Source: an uncultured Saprospiraceae bacterium (GTDB lineage Bacteria > Bacteroidota > Bacteroidia > Chitinophagales > Saprospiraceae). From it: a stretch of DNA of 64,000 nucleotides. Made by a program: the position numbers and the translations under genes. Positions 1 through 64,000 of this stretch are shown here, one piece after another. The DNA lies in the NCBI GenBank assembly GCA_938016265.1, contig CALLWB010000081.1:1-64000 (forward strand), given 5' to 3'. The notes under the pieces are model-generated. The model had not been told where the DNA came from. It worked only from the letters and a program-made list of their open reading frames with translations, and searched no databases. How positions within the stretch are numbered: the first letter of the stretch is position 1; each line of letters begins with the position of its first letter.

Positions 1-20
1 TTCTATAAAATTAGAGAGGT

Positions 21-464
21 TTAATTACATCCTCCTTGGCCAATTCCAGCAGAAAATGGTTGATTACTTTGACTACTGCCACAAAGTCTAATCGCTTTAT
101 ACTTGTAATTAACTCCTGCTTGTAAATTTCCAAATACAGCGTAATAATTACTGGTCACTACTTCAGCAATTTTACCAACTCCCAATTGATACAACTCATA
201 TCTTTTGGTACTCCCATTTGTACTGAAGGCATACACATATCTTGAAGTACAGTTTCTATAACTAGACCAGTGCGAGGAGGAAGGGATCGTTGTGCAAGCT
301 CTTAAGTCTGAATTTGTAGATCGCTCCCTGTCTGGTTCTGGAGAATAAACTTCAAGAACTGATTCTTCATTTAGGATACTATCTTCTTTTTGGCAAGAAG
401 TCATTAAAACAGATATTGTCATTATGGCCAATACACTAAATAAAACACTTTTGAATTTTTTCAT
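21..464 (-). CDS. Small secreted lipoprotein, function unknown
   Basis: A 147-residue protein with a lipoprotein signal peptide: Lys-rich start, hydrophobic stretch, then a lipobox LMTSC with the lipidated Cys near residue 24. It should be exported and anchored in the envelope. The mature part is Ser/Thr/Tyr-rich, holds several Cys residues and ends in GIGQGGCN. I recognise no domain; the residues from about 60 onward could form a small beta-fold. The next gene on the same strand (959-1312) also makes a short Cys-containing exported protein with a Gly-rich end, so the two may be of a kind. Function unknown. Confidence 0.7.
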   Translation of the reverse strand: MKKFKSVLFSVLAIMTISVLMTSCQKEDSILNEESVLEVYSPEPDRERSTNSDLRACTTIPSSSHWSSYRNCTSRYVYAFSTNGSTKRYELYQLGVGKIAEVVTSNYYAVFGNLQAGVNYKYKAIRLCGSSQSNQPFSAGIGQGGCN

Positions 465-958
465 AATTTGTTGTTGTTTTTAAAAATATACCTACTCTAT
501 TTTGGCTTTTCGGTTTTCGCCATTTTTTATAATTTGATAAAATTCTGTCTAAGAATTTTGATTTTTGGCATAGCAAGCCTAGCTAATCCTTGAGAGGGCT
601 AGGTGTATTACTGTAGTATTAGAATTAAGTGCCCACGGGAGGCTGTATCTCCAGAGGAGCGCTTCCTGTTATGGCTTACCGAACCTTTTCTTGTTGGTTT
701 TTATTAACACTGATCAAAACATGCAAAAACTGCACTTAGCATACGGCGTGAATATTGATCTATGGTTAAAATGTATTACTACCTAATAATTAGAATGTCG
801 AAATAAGGCGCATACGTGACTGTCTTCCTAGTTACCCTCTAGTAGATTGATAGTTTTCTAAATAAAATTATGTTTTAAATTTCAGTTTCAGCAGAGCCGG
901 GATATTTTACAAAAACAACCAAACGAGAAACTTTTTACCGGATATTCTATATCCATTT
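465..958. other. Intergenic stretch without a recognisable gene
   Basis: About 490 bases with no convincing ORF and no tRNA-like fold. A weak inverted repeat CCTAGC/GCTAGG (579-584 with 598-603) is the only local structure I noted. It may hold the promoter of the lipoprotein gene that reads leftward at 464. Confidence 0.5.
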
Positions 959-1312
959 CTAACCTCCTCCAAAGCAGCCCGCTTTTGGACTGATGACAAC
1001 GACACAGCCATCGTAGAGGGTAGAGTTGCCCTCTTTTACCTTGCAATTTAGCATTACACTAGTACTAGTGCACCCTTTGGTAATGTATTTATAGTCTGAA
1101 CAAGAAGAGGCGTTCTTACATAGGGATATACCGGTAAGCTCAATTTCATCTACTTGTGACGAAGTTGATACTTGGAAGTGGTAAATTTCATAAATGGCAG
1201 TTTCACCGAGTTTTGTGGCACTCATATAAATATTTGGAACTTGACTATAAACAAAACAGACGTTTGTTATCAGCATGGCACTAAGGAGGGCTAGATTCAC
1301 AATGGTTTTCAT
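959..1312 (-). CDS. Small secreted Cys-containing protein, function unknown
   Basis: A 117-residue protein with an SPI-type signal peptide (MKTIVNLALLSAMLITNVCF..., likely cut near YSQ at about residue 24). The mature part has at least five Cys residues (SLCKNASSC, KGCTS, LNCKV, GCVVV, GCFGGG), which suggests disulfide bonds outside the cytoplasm. No domain recognised. It is divergent from the helical-repeat gene that begins near 1560, and shares the intergenic region with it. Other copies of that helical family in this window also lie next to genes for exported proteins. Confidence 0.65.
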   Translation of the reverse strand: MKTIVNLALLSAMLITNVCFVYSQVPNIYMSATKLGETAIYEIYHFQVSTSSQVDEIELTGISLCKNASSCSDYKYITKGCTSTSVMLNCKVKEGNSTLYDGCVVVISPKAGCFGGG

Positions 1313-1458
1313 AACAACTAATTTTTTTATAAGAATGAATATTAGAATAATTTTTATAAGACTTAAATGTAGTGTATATGATGTAGTATTAAAAAGTAGG
1401 TTTTTTAGTCTAAATTCAAAAAATAGGATAGAAAAAGTTTAGTTAAAATGGAAATTTG

Positions 1459-1491
1459 CTTGTTTTAATTGTTGTAAATCAGTTATTTTTG
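1459..1491 (+). promoter_or_regulatory. Putative Bacteroidota-type promoter
   Basis: A -7 element TATTTTTG (1484-1491, consensus TAnnTTTG) lies 21 bases after CTTG (1459-1462, consensus TTTG). It would start a transcript about 60 bases before the helical-repeat gene. The spacing is slightly long, so confidence is modest. Confidence 0.4.
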
Positions 1492-1559
1492 TTGAAATTT
1501 TAATTGATTTTAAATCTTAAATAATCATCGAAAAAATTCCCTTAAGTCAAACTAAAGTT

Positions 1560-3041
1560 TTGATACTCCTTCATCAGTTTGACAAAACTGAGCTTAAAGA
1601 GCTGGGATTGTGGGTGAATTCTCCAATTCACAACAGTTCGAAAAAGATAGTTAAGCTATTCGAATGCATAAAAAAGAGACGGAAAAATGCTTCTCCCCTC
1701 AATGAATATGTTTTACTCAAATCAATGGGGGTAATACCCAGTGCCTCAAAGAAGACTGCGATTTCGGAACGTAATAGAAAAGAGCTCCAGCAAGCGTTAC
1801 ATCTTCTTTATTTGCAGGCGCAGGATTTTATAGTCTGGAAAAGCATAAAACGAGATAACATCCAGGCAAAGAGACGAATAATGGATACCTACCTGGAGAA
1901 AAAAGTGTATAGTTTGATTCCCTCCTTATTGAACAAGGCCAAAAGAGAACTAGAAAGTGCATCCGTTTGGAATATAAAGTACCATGAAGATCTTTTTGCA
2001 CTATCAGAAATTGAGTTTTACCTTACGATTTTGCTTGGAAATCGAAAGACAGATACAGAACTGCAAAATGTAATAGAAAAACTGAGGCAATCTTTTTTTA
2101 GTAGCAGTCTCAAGTACTATTGTTCGATGGTGAATTATGAAAAGATCTTAAAGGTGAAATTTGATTATCCTTTCCTGACCCAAATCAAGACCCACCTTGC
2201 GAATAGTCCAGACCAACAATTGCCAATCATTCGGGTGTATTACTCCTTATTAAAACTTTTGGAAGAGGAACAACGGGAGGATTACTATACGTTGAAAAAC
2301 TACTTGTTCGAACATTTGGATAACTTCGGGATAACGGATATCCGTCAGTTTTTCAACTTTATGACCAATCATTGTATATGGAAATTGCGAAATGGAGAAA
2401 AAGAATTTCTAAGAGAACGGTTTGAAATTTATCAGAAAGGGATTCTTCTTCAATGTTGGACTGCCGGCACTTATTTTTCAGAACACCAATTTGTTAATAT
2501 TATTAAAACTGCAATAACTCTGAAGGAATTGGATTGGGCACAATCCTTCTTTGACGCACACACTGATTTACTCAATCCTGATGTAAAAGACATTTTTATC
2601 CATTATTATCATGCGTTGTATGCCTTTGAATTGAAAGATTATCAAAAAACTCAAGAATTCCTTGGACGAATACAAACAAATGAAGATTTTACCTATTATC
2701 TGCAATTCAAAATTTTATACATCAAACTATTTTATGACAAGCGCGACCTGAATCCCCAAAATGCAGAAACTCATATTGTCAATTACGAGGCGGATGCGCT
2801 TAGGCAGTATCTTCTAAAAGGGAATAATAGAAAGATGGCAGAACCGATTCGTTTGTTGTATAGCAACTTTACTAATTTCTTTCTTCGTATCCTTCGTCGT
2901 AAGAAGAAAATTCTTTTTCAGAAATCCCTCACCAAAGCAAATTTAGTAGTCCTGCAGAATGATCTCCATAATCTTAAACCTGTAGTAGAGCGACTATGGC
3001 TGGAAGAAAAAATAGCAGAGCTCATGTTGGAGGTAAACTAA
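1560..3041 (+). CDS. Helical-repeat protein, paralogue 1 of 3, function unknown
   Basis: A roughly 493-residue, Leu/Lys/Glu-rich, mostly alpha-helical protein with no signal peptide or membrane segment, so probably cytoplasmic. The N-terminus (LLHQFDKTELKELGLWV, then SPIHNSS) aligns with that of the protein at 50593-51996 (LLRLLTKKELKSLQKFV, then SPYFNTD) and more weakly with the one at 28551-30095. The three are a paralogous family that I cannot name; a TPR- or HEAT-like superhelix is an inference. The first usable start here is TTG at 1560. The alignment with the paralogue runs about seven residues further upstream, so the real start could be a rarer codon such as ATT at 1536. No ATG is available after the in-frame stop at 1518. 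Converges on the phosphatase gene 3077-4060. Confidence 0.75.
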   Translation: MILLHQFDKTELKELGLWVNSPIHNSSKKIVKLFECIKKRRKNASPLNEYVLLKSMGVIPSASKKTAISERNRKELQQALHLLYLQAQDFIVWKSIKRDNIQAKRRIMDTYLEKKVYSLIPSLLNKAKRELESASVWNIKYHEDLFALSEIEFYLTILLGNRKTDTELQNVIEKLRQSFFSSSLKYYCSMVNYEKILKVKFDYPFLTQIKTHLANSPDQQLPIIRVYYSLLKLLEEEQREDYYTLKNYLFEHLDNFGITDIRQFFNFMTNHCIWKLRNGEKEFLRERFEIYQKGILLQCWTAGTYFSEHQFVNIIKTAITLKELDWAQSFFDAHTDLLNPDVKDIFIHYYHALYAFELKDYQKTQEFLGRIQTNEDFTYYLQFKILYIKLFYDKRDLNPQNAETHIVNYEADALRQYLLKGNNRKMAEPIRLLYSNFTNFFLRILRRKKKILFQKSLTKANLVVLQNDLHNLKPVVERLWLEEKIAELMLEVN

Positions 3042-3076
3042 AACTTTTGATTTCGACGAATGGTGAACCCGCCAAT

Positions 3077-4060
3077 TCACAACAAAACCCGCCCAATCAA
3101 CCCACGGTGATCCGAACTTCCACCCTTCAAAACCTCCGCAGAAATCGGTGAAATAGATCCCTGCGCAAAAATATAATCCAACGTCAGAAATGGTCGTTTG
3201 TAGCCGCTTGAATTGGGGAAGTTAAAACGCAACCCAGTACCCTTTTTATTGAATAAGTCAACAAAATCGTAGCGGAATTGATGGTAAAGCGGTTCTATTT
3301 TCATAGTATTAAAATCTCCAATAAGGATTTTTTTCTCAGCGCTCGATTTTTCCATCTCAAGAAGGATTTGGTGGGTTTGTATTTTTCGTTGTTGGTAATT
3401 GCGGTGGTACAATTCTAGGAAGCGGTCAGGGTTTTCGACGGCGATGGCTGGAGAGGATAAGTGGGCGTTGCACAATTCGACGGGTTGGTTGTTGATGGTA
3501 AGTTGGACGCATTGGGCGATGGGGAGCCGTGAGGTGTTGTACAAGTATCGGAGGTTGGTGATTGGGTATTTTGAATAGATGCCAATGCCGTGTGTGCCTT
3601 CCAATGCTTTGGTTTTTTGGTACTTGTAGGTTGGTAATTTGCTTCGAAGTTGTTGCTCCCAGGCTGGAGTTACTTCCTGGACGACTAGTATGTCGGGATC
3701 ATTTTTCTTAATCAGCTGCAAGGAGGAATTTGGATGTCTATTTTTGAAAAACAGATTGTAGGTCATAAAACTAACTTCTGTTTTGGTATTGGAATGCGCT
3801 AAACTTTGATAATGGATTTTCGTCCACGCCCATTCCAGAAATATTCCCGAAAGGGCTAGAATCAAACAAACATTGATCATCGAAAATCGATCTTTTTTAA
3901 AAATAAACAAGCATCCAATTCCAAGCAAAAACAATATCCATCGACCAAAATTTAACCCACTCCCAAGTAAAAAATGATGCCGGCCCACAAGCAAAATCCA
4001 GGTAGTGAAAGCAAGGAGCAGTGCTACTGTTTGTCCGAATATTCTAGCAGGTTTTCTCAT
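3077..4060 (-). CDS. Membrane-anchored endonuclease/exonuclease/phosphatase (EEP) family protein
   Basis: A 327-residue protein with three hydrophobic segments (about 7-27, 38-55, 61-80) and a C-terminal EEP domain (about 95-327). The family's metal and catalytic motifs are visible: Asn102 (TYNLF), Glu129 (VVQEV), His200 (CNAH), GDFN at 248-251, Asp295 (LDYIF) and the closing SDH at 316-318. EEP enzymes hydrolyse phosphodiester or phosphomonoester bonds in nucleic acids, phospholipids or inositol phosphates; the substrate here cannot be told. The membrane anchor puts the catalytic domain at the membrane, probably on the outer face. Converges with the helical-repeat gene ending at 3041, with only 35 bases between. 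Confidence 0.85.
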   Translation of the reverse strand: MRKPARIFGQTVALLLAFTTWILLVGRHHFLLGSGLNFGRWILFLLGIGCLFIFKKDRFSMINVCLILALSGIFLEWAWTKIHYQSLAHSNTKTEVSFMTYNLFFKNRHPNSSLQLIKKNDPDILVVQEVTPAWEQQLRSKLPTYKYQKTKALEGTHGIGIYSKYPITNLRYLYNTSRLPIAQCVQLTINNQPVELCNAHLSSPAIAVENPDRFLELYHRNYQQRKIQTHQILLEMEKSSAEKKILIGDFNTMKIEPLYHQFRYDFVDLFNKKGTGLRFNFPNSSGYKRPFLTLDYIFAQGSISPISAEVLKGGSSDHRGLIGRVLL

Positions 4061-4797
4061 GATGAAATGGTTGATTTTTAGCAGTTGCTCGTAGAGGAGT
4101 GTGATAGTAATGAATGGTTCATTTTAAGGAAAAAGGCAATGTAGTATAAGTTATTGATTATCAAGTTTTTGGAAAAAAGTATAGAGTCCTCCACGATTGT
4201 GGGAGGGCTTTCCCAACCCTCCCCACCGCCTCCCTGATTTTCGAAAAAATCAGGGAGCAAAAATCAAACATTTCAGTACTTGATAGAGCAACCCCAACCC
4301 TAGTGGTATGCCCTAGAACTAAAACTATGAAAAATCGGCCGTATGACTGCAGGGAGAAACAATTCCTCCTACTATATAGAGTCAAAATTTGGGATTTTAC
4401 ATAAATCAGTTTTCAGATTTCTCCCAAAAACTTCCACAATTCATTCACAATCAGGGAGAAAAAATTTTAAAAAAAGTTGAGTTTTCAAAATGAAAAATGA
4501 CCTAATGCCATGATTCTAATCAAATTTTATGCGCTGCTTGACTTTTTTATTCATCGAAATGAAGGGGAATATCTACTTAAGATTGTTCCAAAGCGAATTC
4601 GTCTACAATTCGTTCTTTAAAAAATCAAACCTCCAAAAGTTGATTTCGTACTTTATAAGTTTTTTTCAAAACGAATTAAACCTTCTGATTATTATCTGGT
4701 CATAATAATCGTAAACCATTTTATAACATTGAAGTTGGCTACTGATTCTGGAGGTACCCCAAGAATTTTAATACAACTTCCCATAAAAAGCAAGATA
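4061..4797. other. Long intergenic region with nested GC-rich inverted repeats
   Basis: About 740 bases between divergent genes. Short ORFs here have no coding character. The notable part is 4188-4257: CCTCCAC (4188-4194) can pair with GTGGGAGG (4199-4206), the same GTGGGAGGG can instead pair with CCCTCCCCAC (4217-4226), and a perfect 12-bp stem CTCCCTGATTTT/AAAATCAGGGAG (4230-4241 with 4246-4257) follows. No T-run follows on either strand, so it is not a standard terminator. Confidence 0.6.
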
Positions 4798-5208
4798 ATG
4801 AGAAATACAACAGCAATAATATTCGTCGCTCTATTTAGTTTAGTTTTTTCAGCATTCACACCAGCAGATGCCGCTTTTAAATTTGGAAATTGGGTTCGAG
4901 TCGGTTCCAAAAAAGTAGATTTTAAAATTGACAGAGACGTCCTCCACGTAGGCCCTTCAAAAGGCAAGTTCGATCGCCTAAAATTACAAGTAACAGGCGG
5001 TGATCTAAACATGAGAAAGATGGTCATCGAATACGGCAATGGAGAAAAAGAAACGATCAACTTAAAACAAAAATTCAAAGCAGGAACAGGATCAAGAATC
5101 GTTGATTTGAATGGCGGAAAGCGAGTGATAAAAGATATTACCTTCTGGTACGATACCAGGAATAATGCGAATAGGAAAGCCGTCTTGCACGTTCTTGGCA
5201 ATCATTAA
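4798..5208 (+). CDS. Small secreted beta-rich protein (DUF2541-like)
   Basis: I place the start at the ATG at 4798, which gives 136 residues beginning MRNTTAIIFVALFSLVFSAF with a clear signal peptide cut near ADAA. An upstream ATG at 4729 would add 23 residues of non-signal sequence and is unlikely. The mature protein (VRVGSKKVDFKIDRDVLHV..., then KLQVTGGDLNMRKMVIEYGNG...) looks like one compact beta-sandwich ending in a conserved-looking ITFWYDT motif. It resembles small exported DUF2541-type proteins, but that family call is from memory and tentative. No lipobox and no catalytic residues. A terminator follows at 5298. Confidence 0.7.
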   Translation: MRNTTAIIFVALFSLVFSAFTPADAAFKFGNWVRVGSKKVDFKIDRDVLHVGPSKGKFDRLKLQVTGGDLNMRKMVIEYGNGEKETINLKQKFKAGTGSRIVDLNGGKRVIKDITFWYDTRNNANRKAVLHVLGNH

Positions 5209-5297
5209 GGAGAAACGTTTGGCAAAAAACGGGAAGCGAGAAAGTAAGAACGTTCCTGTTTACTCAAAGAAGGATAATAATAGTGTTTAATAGTGTT

Positions 5298-5336
5298 AAT
5301 CCCGGGAAAGACTGACGTCTATTCCGGGATTTTTTG
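5298..5336 (+). terminator. Rho-independent terminator
   Basis: Stem AATCCCGG / CCGGGATT around a loop of about 17 bases, followed by a T-run (TTTTTTG). It sits downstream of the small secreted protein ending at 5208 and separates it from the ABC exporter gene. Confidence 0.8.
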
Positions 5337-5445
5337 TTGAGTTTATACAGGCCAATTCCAGCAAAAAATATCTTTCGCAGAACTTTGCAATGGATATGCT
5401 GTTTAATACTTAACTTTACCATTAAATAAATTCGAAAAACAACGA

Positions 5446-7248
5446 ATGGCCCGACGAGGAAGAACCGACGACAAAGCACCAAAAGGAAAACTTAGCAAAG
5501 AAAGTCTACGCGACTCTATGCAGATTTTTAGATACATTCTGCCTTATAAGTGGTATTTGATTTTTGGATTGATTTTGTTGACCTTGTCGACCTCAGTCAC
5601 CCTCTTTTTTCCTGGTATTTTTGGAGAAATGGCCAATGTCGCCATTGGGACCGCAGAATATGGATATTCGCTCAATCAACTGATGCTTTTCTCCGGGATG
5701 ATTTTGTTGATTCAAAGTGTGACCTCCTTCATCCGAGTCTTATTGTTTGCTCGAGTCAGCGAACGCGGAATGGCAGATTTGCGAAAAGCCCTCTATCAGA
5801 AATTGATCACCCTACCAGTTACTTACTTCGACAATCATCGGGTAGGGGAGATGACCAGCAGAATAACGACGGACGTTTCTAAATTGTACGATATTTTTTC
5901 TTTTGTAATCGCTCAATTTATGCGACAGTTGATTTTGTTGCTGGGCGGTATTATTGTGATTTTCGTTTCTGCGCCCAAGCTGACCTTGATCATGTTGGCT
6001 ACGTTCCCGTTTATTGTCATCAGCACTATATTTTTTGGACGGTTCATCCGAAAGTTGTCACGCAGCCGCCAAGACGAATTAGCAAAATCCAACATCGTAG
6101 TAGATGAGACCTTAAGCGCCATCAATATCGTAAAGGCCTACACCAACGAGTGGTTTGAAGTCCGCCGATATGGCGAGTCGATTGATAAAGTGGTGACGAT
6201 CGGACTGCGGCTAGCTACTTGGCGTGGCGCGTTTATCACCTTTGTTATTGGGATTTTATTTGGCGGGATTATTTTTATTGTTTGGCAAGGAGCTCGTATG
6301 GTCTTGGCAGGAGAAATGGTGTTTGGGGATTTGTTGTCCTTCATTTTTTATACAGCGTTTATTGGAGGAGCGATTGGCTCGTTGTCTGGGGTGTATGAGC
6401 AACTGCTTACGGCACTTGGAGCAACGGAGCGCGTGCGCCAAATCCTGAACGACGTTTCAGAAGTAGAACCAGAAGATGCCCTGAAATATAAAGATCAAAA
6501 ACTTATGGGCGATATTGTATTTGAAAATCTTCAATTTTCCTACCCTTCCAGGCAAGATATTGAAGTGTTAAAAGGCATAAACCTCCACATAGAATCCGGT
6601 AAAACAGTCGCATTGGTAGGCGCTAGTGGAGCGGGAAAGTCTACCTTGATTCAAATGCTCCTTCGATTTTACACGTCAGAGCAAGGACGGATTTTAGTAG
6701 ACAATAAAGACATTCGAGACTACAATCTTACTCACTATCGAAGTAATATGGCGCTAGTACCCCAGGAAGTCATCTTGTTTGGCGGTACCATCCTCGAAAA
6801 TATCTCCTACGGCCAGGAAGAAGCCACCGAAGACGATGTAAAACAAGCAGCCATCAAGGCAAATGCCTGGGAGTTTATCTCTACTTTCCCAGAAGGTTTG
6901 GAAACGATCGTTGGCGAACGCGGCATCAAATTGTCAGGTGGTCAGCGGCAGCGAATTGCTATCGCACGTGCTATTTTGCGGGATCCTGCGATCTTGTTGT
7001 TAGATGAAGCGACTTCGAGTTTGGATGCGGAGTCTGAAAAAGTGGTGCAAGAAGCACTGGATGCATTGATGGAAGGCCGGACGTCCATTATCATCGCGCA
7101 CCGGTTGGCTACGATACGGAATGTGGATTGCATTTATGTGTTGGAAAACGGCCGCATCATTGAAGAAGGGACGCACGAAGAATTGTTTGTTAAGGAGAAT
7201 GGGGCATATAGTAATCTGGCGAAGCTGCAGTTTGATGCCACCTCGTAG
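5446..7248 (+). CDS. ABC exporter, fused permease and ATPase (MsbA-like)
   Basis: A 600-residue half-transporter. The N-terminal half (about 30-330) is an ABC type-1 exporter membrane domain with six hydrophobic segments, starting at the conserved LPYKWYLIFGLILL. The C-terminal half is the nucleotide-binding domain: Walker A GASGAGKST (about 391-399), Q-loop VPQEV, signature LSGGQRQRIA (about 495), Walker B ILLLDEATSSLD (about 514-525), H-loop AHRLAT. Length and architecture fit homodimeric exporters of lipids or drugs such as MsbA. The adjoining minus-strand genes look like lipopolysaccharide-type sugar genes, so lipid A/LPS-core flipping is a reasonable inference, but substrate cannot be read from sequence. 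Converges on the kdsC-like gene. Confidence 0.92.
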   Translation: MARRGRTDDKAPKGKLSKESLRDSMQIFRYILPYKWYLIFGLILLTLSTSVTLFFPGIFGEMANVAIGTAEYGYSLNQLMLFSGMILLIQSVTSFIRVLLFARVSERGMADLRKALYQKLITLPVTYFDNHRVGEMTSRITTDVSKLYDIFSFVIAQFMRQLILLLGGIIVIFVSAPKLTLIMLATFPFIVISTIFFGRFIRKLSRSRQDELAKSNIVVDETLSAINIVKAYTNEWFEVRRYGESIDKVVTIGLRLATWRGAFITFVIGILFGGIIFIVWQGARMVLAGEMVFGDLLSFIFYTAFIGGAIGSLSGVYEQLLTALGATERVRQILNDVSEVEPEDALKYKDQKLMGDIVFENLQFSYPSRQDIEVLKGINLHIESGKTVALVGASGAGKSTLIQMLLRFYTSEQGRILVDNKDIRDYNLTHYRSNMALVPQEVILFGGTILENISYGQEEATEDDVKQAAIKANAWEFISTFPEGLETIVGERGIKLSGGQRQRIAIARAILRDPAILLLDEATSSLDAESEKVVQEALDALMEGRTSIIIAHRLATIRNVDCIYVLENGRIIEEGTHEELFVKENGAYSNLAKLQFDATS

Positions 7249-7375
7249 TTACAATTCACGAATTGTCTCTATGTCTGTAAATCTCTCCATCCATGAATTG
7301 ATACCAGCCAATCAACAATCAAAATGAAAAAGAGATTGACCAAAAAGAAAGGATCCATATTCATTTTATTAGCGA

Positions 7376-8041
7376 TCATTGACCACCAACCTTCGTGACT
7401 ATTGCCTGTCGCAAACCCAAATACTCCAAATAAACCGCACCATACTCCATCCGCTGACTAACCGTCTCCTCAAAATTCCCCCGCAACCCAATCAACAGTT
7501 CAGCAACTTCTCGGACAGCATGCGCTCCCCCTTCCATTCCAGTAATGTAATCACAACCTCCACGATTCACAATAAACTCCCTTAGCAACGGACTAGCAGC
7601 CCGCCGCACACAAACAGACAGTCCACAAAGACCAGCCGCTTTCAAATCAAGAATGTCGTCAAAAACAAATAGGATTTCCTCCAAAGCAAAATTATTCTCC
7701 AACGCCAATCGAGCAATCGTCGCCGCCTTGTCCTTGTTATTCAGCAACACAACATCCAAATGCTCCCGCTCCGCAAACCCAATAGCCGACAGGTTATTCG
7801 CCCCAGTAATAACCCCGGTAAAAGGCAATTCCTTATGCGCCAACCAATGACTAAAACGAAGCATATTCACCCCCATCGAATCCGGTTCAGAAAATGGACT
7901 ACCAGTTCCTCCATGTCTCTTAATCCCCGCATTAAACACCCCATCCCAATCAAACAAAATACATCGAATGTCAGAAAGTTTCTTTTGAATCTCGGTTGGA
8001 GAACTGAGAAATTGACCACCTAGCTGTTTAAATTGCTCCAT
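7376..8041 (-). CDS. KdsC-like HAD phosphatase (ulosonate-phosphate phosphatase)
   Basis: A 221-residue HAD-superfamily phosphatase. Motif I is DWDGVFNAG (Asp31 nucleophile, Asp33 acid/base), motif II is ITGANN (Thr79), the Lys of motif III lies in NKDKAATI (103-105), motif IV is VFDDILD (128-132). The C-terminal segment GGAHAVREVAELL matches the GGxGAVRE tail of KdsC (3-deoxy-octulosonate-8-phosphate phosphatase), which with the neighbouring kdsA-like gene supports the call. It differs from ordinary KdsC: about 45 residues longer (extensions at both ends), and the usual RDG near residue 53 reads PDSMG. Last gene of the minus-strand cluster, 155 bases after the transaldolase-CBS gene. Exact substrate uncertain. 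Confidence 0.8.
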   Translation of the reverse strand: MEQFKQLGGQFLSSPTEIQKKLSDIRCILFDWDGVFNAGIKRHGGTGSPFSEPDSMGVNMLRFSHWLAHKELPFTGVITGANNLSAIGFAEREHLDVVLLNNKDKAATIARLALENNFALEEILFVFDDILDLKAAGLCGLSVCVRRAASPLLREFIVNRGGCDYITGMEGGAHAVREVAELLIGLRGNFEETVSQRMEYGAVYLEYLGLRQAIVTKVGGQ

Positions 8042-8196
8042 TTTTTTTTATGGTTAATTGTGAATTGCTGTAAAATTCAGCGCTTTTTAAGTCTAAAAGG
8101 ATTGGTAAGCTCCTCCCGTTAGTAAAAGTGCATTTTGTCCTCTCTAAGCTCTACATTCAGTTTTTTTGCGCCAGCAAAACGAGTCTTGCTACTAGA

Positions 8197-9201
8197 CTAA
8201 ATCAAATGCTGAATATCCACCAACCCAATAAAATTATCCCCTTCCATCACCATGATGGTATCCACTCGTTTTTCCTTGCAAAGTTTTTTGGCGTCATACA
8301 AAGAAGCACTCGGATCAATAGCAACTGGTGCGCCAGGCTCCAGATCGGAAAGGCGCAGTTCATGAATATTGGTGCCTTGCTCCTTGAACATTCTTCTAAG
8401 GTCGCCGTCGGTGAAAATTCGTGCTACCTTATTGTTATTCATGACCGCAACGGCGCCTAGTTTGGACTTCGTCATCATGAGGAGCGCGTCAATCACTTTC
8501 TCAGAGGCATCAATTCGGACATTTTCTGATTTTACGATATCGCCAACTGTGGTAGTAAGGATTCTGGTGTCCTGGATAAACTGATTGGTGCCAATAGTGG
8601 TGAAATGATTGTCCGTCAGTTTTTTCATTATTTTCCATGGAATGGTGCAAGTATGAACACCGATAGCCAAGGCATTTCGAATATGCTCCGCATAGCGGAC
8701 AGAAGAAAACATCACCTTCGAAGAATAATTATACCGCTGCGTAATTTCTACGCATTCTCTAACTAACCCAAGTGCATCATGCCCTTGATCCTGCAAACGC
8801 CCAACCAGCGGACAAACATAAGTAGCCCCCGCACTAAACGCCATATAAGCCTGCTGTACGGTATAAACCAGATGAAGATTGACCATCATTCCCTGATCTA
8901 CTAGCATTTTACAAGCGCGCGTGCCTTCTAGAGAAACAGGTATCTTAAAAACAGTTTTCGATTTGTCTAGTCCAGTACCAATCAGTCGATTTGCCTCTGC
9001 TACAATCTCCTCCGCATTATCTCCTAAGGCTTCCAGTTGCAAAATGTCTACATACTTGGCAATCTCCAGCATTTGCGCATCCACATCCTCAATTCCCTCC
9101 CTGACCATAAAGGTCGGCGTCGTAGTTAGGCCCGTTAAGTACCCTAGTCGACTAGCTTCTTTTATCTCTTCCAGATTTACTGAATCTAAGTACAATTCCA
9201 T
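8197..9201 (-). CDS. Transaldolase-like aldolase fused to tandem CBS domains
   Basis: A 334-residue fusion. Residues 1-215 are a short-type (TalC/FSA) transaldolase barrel: Asp6 in MELYLD, Schiff-base Lys86 in VFKIPVS, Ser166/167 in FSSVRY, and AGATYVCPLVGRLQDQG. The Asn of the normally invariant TTNP motif is Thr28 here (TTTP). Residues about 218-334 are two CBS domains (IFTDGDLRRMF, then VDTIMVMEGDNF) that look like those at the C-terminus of KdsD, arabinose-5-phosphate isomerase. So the catalytic SIS domain of KdsD seems to be swapped for an aldolase domain. The gene starts 3 bases after the kdsA-like gene ends and is followed by the kdsC-like gene. Inference: it supplies the aldose phosphate for the synthase, and the CBS pair senses a nucleotide or end product. 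Confidence 0.85.
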   Translation of the reverse strand: MELYLDSVNLEEIKEASRLGYLTGLTTTPTFMVREGIEDVDAQMLEIAKYVDILQLEALGDNAEEIVAEANRLIGTGLDKSKTVFKIPVSLEGTRACKMLVDQGMMVNLHLVYTVQQAYMAFSAGATYVCPLVGRLQDQGHDALGLVRECVEITQRYNYSSKVMFSSVRYAEHIRNALAIGVHTCTIPWKIMKKLTDNHFTTIGTNQFIQDTRILTTTVGDIVKSENVRIDASEKVIDALLMMTKSKLGAVAVMNNNKVARIFTDGDLRRMFKEQGTNIHELRLSDLEPGAPVAIDPSASLYDAKKLCKEKRVDTIMVMEGDNFIGLVDIQHLI

Positions 9202-9204
9202 GAG

Positions 9205-10014
9205 CTATCTATATTTTTTTTCTATTAAATGAAGTTCAATCAATGGTTTGACAAATTCCTCCAGGTCATCAATGTGCAACTGACTCGCTGCATCACATAA
9301 TGCTTTTGGAGGATTAGGATGTGCTTCAATAAAAAGGCCATCCACTCCTGCAGCCACACCAGCACGAGCCAACGTCGGCAAATATTCTCTTAACCCACCA
9401 GCAGGATCTGAACTAGGGATCCCATACTTCCGTATCGAATGCGTAATGTCAAAAATAACTGGATAACCGGTTTGTGCTAGATCGAAAAAACTCCTCGGAT
9501 CTACAATCAAATCATTATATCCAAAAGCGTATCCTCTTTCTGTAAGGAGAATGTTTTTATTTCCGGTCGATTCAATTTTGGCAATCGGTTTAGCCATATT
9601 CTTAGGAGAAATAAACTGTCCGTGCTTGAGATTTATTGTCTTACCAGTTTTAGCGGCTTCTACGACTAAGGTCGTTTGCATGCAGAGATAAGCTGGTATT
9701 TGTATAATGTCTAATACTTCACCGGCGGCTTTTACCTGCGATGGAAAATGGACATCAGAAAGGATGGGAAAGCCAAATTCGGATTTTACTTTTTCTAGTA
9801 ATTTTAATCCTTCCTCCAGTCCAGGACCAATGTAATAATCTACTGAACTCCGGTTGTCTTTCATGAAGGAAGACTTGTAAATGATCGGTAGATCAAGCCG
9901 CTCCGAGATGCTCTTCAGTTTCTCGGCGGTTTCCATCATAATGGATTCTTCCTCAATAACACAAGGACCAGATATCAGAAACAATTGATCCGGGTCGAGT
10001 ACAAAGTTGTTCAT
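9205..10014 (-). CDS. KdsA-like 3-deoxy-ulosonate-phosphate synthase, divergent
   Basis: A 269-residue DAHP/KdsA-type barrel that joins PEP to an aldose phosphate. It keeps the metal ligands of the metal-dependent class (Cys18 in SGPCVIE, His192 in ITHS, Glu230 in FIEAH, Asp241 in LCDAAS), plus Lys47, Arg55-Ser56-Ser57 and the TERGYAFGYNDL loop. Several positions nearly constant in KdsA differ: SFDKANR reads SFMKDNR, RQTDL reads MQTTL (the Arg equal to Arg106 of the Aquifex enzyme is Met112), and VKKGQF reads LKHGQF. Most of these line the sugar-phosphate side of the pocket, so the substrate may not be arabinose 5-phosphate. First gene of a three-gene minus-strand set with the transaldolase-CBS and kdsC-like genes. 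Confidence 0.85.
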   Translation of the reverse strand: MNNFVLDPDQLFLISGPCVIEEESIMMETAEKLKSISERLDLPIIYKSSFMKDNRSSVDYYIGPGLEEGLKLLEKVKSEFGFPILSDVHFPSQVKAAGEVLDIIQIPAYLCMQTTLVVEAAKTGKTINLKHGQFISPKNMAKPIAKIESTGNKNILLTERGYAFGYNDLIVDPRSFFDLAQTGYPVIFDITHSIRKYGIPSSDPAGGLREYLPTLARAGVAAGVDGLFIEAHPNPPKALCDAASQLHIDDLEEFVKPLIELHLIEKKYR

Positions 10015-10660
10015 GTTTGCGATTTGTTCAGTTAATTCCGGTGCAAGTATACTAAATAGAATGTAGAATGACTTGCTTTACTAGCGCAAAAATTGCTAGG
10101 CTGGCTTCCAGTTGATAGACAAACCACGAAGGGGGGAAATACCAACAACCCCCAAACTACCAACTAACCTAAACCCCGAAGGGGGGGATAATACAGAAAG
10201 TAGAGCCCCAATAACCTATGATACAAGAGACAAATGCAGACACAACGATTTACATTAACCAATCCCAAATTGTAAAATAAATGTCAAAAGAGTTTTAAGC
10301 TCAAGTGGATTTTTCATTGCAAATAACCACTCGACAGTTCGCTTAATCCTACCTGAGAAACAGTTTGAGGAAAACCTATCCTTTTAAACCATCATTTCCT
10401 ATCCCAAAAGTAGGTACAAAAATTGTAGTTTTATTCCTACAAATCTGGGGGCAACCAAAACCACCGTCATTCCTGCTAATTCCCTACATTTTAAAGTCGA
10501 ATGTCATAGAAATGTCATGAAAAATTCGTAATCTAGCGCAACCAAAAGTTTAATGTTGCTAATTCTTCTGAAACCAAAAAGAATTTTGACAACTTGCAGC
10601 CCCATTCAATGAAAATATTCAAAAAATGGACTGCATATTAAAAACCCAAAACGTGGAGGT
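10015..10660. other. Divergent intergenic region with two CGAAGGGGGG repeats
   Basis: About 645 bases between the kdsA-like gene and the oxidoreductase operon. It should hold promoters for both directions. The only repeat I see is CACGAAGGGGGGA (about 10125-10137) and CCCCGAAGGGGGGGA (about 10175-10189), each partly self-complementary. No ORF with coding character. Confidence 0.5.
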
Positions 10661-11650
10661 ATGTTAAAAATCGGTGTTCTAGGGGTCGGACATTTAGGGA
10701 AAATTCACCTGAAATGTATCCAACAGGCCAAACAGTATGAACTGGTTGGGTTTTATGATATTGATGATCATAATTCCCAATTGGCAGTAGAAAAATTTCA
10801 AGTAAAACGATTCGATACTCTGGAGGAACTGCTGGAAGAAGTAGATGTTATCGATATCGTGACACCAACTATCTCTCATTTCGAACTAGCAAAAAAAGCC
10901 ATTCTCAAAGGAAAACATGTGTTTATTGAGAAACCGCTGACGCATACCTTAAAACAAGCCGAAGAACTTTCTCAACTTTTAGAGCAATACCCGGTAAAGG
11001 TACAAGTCGGTCACGTAGAACGATTTAATCCAGCCTTTCTGGCGATAGAAAATAAACTAATCGAACCTCGGTTCATTGAGGCGCATCGCCTAGCTATGTT
11101 TAATCCACGAGGGACAGATGTATCTGTGGTTTTAGATTTGATGATTCATGATTTGGATCTGGTATTGGCTATGGTCAAATCAGAGATCACCTCCATAAGC
11201 GCGAATGGAGTAGCTGTTGTCAGCGAAACGCCTGACATCGCAAACGCTCGTATCGAATTTGCCAATGGCTGTGTAGCAAATCTGACGGCAAGCAGGATGT
11301 CTTTCAAACAAATGCGTAAATTGCGCCTTTTCCAGGAAGATGCATACATTAGCTTGGATTTTTTAGATAAAAAAACAGACATTGTAAAACTGTATAATGA
11401 AGGAGATTACCGTATTCCACCAGATGCAGATTTGATGGAATTGGATACCAATACTGGTAAAAAACTTATTCATTTAGAACAACCAGAAATCATTCCAGTC
11501 AACGCGATCAGAATGGAATTAGAGACTTTTGCGGATTGTATTTTTAATGATGAACAACCCAGAGTATCTTTAGAAGATGGACAAAACGCACTTGTCGTTG
11601 CCCATCAAATTATTGAGGAAATTGAAAAACGAAACTTACTCGTCACATGA
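10661..11650 (+). CDS. Gfo/Idh/MocA family NAD(P)-dependent oxidoreductase
   Basis: A 329-residue protein with an N-terminal Rossmann fold (IGVLGVGHLGKIHLKCI, nucleotide-binding GxGxxG variant) and the family's EKPLTHTLKQAEEL motif with its conserved Lys (about residue 90). GHVERFNPAF follows, typical of the subfamily found beside lipid A and surface-sugar genes. Such enzymes oxidise or reduce sugar (often nucleotide-sugar) hydroxyls. The GnnA enzyme, which oxidises UDP-GlcNAc for 3-amino lipid A, belongs to this broad group, but no GnnB-type transaminase lies next to it, so I do not assign that role. The stop overlaps the start of the next gene (ATGA), showing translational coupling with the lipoprotein and sugar phosphotransferase genes. 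Confidence 0.88.
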   Translation: MLKIGVLGVGHLGKIHLKCIQQAKQYELVGFYDIDDHNSQLAVEKFQVKRFDTLEELLEEVDVIDIVTPTISHFELAKKAILKGKHVFIEKPLTHTLKQAEELSQLLEQYPVKVQVGHVERFNPAFLAIENKLIEPRFIEAHRLAMFNPRGTDVSVVLDLMIHDLDLVLAMVKSEITSISANGVAVVSETPDIANARIEFANGCVANLTASRMSFKQMRKLRLFQEDAYISLDFLDKKTDIVKLYNEGDYRIPPDADLMELDTNTGKKLIHLEQPEIIPVNAIRMELETFADCIFNDEQPRVSLEDGQNALVVAHQIIEEIEKRNLLVT

Positions 11651-12555
11651 AATTAAACCTAACGATAATAGTGGTTTTCCTTTTTGGAATCTTGCTATTT
11701 AGCTTCAGCTCCTGCGAATTTATAAACCCAGAAGAACCAATACCATCCTATATCCAAATTGATACAGTGTTGCTGTCATCACCTTCCTCTATTACGGGGT
11801 CGAACAAGCATCGAATCACTGATGTTTGGGTGTCTGTAGGGAATAACTTTATTGGTGCTTTTTCTTTGCCGGCTACTATTCCTGTGCTGGAAGCAGATTC
11901 TCAATTGGTGATTATTGATCCAGGGATTATTGAAGATGGAAGAGTCGAACTACGAGAAATTTATCCATTTTATACCCGATATAGCAAGAACCACCTGCTG
12001 ATTCCAGGAGAGGTGACTATTGTCCAACCAACCCTTAGCTATCTTGACTCAGATTTGATGGAAGTGCTGATTTTGGAAGATTTTGATTCAGGGTCAGGGT
12101 CAATATTTGGAGAAGATCTTGATGGGAATTCTGGGACTGCCTTTAACATTACAACGTCTTCTGGGCTAGTATTTGAGGGCGCAGGTAGTGGAGTTGTTGA
12201 GCTATCAGGCAGCAATGACCAGTTGATTGCCGGCACCAATGCGCCTTATTTTAATGTAGGCTTAAACACCAAGAGGATTTTTATGGAAATAACGTATAAA
12301 AACGATAGTCCAATCGAGATCGGGGTGCTAGGGTACAATTCAAGCTATGAAATTTTGAATAACACCTTTTTCCTAGGACTTTCGTCTTCAGATGAATGGA
12401 AAAAAGTGTATATCAATCTTATGGGGCCAGTTAACTCTTTGCGACCTTCATTCGGACTCACCAATTTTCAAGTAGCCTTAAAAATGGAGGCTTCCAACGC
12501 CAACCCTACCACGATCAACTATTTTGATAATATAAAAATCATCCGCGAAAAGTAG
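11647..12555 (+). CDS. Lipoprotein, function unknown, coupled to sugar genes
   Basis: A 302-residue SPII lipoprotein: hydrophobic signal FLFGILLFSF then lipobox FSSC (Cys at about 23). The mature part looks beta-rich; the middle contains an Asp/Gly/Ser-rich turn (LEDFDSGSGSIFGEDLDG) and the last third (EITYKNDSPIEIGVL... to YFDNIKIIREK) resembles a jelly-roll carbohydrate-binding or laminin-G-like fold, which is only an impression. It overlaps the preceding oxidoreductase by 4 bases and the following phosphotransferase by 1 base. The placement suggests an envelope role tied to the glycan made by the operon. No family recognised. Confidence 0.75.
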   Translation: MKLNLTIIVVFLFGILLFSFSSCEFINPEEPIPSYIQIDTVLLSSPSSITGSNKHRITDVWVSVGNNFIGAFSLPATIPVLEADSQLVIIDPGIIEDGRVELREIYPFYTRYSKNHLLIPGEVTIVQPTLSYLDSDLMEVLILEDFDSGSGSIFGEDLDGNSGTAFNITTSSGLVFEGAGSGVVELSGSNDQLIAGTNAPYFNVGLNTKRIFMEITYKNDSPIEIGVLGYNSSYEILNNTFFLGLSSSDEWKKVYINLMGPVNSLRPSFGLTNFQVALKMEASNANPTTINYFDNIKIIREK

Positions 12556-13970
12556 TGCTACCTAAAAGATGGATCGGAATTTTAGTTTACCTGGTAGGTG
12601 ACTTCATTGCTGCAATGGTGGCCTGGACCCTCTTTTTCCTAGCAAGAAAAATCTACATGGAAAACAATCCATTTAGCTGGAAATTGCTGGATGATTCCAA
12701 CTTTTATTATGCAATTGTTATTATTCCGATTGCTTGGGTGCTATTGTACACGATCTTTGATTCTTACAAGGATATCTATCGGATATCTCGGATGTCTACC
12801 ATCTTCAAAACGCTGTTTCTTTCGCTGGTAGGCGTGTTGGTTATCTTTTTTGCCATCCTGCTAAACGATTGGATTTGGGCATATGAGGCCTATTATTGGT
12901 TAGCAATGGTGCTATTCCTTCTGCACTTTTTTACCACACTTATTTTTAGAATGACCATTTTGACTGTTGCCGCCAATCAATTGAAAGCTGGTAAAGTAGG
13001 GTACAATACGCTGATTATCGGAGGGAATAAAACGGCAGTAGACCTCTATCAGGAAATCGCCTCCCTAAAAGATCGAATCGGCTATAAGTTTAAAGGATTT
13101 GTAGACTCGAATGGATCTTCGACAAACGAACTATTAGACCACCTTGATCTACTAGGAAAGATTGAAGACATTCCAAAAATTATAAAAGAACAAGAGATCG
13201 AAGAGGTGATTATCGCCATCGAAACCTCCGATCATAAAAAGCTGAAAGGCATACTAAGTACACTCTATGACTACAATGTCGTGATAAAAATTATTCCAGA
13301 CATGTATGATATCCTGCTCGGTTCAGTCAAAATGAACCACGTTTATGGAGCAGTGCTGATCGAAATTTATCCAGAGATAATGCCACTCTGGCAACGACTG
13401 GTGAAACGAATAATGGATATAGTTGCAAGTGTTTTGGGCCTGCTTTTATTGAGCCCTCTGTTGCTGTACATAATTATTCGGGTCCGACTTTCGTCTAATG
13501 GACCAATTTTTTATTGGCAGGAACGGATTGGCCTGCACGGTACTCCTTTTTATATTGTGAAATTTCGGTCCATGTATACTGATGCAGAAAATGCGGGACC
13601 ACAGTTATCACAAGACAACGATGCTCGCTGTACACCTTGGGGCGCTGTTATGCGCAAATGGAGATTGGACGAACTGCCCCAATTTTGGAATGTAATAAAA
13701 GGCGAAATGTCCTTGGTTGGTCCACGCCCCGAACGTCGGTTTTTTATAGATCAGATCGTCGAACAAGCTCCTCATTACAAACAACTATTGAAAGTCCGAC
13801 CCGGCATTACTTCCTGGGGCCAAGTCAAATACGGTTATGCGTCTAACGTGGAAGAGATGCTCCAACGTCTGCGCTACGATATACTTTATATTGAGAACAT
13901 GTCGCTCATCCTTGATATCAAGATCTTAATGTATACGGTGTTGACCATTGTCCAGGGACGTGGGAAGTAA
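12555..13970 (+). CDS. Polyprenyl-phosphate sugar phosphotransferase (exopolysaccharide/O-antigen initiation)
   Basis: A 471-residue protein beginning at GTG, whose first base is the last base of the previous stop (TAGTG). Four N-terminal membrane segments (about 1-135) lead to a Rossmann-like CoA-binding_3 domain (NTLIIGGNKTAVDLY, about 150-250), then the bacterial sugar transferase domain (about 283-471): KRIMDIVASVLGLLLLSPLL membrane hairpin, GPIFYWQERIG, KFRSMYTDAE, LDELPQFWNVIKGEMSLVGP, RPGITSWGQV. This is the WbaP/CpsE-type layout. The enzyme moves a sugar 1-phosphate from a UDP-sugar onto undecaprenyl phosphate, the first membrane step of a surface polysaccharide. The sugar cannot be told from sequence. 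Last gene of a tightly coupled operon. Confidence 0.93.
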   Translation: MLPKRWIGILVYLVGDFIAAMVAWTLFFLARKIYMENNPFSWKLLDDSNFYYAIVIIPIAWVLLYTIFDSYKDIYRISRMSTIFKTLFLSLVGVLVIFFAILLNDWIWAYEAYYWLAMVLFLLHFFTTLIFRMTILTVAANQLKAGKVGYNTLIIGGNKTAVDLYQEIASLKDRIGYKFKGFVDSNGSSTNELLDHLDLLGKIEDIPKIIKEQEIEEVIIAIETSDHKKLKGILSTLYDYNVVIKIIPDMYDILLGSVKMNHVYGAVLIEIYPEIMPLWQRLVKRIMDIVASVLGLLLLSPLLLYIIIRVRLSSNGPIFYWQERIGLHGTPFYIVKFRSMYTDAENAGPQLSQDNDARCTPWGAVMRKWRLDELPQFWNVIKGEMSLVGPRPERRFFIDQIVEQAPHYKQLLKVRPGITSWGQVKYGYASNVEEMLQRLRYDILYIENMSLILDIKILMYTVLTIVQGRGK

Positions 13971-13997
13971 TCAAATCCCAAAGGGATATAATATCAA

Positions 13998-15356
13998 TCA
14001 CTCCTCACTTACTCCAACCTCCTTAAACCGCTGAAACAACAAAAAGCCAATCAAACAAAACACCAGCGCTGCAAATCCCGAAAACCGAATCCCAAAATCA
14101 TTATCAATACTTCGCCCCATTAACAAAAAAGAAGGGAACAAAATCACTCCAATCGTCACTCCAAATTTCATCATTAACGTACGGAAAGCGAAGAACATTC
14201 CTGCCAGTTGTTCTCCAGTTGTCTGCTCATGGTGATGTACAATGTCTGCGATTATTGCATTAGGAACAATCCCGAAAATAGCCATCGGCATAGCTGCCAA
14301 AATACCCATCACAATCAGTTGGATCTCCTTGGATACTGGCAGGTTGCCAAGGAATAAGGCAATCAAAAACGTGATGGCGAAAATAATGAATCCAAAAGAA
14401 ACTACTTTCTTTTTACCCAATTTCGCCACCGCAATATTCACCACCGCATAAAAAACGAAGATGCTTAGTAAAAAAGCACCCCCCATAAAGAAGGTTGTAT
14501 ATTCCTTGTCCAACTCCAAAAGCACCGTAACATAATAAACCATCCCTGATTGGATGATCGTCAAGGAAATCCAGTACGTCAAGTCAGAAAACACAAAATT
14601 TCTGAAGTTTGAATTCTCAAGCACTTTTCCAATTGATTCCAGTACTCCAGTATTCGTTGTTTTCTGCGCACAGTACTTCCGTTCATCCACAAAAAAAACA
14701 GGAAACAACAAGCAAACAAAAGCGATCCCAGAAAATATCGCCGCAGAATATTGAAAGGCAAGTGTCGGAGAAACCGTTTGTTCAAAATAGCCCTGCAAAA
14801 CAAAAATGGTATTCCCAATAAAAAAACCAACCGCCCAAGTAACAGAGATCATCGTACTAATAAGCATCCGATCTTCCGCCTGATGCCCCAACTCAGAAAG
14901 CAAAGCAGCATAAGGAATGGCATATATTGTAAAGGAAAGATAAAATAACGTGATGACCAGCACCAACCAACCAGAATTCATAGCAATATTGTTCGGGCTA
15001 ATAGGATAAAAGACGAGAAAAGAAAACAAGGCAAGGGGCAAGGCCCCAATCAACATAAACAATTTTCGCTTACCCAGTTTTGAAGTAGACCGATCCGACA
15101 AATTTGCTATCCATGGATCCGTAAAAGCATCCAATATCCTTCCCCCAGCTCCAATCAACCCAACAATCGTCAAAATGCCAAGTACCGCTCCTTGAAAGAT
15201 ATATGGAGGAAAACTAGCTTCCCCCGTATCTGGTGGCATATAAAAATAAGCGAGCTGATTAAAGACACAAAAGGTAGCTAGTGACCAACCAAGTTGGCCA
15301 ATAGCATAGGCTAATTTTACTGAAAATGGGGGGCGAAGTGGTGCTGTGTTGTCCAA
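13998..15356 (-). CDS. GPH/MFS-type sugar:cation symporter family transporter
   Basis: A 452-residue membrane protein with about twelve hydrophobic segments. The segment GAGGRILDAFTDPWIANLSD followed by RSTSKLGKRKLFML is the signature loop of the GPH (glycoside-pentoside-hexuronide:cation symporter) branch of the major facilitator superfamily. A second conserved patch is IADIVHHHEQTTGEQLAGMF near residue 370. Family members bring in sugars with Na+ or H+, but Bacteroidota members of this subgroup have unknown substrates. Convergent with the sugar phosphotransferase gene, 27 bases between them, and no obvious operon partner on its own strand. Confidence 0.88.
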   Translation of the reverse strand: MDNTAPLRPPFSVKLAYAIGQLGWSLATFCVFNQLAYFYMPPDTGEASFPPYIFQGAVLGILTIVGLIGAGGRILDAFTDPWIANLSDRSTSKLGKRKLFMLIGALPLALFSFLVFYPISPNNIAMNSGWLVLVITLFYLSFTIYAIPYAALLSELGHQAEDRMLISTMISVTWAVGFFIGNTIFVLQGYFEQTVSPTLAFQYSAAIFSGIAFVCLLFPVFFVDERKYCAQKTTNTGVLESIGKVLENSNFRNFVFSDLTYWISLTIIQSGMVYYVTVLLELDKEYTTFFMGGAFLLSIFVFYAVVNIAVAKLGKKKVVSFGFIIFAITFLIALFLGNLPVSKEIQLIVMGILAAMPMAIFGIVPNAIIADIVHHHEQTTGEQLAGMFFAFRTLMMKFGVTIGVILFPSFLLMGRSIDNDFGIRFSGFAALVFCLIGFLLFQRFKEVGVSEE

Positions 15357-15575
15357 TTGTACTACTTATAAAGATGAAAGACCCTCCCCAATAGTCAACT
15401 ATCGGGAGTGATGAGCCTTAGCTTAATTTCTCTGCGGTTCTTAAACATTCAGCACGACAAAAACTCAGTGTCTCAGCGTATAAAATACATCCAATATGAT
15501 CGATCCTTCTTTACTTTAAAAACGTTGCGGCTTAGCGCCTTTGCGTTCTAAAATACGGACGACACCTGCCTACAA
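15357..15575. repeat. Degenerate dispersed-repeat-like intergenic sequence
   Basis: From about 15428 to 15552 the + strand carries TCTCTGCGGTTCTTAAA, GTGTCTCAGCGTATAAAA and GCGGCTTAGCGCCTTTGCG. These are variants of the 'ctctgcgt / ctcagcgt / ctttgcgttc' wording that occurs again and again between genes in many bacterial genomes. Here it looks decayed. Not coding. Confidence 0.4.
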
Positions 15576-16313
15576 TTATTTTTTCTTAGGATTCTTAATC
15601 GCCTCAATATTTCCTTTTGCCAATACAAAATCAGGGAATGCTTGAAGCGCTTCCTCAAACATTTTCAATGCTTCATCATTTTTGTTAAGGTCTTTTGCCA
15701 GCACTCCTTTTAGGTTGAGAATAGCAGCATTCATAGGAACTTTTTGGGCTTGATTGCCATAGGTAAGAGAAACTTCACTTTGGGCCAGGTCTTTATGGGC
15801 GGCAGTCTGGTCAAGACTTCCAACACACTCAGTTACACGGCCAAGATTGTATTGCAAAGTGGCCATTTGATAGATATGCTGAATGTTCTGACTCTTTGCA
15901 TATAGTTTTTCGTAGTCTTCTAATGCTTGTTTTAGCGCACCAAGTCCCTGGTAAGAGTACGCGCTGATTTCACGCATAAACATATTTTCAGGATTCTCTT
16001 TTAAGGCTTCCTGACTTACTGACACGCTGGAGTAAAAGGACTGCTGATTTAAATATAATAACGCAAGGGTGTCTCTCCAGTTGGTCGCAGCTGGTTCTAG
16101 AGAAAGAATATCATGAACGGCATTGGTTGCTGTGAGCAGATCGGCATATTTTAGTGCTTGTTTGTAGACATTTTGTTTGTGTTGAGAATATTCTTGTTTA
16201 GACATATTAGGAGCCATCGCGGCACCAGCAGATTTTTTCTGGGCAGTCAATTGACTTGTTGCACAAAACACAAATACTAGGATAATAATGAAAATTCTAT
16301 TCATCGAATACAT
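15576..16313 (-). CDS. Secreted TPR-repeat protein
   Basis: A 245-residue protein with an SPI signal peptide (MNRIFIIILVFVFCATS, cut near LTAQ); the ATG at 16304 (fourth codon) is an equally good start. The mature part is helical with TPR-like units: AATNWRDTLALLYLNQQSFY, FMREISAYSYQGLGALKQAL, IQHIYQMATLQYNLGR and AILNLKGVLAKDLNKNDEAL followed by MFEEALQAFPD. TPR domains bind partner proteins; the location would be periplasm or outer membrane. It stands alone between the transporter gene and the S9 peptidase, both on the same strand but separated by more than 100 bases. No specific partner can be named. Confidence 0.8.
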   Translation of the reverse strand: MYSMNRIFIIILVFVFCATSQLTAQKKSAGAAMAPNMSKQEYSQHKQNVYKQALKYADLLTATNAVHDILSLEPAATNWRDTLALLYLNQQSFYSSVSVSQEALKENPENMFMREISAYSYQGLGALKQALEDYEKLYAKSQNIQHIYQMATLQYNLGRVTECVGSLDQTAAHKDLAQSEVSLTYGNQAQKVPMNAAILNLKGVLAKDLNKNDEALKMFEEALQAFPDFVLAKGNIEAIKNPKKK

Positions 16314-16438
16314 AGGGTTTATTTTTTCTTTTAAAATTTAATTATTTTTAATAAGTTCATTCCAGCTAGAAAATGGAAATTTTAGTGGACAAACCAAGTT
16401 CTAAGTTAATTATAATTCTTAAAAAATCACCAAAAAAA

Positions 16439-18799
16439 TCAGACTTCTTCTTCTACTTTTAGATGTTTGTTGAGCCAGGTTACCATTTCCCAAATCATAT
16501 GTTTGATAGATTCTTCTGCTCGATATCCATGACTTTCATGGGGGAGCATGACCAATCTTACATTACCGCCATGGCCTTTTATCGCACTATAAAATCGCTC
16601 ACTTTGCATGGGGTAGGTCCCTGAATTGTTGTCTGCCTCTCCATGAATAAGCAATAAAGGGGCATCAATTTTATCGGCGTATGAAAAAGGAGAAAGCTCC
16701 ATATAGGTTTTTCGTGCTTCCCAGAAGGTGCGCTCTTCCGACTGAAAGCCAAAAGGAGTCAACGTCCGATTGTAGGCACCACTTCTAGCAATTCCAGCAG
16801 CAAAAAAGTTGGTATGTGCCAACAGATTGGCCGTCATAAACGCTCCATAAGAATGCCCACCAACAGCTATTCGCTTCGGATCAGCAACTCCCATTTCTAT
16901 GAGTTTGTCAATGGCTGCTTTGGCATTCATCGTGATTTGGTCAACAAATGTCTCGTTTGGCTCCTCCTCTCCTTCACCGATTATCGGCATTCCAAATTCT
17001 TCTAACACCGCATAGCCCTGCGTCAGAAAATAAAGCGGAGAATGCGAATGCAATACCGGAAACCGATAGGGAGAATCCGTAAACTGCGCGGCAGCATCCG
17101 CACTTTTATATTCTCTTGGATACGCCCACATCAATAAAGGCAGTGGCCCGTGATTGTGCGCATTATAACCAACAGGCAAATACAATTTTCCGGTGAGCTC
17201 TACACCATCCCTGCGTTTATAACGAAGTAGTTGTTTCTCAATATCTTTAAGTTGCTCATAGGGATGTGGAAAGTTTGTCAGCGCAGTAGAATCTCCCGTT
17301 ACCAGGTTGTGAATCATGTAGTTTGGCGGCAATTTAGTCGACTCTCGCTTGGTAAGTACGCGAACCCCTTCCGCGTCAAGCAAGGCAATCGGAGATTCGT
17401 AAAACGGCTTTTCAGATTGCCATAGCCGCTGTCGTTCTGCTGTATCAATATTCAATTTGTCAATAAACGGGCTATTCCCCTCAGGAGAAGCTCCCTCGCC
17501 AATCAGAAATAAAGATTTTCCACTATCTGCCATGAGTAAGATGTGCCTCCCACGGCCATTGACGCGCGTTTCAAAAGAACCTGGATCATTGTACTTGTCT
17601 TCCCAGGATCGGTCAAACAGTTTGCGTTTTCCTTTTTCTGGATGATCGGGTGAAAATATGGAGGTGATGATCTTTCTGTCCTTCCACTGCCATTCTGAAA
17701 TAATGGCCAATTCCCCATTACCCCAAGTCAATCCTCCAAATCTCAAATTAGTAGGAATACTTTTCTGAGGAGCTCCACCAAAAGGCGCTTTCCAAAAATA
17801 TAGTTGATCCCTTATTTCTGCTTCTTGTTTTGGATCTCCGTTGTCTTGAGCTTCTGACCAATACAAGGTCGCAGGCACATCATTTCTCCAATAAAAAGAG
17901 CGTGGGCCAGTTCTGACGGCTCCAAAGCCTTTAGGGATGTCATCGGTCAGTGGAATGTTTCCTACAATGTTTACAGGCTCTCCATCCCTTGTCCAAATCG
18001 CCACCTGAAAAGGAAATCGATCGTAAGGAACCGTATAAGAAAATGGACGTTTAGTTTGAATGACTAATAAATAATTGCCATCAGGAGAAGAGCTCATCCC
18101 TCTGATAATTCCTGGAGCTCCAATTTTTCTATGTTTGTCATCTACTCCAACAGCAATTAGCTGGGAAGTAGTGTAGTATTCAAATAGATCTTCATCAAAC
18201 TTATTTTTCAACAAATCCTGATAGGTTCTTAATGCGGAGGTCTTTGTAGTGTTTTCTTTGATGATTGGTCCTTCTGGGACTAAGGGCGGTTCTGGTGGCA
18301 GCCCCCGATCAGGCAGGATGCTTTTGTAAATGAGGGTCTGATTGTCTGACAACCATCGGTAAGGCAACCCACCAATGGCGTCATTTAGAACTGGTTCAGT
18401 CAGTTTTTGTGCTTGGTTGGTGGTGAGATCTGCTAACCAAAGTTCAAGACCGTTTGTTTTGGTGATGGTAAAACCAATCTTGTTTCCGTTAGGGGACCAA
18501 CTGACATTTTCTATTCTTGCATTCTTGGGTATTCCTTTGATAATGGAGGTTTCTTTCCCGTCTGATTGCTCGAGTTTATTGAAGTAAAAAGATCTGCTAG
18601 ACCCGTTAGTTCTTGGGTTTATGCGAATACCACCAAGTCGAAGCTCTTTTTGAGCTATTTCTTCAATTCCAGGAAGACTAGGCCTGTACAAAAGCAGTAA
18701 TTTGTCGTAGGTAGGAGCGAGACTTACCAGTGGTGTAAGCGTAGCATCCAGCAGTTCGCAGATTTCATTTGGAGGCAATTGATATCCTGGATTGTCCAT
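16439..18799 (-). CDS. Prolyl-oligopeptidase family serine peptidase (S9, glutamyl-peptidase-like)
   Basis: A 786-residue protein with an N-terminal seven-bladed beta-propeller region (about 20-500) and a C-terminal alpha/beta-hydrolase domain (about 530-786). The catalytic triad is visible: Ser in GGHSYGAF (about 648), Asp in IHGEADNNSG (about 722), His in LPHESHGY (about 757). The opening YQLPPNEICELLDATLTPLV and QKELRLGGIRINPRTNG match the S9D branch related to the chloroplast glutamyl endopeptidase. Most bacterial members of that branch carry a signal peptide; none is visible here, so this one is probably cytoplasmic, where it would trim peptides. A single-gene unit by spacing. Confidence 0.92.
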   Translation of the reverse strand: MDNPGYQLPPNEICELLDATLTPLVSLAPTYDKLLLLYRPSLPGIEEIAQKELRLGGIRINPRTNGSSRSFYFNKLEQSDGKETSIIKGIPKNARIENVSWSPNGNKIGFTITKTNGLELWLADLTTNQAQKLTEPVLNDAIGGLPYRWLSDNQTLIYKSILPDRGLPPEPPLVPEGPIIKENTTKTSALRTYQDLLKNKFDEDLFEYYTTSQLIAVGVDDKHRKIGAPGIIRGMSSSPDGNYLLVIQTKRPFSYTVPYDRFPFQVAIWTRDGEPVNIVGNIPLTDDIPKGFGAVRTGPRSFYWRNDVPATLYWSEAQDNGDPKQEAEIRDQLYFWKAPFGGAPQKSIPTNLRFGGLTWGNGELAIISEWQWKDRKIITSIFSPDHPEKGKRKLFDRSWEDKYNDPGSFETRVNGRGRHILLMADSGKSLFLIGEGASPEGNSPFIDKLNIDTAERQRLWQSEKPFYESPIALLDAEGVRVLTKRESTKLPPNYMIHNLVTGDSTALTNFPHPYEQLKDIEKQLLRYKRRDGVELTGKLYLPVGYNAHNHGPLPLLMWAYPREYKSADAAAQFTDSPYRFPVLHSHSPLYFLTQGYAVLEEFGMPIIGEGEEEPNETFVDQITMNAKAAIDKLIEMGVADPKRIAVGGHSYGAFMTANLLAHTNFFAAGIARSGAYNRTLTPFGFQSEERTFWEARKTYMELSPFSYADKIDAPLLLIHGEADNNSGTYPMQSERFYSAIKGHGGNVRLVMLPHESHGYRAEESIKHMIWEMVTWLNKHLKVEEEV

Positions 18800-18912
18800 G
18801 AATTTGATTGGGGTTTATATATAGTATGGGCCTAATTGTCTGCAATGTTATAAAAAAATATTAACTGAATGACTATGTTTAGTGCAAAATATTGTTATCT
18901 GCCAACAATAAC

Positions 18913-18946
18913 ATAAAAAAAAGCTGTCGATTAGATCAACAGCTTT
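18913..18946 (-). terminator. Rho-independent terminator (minus strand)
   Basis: Read on the minus strand: AAGCTGT, an 11-base loop, ACAGCTT, then a run of Ts. It lies 70-100 bases downstream of the small minus-strand ORF ending at 19015 and upstream of the S9 peptidase gene, so it supports a separate short transcript for that ORF. Confidence 0.7.
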
Positions 18947-19014
18947 CGATAGAAAGGGCGGTGAGGGTAATATTTTTCTAACAATTACAGCTTAAACATA
19001 GAATAGTCAATGCT

Positions 19015-19245
19015 TTATTCTGCGATGTCATATATGATTAAGGTGTTTGGTTCTTCAATTTGATTTTTTATCGAAAAACTGCTTTCTTTTATTCCTTGGT
19101 TCTTGGTAACCTTGTGATCTAATTTTGCTAACTCATCTGAAGGTAATTCAGTAAGCATTGGTAAGCCGAAACAAGGTAATAGGAATAATACGCCAATTGG
19201 GGGTAATGGAACGTTACGCCTTGGTGTGGTAAATTTGAGGTCCAT
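19015..19245 (-). CDS. Possible small protein (76 residues), unknown
   Basis: Begins MDLKFTTPRRNVPLPPIGVL with a Pro-rich and hydrophobic segment (GVLFLLPCFGLPML), then a charged, soluble-looking tail. No homologue recognised. In its favour: it starts with ATG, fills the space between two genes, and is followed by a good minus-strand terminator at 18913-18946. Against it: short, no clear promoter, no family. It could be a small membrane-active or precursor peptide, but that is a guess. Confidence 0.4.
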   Translation of the reverse strand: MDLKFTTPRRNVPLPPIGVLFLLPCFGLPMLTELPSDELAKLDHKVTKNQGIKESSFSIKNQIEEPNTLIIYDIAE

Positions 19246-19514
19246 CTTTTTAGTAATTTATTATTTGAAACAATCACAACGATTATGACTACAATTAGCA
19301 AGATATATGAATGAATTGGGGCGGATAAAAATTGAAAATTGTGACATTCAATATCCGTATTAAATTGACAGTATGTTTTTTGGTGTTGTGTTTTTGCTTC
19401 TAGATGTGACTTGGTCAGATGGAAAGTAATCTTAATATTTATTTGCAGTATGATTTTTTGTCCTATGTGCAGGAATCAAAACAGCCAGAACGGCCACAAC
19501 TACCTAATTTCAGG

Positions 19515-20159
19515 TTACTCATCAATCTCCTTAAGAATAAGCGTTTGCAGTTCTTCCGCTCGCTCAATAAACATAAAGTGAGTCGCAGCGTCCAGAAAGT
19601 GTGCCTCCTTGATATTTTTGGAAGGGAGCAGTATATCTTTCGTACCGTGGAAATGAACCGCAGGCGCATGCCCTCCCGGGTTTTCCCAGTGAAGAATTTG
19701 CCGCAAAGCCCATCGGAAAAACACAGGGTCCGTATTTTTGAGCATCGCTTTGAATATATCGTAGTCGGGTTTGCTCATGCCTCCCTTTACTTTTTTTAGG
19801 ATGTAGACAAACTGCTTCATCAGCCCGATGGGGAGCACATTCTGTAAATTGTATCGCTTTTGTTTGATTAAGTAGGGTGGTTTTTCCTGGCTGGATTTGA
19901 GGCTTGAAATAAGGATTATTTTCTTTACAGGAATAACGCCACTTACCTCTACAGACATCATTCCTCCAAGGGAAACGCCTAGTAATATTGGATTTTTATG
20001 TTTTATTTGCTTGGAAAGCCGCTGGGCATATTCATTGAAGGACTCTTTCGGACGCGGGCGAACCCATTGCACATAATGGATGTCATGGCCTTGTAAATCA
20101 AGCTTTCTGAATAACCGATCATCCGCGCCAAGACCAGGTATACAATAGATGACTGCCAT
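19515..20159 (-). CDS. Alpha/beta hydrolase
   Basis: A 214-residue single-domain alpha/beta hydrolase without signal peptide. It has an N-terminal IYCIPGLGADDRLF (oxyanion strand), the nucleophile elbow GVSLGG (Ser about 63), an acid in HFHGTKDILLP (Asp about 173) and the catalytic His in DAATHFMF (about 191). The length is at the small end for the fold, with a short lid. Likely an esterase or lipase-type enzyme in the cytoplasm; substrate unknown. It begins 13 bases after the CFFCG-motif secreted protein on the same strand, so it may be co-transcribed with the ABC cluster upstream. Confidence 0.82.
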   Translation of the reverse strand: MAVIYCIPGLGADDRLFRKLDLQGHDIHYVQWVRPRPKESFNEYAQRLSKQIKHKNPILLGVSLGGMMSVEVSGVIPVKKIILISSLKSSQEKPPYLIKQKRYNLQNVLPIGLMKQFVYILKKVKGGMSKPDYDIFKAMLKNTDPVFFRWALRQILHWENPGGHAPAVHFHGTKDILLPSKNIKEAHFLDAATHFMFIERAEELQTLILKEIDE

Positions 20160-20172
20160 AATAGATTATTAA

Positions 20173-20613
20173 TTATTCAGAGACGAGGACTGCGTCGCTG
20201 AGGATATACATAAGTGAATTAATATCACCAGAATTTAATGTTAAAACGCCCTTCAACTTGATTGGTTTGGAGGTGAATTTTATTTTCTCCTTTTTTACAT
20301 AGACTTCCATTACCGTTTCAGGACCTGCATTTCCGCAGAAAAAGCACATGTTGTACGGAAAGGCGGAAAAAACAAAGTTCTCTTGCATATCATAGCCTTC
20401 AACAGGTATCACATAGCCGGAGACTTCAATCTCTTTGCCTTCCATGCCCATAATCTCACTACTAAAGACGGGAACATCCACTTCGAATCCCATCATGTCG
20501 TCGTACTGCTTTTTGTAACTTATCTTACTAAGTTTTGTCCAGGTGTCTTGCGCAGAAACTGTGCTCGCACAAAGGATGGAAAAAGCAGTTACTATTAAAA
20601 TTAAATGTTTCAT
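20173..20613 (-). CDS. Secreted CFFCG-motif protein (DUF3299-like), copy 2
   Basis: A 146-residue protein with a signal peptide (MKHLILIVTAFSILCASTVS, cut near SAQ). The mature domain reads W-x-x-L-S-K-I-S-Y-K-K early, then PVFSSEIMGMEGKEIEVSGY, then CFFCGNAGPETVMEVY. It matches the small exported DUF3299-type proteins as I remember them, where a CxxC-like Cys pair may bind metal or redox-cycle. It is clearly homologous to the next gene upstream (20680-21117), sharing the motif order throughout; the pair is a tandem duplication downstream of an ABC permease. Likely periplasmic partner of that ABC system. Confidence 0.75.
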   Translation of the reverse strand: MKHLILIVTAFSILCASTVSAQDTWTKLSKISYKKQYDDMMGFEVDVPVFSSEIMGMEGKEIEVSGYVIPVEGYDMQENFVFSAFPYNMCFFCGNAGPETVMEVYVKKEKIKFTSKPIKLKGVLTLNSGDINSLMYILSDAVLVSE

Positions 20614-20679
20614 GTTCCTATTATTATGTTGAAGCCGTTAAACAACTTAGTAGACTAATATCAAAAATATTACCAGAAT

Positions 20680-21117
20680 TTAATCAATTTTTTCTGCTTC
20701 GCGAAGAATATACATATGTCGGTCTATGTCATCCGCATTCAACTCTAAAATCCCTTTTATAACTACTGGTTTTGAACTGTATTTTAGCTTTTTCTCATTT
20801 TTTGTGAATACCTCCACAACCGTTTCTGGGCCAGCTCCACCGCAGAAAAAACAAAGATCAAACGGGAATAAGGAAAACATAAAATGCTCCTGATCTTTGA
20901 TGCCTTCAAGTGCTAAGATATACCCGCGCAGTTCCACCTCCTTGCCTTCGAGTTCCTTGACGTTTGGATGGAAAATTGGAACTTCCAATTCATAATCTAC
21001 TTCTTCAAAATATTTCTTCTTATACACCACCTTGGATAGGGTAGCCCAGTTGTTCTGTGCGATGGCAGAACAACCAATTCCTATTAAAAGCAATAAAATG
21101 ATCAGTCGTTTATTCAA
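20680..21117 (-). CDS. Secreted CFFCG-motif protein (DUF3299-like), copy 1
   Basis: Paralogue of 20173-20613 with the same layout: ATLSKVVYKKKYFEEVDYE, PIFHPNVKELEGKEVELRGY, CFFCGGAGPETVVEVF. I choose the TTG at 21117 as start, giving 145 residues that open MNKRLIILLLLIGIGCSAIAQ, a normal signal peptide that lines up with the paralogue. A longer reading from a TTG at 21171 would abut the permease stop exactly, but would put about 18 residues of non-signal sequence in front. Cys in IGC could be a lipobox variant. Predicted periplasmic or membrane-tethered; inferred to work with the ABC transporter encoded just upstream. Confidence 0.72.
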   Translation of the reverse strand: MNKRLIILLLLIGIGCSAIAQNNWATLSKVVYKKKYFEEVDYELEVPIFHPNVKELEGKEVELRGYILALEGIKDQEHFMFSLFPFDLCFFCGGAGPETVVEVFTKNEKKLKYSSKPVVIKGILELNADDIDRHMYILREAEKID

Positions 21118-21171
21118 AAAAATAGTTTTATCAATCAGAGAAAATAGACAGGATACCCATTTATGGCCCAA

Positions 21172-22440
21172 CTAATTACCAGACAGCGTCTTCGAAATAT
21201 CCGTCATTGAGGCCTGAATCGCAGGCAATACCGCAGCAACCAAACCAACTAACAGTGATCCAACAAGCAGCCACCATTCTTCCTTCATAAATGTCTTTCC
21301 TGTAAACTCGTATTGATAAGACTCTTGCATATAGTATGCCAGTACTTCCATCGCTCCATGACTCAGCAGTATTCCAAGCACAAACCCAAGCACTGCAATG
21401 ATCAATCCTTCCAAGATGACCAGTGCAAACAATTTGCCTCTGGAGCCACCCATTACCCGCATTATCGCCAACTCATACCGACGTTCGCGCAATGAATTGA
21501 ACAAGGAAATAAAAACGCTAAACCCAGAAACTAGAATAATAACAAGAGCCAGTGCCCGCAATGCTCGTTGTCCAACGCCCATCATCTCATTCAGTCTTGA
21601 AATTTCGAAGGCGGGGGCGGCGGCCTGCATATCTGTTTTATCATTGATCAGTCTGGGGAGCTGAATAGCTGCAATTGGATTTCTGAAAAACACCAGTAAG
21701 GAGGTGATTTCCTTATCCAAATCTTCCGCTTGAGGGGTATCTTTTTTGTCATGGGCGTGATCGTGGTCGTGGTCGTGTCCTTCTTCGTGATCGTGTCCTT
21801 CGTGATTGTGGTCGTCATTTGCGCCGTGATCGTGGCTTTTCCAAATACTCGCGATATTGGTTAATATCAATTGGTCGATGACTGTTTTGCTTGGTTTTAG
21901 AATGCCAGCTACTACAAATTTGTGTTGCTCGTGCTGCATAATCGCTTCTCCAAAACCATGGGCACTTACAAACTGGTCTCCTAGCTTCAGTCCTAAATCT
22001 TTTGCTACTTTAGCTCCTAGCGTTACTTCAAAATCCTTTTCCCAAAGTTTACCTTCGGAGAGCTCCGTTTCGTAGAGGGTAGGGTAGTCGTGATTGGTGC
22101 CGATGATTCTAAAAAACTTATAACTATCGCCCATTGCCAGCGGGATGGTTTTTCGGACCAATGGATTTTTTTTGACAAAATTGGCTTCTTTCAGGGAGAT
22201 ATTACCCGTAGGGAAATCAATATGATAGATACTGGACAGGATCAACTGCATGGGGCTCCCTTTTGCACCGACGACGAGGTTGATTTTTGCCAGGTTTTTT
22301 TCGAATTTATCTTCTAATTGTTTGTTCAACAAAAGTAATAATGATACCATTCCGACTCCCAGCGCAAACAAGATCAAACTCATCAACGTAGAGAGCGGTT
22401 TGGCTGTTATGTTTTTCCAACTTAGTGCGAGTAAATTCAT
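21172..22440 (-). CDS. FtsX/MacB-like ABC permease with His-rich loop
   Basis: A 422-residue permease with one N-terminal membrane segment (about 17-38), a large outer domain, and three C-terminal segments (about 295-320, 340-365, 390-415): the four-segment layout of MacB/LolC-type permeases. The outer domain contains a His/Asp run at 203-230 (HDHGANDD, HNHEGHDHEE, GHDHDHDHAHD), about a dozen His in 28 residues, a common sign of zinc or nickel binding. The start overlaps the stop of the ATPase gene (ATGA). FtsX-family permeases usually drive mechanical work or lipoprotein/metal handling rather than classical import. With the CFFCG proteins downstream, the locus recalls the zinc-responsive zrg-type loci of Vibrio. 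Confidence 0.85.
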   Translation of the reverse strand: MNLLALSWKNITAKPLSTLMSLILFALGVGMVSLLLLLNKQLEDKFEKNLAKINLVVGAKGSPMQLILSSIYHIDFPTGNISLKEANFVKKNPLVRKTIPLAMGDSYKFFRIIGTNHDYPTLYETELSEGKLWEKDFEVTLGAKVAKDLGLKLGDQFVSAHGFGEAIMQHEQHKFVVAGILKPSKTVIDQLILTNIASIWKSHDHGANDDHNHEGHDHEEGHDHDHDHAHDKKDTPQAEDLDKEITSLLVFFRNPIAAIQLPRLINDKTDMQAAAPAFEISRLNEMMGVGQRALRALALVIILVSGFSVFISLFNSLRERRYELAIMRVMGGSRGKLFALVILEGLIIAVLGFVLGILLSHGAMEVLAYYMQESYQYEFTGKTFMKEEWWLLVGSLLVGLVAAVLPAIQASMTDISKTLSGN

Positions 22441-23063
22441 AGTTGGATACGGTTTGGAAAGTGATCTTTTAATCGTTGGTCATGGGTAACGATGAGCAAG
22501 GTGGCTTGCTGGGCAGATGCTTGAGTTTCTAGCAGGTTGATGACTTCTCTAGAGTTTTCGTCGTCGAGTGCAGAGGTCGGCTCATCTGCTAAAATCAGCT
22601 TTGGCCCGTTGATGACTGCGCGTGCGATGGCTACCCGCTGCTGTTCTCCCTGACTCAGCTCATTGGGCATCGACTTTAGTTTATGTCCTAGGTTTAGAGA
22701 GCTGAGGATCGACTCGATTCGTTTTTTGTCTTTTTTTATTCCAGCCAGGTATTGCGCCAGCATCAAATTTGCTTCTACATTTAAGGAGCGGACAAAGTGT
22801 GGTTTTTGGAAGACCACACCAATTTTCTGTCCTCTAAAATGGTCAAGTTGGTTGCTTGGCAATGCAGAGATGTTGGTGCCTGCAATTTCTACATTTCCGG
22901 TTGTTGGTTTTAGAAGGCCGGCAATCATGTGGAGTAGGGTCGTTTTTCCACACCCGGAGTTTCCAAGGACCAACCAATGCGTGTCTGGCTGACAATGGAT
23001 GTCATTGAACCTTATTGGCTGCTGTCCTTTGTAGGTATGTGATATGTCTTTTGTTTTTAACAT
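22437..23063 (-). CDS. ABC transporter ATPase (MacB/LolD type)
   Basis: The ATPase partner of the FtsX-like permease. I start at the ATG at 23063 (MLKTKDISHTYKGQQ, 208 residues), because the eight residues before it are not typical of the family. Motifs: Walker A GNSGCGKTT, Q-loop VVFQKPHFV, signature LSQGEQQRVAIARA, Walker B LILADEPTSALD, H-loop IVTHDQ. Length and the LSQGEQQR signature fit the LolD/MacB branch. First gene of a minus-strand operon of at least four genes (ATPase, permease, two CFFCG proteins) that may continue into the hydrolase at 19515. Confidence 0.88.
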   Translation of the reverse strand: MLKTKDISHTYKGQQPIRFNDIHCQPDTHWLVLGNSGCGKTTLLHMIAGLLKPTTGNVEIAGTNISALPSNQLDHFRGQKIGVVFQKPHFVRSLNVEANLMLAQYLAGIKKDKKRIESILSSLNLGHKLKSMPNELSQGEQQRVAIARAVINGPKLILADEPTSALDDENSREVINLLETQASAQQATLLIVTHDQRLKDHFPNRIQL

Positions 23064-23383
23064 CTTCTTGGGATGCAAAATTAACAAAAGTTTTCATTTG
23101 ATGGCGGGGATTTTGGTTAAAGCGGAGGAGAAGTTAGTTCTTCAATACTGGTTTAGTCGGTAAAAGGTTGATCTTACTATTAATATTGTTTCAGAAAAAA
23201 ATAGAAGCCACTTCAAATAACAGCCCTATTAATCAATATAACAAGAAAAGGTATAGCCCCTTTTGGGTAGTTGGTTATTATGAATATGCCTAATGGTGAT
23301 AGAATTTGTAGAAAAATGAAAAACACCTATTCTCCAGTCAGAGAATAGGTGTTTTTAAAAATATCTTATTTATGAAGTAGTTG
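23064..23383. other. Intergenic region carrying a terminator
   Basis: About 320 bases between the ABC ATPase start and the end of the Omp28/PKD gene. Apart from the strong hairpin at 23318-23358 I see nothing; it should hold the promoter of the ABC operon. Confidence 0.5.
23318..23358 (-). terminator. Strong, symmetric Rho-independent terminator
   Basis: Stem AAACACCTATTCTC / GAGAATAGGTGTTT with a 6-base loop, A-run on one side and T-run on the other, so it can work in both directions. It lies just downstream of the Omp28/PKD gene, which reads leftward and stops at 23384. Confidence 0.85.
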
Positions 23384-25216
23384 TTACTCCACTAAAACCT
23401 TAGAGCGACCAAGCATCTCCCCTTCAGATCCCAGTACTTTCAACAAGTAGATACCAGGAGACAAATCTGCCACATTCAGTTCCGCTGTTTCGCCTGTATT
23501 TAAATTGTTTTGTAAAGTCATTCTTCCGACCACATCGTACAACTCAATAACAATATCCTTACCAATCAAGTCAGCTGGCAGTTCTACTACTAACAATTCG
23601 CTTGCTGGATTAGGATACACGTTTAACAAAGCAGCATTTCTAATTTCTTCATTGGAAGAAGTAAACGAAATGACTACGTCTTGGCAAATTGGGCCGGTAG
23701 AGCCAGCATCATTGCTAGCAGTAAGGCATACGTTGTAAGTGCCATTTTGAGCAAACATATGCGTTGGATTTTGCATTGTGCTAGTGTTGCCGTCATCAAA
23801 ATTCCACATCCAACTAGTTGGTGCGTTGGTAGAATTGTCGGTAAAAGTTACTGTTGGGGCATTAACGGCATCAAAAGTAAATGCAGAAGTAGAAGGTTGT
23901 ATTACTTGACTGACCACTACCGTTTGGCATACCTGACCATTGGTACCCGCATCGTTACTTGCCGTAAGACAAACGTTGTAGGTGCCATTTTGCGTAAATG
24001 TATGTGTTGGATTTTGCATCGCGCTAGTGCTACCATCATCAAAATCCCACATCCAACTAGTTGGAGCATTCGTTGAATTGTCAGTAAAAGTCACTGTTGG
24101 TGCATTCGCAGCATTAAAAGTAAATGCAGAAGTAGGAGGCAGTATTACCTGGCTGATCATTACATTCTGACATACCTGACCATTTGTACCTGCATCATTA
24201 CTTGCCGTAAGACAAACATTGTAGGTACCGTTTTGAGTGTAAGTATGATTCGGGTTTTGCATTGTACTCATTGCTCCATCACCAAAATCCCATTGCCAAG
24301 CGTCAGGATTGTTAGTCGAGTTGTCTGCAAAGGTGATCGCTGGATCATTCGAATCATCGAACGTATAAGCGGAAGTTACCGGAAGGATTTGCTCCAAACT
24401 AGCAACATCTATATTATTCGCGTTTAGTACTTCACGTTGTGTTTGGTTTGCGTCATAATAGGACACAAAAGCTACTAAAGAACACTTGGTTATGTCAAAT
24501 CCAGTGGGTACAGTATAGGTATATTGTTGAATATAATCGGTGTTTAATGCAGGTGTAGTCGGGATCACTCCAGTCGTGCCCCAAACGTCTGAAATGACCG
24601 CTCGGGTAACATTTCTGTGGATATAATTTGTAATTGGATTGCCTAATTGATACAGCGGGCTGCTTGGATTGTTATTGTCATAGTTTGCCTGATTGTATCC
24701 TGTCGTATTATTTACCTGAACCTCACTTTCTACCAGAAAGGCCGTAATTCTCATGTCGCCTGCAGTTGGAGCGCTGTAGAAATTGGTGGTGACATCAAGG
24801 GTGATTTCTCGGTTGGTGGTGTTGTATTTGCCATCCATGTTTACATAAACAGATGCGGGATTGGCAATTTGAGCCGGAATGTTCGTTGCCCAACTACCAG
24901 TGCCAGTCGCAACAGTACTTTGACCAGGAAACTGAACTCTGTTGATAGTGGCTTTTGGAGCACTGTTTGTGAAATCATCGTAATACGCATCCGATACTGG
25001 TAGATACATTGCATCTCCTGCTACCCACTTAGAATGGTGGCCCACCCAAATAAGTTCTGGATGACTGGCCTCCAACTGAAGGAGTTGATTAGTCGCTCGT
25101 GGACAATTGCCACAATATGCAGAAGTGAATTTTTCAACGAGTACTTTACGAACGGGCTGCGCCGTTATAATTGTCGAAAATATTGCGATAAACAAAAGTG
25201 TAATAAAACCTTTCAT
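23384..25216 (-). CDS. T9SS cargo: Omp28-like domain, three PKD repeats, C-terminal sorting domain
   Basis: A 610-residue secreted protein. Signal peptide 1-19 (cut after TAQ). Residues 20-275 resemble the Omp28 family with a thioredoxin-like FTSAYCGNCP motif (Cys35, Cys38). Three PKD domains follow at about 278-356, 358-437 and 438-517, each with a W-x-W-D/N-F-x-D-G core and NGTYNVCLTASNDAG. The end (about 530-610) is a type A T9SS sorting domain: NVYPNPASELLVVELP... ending in SKVLVE. It should cross the outer membrane by T9SS and be attached to or released from the surface; the PKD domains act as spacers or binding modules. Omp28 relatives in Porphyromonas are outer-membrane proteins. No enzyme function can be claimed. 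Confidence 0.9.
   Translation of the reverse strand: MKGFITLLFIAIFSTIITAQPVRKVLVEKFTSAYCGNCPRATNQLLQLEASHPELIWVGHHSKWVAGDAMYLPVSDAYYDDFTNSAPKATINRVQFPGQSTVATGTGSWATNIPAQIANPASVYVNMDGKYNTTNREITLDVTTNFYSAPTAGDMRITAFLVESEVQVNNTTGYNQANYDNNNPSSPLYQLGNPITNYIHRNVTRAVISDVWGTTGVIPTTPALNTDYIQQYTYTVPTGFDITKCSLVAFVSYYDANQTQREVLNANNIDVASLEQILPVTSAYTFDDSNDPAITFADNSTNNPDAWQWDFGDGAMSTMQNPNHTYTQNGTYNVCLTASNDAGTNGQVCQNVMISQVILPPTSAFTFNAANAPTVTFTDNSTNAPTSWMWDFDDGSTSAMQNPTHTFTQNGTYNVCLTASNDAGTNGQVCQTVVVSQVIQPSTSAFTFDAVNAPTVTFTDNSTNAPTSWMWNFDDGNTSTMQNPTHMFAQNGTYNVCLTASNDAGSTGPICQDVVISFTSSNEEIRNAALLNVYPNPASELLVVELPADLIGKDIVIELYDVVGRMTLQNNLNTGETAELNVADLSPGIYLLKVLGSEGEMLGRSKVLVE
23666..24385 (-). repeat. Three tandem PKD-coding repeats of about 240 bp
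   Basis: Coding repeats inside the Omp28/PKD gene. The second and third are close to identical over long stretches of protein (NAPTVTFTDNSTNAPTSWMW in both), which points to recent duplication or gene conversion; the first is more diverged. Confidence 0.85.
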
Positions 25217-25616
25217 AATTTGGTTATTGAGTTATTCGATTAATAAGTTATTAGGTTGGATAAACTTATGTACGTAAAAATAATATTTGAGTTCGTAAAA
25301 CATTGATTTAATACAAAAATACTTGAAAAGTATCACAGGAGTATCACGAATGTTTCATTTAAACCAGATCGTCGGAAGGAAGACATTTGACCGCTTTGCT
25401 GTCGGTCCCTCAGTCGCTGAAGGCGACGATACCTCCGCACAACAGTCCAACGGCAAAGCTGTTAAATTCTTGTTAACTATTGATAAAATGCGGCATTTTC
25501 TTCATAAAACACGTTTTTTGTATAAAATCGGATTAATTATTGATTAATACCTTGATAAGTTAAAATTACATTGCTATTATAGCAGGTAAGAAATTATACA
25601 TTAAAGTTGTAATTGA
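25217..25616. other. Intergenic region with a structured inverted-repeat element
   Basis: About 400 bases between divergent genes. It contains the element at 25393-25459 described separately; the remainder is AT-rich and likely holds promoters for both neighbours. Confidence 0.5.
25393..25459. repeat. Inverted-repeat element with inner hairpin
   Basis: Outer arms GCTTTGCTGTCGG (25393-25405) and CCAACGGCAAAGC (25447-25459) pair at 11 of 13 positions. Inside lies a perfect GTCGC/GCGAC hairpin (25413-25417 with 25423-25427). The G+C content is much higher than in the surrounding AT-rich DNA. It looks like a REP-type or small mobile palindromic element; a structured RNA is an alternative. Confidence 0.5.
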
Positions 25617-26846
25617 ATGTTTAGACAATTATTTACAGTAACGTTCACATTGTGTACCGTATTATTGCTTATTGTTCAGGGGATTGCGCAGCCGATCTAC
25701 CTGGTTAATCCTTCCTTTGAAGGGGCTCCAAAAGCCAGCACTACACCTACCGGTTGGCAGGATTGTGGGATGCCCGGGCAGTCACCGCCTGACACCCATC
25801 CGGCAAATGCCTTCAATGTACAGGTAAATTCTCAAGACGGAAACACCTATCTTGGACTTGTTGCCAGAGATGACGATACTTGGGAGTCTGTTGGCCAAAA
25901 ACTAAGAACTCCTTTGGAAGCTGGGCAGTGTTATAAGTTCAATATGTACCTTGCTCGTTCTGAAACTTATTTTAGTATGAGTATGGCAGTGAGCAAAGAG
26001 GTAGAATTTAATGAACCTATTGTTCTTAGAGTTTGGGGAGGTAATGATTATTGTGAAAATCAGGAATTATTGGCAGAGTCAGATGAAATAGCCCATCAGA
26101 ATTGGGAAAGGTATGAGTTTGAGTTTACTCCTACCAAAAGTTATAGATATTTTAAGTTGGAGGCCTTTTATAAAGTGCCCGTTTTATTCCCCTACAGAGG
26201 CAATATACTAGTAGATAACTGCAGCCCAATTGTACCGTGTGAAATGGAGATCGAAGAACCAATCGCTTCCAACGAAAACTACAATAAAGCACCTAGCAAA
26301 CCAAAGACTTCTGCGGTGATCACTAAACCACCGACCACTACCAAAAAACCTAGTGCCCCAATTACAAAAGTAGAACCTGAGCAAACTCCAGAAGTGAATC
26401 CACCGACAACTCCAGAAGTCAAGAAGCCGGAGGAGCCAAAAATTATGGCAGAACTCGAACGAGAATCCATAAAGGAAGGGCAAAAAATTGAAGTAAAAGA
26501 GTTGTACTTTAAAGCAGATACCTTTGTGCTAAATATGGACTCTTATCCAGTATTGGATGAAATTTATGAGTTTCTAAAAGAAAATGAGGATATCCAAATT
26601 GAAATTGGTGGGCATACTAATAACATCCCGCCAGACAAATACTGCGATCAACTGTCTACCAGTAGGGCAAAAGAAGTAGCCGGATACCTAATCAAAAAAG
26701 GCATCACTAAAGAACGAATTTCAGCTAAAGGATACGGCAAACGCGAACCGATTGCCTCCAACGCAACAGTTAGTGGGCGTAAGAAAAATCAGCGTGTCGA
26801 GGTGAAAATCATTAGTATTGGTGGCGCTGAATTCAAGCATAAGTAG
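25617..26846 (+). CDS. OmpA-family protein with N-terminal carbohydrate-binding-like domain
   Basis: A 409-residue exported protein (signal peptide cut near IAQ at about 25). Residues about 26-205 (IYLVNPSFEG... to ILVDNC) look like a galactose-binding-like jelly roll. A Pro/Thr/Lys-rich linker follows at about 210-280 (KPPTTTKKPSAPITK), then an OmpA C-terminal domain at about 285-405, with IQIEIGGHTNNIPPDKYCDQ, LSTSRAKEVAGYLI and RISAKGYGKREPI. OmpA domains bind peptidoglycan non-covalently, so the protein should tether the outer membrane or a surface module to the wall. The Asp and Arg that contact diaminopimelate appear in the expected region but I did not align them residue by residue. 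Confidence 0.87.
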   Translation: MFRQLFTVTFTLCTVLLLIVQGIAQPIYLVNPSFEGAPKASTTPTGWQDCGMPGQSPPDTHPANAFNVQVNSQDGNTYLGLVARDDDTWESVGQKLRTPLEAGQCYKFNMYLARSETYFSMSMAVSKEVEFNEPIVLRVWGGNDYCENQELLAESDEIAHQNWERYEFEFTPTKSYRYFKLEAFYKVPVLFPYRGNILVDNCSPIVPCEMEIEEPIASNENYNKAPSKPKTSAVITKPPTTTKKPSAPITKVEPEQTPEVNPPTTPEVKKPEEPKIMAELERESIKEGQKIEVKELYFKADTFVLNMDSYPVLDEIYEFLKENEDIQIEIGGHTNNIPPDKYCDQLSTSRAKEVAGYLIKKGITKERISAKGYGKREPIASNATVSGRKKNQRVEVKIISIGGAEFKHK

Positions 26847-26936
26847 TCGGGAGACAAATAGTCTGAAAAAATATCTGTTTCTGCTTGGTAGTTTCGAAAG
26901 GTTTTGCAAATCTTACAGTAGAAACGATATTGCCAT

Positions 26937-28310
26937 ATGCTCGAAGCATTTTTAAAACAATTACCTTTATTGACCGGGGTTACTTCCCTGGAAATTCCTG
27001 CGCAGTTTACTGATCCTAATTCAGTGGAGCTCCTTGTTGATCAGTTGAAAACAATGGATCAAATAACCGATTTGGTGTTGGTAAGTGGAGAGCTGGGGCG
27101 TCATGATTTGGGTTGTTTTGGAAAACTGATCCATGTTCGTTCGTTGCGCTGGGTAGACAGCGGTGAGCGAAGACGAATTCCTAAAGGTATTTTTAAAATC
27201 CCCCATCTTCAACTTCTTGAATTTAGACAGGCTGATTTTAGAGCGATCCCTGACGAAATTGGACAGCTCAAAAGCCTCCGATTCCTCAAGTTTCAAGGAA
27301 ATGGTAGTGGGCGAAAAATTCTCGAGATAAGTGAAGCAATTGGACAGTTATCTTCCCTCCAAATTTTAGAGATCTCCGATGTATATATCGACCAGCTTCC
27401 AACTGCTATCTGCACCTTGCCGAACCTGGAAAAATTGGGGGTGTACAATGCAGAACGGCTTTATAATTTGCCAGAAGCGCTAGGAGCATTGCCAAATCTA
27501 AAGGTATTGGAATTGGTGAATAACTCTATCACCGCCCTGCCTCAAACCATTGGTGATCTATCAAAACTGCGTGCACTTGACCTTACCGATAATGCATTGA
27601 AGGAATTCCCGGATTCATTCAGCCGACTGCAGCGATTAGAGAAGTTGAGTTTGGATGGGTGTCGATTTATTACGCATTTGCCTCGTGGGTTTCAAAACCT
27701 TGTTGGGTTGAAAAGTTTGAAGCTTAAAAACGAAAGCCTCGATTACGAAAAGGCGTTGCAGCAGTTGGTCGAACTCCCCAGTTTGGAGGTGCTGGAAGTG
27801 TTGCGATTTGACGATACGCCGTTCGAACTGCCCGTAGAGTTTGGAAATTTACCCGTATTGAAATGGCTGCGGCTAAAGGTTGGGGAAATGGATTCAGGGC
27901 AAGCATTGAACGTGATTTCTGCTATTCAGACGTTGGAGTATTTGGATCTTCGAGGATTTGATTTGCGGGAGTTGCCTATTGGTTTTTCAGGATTGACAAA
28001 TTTGAAATCTGTAAGGTTGGATTTGCTTTCTTTGTCGGATAAAGAGGTGTCTTTTGTTTTTTCACGACTGTCAGAATTGCCGTCTTTGGTAGAGGTCAGC
28101 CTTGTTCGTTCGGCGAAATTTATTCCAAGAGAGGTCGCGCTTTTACGCCAATTGCAATCCCTGGACGTCAGTCATAATCCAATCCATCTGTTGCCCAAAG
28201 AAATGGAGCAACTCCAATCATTAAAACGCTTGAATTTGCAGGGTTGCAAAGTGCCTGATTCAGAGGTGGCGCTATTGAAGGAACGTCTGCCAAATTTGGA
28301 GATCGTTTAA
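26937..28310 (+). CDS. Leucine-rich repeat protein
   Basis: A 457-residue protein made almost wholly of leucine-rich repeats of about 23 residues (for example IPDEIGQLKSLRFLKFQGN, LPEALGALPNLKVLELVNNS, LPQTIGDLSKLRALDLTDNA, LPKEMEQLQSLKRLNLQG). No signal peptide or membrane segment, so it should stay in the cytoplasm and bind a protein partner through the concave face. The repeat style (LPxxIGxLxxLxxLxLxxN) is the bacterial/plant Ras-group type. No catalytic domain is attached. It follows the OmpA gene by about 90 bases on the same strand, but the functional link, if any, is unclear. Confidence 0.87.
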   Translation: MLEAFLKQLPLLTGVTSLEIPAQFTDPNSVELLVDQLKTMDQITDLVLVSGELGRHDLGCFGKLIHVRSLRWVDSGERRRIPKGIFKIPHLQLLEFRQADFRAIPDEIGQLKSLRFLKFQGNGSGRKILEISEAIGQLSSLQILEISDVYIDQLPTAICTLPNLEKLGVYNAERLYNLPEALGALPNLKVLELVNNSITALPQTIGDLSKLRALDLTDNALKEFPDSFSRLQRLEKLSLDGCRFITHLPRGFQNLVGLKSLKLKNESLDYEKALQQLVELPSLEVLEVLRFDDTPFELPVEFGNLPVLKWLRLKVGEMDSGQALNVISAIQTLEYLDLRGFDLRELPIGFSGLTNLKSVRLDLLSLSDKEVSFVFSRLSELPSLVEVSLVRSAKFIPREVALLRQLQSLDVSHNPIHLLPKEMEQLQSLKRLNLQGCKVPDSEVALLKERLPNLEIV

Positions 28311-28370
28311 TATTATCCCATTATCAAATCCAACCATTATCCCAATCCACCATTAACCAAAAAAAAATTA

Positions 28371-28402
28371 TTTAATTTATTCGAATCATTTTTATACTTT
28401 TG
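28371..28402 (+). promoter_or_regulatory. Putative promoter of helical-repeat paralogue 2
   Basis: TACTTTTG (28395-28402) fits the Bacteroidota -7 element TAnnTTTG, with TTTA (28371-28374) 20 bases upstream as a weak -33. It predicts an untranslated leader of about 140 bases. Confidence 0.45.
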
Positions 28403-28550
28403 AGGCCTACTCATATTAAGAAATTCTACAACAAATGAATATGTAGGTGACTCAGTATACTGAGTGCCTATCTTGCTAGAGTAATTTGAAGGAATTAATA
28501 GCTAGAATTGCGCCCGAATTCTAGGACAATAATGTAGTTAATCTTAATCT

Positions 28551-30095
28551 ATGAAACCAACGGACCACCTGTATCGATTGATTAGTTGTATGCATAAAAG
28601 TGAGAAGCGATATTTCAAGCTTTATATGTCGAAGTACAAGAAGGAAAAATCTTCTAAGGCGATCAAATTGTTTGACTATATATGTAAAACAAAAGATAAC
28701 AATGAGAAAAAACTGAAGGAAAAAATCAGTGATCTTAAAATTGCTTCGCAACTTCCTTATTATAAAAACCATCTTTACAATTTACTGCTTAAGTCAATGT
28801 CTGATTACCACTTTATGAAAGGAGGTAAAATGGAAGAATATGACACCTTGAAGCAGATTGAATTCCTTCTTAATAAAAAATTATACGTCCAGGCACTTAA
28901 AATAGTAGTAAAAGCGATAAAAAAAGCTGAAAAAGAGGAGTCTTTTACCACTTTGATGAAGCTAAACAGGTATCATACCTTTATCGTACACGCAAAGACA
29001 GACAGCCAAAAGATGAAGGATACCCGGCTGCAAATTGAAGAAAAAAACCTAAAAATTGCTACTCAATTATTGAATTACCAAGAGTTTATATTTGTTAACA
29101 CGAAAGTGGTGAATCTAATAATCAACTACAATCGGCAACGGAATCCTGCTTTGATTCAGGAGTTGAACGAGATTTTTGCCATGCCATTGCTCTCCGATGC
29201 GAGTGGCGCAAAATCAATGGTGGCAAAAGGTAATTATTACAACACCCATGTGATTTACAATAATCTGTTGACCAATCATAATGAAGCCGCTGTAAAACTG
29301 GGAGAGTTTAAGAGTTTGCTGGAGGACAACCCAGACTTTTTAGTGAGTAAACTGTCTACTTACACCAGTACTTGTATTAATTATATCCGACAATTGATTT
29401 TTGCAGGTCGGTTTGAGGAAGCAAAGGCAAGTCTTCGGGAGCTGGAGTTGTTGCCTGAGGACTTCAAAGAGGAAATAAATAGTTGGCAAGTGGATTTCTG
29501 CATTTGTTGGGGGCAAGTTTGTAAGCTGCAAATCTTTTTGTTTAGTGGGCAACTGCATAAAATAATTGAAGAAGAAAAATATATCAAAGAGACCTACATG
29601 ATGGGCCGATTTGACCATATGAAATTTCCAGAAGCACAGATTTATTATTACGTGATTTTAGGGCTTTTTTATAGTGATGAATTGCAGCGATGTCAGGAAT
29701 GGATCATTCGTTTTCTGGAAAATTTTGGCAAAACGGATATCGTGGTTGACCTCCAAAATTTGATACATCTGGTGCATATTCTAGTCCATATAGAGCTAGG
29801 GAATACCAAGTTAGTAGAACCATTGATTACCAAGTTTTACCGCTATACCAACAATACCAATACCCATGGAAATCATGAGCAGTTTGCCTATTCCTTCCTA
29901 AAAAAATACAACAACAGTCACCTTACTAAAAAAGAAATGTCTGATTATTTGAAGACGTACAATGAAGAATTTGCGAAGGATAAATTGAAGAATACTCAAC
30001 TATCCGTTTTGTTTGCGCCTTGGCTAAAAAAACAGATTACGGGCAATGCACTGTCTTCTTTGTATCTGGAGTACTTGATACCTTATTCCAGCTAG
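28551..30095 (+). CDS. Helical-repeat protein, paralogue 2 of 3, function unknown
   Basis: A 514-residue Lys/Leu-rich helical protein without signal peptide. The opening LYRLISCMHKSEKRYFKLYM then SKYKKEK and a following LFDYI match the pattern of the other two paralogues (1560-3041 and 50593-51996): a hydrophobic start, a KxEL/KxYF turn, and a helix with LFxxI/LLDFI. All three are about 470-515 residues with many Tyr/Phe and helical hairpins, which suggests a TPR-like superhelix. It is separated from the fibre-like protein downstream by about 800 bases holding several terminators. No known family name; cytoplasmic location inferred. Confidence 0.75.
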   Translation: MKPTDHLYRLISCMHKSEKRYFKLYMSKYKKEKSSKAIKLFDYICKTKDNNEKKLKEKISDLKIASQLPYYKNHLYNLLLKSMSDYHFMKGGKMEEYDTLKQIEFLLNKKLYVQALKIVVKAIKKAEKEESFTTLMKLNRYHTFIVHAKTDSQKMKDTRLQIEEKNLKIATQLLNYQEFIFVNTKVVNLIINYNRQRNPALIQELNEIFAMPLLSDASGAKSMVAKGNYYNTHVIYNNLLTNHNEAAVKLGEFKSLLEDNPDFLVSKLSTYTSTCINYIRQLIFAGRFEEAKASLRELELLPEDFKEEINSWQVDFCICWGQVCKLQIFLFSGQLHKIIEEEKYIKETYMMGRFDHMKFPEAQIYYYVILGLFYSDELQRCQEWIIRFLENFGKTDIVVDLQNLIHLVHILVHIELGNTKLVEPLITKFYRYTNNTNTHGNHEQFAYSFLKKYNNSHLTKKEMSDYLKTYNEEFAKDKLKNTQLSVLFAPWLKKQITGNALSSLYLEYLIPYSS

Positions 30096-30370
30096 TCGGA
30101 ACCATTCATTTACAAGTGGAGCCAATTGTATTTTAAAGTCCAAGCTATTATTGGATTAATTATTTGATTGATAATTGATTGTCGTTTGTTTTTATTGATG
30201 AGAAGTCCAATTATAGAAATTATTTGGTATTACAATTTGGGGAGAATTTTATGCGATTAAATAGGATATAAATAACTTGCGTCAACTTAATTGTAATAAG
30301 AAATTATTATATATTTAAGTGATGTCGGATTTTAAACTGGGTAGGGTAAGTCCGGCATTTTGTTTGGGTT

Positions 30371-30417
30371 GGGGGTGATGGCTTTGTTAAAGGGATGCTG
30401 TCACTCCCATTTTTTAT
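30371..30417 (+). terminator. Rho-independent terminator with GCTGTCACT stem
   Basis: GGGGGTGATGGC pairs with GCTGTCACTCCC (12 pairs including three G-T) around a loop of about 14 bases, followed by ATTTTTTATT. Lies about 280 bases after the helical-repeat gene ends. Confidence 0.7.
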
Positions 30418-30628
30418 TAACTGGTAGTAATATTTTGCAGGATTTTTAAATTAAATACAAATTTTAGCTTGCAAATTGGACTAAAAAGTCAACTAGGTAT
30501 TCCGGTAAAATGATTAATTTCCCAACTGAAATAAAGTCAAACAACATTTAAACTGTTTGAATAATATTCTAAAGATTTTAATCGAGTGACAGCTGTAAAG
30601 TTGGAACGAGATTTCGTTTGGGTAGGAC

Positions 30629-30664
30629 GTGGCAGCTTGTAAATACTTGCTGTCACTTTTTTTA
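30629..30664 (+). terminator. Rho-independent terminator with GCTGTCAC stem
   Basis: GTGGCAGC (30629-30636) pairs with GCTGTCAC (30649-30656), then TTTTTTTT. The same right arm can also pair with AGTGACAGC at 30585-30593 over a longer loop, giving an alternative fold. Confidence 0.7.
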
Positions 30665-30899
30665 TGCTATTTTATCTTCCACCTTAAGTTGGCAAACAGC
30701 TAGTTAAGTATCAACATATAACCCCTTTATTTGGGAAACAACCTCCTAAGTTTACTTGTCGTCAGAAGATTAAATCAAAAATAATCATCAAATAAATCAT
30801 AAAGTCTTATCTTATAGTCAGTTTGGCACTTAACTGTAGTGTCAATTGGAAATGAATGCTTTAAATTCCCAATTACAAAAATATATTAAGATTAGCCTT

Positions 30900-32594
30900 A
30901 TGAGAAAAATTAATTTTACACTTATTTGCTTGTTAACAGCTAGTGCTCTTTTAGCCCAGAATGTTGGAATAAATGAGCCAACTCCTACAAATTCCTTACA
31001 TATTTCGCCTACAACACCAGGCGATGATCCACTTAGAGTTGATGGTTTGCAGACGTATACTATAGGAGATACGTCCTTGTTGATTATCAACACTACAACA
31101 GGAGTAGTGAAATATATCAACTTTAGTGAGCTGTCCAGCATTATATCTCCGCCGGATGGAGATGCTAGTCCAACCAACGAGATTCAAACCATTTCAGAGA
31201 TGGGCAATGTCGTCACCCTCAGTGATAACGGTGGTTTCATTATCGATGATGATACTCAATTGACGGAAGCACAAGTCGATGCCTTTGTAAACAACAATGG
31301 CTATTTGTTGACAGAAGTCGATGGTTCAGTGAGCAACGAGTTGCAAACAATTACAGAGGTTGGCAATGTGGTCACGCTAAGTGATAACGGTGGTTCTTTT
31401 GTTGATGACGATACCCAATTGACGGAAGCTCAAGTCGATGCTTTTGTAAACAACAATGGCTATTTGTTGACAGAAGTGGATGGCTCCACTACCAACGAGC
31501 TACAGACATTAACTGTTGCGAATGGTACCGCTACATTATCTGGTGGCGGCGGATCTATCTCTCTGGATGATGCCGATAGTGATCCGATGAATGAAACAAA
31601 TACCAGTATTACTCTAGTAGGAAATACATTAAGTATCGCTGATGTGGGAGGAACACTTAGTATAGATTTAACACCAGTAGTAGATCGTGCCTCGACACCT
31701 TCTGGCGCCCTATTTGCCTTTCCGACAGATACGCCACCTACTGGCTATTTAGCCTGCGAAGGACAAGCCGTAAGTCGTGCAGCCTATGCCGATTTATTTG
31801 CAGTGATCGGTACAAACTATGGTGCAGGAAACGGATCCACCACCTTCAATCTACCTGACTACAGAGGGCAATTTTTGAGAGGTTGGAACAATGGCGCAGG
31901 AGTAGATCTGGACGCCAATTCAAGAACAGATCGTGGAGATGGTACAACCGGAGATGTCGTAGGCTCCAAGCAGGTAGCTCAAACAAGAGCCCACGCCCAC
32001 GCGGTCAACCCACCATCAGCAACAACAACAGCAAACGGCACACACGCACATACTGTCAATCCGCCTTCAACGGCATCAACTACAACTGGAGCTCATGTGC
32101 ATTCTGTAGATCCTCCAAACACAACTTCTGGTAATGGTGGATTGCACAATCATTCAGTAAATCCTCCAGCTACAAATACCAATACAACCGGAGCGCACAA
32201 TCATCGACCTACATTCGGAAATGGCTTCTTGTGCGCAGGTACATCGAATGGGAATAATGGTTCAGGATATGCAGGTGGCGGTTCCCCAATAAATTGGGGA
32301 GGAACAGGACATTCCGCTACAACAACAACAGAAGGAAATCATTCACACAGTGTCAATATTGCTGCGTTTAACTCTGCAAATGCAGGCACTCATACTCATA
32401 ATACAAACATCGCCGCTTTCAACTCTGCATCTGCTGGCAATCATGCTCATAATGTAGACATCGCTCCATTCAGTTCTTCAACAATAGGTAATCACCAACA
32501 CACCGTGGACATCCCTCAATTTAATTCTTCCAATACTGGAGGAAGTGAGACCCGTCCTACTAATGTATCTGTTTTGTGGTGCATCAAACACTAA
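30900..32594 (+). CDS. Secreted fibre-like protein with phage tail-collar domain and HxH repeats
   Basis: I start at the ATG at 30900 (MRKINFTLICLLTASALLAQ, signal peptide), 18 codons after an earlier ATG with no signal features; 564 residues result. The N-terminal part has two near-identical units of about 57 residues, each containing LTEAQVDAFVNNNGYLLTEV. A tail-collar domain follows (PSGALFAFPTDTPPTGYLAC, then NLPDYRGQFLRGW). The C-terminal 200 residues carry about eight HxH motifs (HAH, HVH, HNH, HSH, HTH, HQH) spaced 16-20 residues. In T4-type tail fibres such motifs in a trimer bind metal ions along the shaft. There are no other phage genes nearby and there is a signal peptide, so this is likely a cell-surface fibre or adhesin rather than a prophage part. 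Confidence 0.85.
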   Translation: MRKINFTLICLLTASALLAQNVGINEPTPTNSLHISPTTPGDDPLRVDGLQTYTIGDTSLLIINTTTGVVKYINFSELSSIISPPDGDASPTNEIQTISEMGNVVTLSDNGGFIIDDDTQLTEAQVDAFVNNNGYLLTEVDGSVSNELQTITEVGNVVTLSDNGGSFVDDDTQLTEAQVDAFVNNNGYLLTEVDGSTTNELQTLTVANGTATLSGGGGSISLDDADSDPMNETNTSITLVGNTLSIADVGGTLSIDLTPVVDRASTPSGALFAFPTDTPPTGYLACEGQAVSRAAYADLFAVIGTNYGAGNGSTTFNLPDYRGQFLRGWNNGAGVDLDANSRTDRGDGTTGDVVGSKQVAQTRAHAHAVNPPSATTTANGTHAHTVNPPSTASTTTGAHVHSVDPPNTTSGNGGLHNHSVNPPATNTNTTGAHNHRPTFGNGFLCAGTSNGNNGSGYAGGGSPINWGGTGHSATTTTEGNHSHSVNIAAFNSANAGTHTHNTNIAAFNSASAGNHAHNVDIAPFSSSTIGNHQHTVDIPQFNSSNTGGSETRPTNVSVLWCIKH

Positions 32595-32625
32595 GATTTT
32601 AACGATTATATTATAGCCTTTTAAT

Positions 32626-32663
32626 AAGTGGCAGCATTGTTTTCAATGTTGTCACTTTTTTTT
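32626..32663 (+). terminator. Strong Rho-independent terminator
   Basis: AGTGGCAGCATTG (32627-32639) pairs with CAATGTTGTCACT (32644-32656) around TTTT, then a run of eight Ts. It ends the fibre-like gene and shares its GTGGCAGC/GTCAC wording with the two terminators upstream of that gene. Confidence 0.88.
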
Positions 32664-32760
32664 GGGAAGGTAGGGGACACATTCACTTTAGCCCATCTCA
32701 ATCGGCCAGTACTTTCTATAAATCATCAGCAAATGATTTATTAAAATAAAGTATAATTTA

Positions 32761-32792
32761 TTTGCAATATGTATCTAGGTAACTTATATTTA
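32761..32792 (+). promoter_or_regulatory. Promoter of duplicated operon, copy A
   Basis: TTTG (32761-32764), 20-base spacer, TATATTTA (32785-32792), close to the Bacteroidota consensus TTTG-N19/20-TAnnTTTG. The same arrangement occurs at 39975-40006 ahead of copy B, with matching spacer sequence. Predicted transcript start is near 32799. Confidence 0.7.
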
Positions 32793-32798
32793 TGTAGT

Positions 32799-32970
32799 TA
32801 TTCCAACTAAGATTGCTTTCAGGCGATCAAAATTTTTAAACCATTCAAGATTCCGCCAAGTCTGGAACCCCGTATACACCTGGCAAGTAAAATTGCCCCT
32901 AGAAATCTATTGTTCATCGTGAAGTGTACCAACATTATGTATGCTTCACACCCTTAAACATTTCAAAACT
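32799..32970 (+). promoter_or_regulatory. Conserved structured 5' leader RNA, copy A
   Basis: About 170 bases between the promoter and the DUF1800 gene. Four stem-loops can be drawn: GATTG/CGATC (32811-32815 with 32824-32828), TTCC/GGAA (32851-32854 with 32864-32867), GGCAA/TTGCC (32882-32886 with 32893-32897), GTGAAG/CTTCAC (32919-32924 with 32944-32949). The same four stems exist at the same places ahead of copy B (40013-40188) while loops and spacers differ. CGTATAC lies between the second and third stems in both. The last stem covers an upstream in-frame ATG (32941). I infer a cis-acting regulatory RNA; no known riboswitch class recognised. Confidence 0.6.
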
Positions 32971-34629
32971 ATGGCCTCATTAACACAGAGATCAGGTGTT
33001 TTGGGACGGCGATTGGCTGCACATCTCTTAAGGAGATGTACGTATAATGTTACTCCCTCCCGTATCGATGATTTTGCGACCAAAACTGCTAGTCAGGCGG
33101 TCAACGAATTGTTCGTAAACACCTCACTACTTTATCCAGACGGTCCTTTGGATCCTTCTGGAGCACCCTATTTTTCACTTACCACACGCCTCAACGAACC
33201 CGGGCTTAGTGCTTCCGGCGGCATTCGAGTCCGTGCGATGACTACCTGGAGAACCTATGAATGCATGAATGATACTTCCATCAAGTGGAAACTTGCCAAT
33301 TGGATAGGATCTATTTATTCGGTTTACCACTCTGGGCTTATCCAAAACTACCAATATTGGCGACTTGCTGAAAAAATGGCATTTGAAAACCTGAAATCAT
33401 TAGCCTCAAAAATGACTTTTGATAATCATATGCTGATTTATTTGAACAACCAACAAAATACTCAAGGTTCTCCAAACGAAAACTATGCACGGGAATTTTT
33501 AGAGCTATTTACTATTCTCAAAGGAGAAGCTATTGGCACAGGTAATTATACAAACTATACCGAAGCAGATATCTCAGAAGCTGCAAGAGTATTTACTGGA
33601 ATAAAAGTCAATAATACCAATCTGGATCCAGAGACAGGAATTATTAGAGGACTTCCAAACTTCAATCAGCACGACACTGGTGACAAAGTATTTAGTGAGG
33701 CATTTGGAAATACGCTAGCCGAACGAACAATTGTAGGCGCTACCAATCAAGCTGGGGTCTATGCTGAAGTAGATCAGTTTGTAGACATGGTTTTTAACCA
33801 AGTAGCAACGGCTCAGGCGTATGTTAGAAAACTCTATCAATATTTTGTCAATGACAAACTGACACAAGAAGTTGAAGATGATATTATTGTGCCTTTAGGA
33901 AATAGCTTGCATTCCAACGGCTACGATCATACAGCAATTCTTAAAACCTTATTAAAAAGTCTCCATTTCTATGATGAAGATGATTCAGAAAGTGATGATG
34001 AAATCGTAGGTGCTAAATTGAAGTCTCCTTATGAAATGTTGTTTACAACATCCAATTTGTTAGAAACATCCAATGTGAATGTAGCTAATAATGGATTGAC
34101 TTTTAACAATAATTACAACAGCGTTGTCGCCTTGCATTTGAATAATGTCGGTCTAGATATGAGAGGGCCAATTACCGTAGAAGGGTTTGCAGGATTTTAT
34201 GACGCGCCGGGATTTTCCAAAAACTGGTTTAGCGCAAATTTTGTTTATGAACGATTTACTTACGGAATATCATTTAGAAGAGGAAAGGTCCGAAATACGA
34301 ACACCAATTTCCCTTACTTAGTCAACCTAATGAACTGGGTAAATGGAAATGTGGAAACCCCCGGTGGTCCTGGAACCCCCTTCGCTCCCATAGGCGCTGC
34401 TGATGCATTCAAAGTCATCAACGACATGCTTTCCTACTTGGTTGCAGAAATGCCAACAGGCGACCGACTTGACTATTTCGAAAATCAGTTGCTTGGTGGA
34501 CTTAGTCCCATCAACTGGTATTTTTCGTGGGCGGAGTATTTAAACACGGGCGATGATACAGATGTGCTGGTAGGAATTACCAATCTGTATGACGCCATCC
34601 TTTCTTCACCCGAATTCCAAACATTTTAA
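32971..34629 (+). CDS. DUF1800 family protein, copy A
   Basis: I start at the ATG at 32971 (MASLTQRSGVLGRRLAAHLL, 552 residues), the usual opening of DUF1800 proteins. An in-frame ATG at 32941 adds MLHTLKHFKT and is also present in copy B, but lies within the last leader stem. The family hallmark HLLRRCTYNVTPSRIDDFA is followed by conserved blocks such as NENYAREFLELFTI (the N-ENYARE-L-ELFT motif common to the family), TEADISEAARVFTG, AYVRKLYQYFVND and SPYEMLFTTSNLL. No signal peptide is seen. DUF1800 genes nearly always sit directly before DUF1501 genes, as here (9 bases apart). Biochemical role unknown; linked by context to an exported DUF1501 partner. Confidence 0.9.
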   Translation: MASLTQRSGVLGRRLAAHLLRRCTYNVTPSRIDDFATKTASQAVNELFVNTSLLYPDGPLDPSGAPYFSLTTRLNEPGLSASGGIRVRAMTTWRTYECMNDTSIKWKLANWIGSIYSVYHSGLIQNYQYWRLAEKMAFENLKSLASKMTFDNHMLIYLNNQQNTQGSPNENYAREFLELFTILKGEAIGTGNYTNYTEADISEAARVFTGIKVNNTNLDPETGIIRGLPNFNQHDTGDKVFSEAFGNTLAERTIVGATNQAGVYAEVDQFVDMVFNQVATAQAYVRKLYQYFVNDKLTQEVEDDIIVPLGNSLHSNGYDHTAILKTLLKSLHFYDEDDSESDDEIVGAKLKSPYEMLFTTSNLLETSNVNVANNGLTFNNNYNSVVALHLNNVGLDMRGPITVEGFAGFYDAPGFSKNWFSANFVYERFTYGISFRRGKVRNTNTNFPYLVNLMNWVNGNVETPGGPGTPFAPIGAADAFKVINDMLSYLVAEMPTGDRLDYFENQLLGGLSPINWYFSWAEYLNTGDDTDVLVGITNLYDAILSSPEFQTF

Positions 34630-34638
34630 TTTAAAATC

Positions 34639-36705
34639 ATGAAAAGAAGGAAATTTTTAAAAAGTGGGTTAGTTGCCGGATTGACGCCTCTGTTTGTAAA
34701 TGGTTATGCCATGAACAGCCTGAGTGCCTCCTTGATCCCCGCATCAACCTGCGATATAGACGATAGAGTTTTAGTAATTATATACCTGGCAGGAGCAAAT
34801 GATATTATCAATACAGCTGTTCCTTTAAATCATTATACCGAATATCAAACTGAACGACCAGATATTCACCTACCACAAAGCTCTTTAATTCAATTGGACA
34901 GTTCCTTGACTGGCACTGCACAGGATTTGGGATTAAATCCCGCATTGACAGGATTGAAAAGCCTTTATGACAATTCTAAGCTTTCTGTTGTGCAACGCGT
35001 GAGTTATCCATCCCCCAATCGATCACATTTTACCTCAGAAGACAATATGCTAAAAGGTCTGGACGGTACCATTTCTAATTCGAGTGTCGAAGATGGTTGG
35101 ATTGGACGTTTCCTAACCGACAAGTATCCAACGTATAACGGTTTACCATTTGGTGCAGAGCTAGATCCTTTGGGAATCATCCTCGGTTCAACTCCTAGTA
35201 CAGGATTCCATTCGGTAGAAGATCATGAGATGGAAATTAACCTTAGCGGTCAAGATCCTGCTGGTTTTTACAGCATTATCTCCTCCCTCAGCGGCGAACC
35301 AATATCTAACTTCCCGAATTCAGAGCACGGGGAGATGTTGAGTTATGTTTCTTTGGTAGAGAAAAGTACGCAGGTTTATTCTGAACGAATATCCAATATT
35401 TTTAACCAAGGTGGTAACAATCCAACTGCTGGCTATCCTAACTCTAGTCTTGGCAATCAATTAAAAACGGTAGCTCGTTTTATCTCTGGTGGTTCTAGAA
35501 CTAAAGTATTTATGGCAAGAAAAGGTGGTTGGGACAATCACGTAAATGCAGTAGATACTTCTAATACCACTTTAGGGACGCACGCTAATTTACTAGCAGA
35601 CTTAGGGGATTCCATTGCCGCATTCCAAAAAGATCTGGAACTAATGGGCAATTCCTCTAAAGTAGTCACTGTTGTCTTTTCTGAGTTTGGTCGAAAGATT
35701 ATTCAGAATGGTAGCAATGGGACAGACCATGGAACGATGTCTTCTATGTTTGTTGTAGGAGATGCAGTAGAAGCAGGAGTTTATGGCGATAATATTGACA
35801 TAACCAATAAAGATGCACAGGGCGCTCCACACCCCGATCAGTTACAAAACGACTATCGAACTGTTTTTGCTAATATTTGTCAGGATTGGATGGGCGCCAG
35901 TGACGCTTCAGTGCTAAATACGTTCTCTCAAACACCTTCCAGCATTGTACTAGCTAATTTAGGATTGATAAACAGTGCCGAAACGGTAGATCCTACTTGT
36001 TATTTCGAGCCGGTTCAACCGGTATCTCTTACCTTACGCGCTAAACTTTGGCTGGAAGGTTTTATAGATAACAATGCAGCAGGACCTGTCATGTCTACCG
36101 CACTTGTAGACGATGGCCATTTGCCATATCTACAACCTTATGGTGATACTCGGTACAGTTATTATGGAGATGAGTCAGTCTCCAGTTTTCCTGCGAACAC
36201 TGTAGATTGGTTACTTCTGGAAGTCTGGAATCAGAGCAATCTGGTTATCGACAGAAAGGCTGTTTTACTAAGAAGCGACGGTCGAATTATGAATCTAAAT
36301 GGAGGACTACAAGTACCAATTGATGGGCTTTACCCAGAACCGATTCGCATTGCGTTTTTACACCGATCTCATATTGGCGTACTTGCTTCTACAGAAATTA
36401 ATGCTGTGGAGGGAGCCACCCCATTTCTAAATTTAACAACTCAGGTTACTTCGGTAGAAGGAAACAATCAGTTGAAAAACATGAATGGAGCTTACGCCAT
36501 GATTGCAGGCGACGCCAATCAGAATGGATTGATTGATACCGCAGATTATAGCTACTGGAAACGGTCAAGCTACAATAGCGTACCTGGCTATGGCAGTGCA
36601 GATCTTAATGCAGATGGACTTGTGGACAACACAGACTACCTGCTTTGGAAAGGCAACCGTAGTAAAATTGGAAACCCTATTCTTCATGACATCTTAAAAC
36701 GATAA
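34639..36705 (+). CDS. DUF1501 family protein with Tat signal and dockerin-like tail, copy A
   Basis: A 688-residue protein. The start MKRRKFLKSGLVAGLTPLFV is a twin-arginine signal (RRKFLK), so it should be exported folded. The DUF1501 domain (about 40-460) belongs to the alkaline phosphatase/sulfatase superfamily, with KGGWDNH and GTDHG as likely metal-site motifs. A beta-rich domain follows (about 470-610; YGDTRYSYYGDESVSSFPAN, TVDWLLLEVWNQSN). The end holds two dockerin-like calcium loops: GDANQNGLIDTADY and ADLNADGLVDNTDY. The dockerin-like tail suggests docking to another protein; the next gene encodes a large T9SS cargo. Nine bases after DUF1800, twelve before the cargo gene, so one operon. 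Catalytic activity, if any, unknown. Confidence 0.92.
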   Translation: MKRRKFLKSGLVAGLTPLFVNGYAMNSLSASLIPASTCDIDDRVLVIIYLAGANDIINTAVPLNHYTEYQTERPDIHLPQSSLIQLDSSLTGTAQDLGLNPALTGLKSLYDNSKLSVVQRVSYPSPNRSHFTSEDNMLKGLDGTISNSSVEDGWIGRFLTDKYPTYNGLPFGAELDPLGIILGSTPSTGFHSVEDHEMEINLSGQDPAGFYSIISSLSGEPISNFPNSEHGEMLSYVSLVEKSTQVYSERISNIFNQGGNNPTAGYPNSSLGNQLKTVARFISGGSRTKVFMARKGGWDNHVNAVDTSNTTLGTHANLLADLGDSIAAFQKDLELMGNSSKVVTVVFSEFGRKIIQNGSNGTDHGTMSSMFVVGDAVEAGVYGDNIDITNKDAQGAPHPDQLQNDYRTVFANICQDWMGASDASVLNTFSQTPSSIVLANLGLINSAETVDPTCYFEPVQPVSLTLRAKLWLEGFIDNNAAGPVMSTALVDDGHLPYLQPYGDTRYSYYGDESVSSFPANTVDWLLLEVWNQSNLVIDRKAVLLRSDGRIMNLNGGLQVPIDGLYPEPIRIAFLHRSHIGVLASTEINAVEGATPFLNLTTQVTSVEGNNQLKNMNGAYAMIAGDANQNGLIDTADYSYWKRSSYNSVPGYGSADLNADGLVDNTDYLLWKGNRSKIGNPILHDILKR

Positions 36706-36717
36706 CAATCTATTATT

Positions 36718-39700
36718 ATGAAATATATAAATTATCAAGAATTTGGCTACAGGAAGTTCCTTGGTCTGCTTGTTTTGTTCTCTTTGGGAATAGGGCAGGC
36801 TTTCAGCCAAATCGTAAAAATAGAGCTCGGCGGCTACAATGACTGTTCGGGACAATTGCAGGTGGATATTAAAATAAAATCCTCCGACTTTTCTGCTACT
36901 GATTTTTCAATAGGAAGTTCTAGTATCTTCTTAAACTATGATCCACAAATTGTAACTTACAATTCCTATACTCCAATAGAATTTGATTCTAATACGTCGA
37001 CTCAAGCAGCTGGAGCAAATTGGGAACCTCAACAAAATGATGTGGATGCTGAATGTGGTTTATTTGATTTGATCCTCCAAAAAGAAGCGGGTGGCACAAA
37101 TGACTATGTACTCGATAAAACCAACTATATCACTGTTGGTCGGGTATACTTCGACTTTGTTGGGGCAGATGCAGACCCAATGATCGGTATTAATCAACGA
37201 TTTACAATGTTCAATTCTTCAGAATTGAATGATGGCACCGCGATGAAAGATATCGAAGACTATCCAAAACTACTAGACTACAGTTGTAACAATTGTGTTA
37301 GTCCAACGATTTCCAGTATGGACGAAACACCTTCTACCTGTATTGCTGATAATGGCGCCATCTCCTTTACTTTCCCGGACGCGCCAGGAAGATCCCATAT
37401 CGAGTTCAGTATCGATGGTGGTTTGACGTATCCATTTTTGACGCCGGACAACATTGGCGCTTACAACATTATCAATCTTGCGTCTGGCACTTATGATCTT
37501 TGGGTACGATGGGGGAATAATGATTGCCCAACGGATTTACCAGATGCTACGATCACTACAACTGGAGGCCCAACAGCTTCTGCGAGTTCTATCAATGCTT
37601 GTGGTGCTCAAAATGACGGAGTCATTACCTTTTCCTTCCCAGACACACCAGGCAGAACGGGCATTGAATTTAGTACGGATGGCGGAACAACTTACCCACA
37701 TCAATCTGCAGATAATGTTGGCGCTTTGGTACTCACAGGAGTCGCGCCCGGAGCCTATGACATTTGGGTGCGCTGGGGAAATAATGATTGTCCAACGGAT
37801 CTAGGAATGATCAATGTGAATAGCTGGGATATTCCTGTTGTTACAACCAGCAGGTTACATCAGTGTGAAGGATATCTAAATTCAGCTTCTATTACCTTCA
37901 CGTTTGAGGATAGCCCACAACGTTCTGGGATTGAATTTAGTTTGGATGGCGGAGCGACTTACCCCCATACCTCTCTAGACAACGCAGGGACTTTAACTGT
38001 GGCTGGTATTCAACCAGGTGTTTATGATCTTTGGGTACGCTGGGGCAATAATGATTGTCCGCAGGATCTGCCCAATGTTACTATTAGTATTTGGGATGTG
38101 CCAGAGGTGACGGTGACAAGAACACATATGTGTGCCAATGATCCAAACTCAGGTTCCATCACCTTTACCTTTGTGGATAGTCCGCAAAGAACTGGAATTG
38201 AGTTTAGCCTGGATGGCGGGGCGACTTACCCACATGGATCACCGGATAATGCTGGGACATTAACGGTAGACGGTGTGCAGCCTGGCACTTATGATTTGTG
38301 GGCGCGATGGGGCAACAACAATTGTCCAGTAGATATACCAAATGCAACCATCAACGAGTTAGTCGCACCAAAAGCAGAAGCAAATGTAACTGCTGTTTCT
38401 TGCAATGACGATGGGGTGATTACCTTCCAGTTTCCGGATACACCGGGAAGAACAGGAATTGAGTTTAGTATTGATGGGGGACAGACATACCCTCATGGTT
38501 CAGCTGATAATGTTGGTTCCTTTGATGTAACTGGTGTTTCTCCTGGCACTTATGATCTTTGGGTACGGTGGGGCAATAATGATTGTCCAACAGACATGAA
38601 AGATGTCACTGTCGCTTCATTAGATCCGCCTGTGGCTACAAGTGCCAAAAAACATGCTTGTTTTGATGATGGGAAAATCACCTTTACCTTCCCTGACAAT
38701 CCAGCAAGATCGCATATTCGATTTAGTTTGGATGGTGGGGTAACCTATCCACATGTTTCGTTGGACAACGCAGGAACCTATCAAGTTACTGATTTAGCGC
38801 CAGGGTTGTATGATCTTTGGACTAGATGGGGTAACAATGATTGTCCTACGGATTTACCCAATCAAAACATTATCCAATACGATCTTCCAATCGTAACATC
38901 AGCTAGGAAAAATTACTGTTCTGATGAGCCTCCTTCCGGGGAAATCACCTTCACTTTTGAAGATAGCCCACAACGGACGGGCATCGAGTTTAGTATTGAT
39001 GGTGGAGCCACCTACCCTTATGGATCTTCTGATGCTGCAGGTACTTACACCGTAGCAGGGTTAGCTGCGGCTTCTTATGATCTTTGGGTACGTTGGGGAA
39101 ACAATGACTGTCCAATTGATCTTCCCAATCAAAACATCATTGCCTGGGATCTGCCTTCGGTCACTACTGGGAAAGTTGATGTTTGCAAAGGAGGAACAGT
39201 GACTACTGGGTTATTGATTTTCCAATTTCCTGACAATCCACAGCGTTCAAACATTAGATTTAGTATTGATGGTGGAGCGACTTATCCATATATTTCTCCT
39301 GATAATGCTGGGTTTTATGTGATCTCTGGTGTGGCCATTGGCAAATATGATCTTTGGTCAAGATGGGGCAATAACGATTGTCCGGTCAATATTATGGATC
39401 AAGCTGTTGAACTTATCGAGTGTAGTAATGGAACGCGAGTTATTCCTGATTTTGTAGATATCCGCAAGGATTTACCAGGAGAATTAGCGCCCTCGCTTGA
39501 GAGTTTCCAGCAAAATATCAACGCCGGCAATTCGACTGATGGAGAAGTTTCTCTTTTCCCGAATCCTGCTAGCGATTTTGTAAATCTTGATTTGAGTAAC
39601 TATAAATCTACCGTAGAGGAGATCAAGATTTTCAACATCGAAGGAATTTTAGTGAAACGTGAATTGATCAATGAAGGTATCTCTGGTATCTATACTGCTG

Positions 39701-39792
39701 ATGTCAGTGGGTTAGGTAATGGCGGTTACTATGTTGTTATTCGCTCTTCGGATAAGGAGATTAGTTCTCTCAAGTTTATTATTTCTAAATAA
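36718..39792 (+). CDS. Large T9SS cargo with eight ~88-residue repeats, copy A
   Basis: A 1024-residue secreted protein. Signal peptide 1-30 (cut after AFS). Residues about 31-190 form one beta-sandwich-like domain (IVKIELGGYNDCSGQLQVDI, FSIGSSSIFLNYDPQIV), somewhat cohesin-like by eye. Residues about 198-902 are eight repeats with period 86-90: consensus G-x-ITFTFxDxPxRxxIEFS, then DGGxTYPxxSxDNxG, then GxxPGxYDLWVRWGNNDCP. Each repeat has two Cys (one before the repeat core, one in NDCP), so a disulfide per repeat is likely. The end (about 944-1024) is a T9SS sorting domain (VSLFPNPASDFVNLDLSN to LKFIISK). A surface-displayed or released stalk is the best reading. I do not recognise the repeat family. 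Confidence 0.9.
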   Translation: MKYINYQEFGYRKFLGLLVLFSLGIGQAFSQIVKIELGGYNDCSGQLQVDIKIKSSDFSATDFSIGSSSIFLNYDPQIVTYNSYTPIEFDSNTSTQAAGANWEPQQNDVDAECGLFDLILQKEAGGTNDYVLDKTNYITVGRVYFDFVGADADPMIGINQRFTMFNSSELNDGTAMKDIEDYPKLLDYSCNNCVSPTISSMDETPSTCIADNGAISFTFPDAPGRSHIEFSIDGGLTYPFLTPDNIGAYNIINLASGTYDLWVRWGNNDCPTDLPDATITTTGGPTASASSINACGAQNDGVITFSFPDTPGRTGIEFSTDGGTTYPHQSADNVGALVLTGVAPGAYDIWVRWGNNDCPTDLGMINVNSWDIPVVTTSRLHQCEGYLNSASITFTFEDSPQRSGIEFSLDGGATYPHTSLDNAGTLTVAGIQPGVYDLWVRWGNNDCPQDLPNVTISIWDVPEVTVTRTHMCANDPNSGSITFTFVDSPQRTGIEFSLDGGATYPHGSPDNAGTLTVDGVQPGTYDLWARWGNNNCPVDIPNATINELVAPKAEANVTAVSCNDDGVITFQFPDTPGRTGIEFSIDGGQTYPHGSADNVGSFDVTGVSPGTYDLWVRWGNNDCPTDMKDVTVASLDPPVATSAKKHACFDDGKITFTFPDNPARSHIRFSLDGGVTYPHVSLDNAGTYQVTDLAPGLYDLWTRWGNNDCPTDLPNQNIIQYDLPIVTSARKNYCSDEPPSGEITFTFEDSPQRTGIEFSIDGGATYPYGSSDAAGTYTVAGLAAASYDLWVRWGNNDCPIDLPNQNIIAWDLPSVTTGKVDVCKGGTVTTGLLIFQFPDNPQRSNIRFSIDGGATYPYISPDNAGFYVISGVAIGKYDLWSRWGNNDCPVNIMDQAVELIECSNGTRVIPDFVDIRKDLPGELAPSLESFQQNINAGNSTDGEVSLFPNPASDFVNLDLSNYKSTVEEIKIFNIEGILVKRELINEGISGIYTADVSGLGNGGYYVVIRSSDKEISSLKFIISK
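37309..39423 (+). repeat. Eight tandem ~264-bp coding repeats, copy A
   Basis: Repeats with the RWGNNDCP landmark at about residues 264, 352, 441, 530, 617, 703, 791 and 881 of the cargo protein. The repeats are alike in protein but not identical in DNA, so the array is old enough to have drifted yet remains regular. Confidence 0.9.
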
Positions 39793-39834
39793 TGAAATTG
39801 TGCTGTTGAAGTAGTGCATGTTTCTGAATATAGA

Positions 39835-39868
39835 AAAGAGATCATCCCTTTGGGGTGGTCTCTTTTTG
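39835..39868 (+). terminator. Terminator of operon copy A
   Basis: AGAGATCATCCC / GGGTGGTCTCT stem with loop TTTG and a run of five Ts. The terminator of copy B at 47079-47113 has the same stem with changed loop bases. Confidence 0.88.
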
Positions 39869-39974
39869 TTTTGGTTAATCCATCAACCTATTAAAATTGG
39901 TAACAAAAAGCCATTTAATTGCCCTTCAAATAATCAATAGCAATGAACTAATTAGTTAGAAAACGTTGGCTAAA

Positions 39975-40006
39975 CTTGCTATATGTTCCTGAATAAGTTA
40001 TATTTG
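39975..40006 (+). promoter_or_regulatory. Promoter of duplicated operon, copy B
   Basis: CTTG (39975-39978), 20-base spacer, TATATTTG (39999-40006), a full match to the -7 consensus TAnnTTTG. The spacer shares its wording with the copy A spacer (GCNATATGT). Predicted start near 40013. Confidence 0.75.
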
Positions 40007-40012
40007 TACCAT

Positions 40013-40188
40013 TCCCACATAGATTAGATTGTTTACAAGCGATCGTTTTTATCTTAACCTTTCATATTCCACTAAGTTTGGAAACACGTATACGGTTAGC
40101 AATTTTAATTGCTCCTTAAAATCTATTGTTCATTGTGAAGTGTTCAAGTGTATTCTGTATGCTTCACGCTACTAAACATTTCAAAACT
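40013..40188 (+). promoter_or_regulatory. Conserved structured 5' leader RNA, copy B
   Basis: Counterpart of 32799-32970. Stems: GATTG/CGATC (40027-40031 with 40040-40044), TTCC/GGAA (40067-40070 with 40080-40083), AGCAAT/ATTGCT (40098-40103 with 40108-40113), GTGAAG/CTTCAC (40135-40140 with 40162-40167). In the third stem the outer pair is A-T here and G-C in copy A, a compensatory change. The sequence just before the DUF1800 ATG (AAACATTTCAAAACT) is identical in both copies. Confidence 0.6.
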
Positions 40189-41877
40189 ATGGCCTCACTA
40201 ACACAGAGATCAGGTGTTTTGGGACGGCGATTGGCTGGGCATCTCCTTAGGAGATGTACCTATCATGTAACGCCCTCCCGCATCGATGATTTTGCAGGAA
40301 AAACTGCGAACGACGCAGTCGATGAATTATTCGAACCCATAATAAATCCAAATGGAGAAGTCTATGAGGGGCTTTACCCGAAAGGCCCATTGGATCCAGA
40401 TGGAGACCACTATTTTTCAATTTCAGAAAATGACCATGAGCCCGGAGCGAGCGCAAGCAACAATGTTCGGGTCCGTGCAATTACGACATGGAGAGTTTAT
40501 GAATGTATGAATGACACCACCATCAAGTGGAAACTTGCCAATTGGATTGGATCCATCTATTCTGTCTATCATTCAGGATTGCTCATTAACTATCACTATT
40601 GGCGACTAGCAGAGAGGATGGCATTTGATAATCTAAAATCATTAGCATCAAAAATGACTTTTGATTTAAACATGCTGATTTATTTGAACAATCGGCTAAA
40701 CAACAAAAATGCACCTAACGAGAACTACGCAAGAGAGTTTTTAGAGCTGTTTACTATCCTTAAAGGTGAACCCGCAGGAATTGGTAATTACACCAACTAT
40801 ACAGAAGCGGATATTACCCAAGCCGCAAGAGTGTTGACCGGAATAAAGACGGGCAACCCAACCATTGATCCTGATACTGGCATTATTCGCGGAAAACCGG
40901 TGTTCACTCAGCATGATACAGGAGATAAAACCTTTTCTAGCGCATTTACGGATGCCTCCGGGAATACCTACACCATTGCAGGAGCGACAAATGAAGCCGG
41001 AGTTTATGCGGAAGTAGACCAGTTTATAGAAATGGTTTTTGATCAAGAAGCTACTGCTCAGAATTACGTAAGAAAATTGTATCGATACTTTGTCAATGAC
41101 AAAATCACTCCCGAAATTGAAACGGACATCATTATTCCCTTAGGTACTACGTTATTAAACAACGGATACCAGCATGTTCCTGTATTAAAAGAACTATTAA
41201 AAAGTCTTCACTTTTATGATGAAGATGATACCGAAAATGAGGATGAAATCGTAGGAGCAAAAATTAAGTCTCCCTATGAAATGTTATTCACCACCGCCAA
41301 TTTATTAGAAACTTCAAACTTGAATACGGCGAATCATCAAGCAACTTTTTATAATAACTTCAATTCCTTAGTCGCTCACCACCTTGATAATGTAGGCCTC
41401 AGTATGAGAGGACCAATCACCGTGGAAGGATTTCCTGGATTTTATGACGCACCAGGATATTCAAAAAACTGGTTTAATGCGAATTATGTTTATGAACGGT
41501 TTACTTATGGAGTTTCCTTTAAAAATGGAAAAATCAGAAATACAAATTTTGCCTTTCCCTACAAAGTAGATTTAATGAATTGGGTAAACAATAATATAGA
41601 AGTAGCTGGTGGGCCAGGGGTTGATCCTTCTGCTCCTATTGGCGCAGCTGATGCATTTAAGGTTGTCAATGACATGCTTTCTTATTTGCTAGCAGAAATG
41701 CCAGTTGGCGACCGCCTTAGCTATTTCGAAAACCAACTACTTGGTGGGCTTAGTCCTATCAACTGGTATTTCTCGTGGAAAGATTATTTAAACAGTGGTA
41801 ATGAAACTGATGTGCTTCTAGGTATTACCAACCTATATGATGCCATCCTTTCTTCACCCGAATTTCAAACATTTTAA
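40189..41877 (+). CDS. DUF1800 family protein, copy B
   Basis: Paralogue of 32971-34629. Start at the ATG at 40189 (MASLTQRSGVLGRRLAGHLL, 562 residues); in-frame codons upstream extend into the conserved leader and are unlikely to be translated, although MLHATKHFKT before it matches copy A. Conserved blocks: HLLRRCTYHVTPSRIDDFA, NENYAREFLELFTI, TEADITQAARVLTG, NYVRKLYRYFVND, SPYEMLFTTANLL. Ends in SSPEFQTF exactly as copy A. It has small insertions relative to copy A near residues 45-70 and 245 (TDASGNTYTIAG). The DUF1501 partner starts 9 bases downstream. Role unknown. Confidence 0.9.
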   Translation: MASLTQRSGVLGRRLAGHLLRRCTYHVTPSRIDDFAGKTANDAVDELFEPIINPNGEVYEGLYPKGPLDPDGDHYFSISENDHEPGASASNNVRVRAITTWRVYECMNDTTIKWKLANWIGSIYSVYHSGLLINYHYWRLAERMAFDNLKSLASKMTFDLNMLIYLNNRLNNKNAPNENYAREFLELFTILKGEPAGIGNYTNYTEADITQAARVLTGIKTGNPTIDPDTGIIRGKPVFTQHDTGDKTFSSAFTDASGNTYTIAGATNEAGVYAEVDQFIEMVFDQEATAQNYVRKLYRYFVNDKITPEIETDIIIPLGTTLLNNGYQHVPVLKELLKSLHFYDEDDTENEDEIVGAKIKSPYEMLFTTANLLETSNLNTANHQATFYNNFNSLVAHHLDNVGLSMRGPITVEGFPGFYDAPGYSKNWFNANYVYERFTYGVSFKNGKIRNTNFAFPYKVDLMNWVNNNIEVAGGPGVDPSAPIGAADAFKVVNDMLSYLLAEMPVGDRLSYFENQLLGGLSPINWYFSWKDYLNSGNETDVLLGITNLYDAILSSPEFQTF

Positions 41878-41886
41878 TCATCAATC

Positions 41887-43944
41887 ATGAAAAGAAGGAA
41901 ATTTTTAAAAAGTGGGCTAGTTGCCGGATTGACACCTCTGTTTGTAAATGGCTATGCCATGAACAGCCTGAGTGCTTCGATGATCCCAGCTTCAGCCTGC
42001 GATATAGACGATAGAGTTTTAGTAATTGTGTACCTGGGAGGGGCAAATGATGCGATAAATGCTGCGGTACCCTTAAATCAGTTTGGTGAATATCGAGATG
42101 CCCGACCTGATATACACTTACCACAAAACTCTTTAATTAAATTGGACAACTCCTTGACGGGCACCAGTCAGGATTTAGGGTTACACCCATCACTGACGGG
42201 CCTCAAAGATTTATATGACAACTCAAAACTTTCTATAGTGCAACGAGTTGGCTATCCACAACCAAATCGGTCTCATTTTACCTCTCAGGACAATATGCTC
42301 AAAGGCATTGACGGAACAATTGCAAATTCTGGAGTGTCGGAAGGTTGGATTGGACGTTTTTTGACGGATAAATATCCAACTTATAAAGGATTGCCATTTG
42401 ATAATCATGAAGACCCATTAGGAATCATCCTAGGAGACACACAAAGTACAGGATTCCATACAGCTGCAGAACACGAGATGGAAATAAACCTTAGTGGGCA
42501 AGATCCTGCAGGATTTTTTAATATCATCTCTTCCCTTAGTGGCGAACCAATTTCTAACTTTCCAAATTCCGAGAACGGAGAAATGCTAAGTTATATTTCT
42601 CAGGTGGAGAAAAGTACACAAGTGTATTCAGAAAGGATATCTTCGGTTTTTGATACAGGTGGGATGGCTCCTCAAGAAGTTTATCCGAATTCTAGTTTAG
42701 CAAATCAGCTGAAAACTGTAGCTCGATTAATTGTCGGAGGTTCGAAAACCAAAGTGTTCATGGCTAAGAAAGGTGGTTGGGATAATCACGTCAATGCAGT
42801 AAATGCTTCAGATACAAGACTAGGAAAACATGCTAATCTACTAGCAGATTTGGGCGATTCCCTTCAATCCTTCCAAAACGACCTGGTGGCAAAGGGTATT
42901 TCTTCCCAAGTCGTAACGGTCGTTTTCTCTGAGTTCGGGCGAAAAATTATTCAAAACGGAAATTTAGGAACAGACCACGGGACGATGTCTTCAATGTTTG
43001 TTGTCGGTGATGCTGTAAACGCAGGGGTGTTTGGTGACAATATTGATATCCTAAATCAAGATAATCAGGGTGCTCCAGATCCAGGTCAATTGCAGAATGA
43101 TTATCGTACTGTCTTTGCTAATATCTGTCAAGACTGGATGGGAGCAAGTGACGACTCTATTCTTAATACTTTTCCTCTTACTCCATCGCAGGTAGTTCTT
43201 ACAAATCTGGGATTGATAAACTCAAATGAAAAAGTAGATAATACTTGTTACTTTGAGCCGGTTCCACCAGTTTCCTTGACAATTCGAGGCAGACTTTACC
43301 TTGAAGGATTTTTGGAATCCTCTGGACTGATGTCAACCGAATTGGCAGATAGTGGTGTTTTACCAACTTCACAACCTTACGGCGATACCCGATACAGTTA
43401 TTATGGAGAGGAATCGGTTTCCAGCTTTCCTGCAAACACAGTAGACTGGCTATTGATGGAAGTTTGGAATGAGAGCAATCTTGTCATCGATAGAAAAGCA
43501 GTGTTATTGAGAAATGATGGTCGAATCACGAAACTGAATGGAGGGTTGCAAATCCTTGTTTCTGATCTATATCCTGAAAAAATTCGGATTGCGTTCCTGC
43601 ATCGATCTCATATTGGTGTGCTTGCTTCTAAAAAAATCGACGCAGCGCAAGAAGCTACACCAGTTGTAAATATTTCGACAGCAGTTGACACGGTAGAAGG
43701 GAATAACCAATTAAAGAACATTGGTGGAAAGTACGCGATGATCGCTGGAGATGCCGATCAAAACGGACTAATCAATACCGCAGATTATAGCTATTGGAAG
43801 CGCTCAAGTACCAATAGTGTCGCGGGCTACCAAAATGCCGATCTGAATGCTGACGGACTGGTCGACAACTCCGATTACCTGCTTTGGAAAAACAACCGTA
43901 GTAAAATTGGAAACCCTATTCTTCATGGTATTTTAAAACGATAA
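41887..43944 (+). CDS. DUF1501 family protein with Tat signal and dockerin-like tail, copy B
   Basis: A 685-residue paralogue of 34639-36705. The first 31 residues (MKRRKFLKSGLVAGLTPLFV...) are the same as in copy A up to SLSAS, including the twin-arginine motif. The DUF1501 core keeps KKGGWDNH and LGTDHGTMSSMFVVGD; the beta-rich region keeps YGDTRYSYYGEESVSSFPAN; the tail keeps two dockerin-like loops (GDADQNGLINTADY and ADLNADGLVDNSDY) and the end NRSKIGNPILH-x-ILKR. Differences cluster in the middle of the core. Expected to be exported by Tat and to act with the large T9SS cargo encoded 18 bases downstream. Activity unknown. Confidence 0.92.
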   Translation: MKRRKFLKSGLVAGLTPLFVNGYAMNSLSASMIPASACDIDDRVLVIVYLGGANDAINAAVPLNQFGEYRDARPDIHLPQNSLIKLDNSLTGTSQDLGLHPSLTGLKDLYDNSKLSIVQRVGYPQPNRSHFTSQDNMLKGIDGTIANSGVSEGWIGRFLTDKYPTYKGLPFDNHEDPLGIILGDTQSTGFHTAAEHEMEINLSGQDPAGFFNIISSLSGEPISNFPNSENGEMLSYISQVEKSTQVYSERISSVFDTGGMAPQEVYPNSSLANQLKTVARLIVGGSKTKVFMAKKGGWDNHVNAVNASDTRLGKHANLLADLGDSLQSFQNDLVAKGISSQVVTVVFSEFGRKIIQNGNLGTDHGTMSSMFVVGDAVNAGVFGDNIDILNQDNQGAPDPGQLQNDYRTVFANICQDWMGASDDSILNTFPLTPSQVVLTNLGLINSNEKVDNTCYFEPVPPVSLTIRGRLYLEGFLESSGLMSTELADSGVLPTSQPYGDTRYSYYGEESVSSFPANTVDWLLMEVWNESNLVIDRKAVLLRNDGRITKLNGGLQILVSDLYPEKIRIAFLHRSHIGVLASKKIDAAQEATPVVNISTAVDTVEGNNQLKNIGGKYAMIAGDADQNGLINTADYSYWKRSSTNSVAGYQNADLNADGLVDNSDYLLWKNNRSKIGNPILHGILKR

Positions 43945-43962
43945 CCCTATTAATTTTTAATT

Positions 43963-46900
43963 ATGAAATATATCAATTATCAAGTATTTGGCTATAGGGG
44001 ATTCCTTAGTCTGCTTGTTTTGTTCTCTTTTGGAATAGGGCAGGCTTTTAGCCAAATCGTAAAAATAGAGCTCGACGGTTACAATAACTGTTCGGGGCAA
44101 ATTCAAGTAGATATTAAAATAAAATCCTCCGACTTTTCTACTACGGATTTTTCCATTGGAAGCTCCAGTATTTTCTTAAATTTTGATCCGCAAATTGTTA
44201 GTTACAATTCTTACACTCCAGTAGAGTTTGATGCTGATGTTTCGACGCAGGCAGCTGGGGCGAATTGGTTGCCTCATCGATACGATGTTGATGCTACATG
44301 TGGCTTGTTTGACCTAACGCTACAGAAAGAAGAGGGCGGAGTAAATAATTATGACCTAAATAAATCTACCTACATAACAATTGGTACGGTTTACTTCGAT
44401 TTTGTATTTACAGACACTGATCCAATGATCAGTATTAATCAATTATTTACCATGTTCAATTCTGCTGACCAGAATGATGGTACAGCGATGAGGGACATTG
44501 AAAACTATCCAAAACTATTGCAGTATAGTTGTAATAATTGTGTTAGTCCGACCATTACAAGTATCAATGAAACTCCTTCTACGTGCATCGAAGAAAATGG
44601 GGCTATTTCATTTACATTCCCCAATGACCCAACTCGCACTTTCATTGAGTTTAGCATTGATGGTGGATTGACCTACCCGTTTAATATTAATGACAATGTC
44701 GGTACCTACAACATTATCGATCTGGCGTCTGGTACTTATGACCTTTGGGTCCGCTGGGGAAATAACAATTGTCCGCTGGATTTGCCTGATGCCACGATTA
44801 TTACAACAGGTGGGCCGACAGCATCTGTCAGTGCTACTAATTCTTGTGGTGCTCAAAATGATGGAGTTGTTACATTTACTTTCCCAAACACCCCAGGCAG
44901 GACTGGAATTGAGTTTAGTACCGATGGAGGATTGACTTATCCTCATTTCTCGCCTGATATTGCGGGATCCCTTGTCGTAGATGGATTTGCTCCAGGTGTA
45001 TATGATATTTGGGTTCGATGGGGAAACAATGATTGTCCTACAGATCTGGGAACTATTAGTATCAATAGCCTGGATGTTCCAATAGTAACTGTTAATAGGC
45101 TTCATATGTGTGATGGATATCCGAATTCAAGCCTCATCAAATTCAGCTTCCAGGACAGCCCACAACATTCAGGCATTGAGTTTAGCTTGGATGGGGGAGT
45201 AACTTACCCCTATTCTGTAGATGATGCTGACGGTTCATTGGAGATTTTGGGTTTGCCTCCCGGCGTTTATGACCTTTGGGTGCGTTGGGAAAATGGTAAC
45301 TGCCCGTTAGACTTGCCAGGGGTTACCATTGGTGTTTGGGATAGTCCACAAGTAACTGTTTCCAGAACCCATATGTGCGCCAATGATCTCAATTCTGGTT
45401 CTATAACTTTCAACTTTGAGGATAGTCCACAAAGGACAGTTATTGAATTTAGTCTAACTGGTGGTCCGCCATTTCCGTACAACGCTCCAGATAATTCAGG
45501 TTCACTCACTTTAGACGGTATACAGCCTGGTACGTATGATTTGTGGGTACGCTGGGGGAACGACCATTGTCCGGTCGATCTTAATGAGGTAACTATTGAG
45601 GAATTGGTTGCACCTAATGTACAAGCAACTGCAACTGCCCTTTCTTGCAATGATGATGGAGTCATCACCTTCCAATTCCCAAATGAACCAACAAGAGGTG
45701 GCCTAGAATTTAGTATAAATGGAGGTCAGAGTTTTCCGTATGCCTCTCCGGATAATGCCGGCTCATTTGATTTAACCGGTATCGCTCCTGGTACGTATGA
45801 TGTTTGGGCAAGATGGGGAAACAACCAATGTCCAACAGCTGTCAATTTAGTTACCGTTGGCTCCTTGGATTCCCCAATTGCAACAAGCACAGCGAAGGCT
45901 TCTTGTTTTGATGATGGTGAAATCACCTTTACTTTCCCAGATCATCCTACAAGAGGGATTATCCGCTTCAGTTTGAATGGTGGATGGACTTATCCGTATA
46001 TTACTTATGATAATGTGGGGACTCTTAAAGTTACTGGATTGGCGCCTGGAACTTATGATCTATGGGCCAAATGGAATGACCATACTTGTCCAACCAATTT
46101 AACAAATAGAACTATCATTCAACTTGATCTGCCTGAGGTTACTACAGTTAAGAAAGATTATTGTTCGAATGAGCCTCCATCTGGAGAAATTACTTTCACC
46201 TTTGCCGATAGTCCAGAGCGATCTGCTATTGAGTTTAGCATAGATGGTGGATTGACTTTCCCGTATTGGACTCCTGACAATTCAGGGACCTATACTGTTG
46301 CCGGATTATCTGCTGGTACTTATGATCTGTGGGTTAGATGGGGAAATAACCAATGTCCAATTGATCTAGCAGATCAAACCATCGAAGCGCAAAATTCGCC
46401 TTTTGTTGCCACAGGGAAAGTAGATGTTTGTATGGGGGGATCAATCCAAACTGGATTATTGACCTTCAAATTCTTTAACGATCCACTTCAAACAGTGATT
46501 CGGTTTAGTATTGATGGGGGAGCGACTTATCCCTATATTTCTCCAGATGATGCTGACTTCTTTGTGATTTCTGGAGTGGCAGTTGGTCAATATGATTTGT
46601 GGGCAAAATGGGGAAAAAACGACTGCCCTATTGATATTATGGATCAATCTGTTGAACTTATTAACTGTAGTAGTGGTGTTCGGATTATTCCTGACTTTGT
46701 CGATCTTCAAAAGGATTTGCCAGTAGAATTGGCGTCCTCATTTGAAAACTTCCAACAAGATTTGGCAGACACCAATTCACCGGAAGGAAGAATTTCTCTT
46801 TTCCCGAATCCAGCCAATGATTTTGTAAATCTTGATTTGACCAACTATGAATCTACCGTAGAGGAAATCAAAATTTTCAATATCGAAGGAATTTTAGTGA

Positions 46901-47037
46901 AACGTGAATTGATCAATGAAGGAGTCTCTGGTATCTATACTGCTGATGTCAGTGGGTTAGGTAGTGGCGGTTACTACGTGGTTGTTCGTTCTGCGGATAA
47001 GGAGGTTAGTTCACTCAAGTTTATTATTTCTAAATAA
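43963..47037 (+). CDS. Large T9SS cargo with eight ~88-residue repeats, copy B
   Basis: Paralogue of 36718-39792 with exactly the same length, 1024 residues, and the same plan: signal peptide, one N-terminal beta-sandwich-like domain (about 31-190), eight repeats, T9SS sorting domain (ISLFPNPANDFVNLDLTN to LKFIISK). The signal region and the last 90 residues are almost unchanged, while the repeats have drifted: several RWGNNDCP cores have become RWENGNCP, KWNDHTCP, RWGNNQCP and KWGKNDCP, and TYP has become PPFP or SFP. The Cys positions are kept, which argues for structural disulfides and ongoing selection. Function unknown; a surface stalk or adhesin is likely. Confidence 0.9.
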   Translation: MKYINYQVFGYRGFLSLLVLFSFGIGQAFSQIVKIELDGYNNCSGQIQVDIKIKSSDFSTTDFSIGSSSIFLNFDPQIVSYNSYTPVEFDADVSTQAAGANWLPHRYDVDATCGLFDLTLQKEEGGVNNYDLNKSTYITIGTVYFDFVFTDTDPMISINQLFTMFNSADQNDGTAMRDIENYPKLLQYSCNNCVSPTITSINETPSTCIEENGAISFTFPNDPTRTFIEFSIDGGLTYPFNINDNVGTYNIIDLASGTYDLWVRWGNNNCPLDLPDATIITTGGPTASVSATNSCGAQNDGVVTFTFPNTPGRTGIEFSTDGGLTYPHFSPDIAGSLVVDGFAPGVYDIWVRWGNNDCPTDLGTISINSLDVPIVTVNRLHMCDGYPNSSLIKFSFQDSPQHSGIEFSLDGGVTYPYSVDDADGSLEILGLPPGVYDLWVRWENGNCPLDLPGVTIGVWDSPQVTVSRTHMCANDLNSGSITFNFEDSPQRTVIEFSLTGGPPFPYNAPDNSGSLTLDGIQPGTYDLWVRWGNDHCPVDLNEVTIEELVAPNVQATATALSCNDDGVITFQFPNEPTRGGLEFSINGGQSFPYASPDNAGSFDLTGIAPGTYDVWARWGNNQCPTAVNLVTVGSLDSPIATSTAKASCFDDGEITFTFPDHPTRGIIRFSLNGGWTYPYITYDNVGTLKVTGLAPGTYDLWAKWNDHTCPTNLTNRTIIQLDLPEVTTVKKDYCSNEPPSGEITFTFADSPERSAIEFSIDGGLTFPYWTPDNSGTYTVAGLSAGTYDLWVRWGNNQCPIDLADQTIEAQNSPFVATGKVDVCMGGSIQTGLLTFKFFNDPLQTVIRFSIDGGATYPYISPDDADFFVISGVAVGQYDLWAKWGKNDCPIDIMDQSVELINCSSGVRIIPDFVDLQKDLPVELASSFENFQQDLADTNSPEGRISLFPNPANDFVNLDLTNYESTVEEIKIFNIEGILVKRELINEGVSGIYTADVSGLGSGGYYVVVRSADKEVSSLKFIISK
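44554..46668 (+). repeat. Eight tandem ~264-bp coding repeats, copy B
   Basis: Same register as the array in copy A; the repeat cores are more varied here. Confidence 0.85.
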
Positions 47038-47078
47038 AGAAATTGTGCTGTTGAAGTAGTGCATGTTTCTGAATGCAG

Positions 47079-47113
47079 AAAAGAGATCATCCTGTTTGGG
47101 TGATCTCTTTTTG
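47079..47113 (+). terminator. Terminator of operon copy B
   Basis: AAGAGATCATCC / GGGTGATCTCTT stem followed by a T-run; counterpart of 39835-39868. The 60 bases between the stop codon and the stem are also conserved between copies (GAAATTGTGCTGTTGAAGTA). Confidence 0.88.
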
Positions 47114-47331
47114 TTTGGGGAGCCGATCAAAAAAATATCGATTAATCGAGGTGTAAATAATTTTCACGGCCCCTTAGAGGCAACTTCAGTCGGCTGCCAC
47201 GTGTTAGGAATCCATTTTGCTTTCTTTGTGCTGAGTAGGTCGCTATCTTTCAAATTGTACAGGACTGCAAGGGTGATTATTTACTGGAAACGTTTTGCCC
47301 AACAAACCTAGGAACCCATTAAGTTTCTAAC

Positions 47332-47637
47332 TTAAAAATAGCTTTGAAAATACTTCTTATTTATATAAAAGGTGCCAAAAGGAAGAAGGGAAGCAACCAG
47401 GACCATAAGTGTAGCGCCTATATCCCATTTCATCCTAGAGCGAATCCATAGAGCCATAACTACATAGGCAAGGAAAAGCATTCCGTGTGGCATGCCCAGT
47501 CCTTTTACCAGCATGGCGTTTCCTGCCAAATATTTGAGTGGTACACCTACAAACAGTAAAAGTATATAAGAGGTGCCCTCTAAAAAACTGATAATTTTGA
47601 ACAGGCTGATCGTGTTGTCTTTGTTATTAGTATCCAT
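47332..47637 (-). CDS. DUF3817 family small membrane protein
   Basis: A 101-residue protein with three hydrophobic segments. The motif SFLEGTSYILLLFVGVPLKY followed by GMPHGMLFLAYVV is the signature of the DUF3817 family, small integral membrane proteins found across bacteria with no settled role. ATG start at 47637; the Asn/Asp-rich first ten residues face the cytoplasm. It stands alone: the duplicated operon ends about 220 bases before it on the other strand, and the MBL-fold gene on the same strand starts beyond 140 bases upstream. Confidence 0.85.
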   Translation of the reverse strand: MDTNNKDNTISLFKIISFLEGTSYILLLFVGVPLKYLAGNAMLVKGLGMPHGMLFLAYVVMALWIRSRMKWDIGATLMVLVASLLPFGTFYINKKYFQSYF

Positions 47638-47778
47638 TCTTGTTCCCTAGTATTTATGCCTATAATTAAAGGTGATATTTTTGATGAAGTTAGCCTATTT
47701 AGATCTGCTTTATTGTTAACTAATGGTAGGAATAATAATTTAGATTCATGTTAAATTGATAGAATTGGAATTGCTCTA

Positions 47779-48540
47779 CTAAAGCTTAATGGCTTCATAA
47801 TCCGGTGTCCTAATAAAATTAAACGCTTCACTAGAAGCGATTGCTCCATAATCCGGATAGCGCACCTTGGCAAAACGAGTCACCAAACCCTTTCCTTTTT
47901 TCTGTTCGTCGTGGGTATTGATGACTGATTTTGGGCGCAACTGTAGAAACAATTCGCGGACATTCTCCATTCCTGGATTGACCAGCCCACCCAAAATAGC
48001 AGGCAACTGAAATTGAGTAAACGTCGTCACCAGCAGCTCCACCTCCAAATCAGGAAACCGATCACCAAATTCAGCCGGCAGATCAAAGCCATGCGGCGCA
48101 TAAAACACTCCTCGATTGGCAGCGTCACTAATCACGACTGAATAATAAATCGGGTCCAACAATTTGTCAGGACGCAGTGCACTAAAGGAAAGTCCTCCAA
48201 AAATCAACGGCGCTCCCTGCTCTGGTATTTCGTGAATCTGACGTTCCGGGAAATGTTTTTTAAGGCGTTTAAATGCCTTCGGTGTCGCGATTAATGGGAT
48301 GTTTGTATCTATCGCCTGTAGCGTATTCAAATGGCAATGATCCTCATAGGATTGAGAGATTAATATGAATTTATAGTCAGGCAATTCTTCCAAGGGAATA
48401 GCAGGAGTCGTGTGCCATTGTTCATTCAACCAACTAAAACCATCGATCTCTGAGCCAATTTGCCAGGGATCAATCAAAAAAGCAGATTCCTCCCAGCTAA
48501 CGTGCCAAGAGGAATCCATATTTATTCTTTTCCAATTCAT
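47779..48540 (-). CDS. MBL-fold metallo-hydrolase-like protein with altered metal motif
   Basis: A 253-residue metallo-beta-lactamase-fold protein. The place of the usual HxHxDH motif is taken by SQSYEDHCH (about residue 62-70), so the first two His are missing while DH is kept. A comparable TQSLDDHCH form occurs in plant and cyanobacterial relatives, so this is probably a real subfamily rather than decay. Other conserved spots: VISDAANRGVFYAPHGFDLP and the late His in VINTHDEQKKGKG. Cytoplasmic. Without the full metal set, activity may use one metal or none. Followed by sppA on the same strand 73 bases upstream, so possibly co-transcribed with it. Confidence 0.8.
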   Translation of the reverse strand: MNWKRINMDSSWHVSWEESAFLIDPWQIGSEIDGFSWLNEQWHTTPAIPLEELPDYKFILISQSYEDHCHLNTLQAIDTNIPLIATPKAFKRLKKHFPERQIHEIPEQGAPLIFGGLSFSALRPDKLLDPIYYSVVISDAANRGVFYAPHGFDLPAEFGDRFPDLEVELLVTTFTQFQLPAILGGLVNPGMENVRELFLQLRPKSVINTHDEQKKGKGLVTRFAKVRYPDYGAIASSEAFNFIRTPDYEAIKL

Positions 48541-48613
48541 TGTTGAAAATTGAGTTACTAAGTTATTGGTTTATTAAGTTACTAGTAATATTGCCCAATA
48601 TACTTAATAACAA

Positions 48614-50377
48614 CTATTGTATTTCAATTTGGTAAGGGATACGTGCTTGGATGCCAGTCATTTCTTTGATCTGCTTAGCTTGCTCGTAAAATTTGTAGTA
48701 ATCTCCTAACTCGCTTTTCATCATGACATCCAATGGTTTTTTTCCTGTTATTTGCTCGATGATTTGCTCAAACTTATCTTTTGATTTTGGGTATTCTGTG
48801 GTGCGATAGCTATCCATTTCTGCTAGTTCTGCAGCATAAGCTAAGGCATCATCCAATCCTCCCAGTTCATCAATCAATCCGATTTTTTTGGCCTGAGTAC
48901 CTGTCCACACTCTTCCTTGAGCGAATTCTTCTACTTGATCAATAGGTATGTTTCGGCCCTCCGCAACGCGTCTTTTAAACTTGATGTATACAGAATCTAC
49001 ACCTACCTGGAAAATCCGTTTTTCCGCCTCGTTCAATTCAAACATAGGAGATCCGGTGGTGGCATATTTTGCTGTTTTCACCGTGTCGAAAGAGATGCCT
49101 AATTCATCATCTAAAAATTCATCAATATTTGGTAAGACTCCAAACACCCCGATAGAACCGGTTATCGTGTTTGGCTCAGCAAATATTTTTTCTCCTTCGC
49201 AAGCGATGTAGTATCCACCAGAAGCAGCGAAATCACCCATTGATACAACGAATTTGATGCCTTGTTCTTTCGCAAGCATAATTTCTCTCCACATGATTTC
49301 AGAAGCAAGGCTACTGCCACCACCAGAGTTTACTCGAAGGACGATTGCTTTTACTTTGTCGTCTTCTCTTATCTTACGGATGATTCTTGCGTAGCGTTCT
49401 CCACCAATATTCCCTGGTTCTCCTTCTCCGTCTACAATGTTTCCTTCTGCATAGACTACTGCGATTTTACCTTTGATAGAAAAGTCAGTTTTGCTGATAG
49501 CAGATTTGCTGTATTCATCTAGGCTAATGGAATTGATTTTGTCATCTTTGTCAATGCCCAGGCGATCTCTGAGTTCGTCCAATACTTGATCTTTGTACAT
49601 CAAACCGTCCACCATTTTCAATCGTAAAGCATCTTCTGGCTCTCTAATTTTTAATTCATTGGCGATATCTCTAAGTGCAGGGACGGAGATGTTTCTTGAG
49701 TCTCCAATATCCGTCAGAAAGTTCTGATAGTACTCATCCAGATATGCTCTGGTTTGTTTTCTGTTTTCAGGGCTCATTTCGTCTCTTCTGAATGGCTCCG
49801 TGGCGCTTTTAAACTTACCAGCATAAAAGACTTGCGGCTTAATGCCCAATCGGTCCAGCAAATCCTTGAAGAAAGGAATTTGAGTTGCAAAACCAGCAAA
49901 TTGCAGTCCTCCCATTGGATTCAGATATACTTTGTCCGCAGCAGAAGAAAGATAATAATTGCCTTGTGAGTAATTGTTACTGTAGGAAATCACAAACTTT
50001 CCACTTTCTTTGAAGTCTTCGATTCCATCTCTAAGTCTGCTCATAGTTGCCATTCCAGCAGCTGGTCTACCAGAGGCGATATAGATACCTTTAATATTGT
50101 CGTCTGTTTTGGCAGCTTCTAATGTTTTGAGGATGTCTGTGAGACCGAGGGTCTTTTTGTTTTCAAGGCTAAAGGAAGAATTAGAAGAAATATTATCTGT
50201 TTTTTCGGGGATGGCCTTTGTAAACGACAATTTCAAGACGGAATTGGGTTTGACAGCGACTTTGTCCTCTTTACTTACTAAGCCAGCGATAGAACTAACA
50301 CCGACCAAACTAATTAATATTAATGCCAGGAACGTTCCCAGACAAGAGGCAAAAATAAATTTAAAAAACTGCTTCAT
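48614..50377 (-). CDS. sppA: Signal peptide peptidase SppA, long form
   Basis: I start at the ATG at 50377 (MKQFFKFIFASCLGTFLALI, 587 residues), the usual beginning of Bacteroidota SppA; an ATG 12 codons upstream adds an unlikely hydrophilic leader. One N-terminal membrane anchor, then two tandem SppA/ClpP-fold domains as in the 67-kDa form. The catalytic Lys lies in AGKFKSATEPFRRDEMS of the first domain (about residue 190), the Ser in MGDFAASGGYYIAC of the second (about 385), followed by NTITGSIGVFG. The enzyme degrades cleaved signal peptides in the membrane, acting as a tetramer in E. coli. Single gene on its strand apart from the MBL-fold gene downstream. Confidence 0.93.
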   Translation of the reverse strand: MKQFFKFIFASCLGTFLALILISLVGVSSIAGLVSKEDKVAVKPNSVLKLSFTKAIPEKTDNISSNSSFSLENKKTLGLTDILKTLEAAKTDDNIKGIYIASGRPAAGMATMSRLRDGIEDFKESGKFVISYSNNYSQGNYYLSSAADKVYLNPMGGLQFAGFATQIPFFKDLLDRLGIKPQVFYAGKFKSATEPFRRDEMSPENRKQTRAYLDEYYQNFLTDIGDSRNISVPALRDIANELKIREPEDALRLKMVDGLMYKDQVLDELRDRLGIDKDDKINSISLDEYSKSAISKTDFSIKGKIAVVYAEGNIVDGEGEPGNIGGERYARIIRKIREDDKVKAIVLRVNSGGGSSLASEIMWREIMLAKEQGIKFVVSMGDFAASGGYYIACEGEKIFAEPNTITGSIGVFGVLPNIDEFLDDELGISFDTVKTAKYATTGSPMFELNEAEKRIFQVGVDSVYIKFKRRVAEGRNIPIDQVEEFAQGRVWTGTQAKKIGLIDELGGLDDALAYAAELAEMDSYRTTEYPKSKDKFEQIIEQITGKKPLDVMMKSELGDYYKFYEQAKQIKEMTGIQARIPYQIEIQ

Positions 50378-50592
50378 GGTATATTGTTTATAAACTGTGA
50401 TTAGCGTAGACATTGTTTTACTTACGCTAATTATTCTAACACAAAGAACTATATAAAATGGTAATTATCTAAGGAAATTAGACAAATAGCCCTTTTGCTT
50501 CGATTTGTGCACAAAAAGAGCTCTTTTTTATTGGGAATGTCGTTGATAGAGGGACCAGTTGACTTTATTGTGCTGGCAACGGGTTGGGTGGA

Positions 50593-51996
50593 TTAAAATT
50601 CTTGAGCTTTTTCAAGTAGCCAATCGCGGTCTGAAAGATAGGTAGCGGCGTTGATTTTTTCGATTAGGGCATTTTTGCCTTTTGATTGGTAGGGAGCGAG
50701 GCTAAGCAGCCGTTGGACAAAATTGACAAAACCTTGATTGTTTTTCTTAAAGGTTTCATCGATGTCTTTTCTGGAAAGGAAAACCCGAAAGGAGTTGATG
50801 TGATGATCCAGCATGTCAAACTCTTTTGTTTCATAGTACAACTTAAGTTTTAATCTCCTGGTGCCGAGAATGTAAAACATATCATTGTAGTTGCTCTCTA
50901 GCAGGTAGTCTTGTACTTTTTCATACTTTTTTCCTTTGAAGTATATCCTTGCAAAATTCCAGTTATAGACTTCTTCTTCGTTAATTTTGTCTTTGTTTTC
51001 TTTTAAAAAATCTTCTGCCCATTTTAGTTTATTGATTTTTATGGCAACCGTGATTATATTTTTTAATAGACCCGGGAGTATAAATCCTTTGACGAAAACC
51101 AACCCTTTTTCTATTCTCAATAAAGAAATGTCAAAATATTCCTGATAGAGCGATTCTCCCTTTGGGAACACCTTTACAATTGCATTAACAAGGAAAATCA
51201 TTAGATTCAAACAATCCATGTATGGAAAGTGATCAATATTTTTGGTGAAGGATACTTTAAATTTATAATATTGCTCCTGGCTGTCTTGAGAACAAAGGAG
51301 ACATAACGCATTGTAATATGCTGAAATAATGGGGATCTCTAAAAGCTTATGATTCTGAAGTATTTCTACGACCAATTGGGCGTCGTTTTTTCTCTTGGAA
51401 GAGTCGAGCACAATGTTGTTTCGATTCACCTCCTGACATAATAACATGAGACGTTGCAGCCAATAATAAGCTTCAAAAGCTTCTGAAGCGGTGCCAATAT
51501 TTATGTCCATTACTCGGTCGTCCCTAATACTCAGAAAGTCCGCAAATTCATATTCAAGTAAAAATTTTTCTTTATAATATTGAAGGCCAGTTATTGACTG
51601 ATCTGCCAATAATTTTCGTGCAACATAATGTGCACTTTCGAAAAGTTTTGATTCTTTTCGTTGATTGTAAAATGCCATCAGACTAATGGAATGCTGCACT
51701 TCTTCGTCTTTGAATTTATCATATACGATGAAGCGTTCAATTGATTTGGTTAACTTGCTGACCAGTCTGGTAATGGCTTTTTCAGAGTAGTTTTGGTTGC
51801 CGTAAACCGCTTGGTGTGTGTTTTTTATCGTAAATTTTTTATTTTTGTAGTCAGGCGCAAACTTCACGATGAAATCCAATAAGGTTATAATACTGGGATC
51901 TGTATTAAAATAGGGCGATTGAACAAACTTTTGAAGGCTTTTTAGCTCCTTTTTTGTCAATAACCTTAGCAAGACTACTATCTTTCGGTCAACCAT
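50593..51996 (-). CDS. Helical-repeat protein, paralogue 3 of 3, function unknown
   Basis: A 467-residue, helical, Lys-rich protein without signal peptide. Opening MVDRKIVVLLRLLTKKELKS then LQKFVQSPYFNTDPSIITLL sets the family pattern best: it aligns with FDKTELKELGLWVNSPIHNS in 1560-3041 and more loosely with 28551-30095. Repeated helical hairpins such as LKWAEDFLKENKDKINEEEV and YNWNFARIYFKGKKYEKVQDYLLESNY-type segments look TPR-like. It is divergent from the secreted T9SS cargo gene at 52207, sharing a 210-base promoter region. Like the other paralogues it lies next to a gene for an exported protein. Cytoplasmic by prediction; function unknown. Confidence 0.78.
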   Translation of the reverse strand: MVDRKIVVLLRLLTKKELKSLQKFVQSPYFNTDPSIITLLDFIVKFAPDYKNKKFTIKNTHQAVYGNQNYSEKAITRLVSKLTKSIERFIVYDKFKDEEVQHSISLMAFYNQRKESKLFESAHYVARKLLADQSITGLQYYKEKFLLEYEFADFLSIRDDRVMDINIGTASEAFEAYYWLQRLMLLCQEVNRNNIVLDSSKRKNDAQLVVEILQNHKLLEIPIISAYYNALCLLCSQDSQEQYYKFKVSFTKNIDHFPYMDCLNLMIFLVNAIVKVFPKGESLYQEYFDISLLRIEKGLVFVKGFILPGLLKNIITVAIKINKLKWAEDFLKENKDKINEEEVYNWNFARIYFKGKKYEKVQDYLLESNYNDMFYILGTRRLKLKLYYETKEFDMLDHHINSFRVFLSRKDIDETFKKNNQGFVNFVQRLLSLAPYQSKGKNALIEKINAATYLSDRDWLLEKAQEF

Positions 51997-52136
51997 AATG
52001 TTTTTTATTTTTCAACAATTTTCAAAGGTTTTAGTAGGTTTTGATTTTGGTGTAATTTGTTGATTGACTTGTGTTTAAGTTTGGTTGTTGATGGGAAAAA
52101 AACTAAAAAAAAAGAGGTTTTATTTCAAAACTGTAA

Positions 52137-52167
52137 TTTATTTCTGACTCGCAATGTATTAATTTTG
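52137..52167 (+). promoter_or_regulatory. Promoter of the secreted protein gene at 52207
   Basis: TAATTTTG (52160-52167) matches the -7 element TAnnTTTG; TTTA (52137-52140) stands 19 bases upstream as a near -33. The start codon follows about 40 bases later. Confidence 0.6.
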
Positions 52168-52206
52168 ACATAGAAATTTGAAAACTTAACATAATTTTAC
52201 AAAATC

Positions 52207-53121
52207 ATGAATCTATCCAAATCCATTAACACCAATTTATGGTGTCTATCTTTCTTCGTTTTTCTTGTATGTATCTTTAATACAACACCTATTTTTGCAC
52301 AAGTGTGTCCGCCCACTTCTAATATTAATATGTCATTTGACTGGGCAACTAATCAAATGAATGTTACTTGGGATGCAGTGCCAAGTGCAACTTCTTACGA
52401 TGTGGAAATTACAACAAATGCTGGTTCAACGCTTTCCATGAATCCATTGACAAATTCTACATCTGCAGTAATGCCAGCAGGTACTTTTTATGGTGAAATT
52501 TCTGTTTCTGCAAATTGTGGATCAGAAGTTAGCGCAAAAATAATCCTTCCTTATTTTCTTATTGTGGCTACAGAAACTGACGTAGATATTCCTCCATTTG
52601 TTCCAATCCAAAATGTAGTTGTCCCCGAAAAATTTTGCATAATTATGGCCAATGATTATTCTACAGAACCTGGCATGGCAACTACTATTCATGTAACCGC
52701 TCATGAAAGTATTGATTGCCTCGAGCCGATGTGGTATTCTGGCTTCAGAGATCAAGCCGGGTGGTTTAACAATGCAGTTTGCAACTTGCCCTTTGGAATA
52801 TGTGAATTGAACGAGCAGCAAGGAAGTGGTGGCAATGTAAAAGGAAGATTAAACCAACATCTAGAAACAGCCATCAAAGCCTACCCGAACCCAAACAACG
52901 GGAACTTAAACATCGACTTCACGATACAAAACGAGGGTAATGTATCTATCCGTTTACTTGATCCTACTGGGAAAACAATGAAACAATTGATCAGCAATCA
53001 ATCATTTAATATAGGACAATACTTAGTAAGTTACTCCATAGAAGATCTGGATGCTGGCTTCTATATCCTGGAGCTAGAGACCGGAGAAACAAAACAACTG
53101 ATCAAAATGATCAAACTGTAA
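52207..53121 (+). CDS. T9SS cargo with fibronectin-like domain and unnamed domain
   Basis: A 304-residue secreted protein: signal peptide to about residue 33 (PIFAQ), an FnIII-like domain (about 35-110; NQMNVTWDAVPSATSYDVEI), a Cys-containing domain (about 113-205) and a T9SS sorting domain (about 225-304; AYPNPNNGNLNIDFTIQNEG to QLIKMIKL). The middle domain opens PYFLIVATETDVD, continues with EKFCIIMANDY, and holds four spaced Cys residues. The same domain makes up most of the protein encoded next (53243-53743), so the two genes are related. Exported by T9SS and likely surface-bound. The middle domain is not a family I can name. Confidence 0.85.
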   Translation: MNLSKSINTNLWCLSFFVFLVCIFNTTPIFAQVCPPTSNINMSFDWATNQMNVTWDAVPSATSYDVEITTNAGSTLSMNPLTNSTSAVMPAGTFYGEISVSANCGSEVSAKIILPYFLIVATETDVDIPPFVPIQNVVVPEKFCIIMANDYSTEPGMATTIHVTAHESIDCLEPMWYSGFRDQAGWFNNAVCNLPFGICELNEQQGSGGNVKGRLNQHLETAIKAYPNPNNGNLNIDFTIQNEGNVSIRLLDPTGKTMKQLISNQSFNIGQYLVSYSIEDLDAGFYILELETGETKQLIKMIKL

Positions 53122-53156
53122 ATAGTAAGTACAAAAGAAAGACAATTTAGTAAGAT

Positions 53157-53200
53157 AAAGCCACCCCAAGCACTGAAAACTGGTTTGAGGTGGCTTTTTT
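53157..53200 (+). terminator. Rho-independent terminator
   Basis: AAAGCCACCCCAA / TTTGAGGTGGCTTT stem (with one bulge) around an 11-base loop, then a T-run. Ends the T9SS cargo gene and separates it from 53243-53743. Confidence 0.85.
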
Positions 53201-53242
53201 ATGCCCTGACTAATTCATAGATGACCACTAACACTTTAAATT

Positions 53243-53743
53243 ATGATACCATTTGATCTCAATTTCCCAAAAAATATCAAATCAGTTTTAATACTGCTTC
53301 TGCTTGTTTATCCTTTGTTTTTCGCAAATCTTGTAAAGGGAACCTCCATTCCTGAATCAACAAATATCGATTATTCTTACGAATGTAATCCTATGATGAA
53401 GTTAAGCATTCAGGATACCATACCTGATGGGTCCAATCCTAAATATCCAACCAGAGATGCGTCTCCAAGAGTCGAAATCCCTTATTTTCATATCGTGGCG
53501 ACTAAATCTGATGTGGATCGGCGTGGAGAGGTCACAAAGGAAGAGTTTTGCGAAAAAATGACCTTAGATTTCGATTCCCCCATTAAGGAATTGACATTGG
53601 TCTACGTAACTTTTGGGCCTAACATAAGGTGCATCCCAGATGAATGGCGCCGCTGGTATAAAGCCAATGCCAGATCCTTCAAATCGGAGTTTTGTCAAAC
53701 GGATCCTTGTGAAGATGGTAAGCAGTTAGAAATCAAAGAATAA
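53243..53743 (+). CDS. Secreted protein sharing an unnamed domain with its neighbour
   Basis: A 166-residue protein with a signal or anchor segment (NIKSVLILLLLVYPLFFANL, residues about 11-30). Residues about 80-160 contain IPYFHIVATKSDVDRRGEVT, then EEFCEKMTLDFDSP, then IRCIPDEWRRWYKANA and SEFCQTDPC. This matches the middle domain of the previous gene (PYFLIVATETDVD, EKFC, IDCLEPMWYSGF, AVCNLPF) with the Cys in the same order. It lacks the T9SS tail, so it may remain in the periplasm. Possibly a free-standing partner or a shortened duplicate of the upstream cargo. Role unknown. Confidence 0.72.
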   Translation: MIPFDLNFPKNIKSVLILLLLVYPLFFANLVKGTSIPESTNIDYSYECNPMMKLSIQDTIPDGSNPKYPTRDASPRVEIPYFHIVATKSDVDRRGEVTKEEFCEKMTLDFDSPIKELTLVYVTFGPNIRCIPDEWRRWYKANARSFKSEFCQTDPCEDGKQLEIKE

Positions 53744-53851
53744 ATCAATGCCTAATAGATTCATTTTTGACAAAAAAAAAGTATTAACATTTCTATAAGA
53801 AGATAAATTAGCGTTTTCTCTTATTTTGGGATAAATCTAAAATAGAAGACT

Positions 53852-54274
53852 ATGAGAATGTTGTGCTTTCTAATTGCCTTAGGTGTCAGTAGTTTACTCT
53901 TCGGCCAGCAAACAACAAGTGTCAATCAGCAGATTCCAACCTCCGGCGAAGCTACGCTTGTGATCAATATTGACTCCACGGATGTCAATGTGGTCCGGTA
54001 CGATGGCTACAACATTCAAATCGTCCAAAATATAGCCTTCGAGAAGAAAGACACTCCATTCATCAATGAATTATTGCGCGCAGACGACTTTCAACTTTCT
54101 GTAGAAAAGGAATCCGACCAAACTATTTTGTTAGCGCCGAAAAAAATAAGATGGGAAACAGAAGGTGATCCGCTTACTGTTGGCTCTTTTTATACGATCT
54201 ATTTGCCCTATTCAATTCAAGAGGTGGAGTGGATAACGAATATACCTTCTAGTCTGGTATATATAGAAGAATAG
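53852..54274 (+). CDS. Small secreted protein, possible adhesin-like fragment
   Basis: A 140-residue protein with a short signal peptide (MRMLCFLIALGVSSLLFGQQ). The mature part (GEATLVINIDSTDVNVVRYD, GYNIQIVQNIAFEK, then RADDFQLSVEKESDQTILLA) follows the D-V-x-V/G-x-x-I-x-V pattern of beta-helix DUF4097-type adhesin domains, ending with FYTIYLPYSIQEVEWITNIP. It is shorter than a usual DUF4097 protein, perhaps one unit only. Start chosen at the first ATG of the signal peptide. No clear operon partner; about 215 bases upstream of the ftsK start. Confidence 0.6.
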   Translation: MRMLCFLIALGVSSLLFGQQTTSVNQQIPTSGEATLVINIDSTDVNVVRYDGYNIQIVQNIAFEKKDTPFINELLRADDFQLSVEKESDQTILLAPKKIRWETEGDPLTVGSFYTIYLPYSIQEVEWITNIPSSLVYIEE

Positions 54275-54488
54275 TAAAGAAAACACTTCGACACATTAAA
54301 GAATGCTGTGCATTTGCGTCCCTTTTGTTTATTAAAGTTGGGCTCTTTTTAGTTCCATTCAACATAGAAAAAACGATTAATATCAATATTCTCCCCTCCA
54401 ATCCTTATTGATTACAGCAATCTTTTGTACTTTTACAGATTCGAGCAAATACATTAACCAGAGCACGTTACCGACTAAAAATATAGCC

Positions 54489-57056
54489 ATGGCAGCGAAG
54501 GCTCCTAGAAAAAAAACAACAAAAAAAAACAAGCAACTGTCATTTAGTATTAAGCCAAAAGATGAACGATTAATAAAGATCATCGGATTGGTATTATTGA
54601 TGACCTCACTATATTTATTTATAGCGTTTACGTCGCATCTATTCACATGGAAAATTGATCAGGACAAAGTCATTCAATTTTCTTGGGGGTTGCTGTTTAA
54701 TGGACAAGTAGAAATAGCGAACTGGCTGGGAAGACTGGGGGCAATCGTCTCTCACAAGTTCTTTTATGTCTGGTTTGGACTTCCTTCTTACCTCTTTGTA
54801 TTCCTATTCTTTACTACTGGGATTAGCCTTGTGCTTGGAAAATCGCTTTCCAAATACAAGTACATCTATTTATACTGTTTGGTGTTGATGGTCTGGCTGT
54901 CGACCTTGTTTGCGTTTCTGTTTGTGGAGCCTGGTATTTTTGCCAAATCTGCTTTTTCCTGGGGTGGGGCTTTTGGAGAAGGGCTTAGTCAATGGATGGG
55001 CGACTTTCTTGGACCTATAGGAATGGTCCTATTCCTAATATTCTCCATGGTCGCATTTATTGTCTGGGGATACAATCCTAATTTTAATGAATTTTCCTTC
55101 AATAAATTTGTCTATTCACTTCAGAAGAAAACGGGGATTGATTTAAAATTCCTAGTAAAAAGACCTTACCAACCTCAACCTGAAGAAGCCGAAGATTCAG
55201 AAACCTCAACGGATACAGCACCACCAAAAGCGCTGCGCCCTTCCAACAAAATGGAAACCACAGAAACTCCGCTTGAGCTAAATACAAACATCAAAGAGTC
55301 TGTAGCAACACCAGGCAAAAAACTAGAAATCAACGAAAAAGGACAATTGACCTTTCCACTTTCTGCACAGGAGATCAAGAAAAAAGCAGCCATCAAAAAT
55401 CCGGAGGAAGCTGAGCTGGAAATTGTCCCTCCTACAGCAGAAACGCCAACGACCAATATTCCAGTTCTTGAAACCAATCCTGGCGATAAACCAAAAGAAG
55501 ATTTATCGATACAAGCAGAAAACAAAAATCACCTCGAACCTTATGATCCAACACTGGACCTTTCCAGCTATGAATCTCCAGTGACAATGCTCCTAGAGGA
55601 CTACAGTGCCAACAAAGTGGAAATAGATCGGGAAGAATTAGAAAACAATAAGGACCAAATTATTGAAACCCTGCTCAATTATAAGATTGAGATTACCAAG
55701 ATAAAAGCAACGATAGGTCCGACAGTTACTTTATACGAAATTGTACCAGCAGCAGGGGTGCGGATTTCCAAAATCAAAAATCTGGAAGATGATATCGCGC
55801 TAAGTCTTTCTGCATTAGGAATTCGTATTATTGCACCGATCCCAGGACGTGGGACAATTGGTATTGAAGTACCAAATAAAGTACAGCAGATTGTCTCGCT
55901 CAAGGAAGTGTTGCAGTCAGAGAAGTTTAAGACTGCAAAGATGGATTTGCCAATTGCACTTGGGAAAACTATTTCGAATGAAGTTTTTGTAGCGGATCTT
56001 GGGAAAATGCCTCACTTGCTGATAGCGGGCGCAACCGGACAGGGTAAATCGGTAGGGATCAATACGATTTTGATGTCCCTACTTTACAAGAAGCACCCGT
56101 CGCAATTGAAACTGATCTTGATAGATCCGAAGAAGGTGGAATTGTCGCTATATAATAATATAGATAAACACTTCTTGGGGTATCTTCCTGGAGAAGAAGA
56201 GGCAATTGTAACGGATACGTCAAAAGTTGTTCAAACATTACACTCGTTGACGATCGAAATGGATCAGCGCTACGATCTTCTGAAAAAAGCGATGGTTCGT
56301 AACCTGAAAGAATACAACCAGAAATTTGTTCAGCGTAAGTTGAATCCTGAAAATGGGCATCGATTTATGCCGTTTTTAGTATTGGTCATTGATGAGTTTG
56401 CTGATTTGATTATGACGGCAGGAAAAGAGGTGGAGCTTCCTATTGGAAGATTGGCCCAGCTTGCTCGTGCGGTCGGGATTCATTTGATTATTGCAACACA
56501 ACGGCCTTCTGTAAACATTATTACAGGGGTGATCAAGGCAAACTTCCCTGCACGACTCGCCTTTAAGGTAACGTCTAAGATAGATTCGAGGACCATACTT
56601 GATGGGGGAGGAGCGGACCAATTGGTGGGGCGGGGAGATATGCTGCTTTCTGTCGATGGGAAAATGATTCGTCTGCAATGTGCTTTTGTCGATACGCCTG
56701 AAGTTGAAAAGGTAATTACTTATATTAGCGAGCAGCAAGGATATCCTGAGCCGTATTATCTGCCGGAAGTGGCAGCTGGGGACGGAGAAGATATGGGAGG
56801 CGGATTTAATGCCTCCGATCTGGATGAAATGTTTGAAGAAGCAGCGCGTTCTGTTGTCCAAAATCAGGTAGGTTCTACCTCTATGATCCAGCGAAGATTG
56901 AAGCTAGGCTACAATAGAGCTGGTAGAATCATGGATCAAATGGAGGCCGTCGGAATTGTAGGTCCTTCAAATGGTAGTAAGGCAAGAGAAGTTTTGGTGT
57001 TTGATGAACTTGAATTGGAACGGTATTTGGAACAACTGAGAACTAAGCGGGGATAA
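54489..57056 (+). CDS. ftsK: DNA translocase FtsK
   Basis: I start at ATG 54489 (MAAKAPRKKTTKKNKQ, 855 residues) because the 27 residues of a longer reading are not FtsK-like. Four membrane segments lie at about 40-220, then an acidic, Pro/Thr/Glu-rich linker (about 235-350), the motor domain with Walker A GATGQGKSVGIN (about 515), Walker B LVLVIDEFADLI (about 631) and RLAFKVTSKIDSRTILD, and the C-terminal winged-helix gamma domain (YNRAGRIMDQMEAVGIVGPS). FtsK pumps DNA at the division septum to resolve and clear chromosome dimers. The downstream LolA-like gene is 83 bases away; the ftsK-lolA order is common in Bacteroidota. Confidence 0.95.
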   Translation: MAAKAPRKKTTKKNKQLSFSIKPKDERLIKIIGLVLLMTSLYLFIAFTSHLFTWKIDQDKVIQFSWGLLFNGQVEIANWLGRLGAIVSHKFFYVWFGLPSYLFVFLFFTTGISLVLGKSLSKYKYIYLYCLVLMVWLSTLFAFLFVEPGIFAKSAFSWGGAFGEGLSQWMGDFLGPIGMVLFLIFSMVAFIVWGYNPNFNEFSFNKFVYSLQKKTGIDLKFLVKRPYQPQPEEAEDSETSTDTAPPKALRPSNKMETTETPLELNTNIKESVATPGKKLEINEKGQLTFPLSAQEIKKKAAIKNPEEAELEIVPPTAETPTTNIPVLETNPGDKPKEDLSIQAENKNHLEPYDPTLDLSSYESPVTMLLEDYSANKVEIDREELENNKDQIIETLLNYKIEITKIKATIGPTVTLYEIVPAAGVRISKIKNLEDDIALSLSALGIRIIAPIPGRGTIGIEVPNKVQQIVSLKEVLQSEKFKTAKMDLPIALGKTISNEVFVADLGKMPHLLIAGATGQGKSVGINTILMSLLYKKHPSQLKLILIDPKKVELSLYNNIDKHFLGYLPGEEEAIVTDTSKVVQTLHSLTIEMDQRYDLLKKAMVRNLKEYNQKFVQRKLNPENGHRFMPFLVLVIDEFADLIMTAGKEVELPIGRLAQLARAVGIHLIIATQRPSVNIITGVIKANFPARLAFKVTSKIDSRTILDGGGADQLVGRGDMLLSVDGKMIRLQCAFVDTPEVEKVITYISEQQGYPEPYYLPEVAAGDGEDMGGGFNASDLDEMFEEAARSVVQNQVGSTSMIQRRLKLGYNRAGRIMDQMEAVGIVGPSNGSKAREVLVFDELELERYLEQLRTKRG

Positions 57057-57139
57057 TGACTCAAAAGCACTGAAATCATTAACACTGCCGACAAAAAATG
57101 ACAACCCGGATTCATAGTTAGAATCTTAAAATAAATAAC

Positions 57140-57832
57140 ATGAAAAATCTAATTTTATTAATTGTGGTGTGGAGTATCAGTTTTGGGGCATTTGCCCAAC
57201 TAGATGCAGAGACAAGGGCTCAACTTTCTGCCACTGAGCAGTCTGACCCAGAAGCAAAGGCCATACTCGACAAAGTAAAAGCTAAATACGAAGGCTTTAA
57301 GACGATGAAGGTGAATTTTACCTTGGATATTGAAGGAGAAATCGAGGATTCTCAAAAGGGAGTTGTTTACCTGAATGGAGAGAACTATCGGGTAGAGATG
57401 AAAAACCAGGATATTATTTCTAATGGAAATACGGTTTGGTTTCACTTGAAAAACAACAATGAAGTACAAATCAATAATCCTGATCCTGAAGGACAGGAAG
57501 GTTTCTTGTCTCCAGCGGATATGTTGAAGGTATATGACCAAAATCTGCTTTATGCCTTGAGAGAGGTCGTTACTGAAGATGGTAAACCAGTTTACCACAT
57601 TGAGTTTAAGCCAAGAGAAAATGATGACGAATCTGAATTTTTCAAGCTGCGCCTATCCGTGACAAAAGGGTACTACGACATGACAAAAATCATTGCCTTC
57701 GGAAGAGATGGTACTCGATATACTTTGACCTTCACCGAGTTGGAAACGGATACAAATTTGAAAGACGAACTATTCACTTTCGATCCGTCTAAATTCCCGG
57801 ATATCTATGTAGAAGACTTGAGAGAAGAGTAA
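57140..57832 (+). CDS. LolA-like outer-membrane lipoprotein carrier protein, copy 1
   Basis: A 230-residue periplasmic protein: signal peptide cut near AFAQ (about 20), then a single LolA-type open beta-barrel. Typical landmarks: AILDKVKAKYEGFKTMKVNF, KGVVYLNGENYRVEMKNQDI, SNGNTVWFHLKNNNEVQI, MLKVYDQNLLYALRE. LolA shuttles lipoproteins from the inner to the outer membrane across the periplasm. The many lipoproteins in this window fit such a need. A shorter paralogue follows at 58203-58862. Confidence 0.87.
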   Translation: MKNLILLIVVWSISFGAFAQLDAETRAQLSATEQSDPEAKAILDKVKAKYEGFKTMKVNFTLDIEGEIEDSQKGVVYLNGENYRVEMKNQDIISNGNTVWFHLKNNNEVQINNPDPEGQEGFLSPADMLKVYDQNLLYALREVVTEDGKPVYHIEFKPRENDDESEFFKLRLSVTKGYYDMTKIIAFGRDGTRYTLTFTELETDTNLKDELFTFDPSKFPDIYVEDLREE

Positions 57833-58202
57833 AAAAAGAAAAAAACGTGTGGTAATTTTATATTTATCACGTGCCTAATATAAAGTGTGTTTTTCAAGAA
57901 GGTAGTGCGAAAGGACTACCTTCTTTTTTTAGGAAAAAGTATGCACAGCCTGTCTAAAGCTCTATTTATCATATCCCTAAAAAAAATGTGTCAACCCCAA
58001 TTCAATCCGATTCTGTTTTAACAAAAGTTAATTTTTTTAACAAAAAAAGCAACATCAGGGATAGTTTTTACGTTAATGCAGTATTGTAGGGTTTACAATA
58101 AGTAGCTTTATTAAGATATTTTTATTAATTTAGTGCGATTGTTGGCGGAAGTCAGCAATTTTTAATTATGGATTAACACCCGACTCAACAGGACAATATT
58201 TC
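57833..58202. other. Intergenic region with terminator
   Basis: About 370 bases between two LolA-like genes. A hairpin ACGTGTGGTAA/TTATCACGT near 57845-57871 precedes the terminator at 57896-57931; the rest should carry the promoter of the second copy. No ORF. Confidence 0.5.
57896..57931 (+). terminator. Rho-independent terminator
   Basis: AAGAAGGTAGT / ACTACCTTCTT perfect 11-bp stem, 8-base loop, then a T-run. Ends the ftsK-lolA transcript. Confidence 0.9.
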
Positions 58203-58862
58203 ATGAAACAACTTTTAGTTTCAATTTTATTGATCGCCTTCTTAGTTCCTCAATTTGCCCAACCAGCCATTGAAGGAGAGGAGACACCCTTCACTCTAAC
58301 AGAATCCTCTCTGTCTAGTGCTGATGAAGCCAAGCGAATTTTGGACAGTGTTTGTGAGGAATATGAGTCCTTTAAGTCCATGAAGGCCAAATTTGTCCTC
58401 AACATCAAAAAGAATAGTTTTTCCACCTCAGATACCATTGTTGGCACAGTAGAAGGAGATAAGTACCGTATTTCTATGAAACATCAGGAAATTGCTTCTG
58501 ATGGAGAAACGGTTTGGTATTACCATAAAGAAAAGAAAAAAGTTAAAAAATCGACGACCAATCCTGCAGAGGTCAATACGGTCTTCCCGCATAAAATGCT
58601 TCGATTGTACGAGAAAGAATATGACTTCTTTCTAAACGGCGAAGCTTCTTTCAATGGGCAGATCATCCAAAAATTAGAGTTTTTACCCCGCGATTTCGAC
58701 CAGCAAATTATCCGAATCAACGTTTTTGTAGACAAAGAAAGCAATCAGCTCCTGCGCGTTTGCCGATACGACAAGGACGGAACTACCTACACGCTGGATT
58801 TCAGAAATGTATTGTACAACATCAAAGTGGACCCTAAGATCTTTATTTTGGAAATGTCTTAG
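58203..58862 (+). CDS. LolA-like carrier protein, copy 2
   Basis: A 219-residue paralogue of 57140-57832 with a signal peptide (MKQLLVSILLIAFLVPQFAQ). Motifs in the same order: AKRILDSVCEEYESFKSMKA, VGTVEGDKYRISMKHQEIAS, DGETVWYYHKEKKKVK, MLRLYEKEYDFFLNG, and a final DGTTYTLDFRNVLYNIKVDP. It has its own upstream region after a terminator, so it may be expressed on different terms from copy 1. A specialised carrier for a subset of lipoproteins is possible; nothing in the sequence proves that. Confidence 0.82.
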   Translation: MKQLLVSILLIAFLVPQFAQPAIEGEETPFTLTESSLSSADEAKRILDSVCEEYESFKSMKAKFVLNIKKNSFSTSDTIVGTVEGDKYRISMKHQEIASDGETVWYYHKEKKKVKKSTTNPAEVNTVFPHKMLRLYEKEYDFFLNGEASFNGQIIQKLEFLPRDFDQQIIRINVFVDKESNQLLRVCRYDKDGTTYTLDFRNVLYNIKVDPKIFILEMS

Positions 58863-59140
58863 ACTCCTTTTGAGTAGAGAGAAGAGACAACGACAAGCTC
58901 CAAGACGATTTAGGCCCCCCTTTCTTATTCCCTATAACTCAGTACTCAATTATTTTATTACTAGCCCCTATCTACAACTACCAGCTATCAACCAACAAAA
59001 TCAATCGGCAGAGCGCGAATGAAGATTCGCCCTTATACCAATATCTTAGAGACAAAGTAAGTTTTACAATACTATTACAAATTGGAATGGGTAATTTGCA
59101 ATTGTGGCTAAGCTTTTGATAAGTTTAGCTAAAACTAAAT

Positions 59141-60016
59141 ATGAAACTATTAAAAAATGCTATCCTAATTTCCTTCCTAAGTCTATTTGTTTTCGGGTGT
59201 ACTGAGAAATATGAAGACAATTACAACCCAAGTAAATATCGAGTTCGTCTAAATGTTGATGGTTTAAAGTTACTTAGCCCTACAAATGACACCTATTCGT
59301 TGTGGACAACCTCTACTGTTCATTCAGGAACATCAGCTCCTGCTGTACCAATTATGATCGGAGAATTTAACGTGGACGAAAATGGGGTTCCATCTCCTAA
59401 TGAGTTTACCTACCTGTCAACAATCAACAGCGATGATATGTGGATAATATGGGGGGATGATCCACTCAATGCAAGTTATTATGCACTAACATTCACTGGA
59501 GACACTGCAACTTTTTCTCCTTCTTTTGCTTTTCCAGGGCTTGACCTCAACACAATTGCAAGTTCATCAGGCTCTTATTTTTTAGGCACACCGACTGATG
59601 GCAATAACAATATGAATGAACAAAGTGGTATCTGGTTTGGAGATTTAACTACAGGATTGTCCACGTTGACCTTGCCACAATCTACTGGAGAATATAATAT
59701 ATTTGTAAGTAGACCGGATGGCACTAATTTCAACCATTCCTTCTTGGATGCTCCAACATATTGTTATTATTGCGACATTGTTGCTCCTGCCCATCCATTC
59801 CCGGGTGTAGATTATCTTTTAAGAAACTCTCTGGGAGATTTATCAGGTGCTACCGTAAGGATTTATATTCAAAACAGTGGCCTTAGAGTAGCTTATCCAA
59901 TTCTCGAAACAGAAATTGCACAAAATCCAACTCCAGGCACAATTTATCCGATGACAAACGCTGCCTACCGATATGAAGTAAATGGATTTGCGGTGAAGGA
60001 GCTTTTGGAAGAATAA
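59141..60016 (+). CDS. Lipoprotein, function unknown
   Basis: A 291-residue SPII lipoprotein (LSLFVFGC lipobox, Cys at about 20). The mature part is beta-rich with many Asn, Gly and Thr; no repeat and no known domain. A Cys pair is visible in APTYCYYCDIVAPAHP (about 205-215). It lies about 100 bases ahead of the T9SS plug protein gene on the same strand, with no terminator between, so the two may be co-transcribed. It could be a surface lipoprotein linked to T9SS, but that rests only on position. Confidence 0.7.
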   Translation: MKLLKNAILISFLSLFVFGCTEKYEDNYNPSKYRVRLNVDGLKLLSPTNDTYSLWTTSTVHSGTSAPAVPIMIGEFNVDENGVPSPNEFTYLSTINSDDMWIIWGDDPLNASYYALTFTGDTATFSPSFAFPGLDLNTIASSSGSYFLGTPTDGNNNMNEQSGIWFGDLTTGLSTLTLPQSTGEYNIFVSRPDGTNFNHSFLDAPTYCYYCDIVAPAHPFPGVDYLLRNSLGDLSGATVRIYIQNSGLRVAYPILETEIAQNPTPGTIYPMTNAAYRYEVNGFAVKELLEE

Positions 60017-60117
60017 CTTTTTGATCTCCTCATTTTACAAAAAAAATGGCGTGCTTCTTGCAATTTACCAAACAAGTAACTAGTTTATGATGATCCACTC
60101 AAGTAGTTCTTTTTAAT

Positions 60118-61413
60118 ATGAAAAAACAAGGATTTGTAGTTTTGTTGGTTGGTTTTCTTATTTCGCTTACGCTGAATGGGTGGGCGCAAAAGGAAGAGTA
60201 TGTGAAGGAAAACTATTTGCGGTACAAGGATTTTGTTTATAAAGACTATATCAAAACGGCGACCCTTTTTCCTAAGGACTATCCAATCGGTTTTCCTATT
60301 ATGGGGCTTGGTAAGCGGGAGATTCTTTCTCTATCTTTTGATGACATGGAAGGTGGGGTGAAGGATTACTCCTATACGGTTGTCCACTGCAATGCGGACT
60401 GGCAGCCAAGTGATTTAAATGATATGGAGTACATCGATGGGTTTAACTCAGATGAAATCGTCAATTATGAGTTTTCGTTCAATACCCTTATCGACTATAC
60501 CAACTACCAACTGGAGCTTCCCAATGAAAATATGAAGTTTACTAAATCTGGCAATTACTTATTGAAAGTTTATTTGTCAGACAGTGAGGAGTTGGTGTTG
60601 ACCAAGCGCTTTTTAATCCAGGAAGGCGGAGTGTCTATTGATGCGGTGGTTCAACGTGCTACAGCAGTTAGCAAATCCCGTTCGCATCAGGAGATCGATT
60701 TTGTGATCAATCATCCAGGCAGCAATATCCGTAACCCAAGGTCTGAAGTGCAGGTCACCGTAATGCAAAACGGAAGATGGGATAACTCGATTTCAGACTT
60801 AGAGCCCTTATTCATCAAAGAGAAAAAGCTGATTTACGATTATCAAAATGAGATCGTTTTCTCAGGAGGGAAGGAGTTTAGAGAAGTAGATCTTCGGACC
60901 ACCCGCTACCAGGCAGAGAATATTCAAAACATAGAAAGCGACCTGGATCGATACTACATGAAAGTCATACCTGATAAGGAGCGAGATGGCAGAATATATG
61001 ATTATGATGCAGAAGCAAATGGACAGTTTATCATAGAAAATTTTCATGAAGATGATCCACATATCGAATGCGATTATATCAGAACCACCTTTACCCTTCA
61101 ACAACTTTTTCCTGAAAGAACAGGCAATTTTTACTTGTTTGGAGCACTATCCGACTGGCAACTCAAGGAAGAATTTAAAATGCGTTATGACGAAAAGCTA
61201 AGTGCCTATCAATGTACGGTAGACCTGAAACAAGGCTATTACAATTATAGCTACGCTTTTGTTGAAGATGGTTCAGAAATCGCCAACCTTGAGCGGATTG
61301 AAGGTGGTTGGTTTGAAACGGAAAACAATTATCAAATATTGGTTTATTATCGACCGTTTGGAGATCGGTATGATCGGTTAGTAGGGTATGAGTTGTTCAA
61401 TTCTGTAAAGTGA
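60118..61413 (+). CDS. Type IX secretion system plug protein (DUF5103 domain)
   Basis: A 431-residue exported protein (signal peptide cut near GWAQ, about 23). The DUF5103/PlugP layout is recognisable: ENYLRYKDFVYKDYIKTATL, YTVVHCNADWQPSDLNDMEY, GFNSDEIVNYEFSFNTLIDY, NYLLKVYLSDSEELVLTKRF, and a C-terminal domain with TGNFYLFGALSDWQLKEEFK and YNYSYAFVEDG. In T9SS of Flavobacterium the plug protein closes the SprA translocon pore when it is not bound to cargo. The presence of T9SS cargo genes and a PorP-type protein in the same window supports the call. Confidence 0.9.
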   Translation: MKKQGFVVLLVGFLISLTLNGWAQKEEYVKENYLRYKDFVYKDYIKTATLFPKDYPIGFPIMGLGKREILSLSFDDMEGGVKDYSYTVVHCNADWQPSDLNDMEYIDGFNSDEIVNYEFSFNTLIDYTNYQLELPNENMKFTKSGNYLLKVYLSDSEELVLTKRFLIQEGGVSIDAVVQRATAVSKSRSHQEIDFVINHPGSNIRNPRSEVQVTVMQNGRWDNSISDLEPLFIKEKKLIYDYQNEIVFSGGKEFREVDLRTTRYQAENIQNIESDLDRYYMKVIPDKERDGRIYDYDAEANGQFIIENFHEDDPHIECDYIRTTFTLQQLFPERTGNFYLFGALSDWQLKEEFKMRYDEKLSAYQCTVDLKQGYYNYSYAFVEDGSEIANLERIEGGWFETENNYQILVYYRPFGDRYDRLVGYELFNSVK

Positions 61414-61561
61414 GTCTTTCTGCTGGCTGTTATTTGTGTTTCACCTCTTCGGGGTTAGTTTGGTCTTTCTTCTACCCAAAAGCAGCATAAACATATCCTT
61501 TGTCGTTATACTATGTATAACGTTCCTTGACATTAATTTTCAACCATTGCTAAATCGAATT

Positions 61562-62374
61562 TTATTTTAGAATTGCGGCTAGTTGGTCGTGGTAAGAAGG
61601 GAATTCTGCCAGATTATTGTGGGCGCCTCCTTGTATAGAATGCAGGATGTCCGGTTGGTTCAGGATCTTTGCCAGCTGTTGGCTGTGTTGATAAGGGACG
61701 AGTTCGTCTTCTGTACCATGAAACAGGTGAACAGGTGATTTGATATTCACAATGTTTCCGGCATTGTCCAGTTGGTACCTGATGAGTTGTTTGATAGGGA
61801 GTACGGGCGGCAACATTGCCCCTGCCATTTCTGGGATGTTTAGATAGGGCGTTTCGAGGATGACCATCTTTGGATTGGTCTTGGTGGCTAAGGTACTGAT
61901 GACCCCAGTACCCAGCGAGCGGCCATACAAAATAATAGTGTTTTCAGGGTGTTGTTCCAAGAGGTAGTTGTACATCAATTGTGCATCGGCATGTAAGGCT
62001 TTCTCACTTCTTTTACCAACACTTTTCCCATATCCCCGATAGTCCGGGATGAGTATATCGTATCCTAGTTGAAGGAAGTCAGGAGCAACATTGCCCCAGT
62101 CTCTTAGCGATCCGGCATTGCCATGGCAATATAAAATCACCCCTTTTTTTTGTGCTTGTTTTGTCTTACAGAGTAGGGCATGCAGTCGCGTATTGGTGTC
62201 TGGAGTAAAGTACACTTCCTCATAAGCAAACGGAAACTGAAAATTAAAGTCATCTTGCAGGACTTCGGGATAAAATAACATGTTTTCCTGATGCCGATAG
62301 AGCAAGTAACAAATGCCCAGATAAACGATCAGGGTAAACACCGTAAGCAGGATAATAACTTTAGTAAAACTCAT
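61562..62374 (-). CDS. Membrane-anchored alpha/beta hydrolase (ABHD13/Bem46-like)
   Basis: I start at ATG 62374 (MSFTKVIILLTVFTLIVYLG, 270 residues); an ATG eleven codons earlier adds a weak leader. One N-terminal membrane anchor, then an alpha/beta hydrolase domain with HGNAGSLRDWG (oxyanion), the nucleophile elbow GRSLGTG (Ser about 154), the acid in FHGTEDELVPY (Asp about 220) and the catalytic His in QGGAHNNL (about 249). The HGNAGS plus GRSLGTG signature marks the Bem46/ABHD12-13 group. Substrates in bacteria are mostly unknown (lipid or acyl-thioester-like). Reads towards the plug gene on the other strand. Confidence 0.85.
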   Translation of the reverse strand: MSFTKVIILLTVFTLIVYLGICYLLYRHQENMLFYPEVLQDDFNFQFPFAYEEVYFTPDTNTRLHALLCKTKQAQKKGVILYCHGNAGSLRDWGNVAPDFLQLGYDILIPDYRGYGKSVGKRSEKALHADAQLMYNYLLEQHPENTIILYGRSLGTGVISTLATKTNPKMVILETPYLNIPEMAGAMLPPVLPIKQLIRYQLDNAGNIVNIKSPVHLFHGTEDELVPYQHSQQLAKILNQPDILHSIQGGAHNNLAEFPSYHDQLAAILK

Positions 62375-62574
62375 ACGACAATAATTAATGAGAATAATAT
62401 TCTGCAAATTAAACTCAATAATTCGAAAGACTGTCTATTTTTTAATAAATTTGATAGTGAAAGTTGTTTAAAAACGAATTATTGTTTTACAATTTGCGCA
62501 AACTGCATTATTAAACAACTGAGAATATAGCATTTTGCTATTAGCCGAAACACTCCATTATTAAAAAGGGAATT

Positions 62575-63630
62575 ATGAAAAACAGCTATACACAACTATC
62601 CATTCTAATCCTGGCACTCCTGTTCGTTTTTACAGGGCTGAAGGGGCAGGATGCACATTGGTCACAATTTTCTAATACCCCGTTGCGACTTAGCCCAGCG
62701 ATGTCTGGTGTCTATGAAGGCGATTGGCGATTAGGCGCAAACTATCGCGAGCAATGGGCGAGTGTTATCGGACCCAATCCTTATCGTAGCATTCATGCTA
62801 GTTTTGATAAGCGATTTTTTGCGATCAAAAATGACTACTTTTCTGTAGGACTAAATTTGATGAATGACCAGGGAGGTGCTGGTGGATATATGACCAATGA
62901 GGCACACCTTAGCCTTTCTTACCTCAAACAAGTGGCTGGTAGCAGACTTACCGGTATGGCGCAATACATTGTTGCAGGTTTACAAGTCGGACTTGGACAA
63001 CGTCAGGTAAATTGGGACGAATTTTCTTACAGCGCCCAGTTTAATGATAATTCTGGTATTTTTGATCCTACGCTTCCTACGAATGAGCAAGTAGGAATTA
63101 GCAGTACCTTATATCCTGATATCAATGCAGGATTGATGTGGTACGGTGTTTTTGATGATCGAAAAAGTTTGTATTTAGGATTAGCGGCACATCATCTTAA
63201 TAAACCAGATATCTCTTTCTTTGCTGAGCAAACTGATTTTTTACATAATAAATACTCGATCTACGCGGGTGCAGAATACCCAATGGGCGAATACTTTAGT
63301 TTGATGCCTAGTGGTCAGGTAGTTTTACAGGGGCCTTCTCTGGAGATTATGGCTGGATTGAACATTCGGTATATGAATGACGATTGGAAGGAAGTAGCGC
63401 TTCGCGCAGGAGCTTGGGGACGAGTCGTCGGAAAAGAAACAGGAATGGGCACAGATGCGATTGTCGCTATGGCAGCCATCGAATTTGAACGAATTGTACT
63501 TGGGATTAGTTATGACGTAAACACTTCAACGCTTGTAGCGGCTTCTAATCGCCGTGGAGCGTTTGAATTGTCGTTGTATTATACACACCCAGGAAGAACG
63601 AAGGGCGAGTTGAAATGTCCTAAGTTTTAG
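62575..63630 (+). CDS. PorP/SprF family T9SS outer-membrane protein
   Basis: A 351-residue beta-barrel protein with signal peptide (LILALLFVFTGLKGQ). Family hallmarks: QDAHWSQFSNTPLRLSPAMS near the start, GDWRLGANYREQWASV, NPYRSIHASFDKRFF, and an alternating beta-barrel pattern to the end with SLMPSGQVVLQGP and IVLGISYDVNTSTLVAASNR. PorP/SprF proteins anchor cell-surface parts of T9SS or gliding, often as a partner for long-repeat adhesins. Downstream terminator at 63659. The PorP-type protein and the many T9SS cargoes in this window suggest a surface-exposed system, though a specific adhesin partner is not next to it. Confidence 0.93.
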   Translation: MKNSYTQLSILILALLFVFTGLKGQDAHWSQFSNTPLRLSPAMSGVYEGDWRLGANYREQWASVIGPNPYRSIHASFDKRFFAIKNDYFSVGLNLMNDQGGAGGYMTNEAHLSLSYLKQVAGSRLTGMAQYIVAGLQVGLGQRQVNWDEFSYSAQFNDNSGIFDPTLPTNEQVGISSTLYPDINAGLMWYGVFDDRKSLYLGLAAHHLNKPDISFFAEQTDFLHNKYSIYAGAEYPMGEYFSLMPSGQVVLQGPSLEIMAGLNIRYMNDDWKEVALRAGAWGRVVGKETGMGTDAIVAMAAIEFERIVLGISYDVNTSTLVAASNRRGAFELSLYYTHPGRTKGELKCPKF

Positions 63631-63658
63631 AATTGATTTAGAAAAATAATTTTAATAT

Positions 63659-63687
63659 AAAACCCGGCGGACTGTCGGGTTTTTTGT
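63659..63687 (+). terminator. Rho-independent terminator
   Basis: AAAACCCG / CGGGTTTT stem with a loop of 9 bases and a T-run, right after the PorP/SprF gene. Confidence 0.85.
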
Positions 63688-63770
63688 TTTGGTATATTGC
63701 TTATTTGTAGATCTTAAAACGAGCCTTTACTCGACCGTCAACCAAACTTATAAAAGCAAAACCCCATTCC

Positions 63771-64000
63771 ATGATCAAAACGAAAAACATTGCATTTCTG
63801 GCAATTGTAGTGAGCCTTATCTTTAGTGGCTGCGCTTCAAAAAAATACTTGGGGCACTACGAATATGCCTTTCACGGGCCGATGTCTAGTTTTTTTAATT
63901 TACATCTGGAAAAAGATAAGTCATTTACCTTCCAGTCGCATACTGGTATTTCCGGGACTAGGGGATTCGGGGAATATTCCATAGAAAATGATACCATCTA
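63771..64000 (+). CDS. Partial lipoprotein gene, cut by window end
   Basis: Opens at ATG 63771 and stays open to the last base: MIKTKNIAFLAIVVSLIFSG then CASKKYLGHYEY, a clear SPII lipoprotein signal with lipobox FSGC (Cys at 21). The visible 76 residues (SFFNLHLEKDKSFTFQS and GFGEYSIENDTI) suggest a small lipoprotein of the kind whose beta-strands hold short Lys/Phe/Tyr runs. No family can be named from the fragment. Confidence 0.7.
   Translation, partial: MIKTKNIAFLAIVVSLIFSGCASKKYLGHYEYAFHGPMSSFFNLHLEKDKSFTFQSHTGISGTRGFGEYSIENDTI

Follow-up and report, generated by a model that had tools for sequence, protein, structure and literature searches.

A transaldolase–CBS fusion in the place of KdsD: evidence for a variant Kdo pathway in the Bacteroidota

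Comparison of genomes across the Bacteroidota gives good support to the view that a transaldolase/FSA-CBS fusion protein replaces KdsD in a real, coherent, and widespread variant of Kdo synthesis. Kdo, the sugar by which the polysaccharide of the outer membrane is anchored, belongs to the minimal LPS of nearly all Gram-negative bacteria, and the arabinose 5-phosphate isomerase is treated as the entry point to its pathway. In the proposed variant, the fusion would take over this position and supply D-arabinose 5-phosphate (A5P), a separate subtype of KdsA would convert A5P and PEP to Kdo 8-phosphate, and a HAD enzyme would dephosphorylate the latter, leaving the product to KdsB and WaaA encoded elsewhere in the genome. 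We put the probability of the whole chain, including aldol chemistry by the fusion, at about one half. If a branch of the Bacteroidota does make A5P in another way, a textbook essential pathway has an unrecognised alternative first step in many of these bacteria, and metabolic models, essential-gene predictions, and many genome annotations need correction. We found no paper linking a transaldolase-CBS protein to Kdo in the literature searched, a body of work that excludes most subscription journals.

The three-gene locus and its genome

Three genes on the minus strand of the 64,000-nucleotide stretch of Saprospiraceae DNA analysed here (the window) make up the locus: a kdsA gene (KDO8P synthase) of the fusion-linked subtype (9205-10014; 269 aa), the transaldolase/FSA-CBS fusion proposed as the A5P source in place of KdsD (8197-9201; 334 aa), and a HAD phosphatase that is a distant relative of KdsC and the proposed Kdo 8-phosphate phosphatase (7376-8041; 221 aa). 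A gap of 3 bases (9202-9204) separates kdsA from the fusion, and 155 bases lie between the fusion and the HAD gene; the coordinates, common orientation, and close spacing described in a first-pass annotation of this DNA all hold. The order kdsA-fusion-HAD is kept across families, and this conserved synteny rules out chance adjacency of the three genes.

The fusion matches Pfam TAL_FSA (122 bits against a cut-off of 27) as well as two CBS domains, and scores 161 bits against the FSA/TalC equivalog TIGR00875, below the cut-off of 246. Its AlphaFold model has a mean pLDDT of 92, and the N-terminal barrel (residues 1-211; 8569-9201, minus strand) matches short transaldolases (Foldseek E 1.5e-21; 34% identity to T. 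maritima transaldolase). The CBS pair (residues 215-333; 8203-8559, minus strand), which contains a TDGDLRR motif, is closest to that of KdsD in NCBIfam and in the PDB, its three best PDB matches all being KdsD CBS pairs. The KpsF model aligns to the fusion by its CBS part only (NF008141, CBS part 55 bits), and no SIS domain is present. The fusion is therefore built like KdsD, KpsF, and GutQ in having a catalytic domain followed by a CBS pair of the most similar kind, and its distribution gives it the same place in the pathway, whereas the catalytic domain is SIS in those proteins and a transaldolase/FSA barrel, with A5P formation predicted, in the fusion. By its similarity to KdsD, the fusion is probably subject to feedback: its CBS pair would respond to a compound late in the pathway, for example CMP-Kdo, and slow the first step, the kind of control also proposed for KdsD itself. 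PDB entry 4o9k, one that the CBS pair matches, was reportedly solved with CMP-Kdo.

The source genome (7.44 Mb; completeness 100, contamination 2.8) contains a single KdsA over the cut-off, which is the window gene, along with one KdsB and one WaaA. No SIS-type KdsD was found in it, and the matches to the KpsF/KdsD model are partial and confined to CBS domains. This genome-wide search bears out the earlier statement, made from the window, that KdsD is missing; neither a hidden canonical KdsD nor a second KdsA, and hence no canonical kdsD/kdsA set, was found elsewhere in the genome. A plain transaldolase is also encoded as a separate gene, as is a second KdsC-like protein (C56:57168-57647; 109 bits). 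With the steps below the triad complete, A5P supply is the only step in this genome without a known enzyme.

Distribution of the fusion and of KdsD

We searched a class-wide sample of 396 genomes with cut-offs of E ≤ 1e-60 for the fusion, E ≤ 1e-25 for KpsF/KdsD, and E ≤ 1e-50 for KdsA, identifying them in 78, 233, and 302 genomes, respectively. The fusion is well separated from plain transaldolases by score, the weakest fusion reaching 222 bits and the plain proteins at most 142 bits. Among the 302 genomes with KdsA, 71 have only the fusion, 223 have only KdsD, 3 have both, and 5 have neither. This complementarity is highly significant by genome (Fisher p 6e-59) and, for fusion against KdsD, by genus (p 1.7e-14), in a sample whose phylogenetic non-independence is lessened, and not abolished, by the genus-level test and by switches within families. 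Of the five genomes with neither gene, two are 80-83% complete and a third, G357, encodes a fusion-type KdsA (73% identity) that is broken. G548 and G566 have both KdsD and the fusion, and their KdsA is of the fusion type only, which is compatible with A5P as the acceptor of that KdsA. The survey thus finds fusion and KdsD to be nearly mutually exclusive, and the claim that the one stands in for the other draws support from this near-perfect complementarity, from the operon structure, and from the absence of KdsD in the source genome.

Nine families hold both fusion-only genomes, with the catalytic lysine retained, and KdsD-only genomes, and all five of the other genomes in the source genome's own family have KdsD and lack the fusion. 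Such mixed families count against a single ancient divergence and favour repeated replacement. In a phylum-wide sample the fusion is rarer, occurring in 4 of 344 others. Plasmid spread found no support in a search of 72,556 plasmids, which revealed plain FSA-like genes only and no full-length fusion.

The same data bear on whether the fusion is a catalyst at all. It might instead be carried along with the operon as a sensor or side enzyme, A5P coming from an unrecognised isomerase, and in the divergent family f56 KdsA is indeed absent and the fusions no longer have the catalytic lysine. In the KdsA-linked fusions, however, the lysine, the acid/base residues, and the phosphate arginine are kept in 57 of 57 sequences, and the fusion is present almost exactly where KdsD is missing. 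We consider a purely accessory role very improbable.

The KdsA subtype, the phosphatase, and the likely product

The window KdsA scores above both curated cut-offs for the family (TIGR01362, 330.9 against 314 bits; PRK05198, 336 against 242 bits), and it is 65-79% identical to the KdsA of other fusion genomes as against 38-55% for the KdsA of KdsD genomes. In a maximum-likelihood tree, 47 fusion-type KdsA sequences group as one fully supported clade on a long stem. Because the subtype is a single clade, its pairing with the fusion partly reflects shared ancestry and block transfer. Like metal-type KDO8P synthases, these proteins have all of the PEP and metal ligands (C11, K46, Q99, K124, R154, H185, E222, and D233, invariant in both KdsA groups), but they differ in the aldose pocket and the L2/L7 loops, which are rewritten. 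In Aquifex numbering, the changes A47D, F103Y, R106M, K125H, Q188R, P190Y, and S232C are present in 47 of 47 fusion-type sequences and in 0 of 61 others, and the canonical pocket (KANRS, F103, R106, and the L7 loop) gives way in all 47 to KDNRS, Tyr, Met, R188, and Y190. The loss of several sugar-pocket residues pointed out in the first-pass annotation is thus a property of the whole clade. This rewriting is hard to square with plain A5P as the acceptor and counts against it; compensation within the L2 and L7 loops is possible.

The HAD protein is similarly divergent. It has no Pfam match and reaches the cut-off of no KdsC model, scoring 33 against 107 bits for TIGR01670 and 49 against 208 bits for NF007019, the latter a cut-off that Bacteroidota KdsC in general do not reach. 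It resembles KdsC as a HAD relative with a DxD motif and a downstream acidic motif, and is nearly always found with the triad, yet it departs from KdsC in its length of 221 aa, in the missed cut-offs, and in a changed RDG region. The divergent protein occurs in nearly all fusion genomes tested (the exceptions being G378 and family f56) and also in G249 and G648, and none at a comparable score was found among the KdsD genomes tested. In twelve fusion genomes no KdsC-like protein scores at ordinary strength, which leaves the HAD enzyme as the only candidate there.

Joint change of the synthase pocket and the phosphatase would be explained if the fusion made a different aldose phosphate and the pathway led to a ulosonic acid other than Kdo, a possibility raised in the first-pass annotation. 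The fixation of the pocket changes throughout the clade and the equal divergence of the HAD enzyme both fit this idea, but the downstream genes do not. All 65 genomes tested have a KdsB over the cut-off and 64 of them have WaaA, and the KdsB alignment has no column that separates the fusion and KdsD groups. Several relatives have an operon of the form kdnA-kdnB-kdsA-fusion-HAD, often with kdsB close by; its KdnA has 5k8b as the best PDB match (E 4e-128), and its KdnB matches 5k8c (E 2e-121), named as Kdo 8-oxidase. These are close counterparts of the Shewanella KdnA/KdnB pathway to 8-amino-Kdo, whose known substrates derive from Kdo, and Kdo should therefore be made in the relatives with KdnB in the operon. 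In the source genome the search for KdnA and KdnB covered the window and the surroundings of the KdsB gene; neither was found in the window.

Two genomes weigh further against a different sugar. In G249 (one contig, 7.0 Mb) and in G648, the same operon lacks the fusion, and a complete KdsD is encoded elsewhere in the genome. Their KdsA has every fusion-type residue and is nested in the tree beside the KdsA of the fusion-bearing G190, a member of the same family, so this KdsA type works where KdsD is the only candidate source of its substrate. KdsD and the fusion thus seem exchangeable upstream of one type of KdsA, making A5P the likely acceptor. Taken with KdsB, WaaA, and KdnB/KdnA, the gene content points to ordinary Kdo as the product, and we regard the synthesis of another ulosonic acid as unlikely.

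Chemistry of the fusion barrel

All KdsA-linked fusions aligned keep K85, D6, E59, N107, R134, and S166 in FsaA numbering, with Glu at position 59 as in transaldolase; the corresponding residues in the window protein are K86, D6, E57, N108, R135, and S167. The barrel, the Schiff-base lysine, Asp6, the glutamate, Arg134, and Ser166 are thus shared with FsaA and TalC/MipB, from which the fusion differs by its C-terminal CBS pair and by the donor and water-network changes N28T, T109H, S/A129C, and F/Y131L (T28, H110, C130, and L132 in the window protein), fixed in 57 of 57 KdsA-linked sequences. E. coli KdsB and FsaA served as references for numbering, and the FsaA residues coincide with those named by position in PMC13259622.

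A5P is very probably the product of the fusion. Given that product, glycolaldehyde and glyceraldehyde 3-phosphate (GAP) are the substrates toward which we lean: a class I aldol addition would join glycolaldehyde, attached to Lys86 as an imine/enamine, to GAP bound by Arg135. An A5P-type carbon skeleton allows only one class I aldol disconnection, at C2-C3, and this yields glycolaldehyde and GAP. E. coli FsaA cleaves A5P to the same two compounds (PMC6900487), and its preferred donor and acceptor are reported to be glycolaldehyde and GAP, respectively (PMC6298115). In FSA, position 129 determines whether the C1-OH of dihydroxyacetone is favoured or disfavoured (PMC3962226), N28 and A129 serve in donor recognition, and T109, Q59, and Y131 organise the catalytic water (PMC13259622). 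The changes in the fusion fall on the donor side and the acceptor phosphate site is kept, as expected for a donor without a C1 hydroxymethyl group such as glycolaldehyde. Because T109H and F/Y131L remove the water/tyrosine network of FSA and transaldolase, catalysis by the fusion must differ in detail. Aldol chemistry had already been suggested from the window sequence; the retained Schiff-base lysine, the phosphate arginine, and the published capacity of FsaA both to form and to cleave A5P strengthen that suggestion, which in respect of the reaction itself is still an informed guess drawn from sequence. Transaldolase-type transfer to give A5P was set aside, as cleavage of the donor would call for an octulose phosphate.

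If the substrates are glycolaldehyde and GAP, an aldol activity so far known from FSA in vitro and in engineered pathways would gain a physiological role, and the question arises of where the cell obtains glycolaldehyde. This supply is the weak point of the aldol reading. Glycolaldehyde is not abundant, and one general source, the dihydroneopterin aldolase reaction of the folate pathway, may yield too little to meet the demand of Kdo synthesis. In the neighbourhoods examined, we saw no conserved glycolaldehyde-forming gene beside the fusion.

The main alternative avoids this difficulty. The fusion could be a TIM-like isomerase that interconverts ribulose 5-phosphate (Ru5P) and A5P, with Lys86, His110, and Glu57 moving protons, and so carry out the reaction of KdsD on an unrelated fold from the same precursor, with no need for glycolaldehyde. 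T109H sets an invariant histidine by the kept lysine and glutamate, and the aldol-tuned residues N28 and F/Y131 are gone in every KdsA-linked sequence. Parallel RPE-like proteins also exist, encoded beside a KdsC gene in genomes without KdsA or KdsD, and one of them has a CBS pair like that of KdsD. Against isomerization, the family works through a Schiff base, a lysine imine offers no simple route from a ketose to a free aldose, and A5P is already a good FSA substrate by aldol cleavage. On balance, we judge an isomerase rather unlikely and retain aldol addition as the preferred chemistry.

A more general reading can be offered tentatively, and we would rate it at somewhat below even odds. Kdo synthesis would have an aldol entry through a transaldolase-fold A5P synthase under KdsD-type CBS feedback, and the same kind of sensor would sit on at least three unrelated folds (the SIS isomerase, the transaldolase barrel, and the ribulose-phosphate epimerase barrel), making the sensor the conserved core of the committed step. 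The parallel case suggests more than one rebuilding of the pathway's entry step, each with this sensor.

The genomes of that parallel case belong to family f56 and genus g192. They lack KdsA, and two of them, G386 and G444, retain KdsB and WaaA. Their gene row encodes a C-terminally extended RPE-like protein, a DAHP-synthase-type protein with an E4P motif, and a KdsC-family phosphatase. In the RPE-like protein of L330, the extension is a KdsD-like CBS pair.

Alternative gene sets in genomes without KdsA

In genomes from which KdsA is absent by TIGR01362, we observed a second alternative gene set at five loci (L326, 4945-7542; L327, 6483-9091; L328, 5377-7985; L329, 5739-8361; and L330, 3159-5888). 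One member of the set resembles ribulose-phosphate 3-epimerase but is extended at its C terminus, and in L330 this extension is a CBS pair like that of KdsD; the protein adjoins a DAHP-synthase-type protein bearing the E4P motif KPRTSPYTF and also neighbors a KdsC-family HAD protein. Two of these TIGR01362-negative genomes, G386 and G444, contain both KdsB and WaaA. The set could be a further replacement for KdsD and KdsA, or it could be the source of a seven-carbon acid.

Divergent transaldolase-CBS fusions, at 34-38% identity, occur at loci L101-L104 (genomes G514, G444, G386, and G417), likewise in hosts without KdsA. Because alignment places Arg or Ser at the Schiff-base lysine position in all four, these proteins are not aldolases of the window-fusion type.

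Exceptions among KdsA genomes

Within the clade of fusion-type KdsA, the fusion is missing from the kdnA-kdnB-kdsA-HAD operons of G249 and G648 (L310 and L311), and KdsD is encoded elsewhere in both genomes, which represent a reversal. In two genomes that have the fusion, there is an additional, ordinary-type KdsA (G442:C135:39650 and G474:C9:11853, the latter L119), and no KdsD over the threshold (E ≤ 1e-25) was found in either.

Other features of the window's genome

A KdsC-like domain (G000:C110:25534-25998) lies within a 386-aa open frame of this genome, where its fusion partner is perhaps a nucleotidyltransferase, an arrangement seen in pathways for nonulosonic acids. The window itself contains two tandem ORF sets (32941-39792 and 40126-47037) of near-equal sizes (562/688/1024 versus 583/685/1024 aa), which, judged on ORF size alone, are possibly duplicated SusD/SusC-like uptake sets.

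Follow-up and report, generated by a model that had tools for sequence, protein, structure and literature searches.

Organization of the locus

The window, i.e. the whole stretch of 64,000 nucleotides analyzed here, comes from an uncultured Saprospiraceae bacterium (contig CALLWB010000081.1) and carries on its minus strand a gene in which a transaldolase-type barrel is joined to a pair of CBS domains, flanked by genes for a KDO8P synthase variant (KdsA*) and a phosphatase resembling KdsC:

9205..10014, minus strand: kdsA*, KDO8P synthase variant (TIGR01362 over cut-off; signature DYMHRAQ), first gene of the presumed operon
8197..9201, minus strand: transaldolase-CBS fusion gene, an uninterrupted ORF of 334 aa (PF00923 and PF00571, AlphaFold and Foldseek), proposed A5P-supplying enzyme
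8599..9195, minus strand: transaldolase/FSA barrel of the fusion, residues 3-201 (PF00923 and residue alignment), with Asp6, Thr28, Glu57, Lys86, His110, Cys130, Leu132, Arg135, Ser167 and Arg169
8203..8565, minus strand: CBS pair of the fusion, residues 213-333, nearest to the CBS pair of KdsD
7376..8041, minus strand: kdsC-like HAD phosphatase, downstream of the fusion (PRK09484 KdsC, E 4.1e-13, under cut-off)

Only 3 bp separate the end of kdsA* from the start of the fusion. The neighboring phosphatase misses the cut-offs of both the KdsC equivalog PRK09484 (49 bits vs. 208) and the subfamily TIGR01670 (33 vs. 107), and is termed KdsC-like only. The gene order kdsA*-fusion-kdsC* seen in the window recurs in three relatives from its taxonomic order and in most of 80 loci, and kdsB adjoins the operon in 19 loci. 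A promoter and terminator scan of the operon gave fewer matches than shuffled sequence. Elsewhere in the window, positions 4729-5208 encode a small protein with a match to DUF2541 (E 8.7e-8).

Residues 3-201 of the fusion match the Pfam profile PF00923 (TAL_FSA) with an E-value of 3.1e-35 (122.3 bits vs. a gathering score of 27), and residues 219-272 match PF00571 (CBS; E 3.4e-11), which places the C-terminal part within the CBS family, the point that a profile search had been set to test. The best alignment of the whole tail (residues 215-333) is to the CBS part of KpsF/KdsD (TIGR00393, E 4.6e-15; KdsD PRK10892, E 6.4e-15), and the tail also aligns to PDB 3fna, 3k2v and 4o9k, which are the CBS parts of A5P isomerases, so that the initial, sequence-only reading of a transaldolase barrel joined to a KdsD-type CBS pair is upheld by both profiles and structures. 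With TIGR00393 (KdsD/KpsF) only the CBS part aligns (56 bits vs. a cut-off of 203.7), the SIS domain being absent, while the cut-off of the FSA/TalC equivalog TIGR00875 is not reached either (161.3 bits vs. 245.95) and no NCBIfam equivalog fits the protein in the profile search. The structure prediction that had been suggested at the outset yielded an AlphaFold model, built on 41 homologues, with a mean pLDDT of 91.7 and a short-transaldolase fold; the best PDB matches of the barrel in Foldseek are the short transaldolases 1vpx, 3r8r and 3s0c, with a TM-score (on target) of about 0.9 for 1vpx and 3r8r. That the architecture had not been described earlier also agrees with our literature search, which found no paper joining transaldolase, CBS domain and arabinose-5-phosphate (A5P); papers that deal with both transaldolase and KdsD mention no fusion of this kind in the title or abstract text seen.

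Active site of the fusion family

In an alignment of 84 fusions Asp6, Thr28, Glu57, Lys86, His110, Leu132, Arg135, Ser166, Ser167 and Arg169 are invariant, and position 130 is Cys in 79 members and Thr in five. By contrast, each of 27 ordinary transaldolases from the same taxonomic order carries Asn28, Thr110, Ser130 and Phe132 (numbering of the fusion), and E. coli FsaA and TalB likewise have Asn at the equivalent of position 28. This bears out the presence of Asp6, Lys86, Ser166/167 and Thr28 for Asn, as noted from the window at first sight; the minus strand, the further invariant changes and the kdsA/kdsC context had not been given there. Compared with ordinary enzymes, Thr is replaced by His110, Ser/Ala by Cys or Thr130, Phe/Tyr by Leu132, and Ala by Phe165 and Ser166. 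In FSA, the donor is contacted by Asp6 and Asn28, while the catalytic water is held by Gln59, Thr109 and Tyr131 (PMC13259622). Neither the donor Asn28 nor the water-site Thr109 with Tyr131 or Phe132 of FSA and transaldolases is kept in the fusions, which have Thr, His and Leu in 84/84. The donor end and the water site have thus been rebuilt around an imine lysine and phosphate-site residues that are retained. Asn28 and the Ser/Ala at the position of Cys130 presumably hold the C1 hydroxyl of DHA/F6P, as expected from TalB and FSA structures. An aldolase-type enzyme with shifted specificity, as had been deduced from Thr28, fits the rebuilt pocket, but Thr28 is one of a set of changes, and His110, in the position of the catalytic water, seems at least as telling. 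The active-site signature of the fusion family appears to have been previously uncharacterized.

The fusion thus resembles the short transaldolases and FSA (FsaA/FsaB; PF00923; Tal of Thermoplasma and B. subtilis) in its barrel, imine Lys, Asp6 and phosphate-site Arg/Ser, with Glu57 as in transaldolases, and differs from them in Thr28, His110, Cys/Thr130, Leu132, Phe165 and Ser166, in the CBS tail, in its place in a KDO operon and in scoring under the FSA equivalog cut-off. With KdsD/GutQ/KpsF (TIGR00393) it shares a CBS pair with the FTDGDLRR motif and the same pathway gap, the two being mutually exclusive in genomes, whereas it has no SIS domain, an unrelated catalytic fold and probably imine chemistry instead of an enediol.

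Mutual exclusion with KdsD

Most Gram-negative outer membranes contain KDO as a core sugar, and SIS isomerases (KdsD/GutQ) are taken to catalyze the A5P step of its synthesis. KdsA, KdsB and WaaA are present in the genome of the window, KdsB and WaaA being ordinary by family score, and neither KdsD nor a KdsD-type SIS protein was found there: the other kpsF matches are an IMPDH and a site-2-protease-CBS protein, and the SIS proteins, rejected as KdsD, are a GlmS-like protein of 615 aa and proteins of 373 aa and 225 aa. In a class sample of 236 genomes, each at least 95% complete, 182 have a KDO8P synthase, and these comprise 39 with the fusion only, 141 with KdsD only, one with both and one with neither (E <1e-40 for KdsD, <1e-80 for KdsA and <1e-90 for the fusion; tables transcribed by hand and checked against program tallies). 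The Fisher p-value of 1.9e-37 for this exclusion is inflated by shared ancestry. Exclusion is also seen inside each of the seven families that have both types (chance about 6e-9 with labels shuffled within families), and even within one genus, where G070 carries the fusion but not KdsD and G140 carries KdsD but not the fusion. In family f29 the sole genome without the fusion (G317) is also without KdsA. The exception among fusion carriers, G349, has KdsD as well and is a metagenome-type assembly with 3% contamination.

Twelve genomes of the order sample, ten from family f18 and two that are incomplete, carry KdsA but neither of the two enzymes, so that the absence of KdsD alone proves little. 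The f18 genomes (L038-L043, such as G018 and G058) are near-complete, and their A5P source could be a third solution.

The KDO8P synthase of the operon

KdsA* passes TIGR01362 (330.9 bits vs. a cut-off of 314) and has the KxNRSS motif as KDNRSS. Its diagnostic residues (n=7) are D, Y, M, H, R, A and Q at E. coli positions 61, 117, 120, 139, 205, 251 and 254, and all fusion operons compared have this form, which was otherwise found in a single genome (G372). Several alterations lie at or near the aldose-phosphate site (F117Y, R120M, Q205R and others; loop 205-207); the A5P site of KDO8P synthase includes loop L7 and Phe112 of the N. meningitidis enzyme, which corresponds to about position 117 in E. 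coli (PMC6650799). The aldose substrate of KdsA* may therefore differ, which counts against A5P as the product of the fusion and underlies the main rival explanation below.

Two kinds of genomes bear on this. In G372, which is complete in one contig, the order is kdnA-kdnB-kdsA*-kdsC*-kdsB, the fusion being missing between kdsA* and kdsC*, with a normal KdsD encoded elsewhere. G276 and G246, which lack KdsD, carry the fusion and a canonical KdsA besides KdsA*; their operons also carry KdsA*, which rules them out as cases of a fusion with canonical KdsA alone. Both arrangements make sense if A5P is what the fusion and KdsD alike provide.

In ten loci, clear relatives of kdnA and kdnB flank the fusion operon, matching the 8-amino-KDO transaminase (PDB 5k8b; E about 1e-126) and the KDO 8-oxidase (PDB 5k8c; ~1e-124). 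Relatives of KdnA/KdnB were noted beside Bacteroidota KDO operons at L176:2839-5129, L178:5763-8103, L102, L126 and L097, and KdnB was found in most fusion genomes tested, which, on sequence grounds, suggests 8-amino-KDO in the LPS of those that have it. KdnA/KdnB act on KDO after its synthesis, and a role of the fusion limited to 8-amino-KDO is ruled out by the absence of KdnB from the genome of the window, G113 and G135.

Proposed function and alternatives

We propose, with a probability of roughly three in four, that the fusion is a Schiff-base enzyme that makes A5P for KDO, as a non-orthologous replacement of the A5P isomerase KdsD. The CBS pair had been regarded at first as a domain out of place; this view is not sustained, since the fusion sits in a KDO operon and apparently substitutes for KdsD, which puts the pair in the native pathway of KdsD CBS pairs. 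By analogy with KdsD, the pair might control flux through the fusion, perhaps in response to CMP-KDO, although this is a guess.

C1-C5 of A5P correspond to C2-C6 of fructose-6-phosphate (F6P), without the C1 hydroxymethyl group, which fits the changes of Asn28 to Thr and of Ser/Ala to Cys/Thr130 at the C1 end of the pocket. With the imine at C1 of A5P, its C1-C5 and phosphate would occupy the places of C2-C6 and phosphate in F6P, so that Arg135/Ser167/Arg169, Lys86 and Asp6 could be kept. Lys86 would first form an imine with the aldehyde carbon (C1) of either a pentose phosphate or a C2 unit; the enamine of glycolaldehyde on this lysine would then add to glyceraldehyde-3-phosphate (G3P), with the phosphate sitting on Arg135/Ser167/Arg169, and A5P would be released from Lys86 by hydrolysis. 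Free glycolaldehyde is one candidate for the C2 unit; alternatively, the unit may derive from ribose-5-phosphate (R5P) by retro-aldol cleavage in the same site, giving a net 2-epimerization of R5P to A5P. We know of no bulk source of free glycolaldehyde, which counts against the A5P proposal and makes R5P in the same site about as likely a source of the C2 unit as solution. The second option follows the logic of AraD (L-ribulose-5-phosphate 4-epimerase), an aldolase-family enzyme that epimerizes a pentose phosphate by retro-aldol and re-addition; AraD itself is a class II metal enzyme of another family and acts at C4. A more specific version of our proposal, which we hold as tentative and doubt somewhat more than we believe, is that the fusion is a Schiff-base aldose-phosphate 2-epimerase (R5P to A5P), working by retro-aldol/re-addition or by proton transfer at His110 under CBS control, and would represent a second, chemically unrelated KDO route across much of Bacteroidota; the part of His110 in proton transfer is itself a guess. 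Aldose-ketose isomerization of Ru5P to A5P via a covalent imine is ruled out on chemistry, as a non-hydrolyzable amine would be left, and this covers the covalent route only. For E. coli FsaA/FsaB, glycolaldehyde is the preferred donor, G3P the preferred acceptor and A5P the product in vitro, and the condensation of glycolaldehyde is quoted with a Km of 0.2 mM and a kcat of 16 per s (PMC6298115). Furthermore, FsaA gives A5P only, while the TalB mutant F178Y gives A5P and R5P (PMC9947464). The scaffold is therefore capable of A5P synthesis and gives access to both C2 epimers.

Given the altered KdsA*, which tracks the fusion almost perfectly and is changed at or near its aldose-phosphate site (F117Y, R120M, Q205R and others), the operon might instead make a different 3-deoxy-ulosonic acid: the fusion would join glycolaldehyde to another aldehyde phosphate, KdsA* would condense the resulting aldose phosphate with PEP, and KdsD would have been lost because A5P is not needed. 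We consider this unlikely, as G372 combines KdsA* with KdsD and no fusion, the extra canonical KdsA of G276 and G246 would be fed by the fusion only, and the family scores of KdsB and WaaA are those of ordinary enzymes. It is still less probable that the fusion is an ordinary transaldolase or F6P aldolase under CBS control which merely travels with KDO genes, A5P coming from another enzyme. Such an enzyme would keep Lys86, Asp6, Glu57 and the phosphate residues, as the fusion does, and the genomes of family f18 have KdsA but neither enzyme; yet Asn28, Thr109 and Phe/Tyr131 of transaldolases and FSA are replaced in 84/84 members, a separate ordinary transaldolase is present in the genome of the window, the score lies far under the FSA equivalog cut-off, and the exclusion with KdsD is near-perfect. 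This exclusion would be a coincidence if the fusion were a non-catalytic regulator or chaperone of KdsA/KdsC, an explanation to which the CBS tail and the persistence of the scaffold in copies without Lys86 (see below) lend something, but which we regard as very improbable, given that none of the 84 KDO-type members deviates at Lys86, Asp6, Glu57, Arg135, Ser167 or Arg169.

If the A5P proposal is true, the fusion family fills an A5P gap and corrects transaldolase annotations, and it provides a clear case of one regulatory domain on two unrelated enzymes at the same pathway step. It would also offer a natural A5P enzyme for synthetic glycolaldehyde pathways, for which an Ara5P aldolase with high affinity has been called for (PMC9947464).

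Distribution and divergent copies

A scan with one genome per species revealed at least 546 relatives in public genomes, and with more than 500 of them the fusion is not a chance event. The best 80 of these are mostly from Bacteroidota (carriers include Thermoflexibacter ruber, Raineya orbicola, Thermonema rossianum and Flexithrix dorotheae), with several Desulfobacterales and one SAR324 record. The family is thus spread over a large group of Bacteroidota, some Desulfobacterales and SAR324, and the Bacteroidota tested are almost always without KdsD. The fusions cluster together (support 0.73) in a tree built on the barrel, adjoining four divergent copies, which come from family f24:

L147:6889-7890, L148:6874-7917, L149:6927-7937 and L150:7132-8151: divergent transaldolase-CBS copies of genomes G191, G272, G222 and G248

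These four genomes are without KdsA, and their copies stand in another gene context and have lost Lys86 and Arg135. By sequence, the copies are probably pseudo-enzymes with a new role, and the loss of the catalytic Lys together with KdsA fits a role of the fusion in KDO synthesis. Beside the divergent copies lie conserved genes for phosphatase-like and peptidase-like proteins (named by eye).
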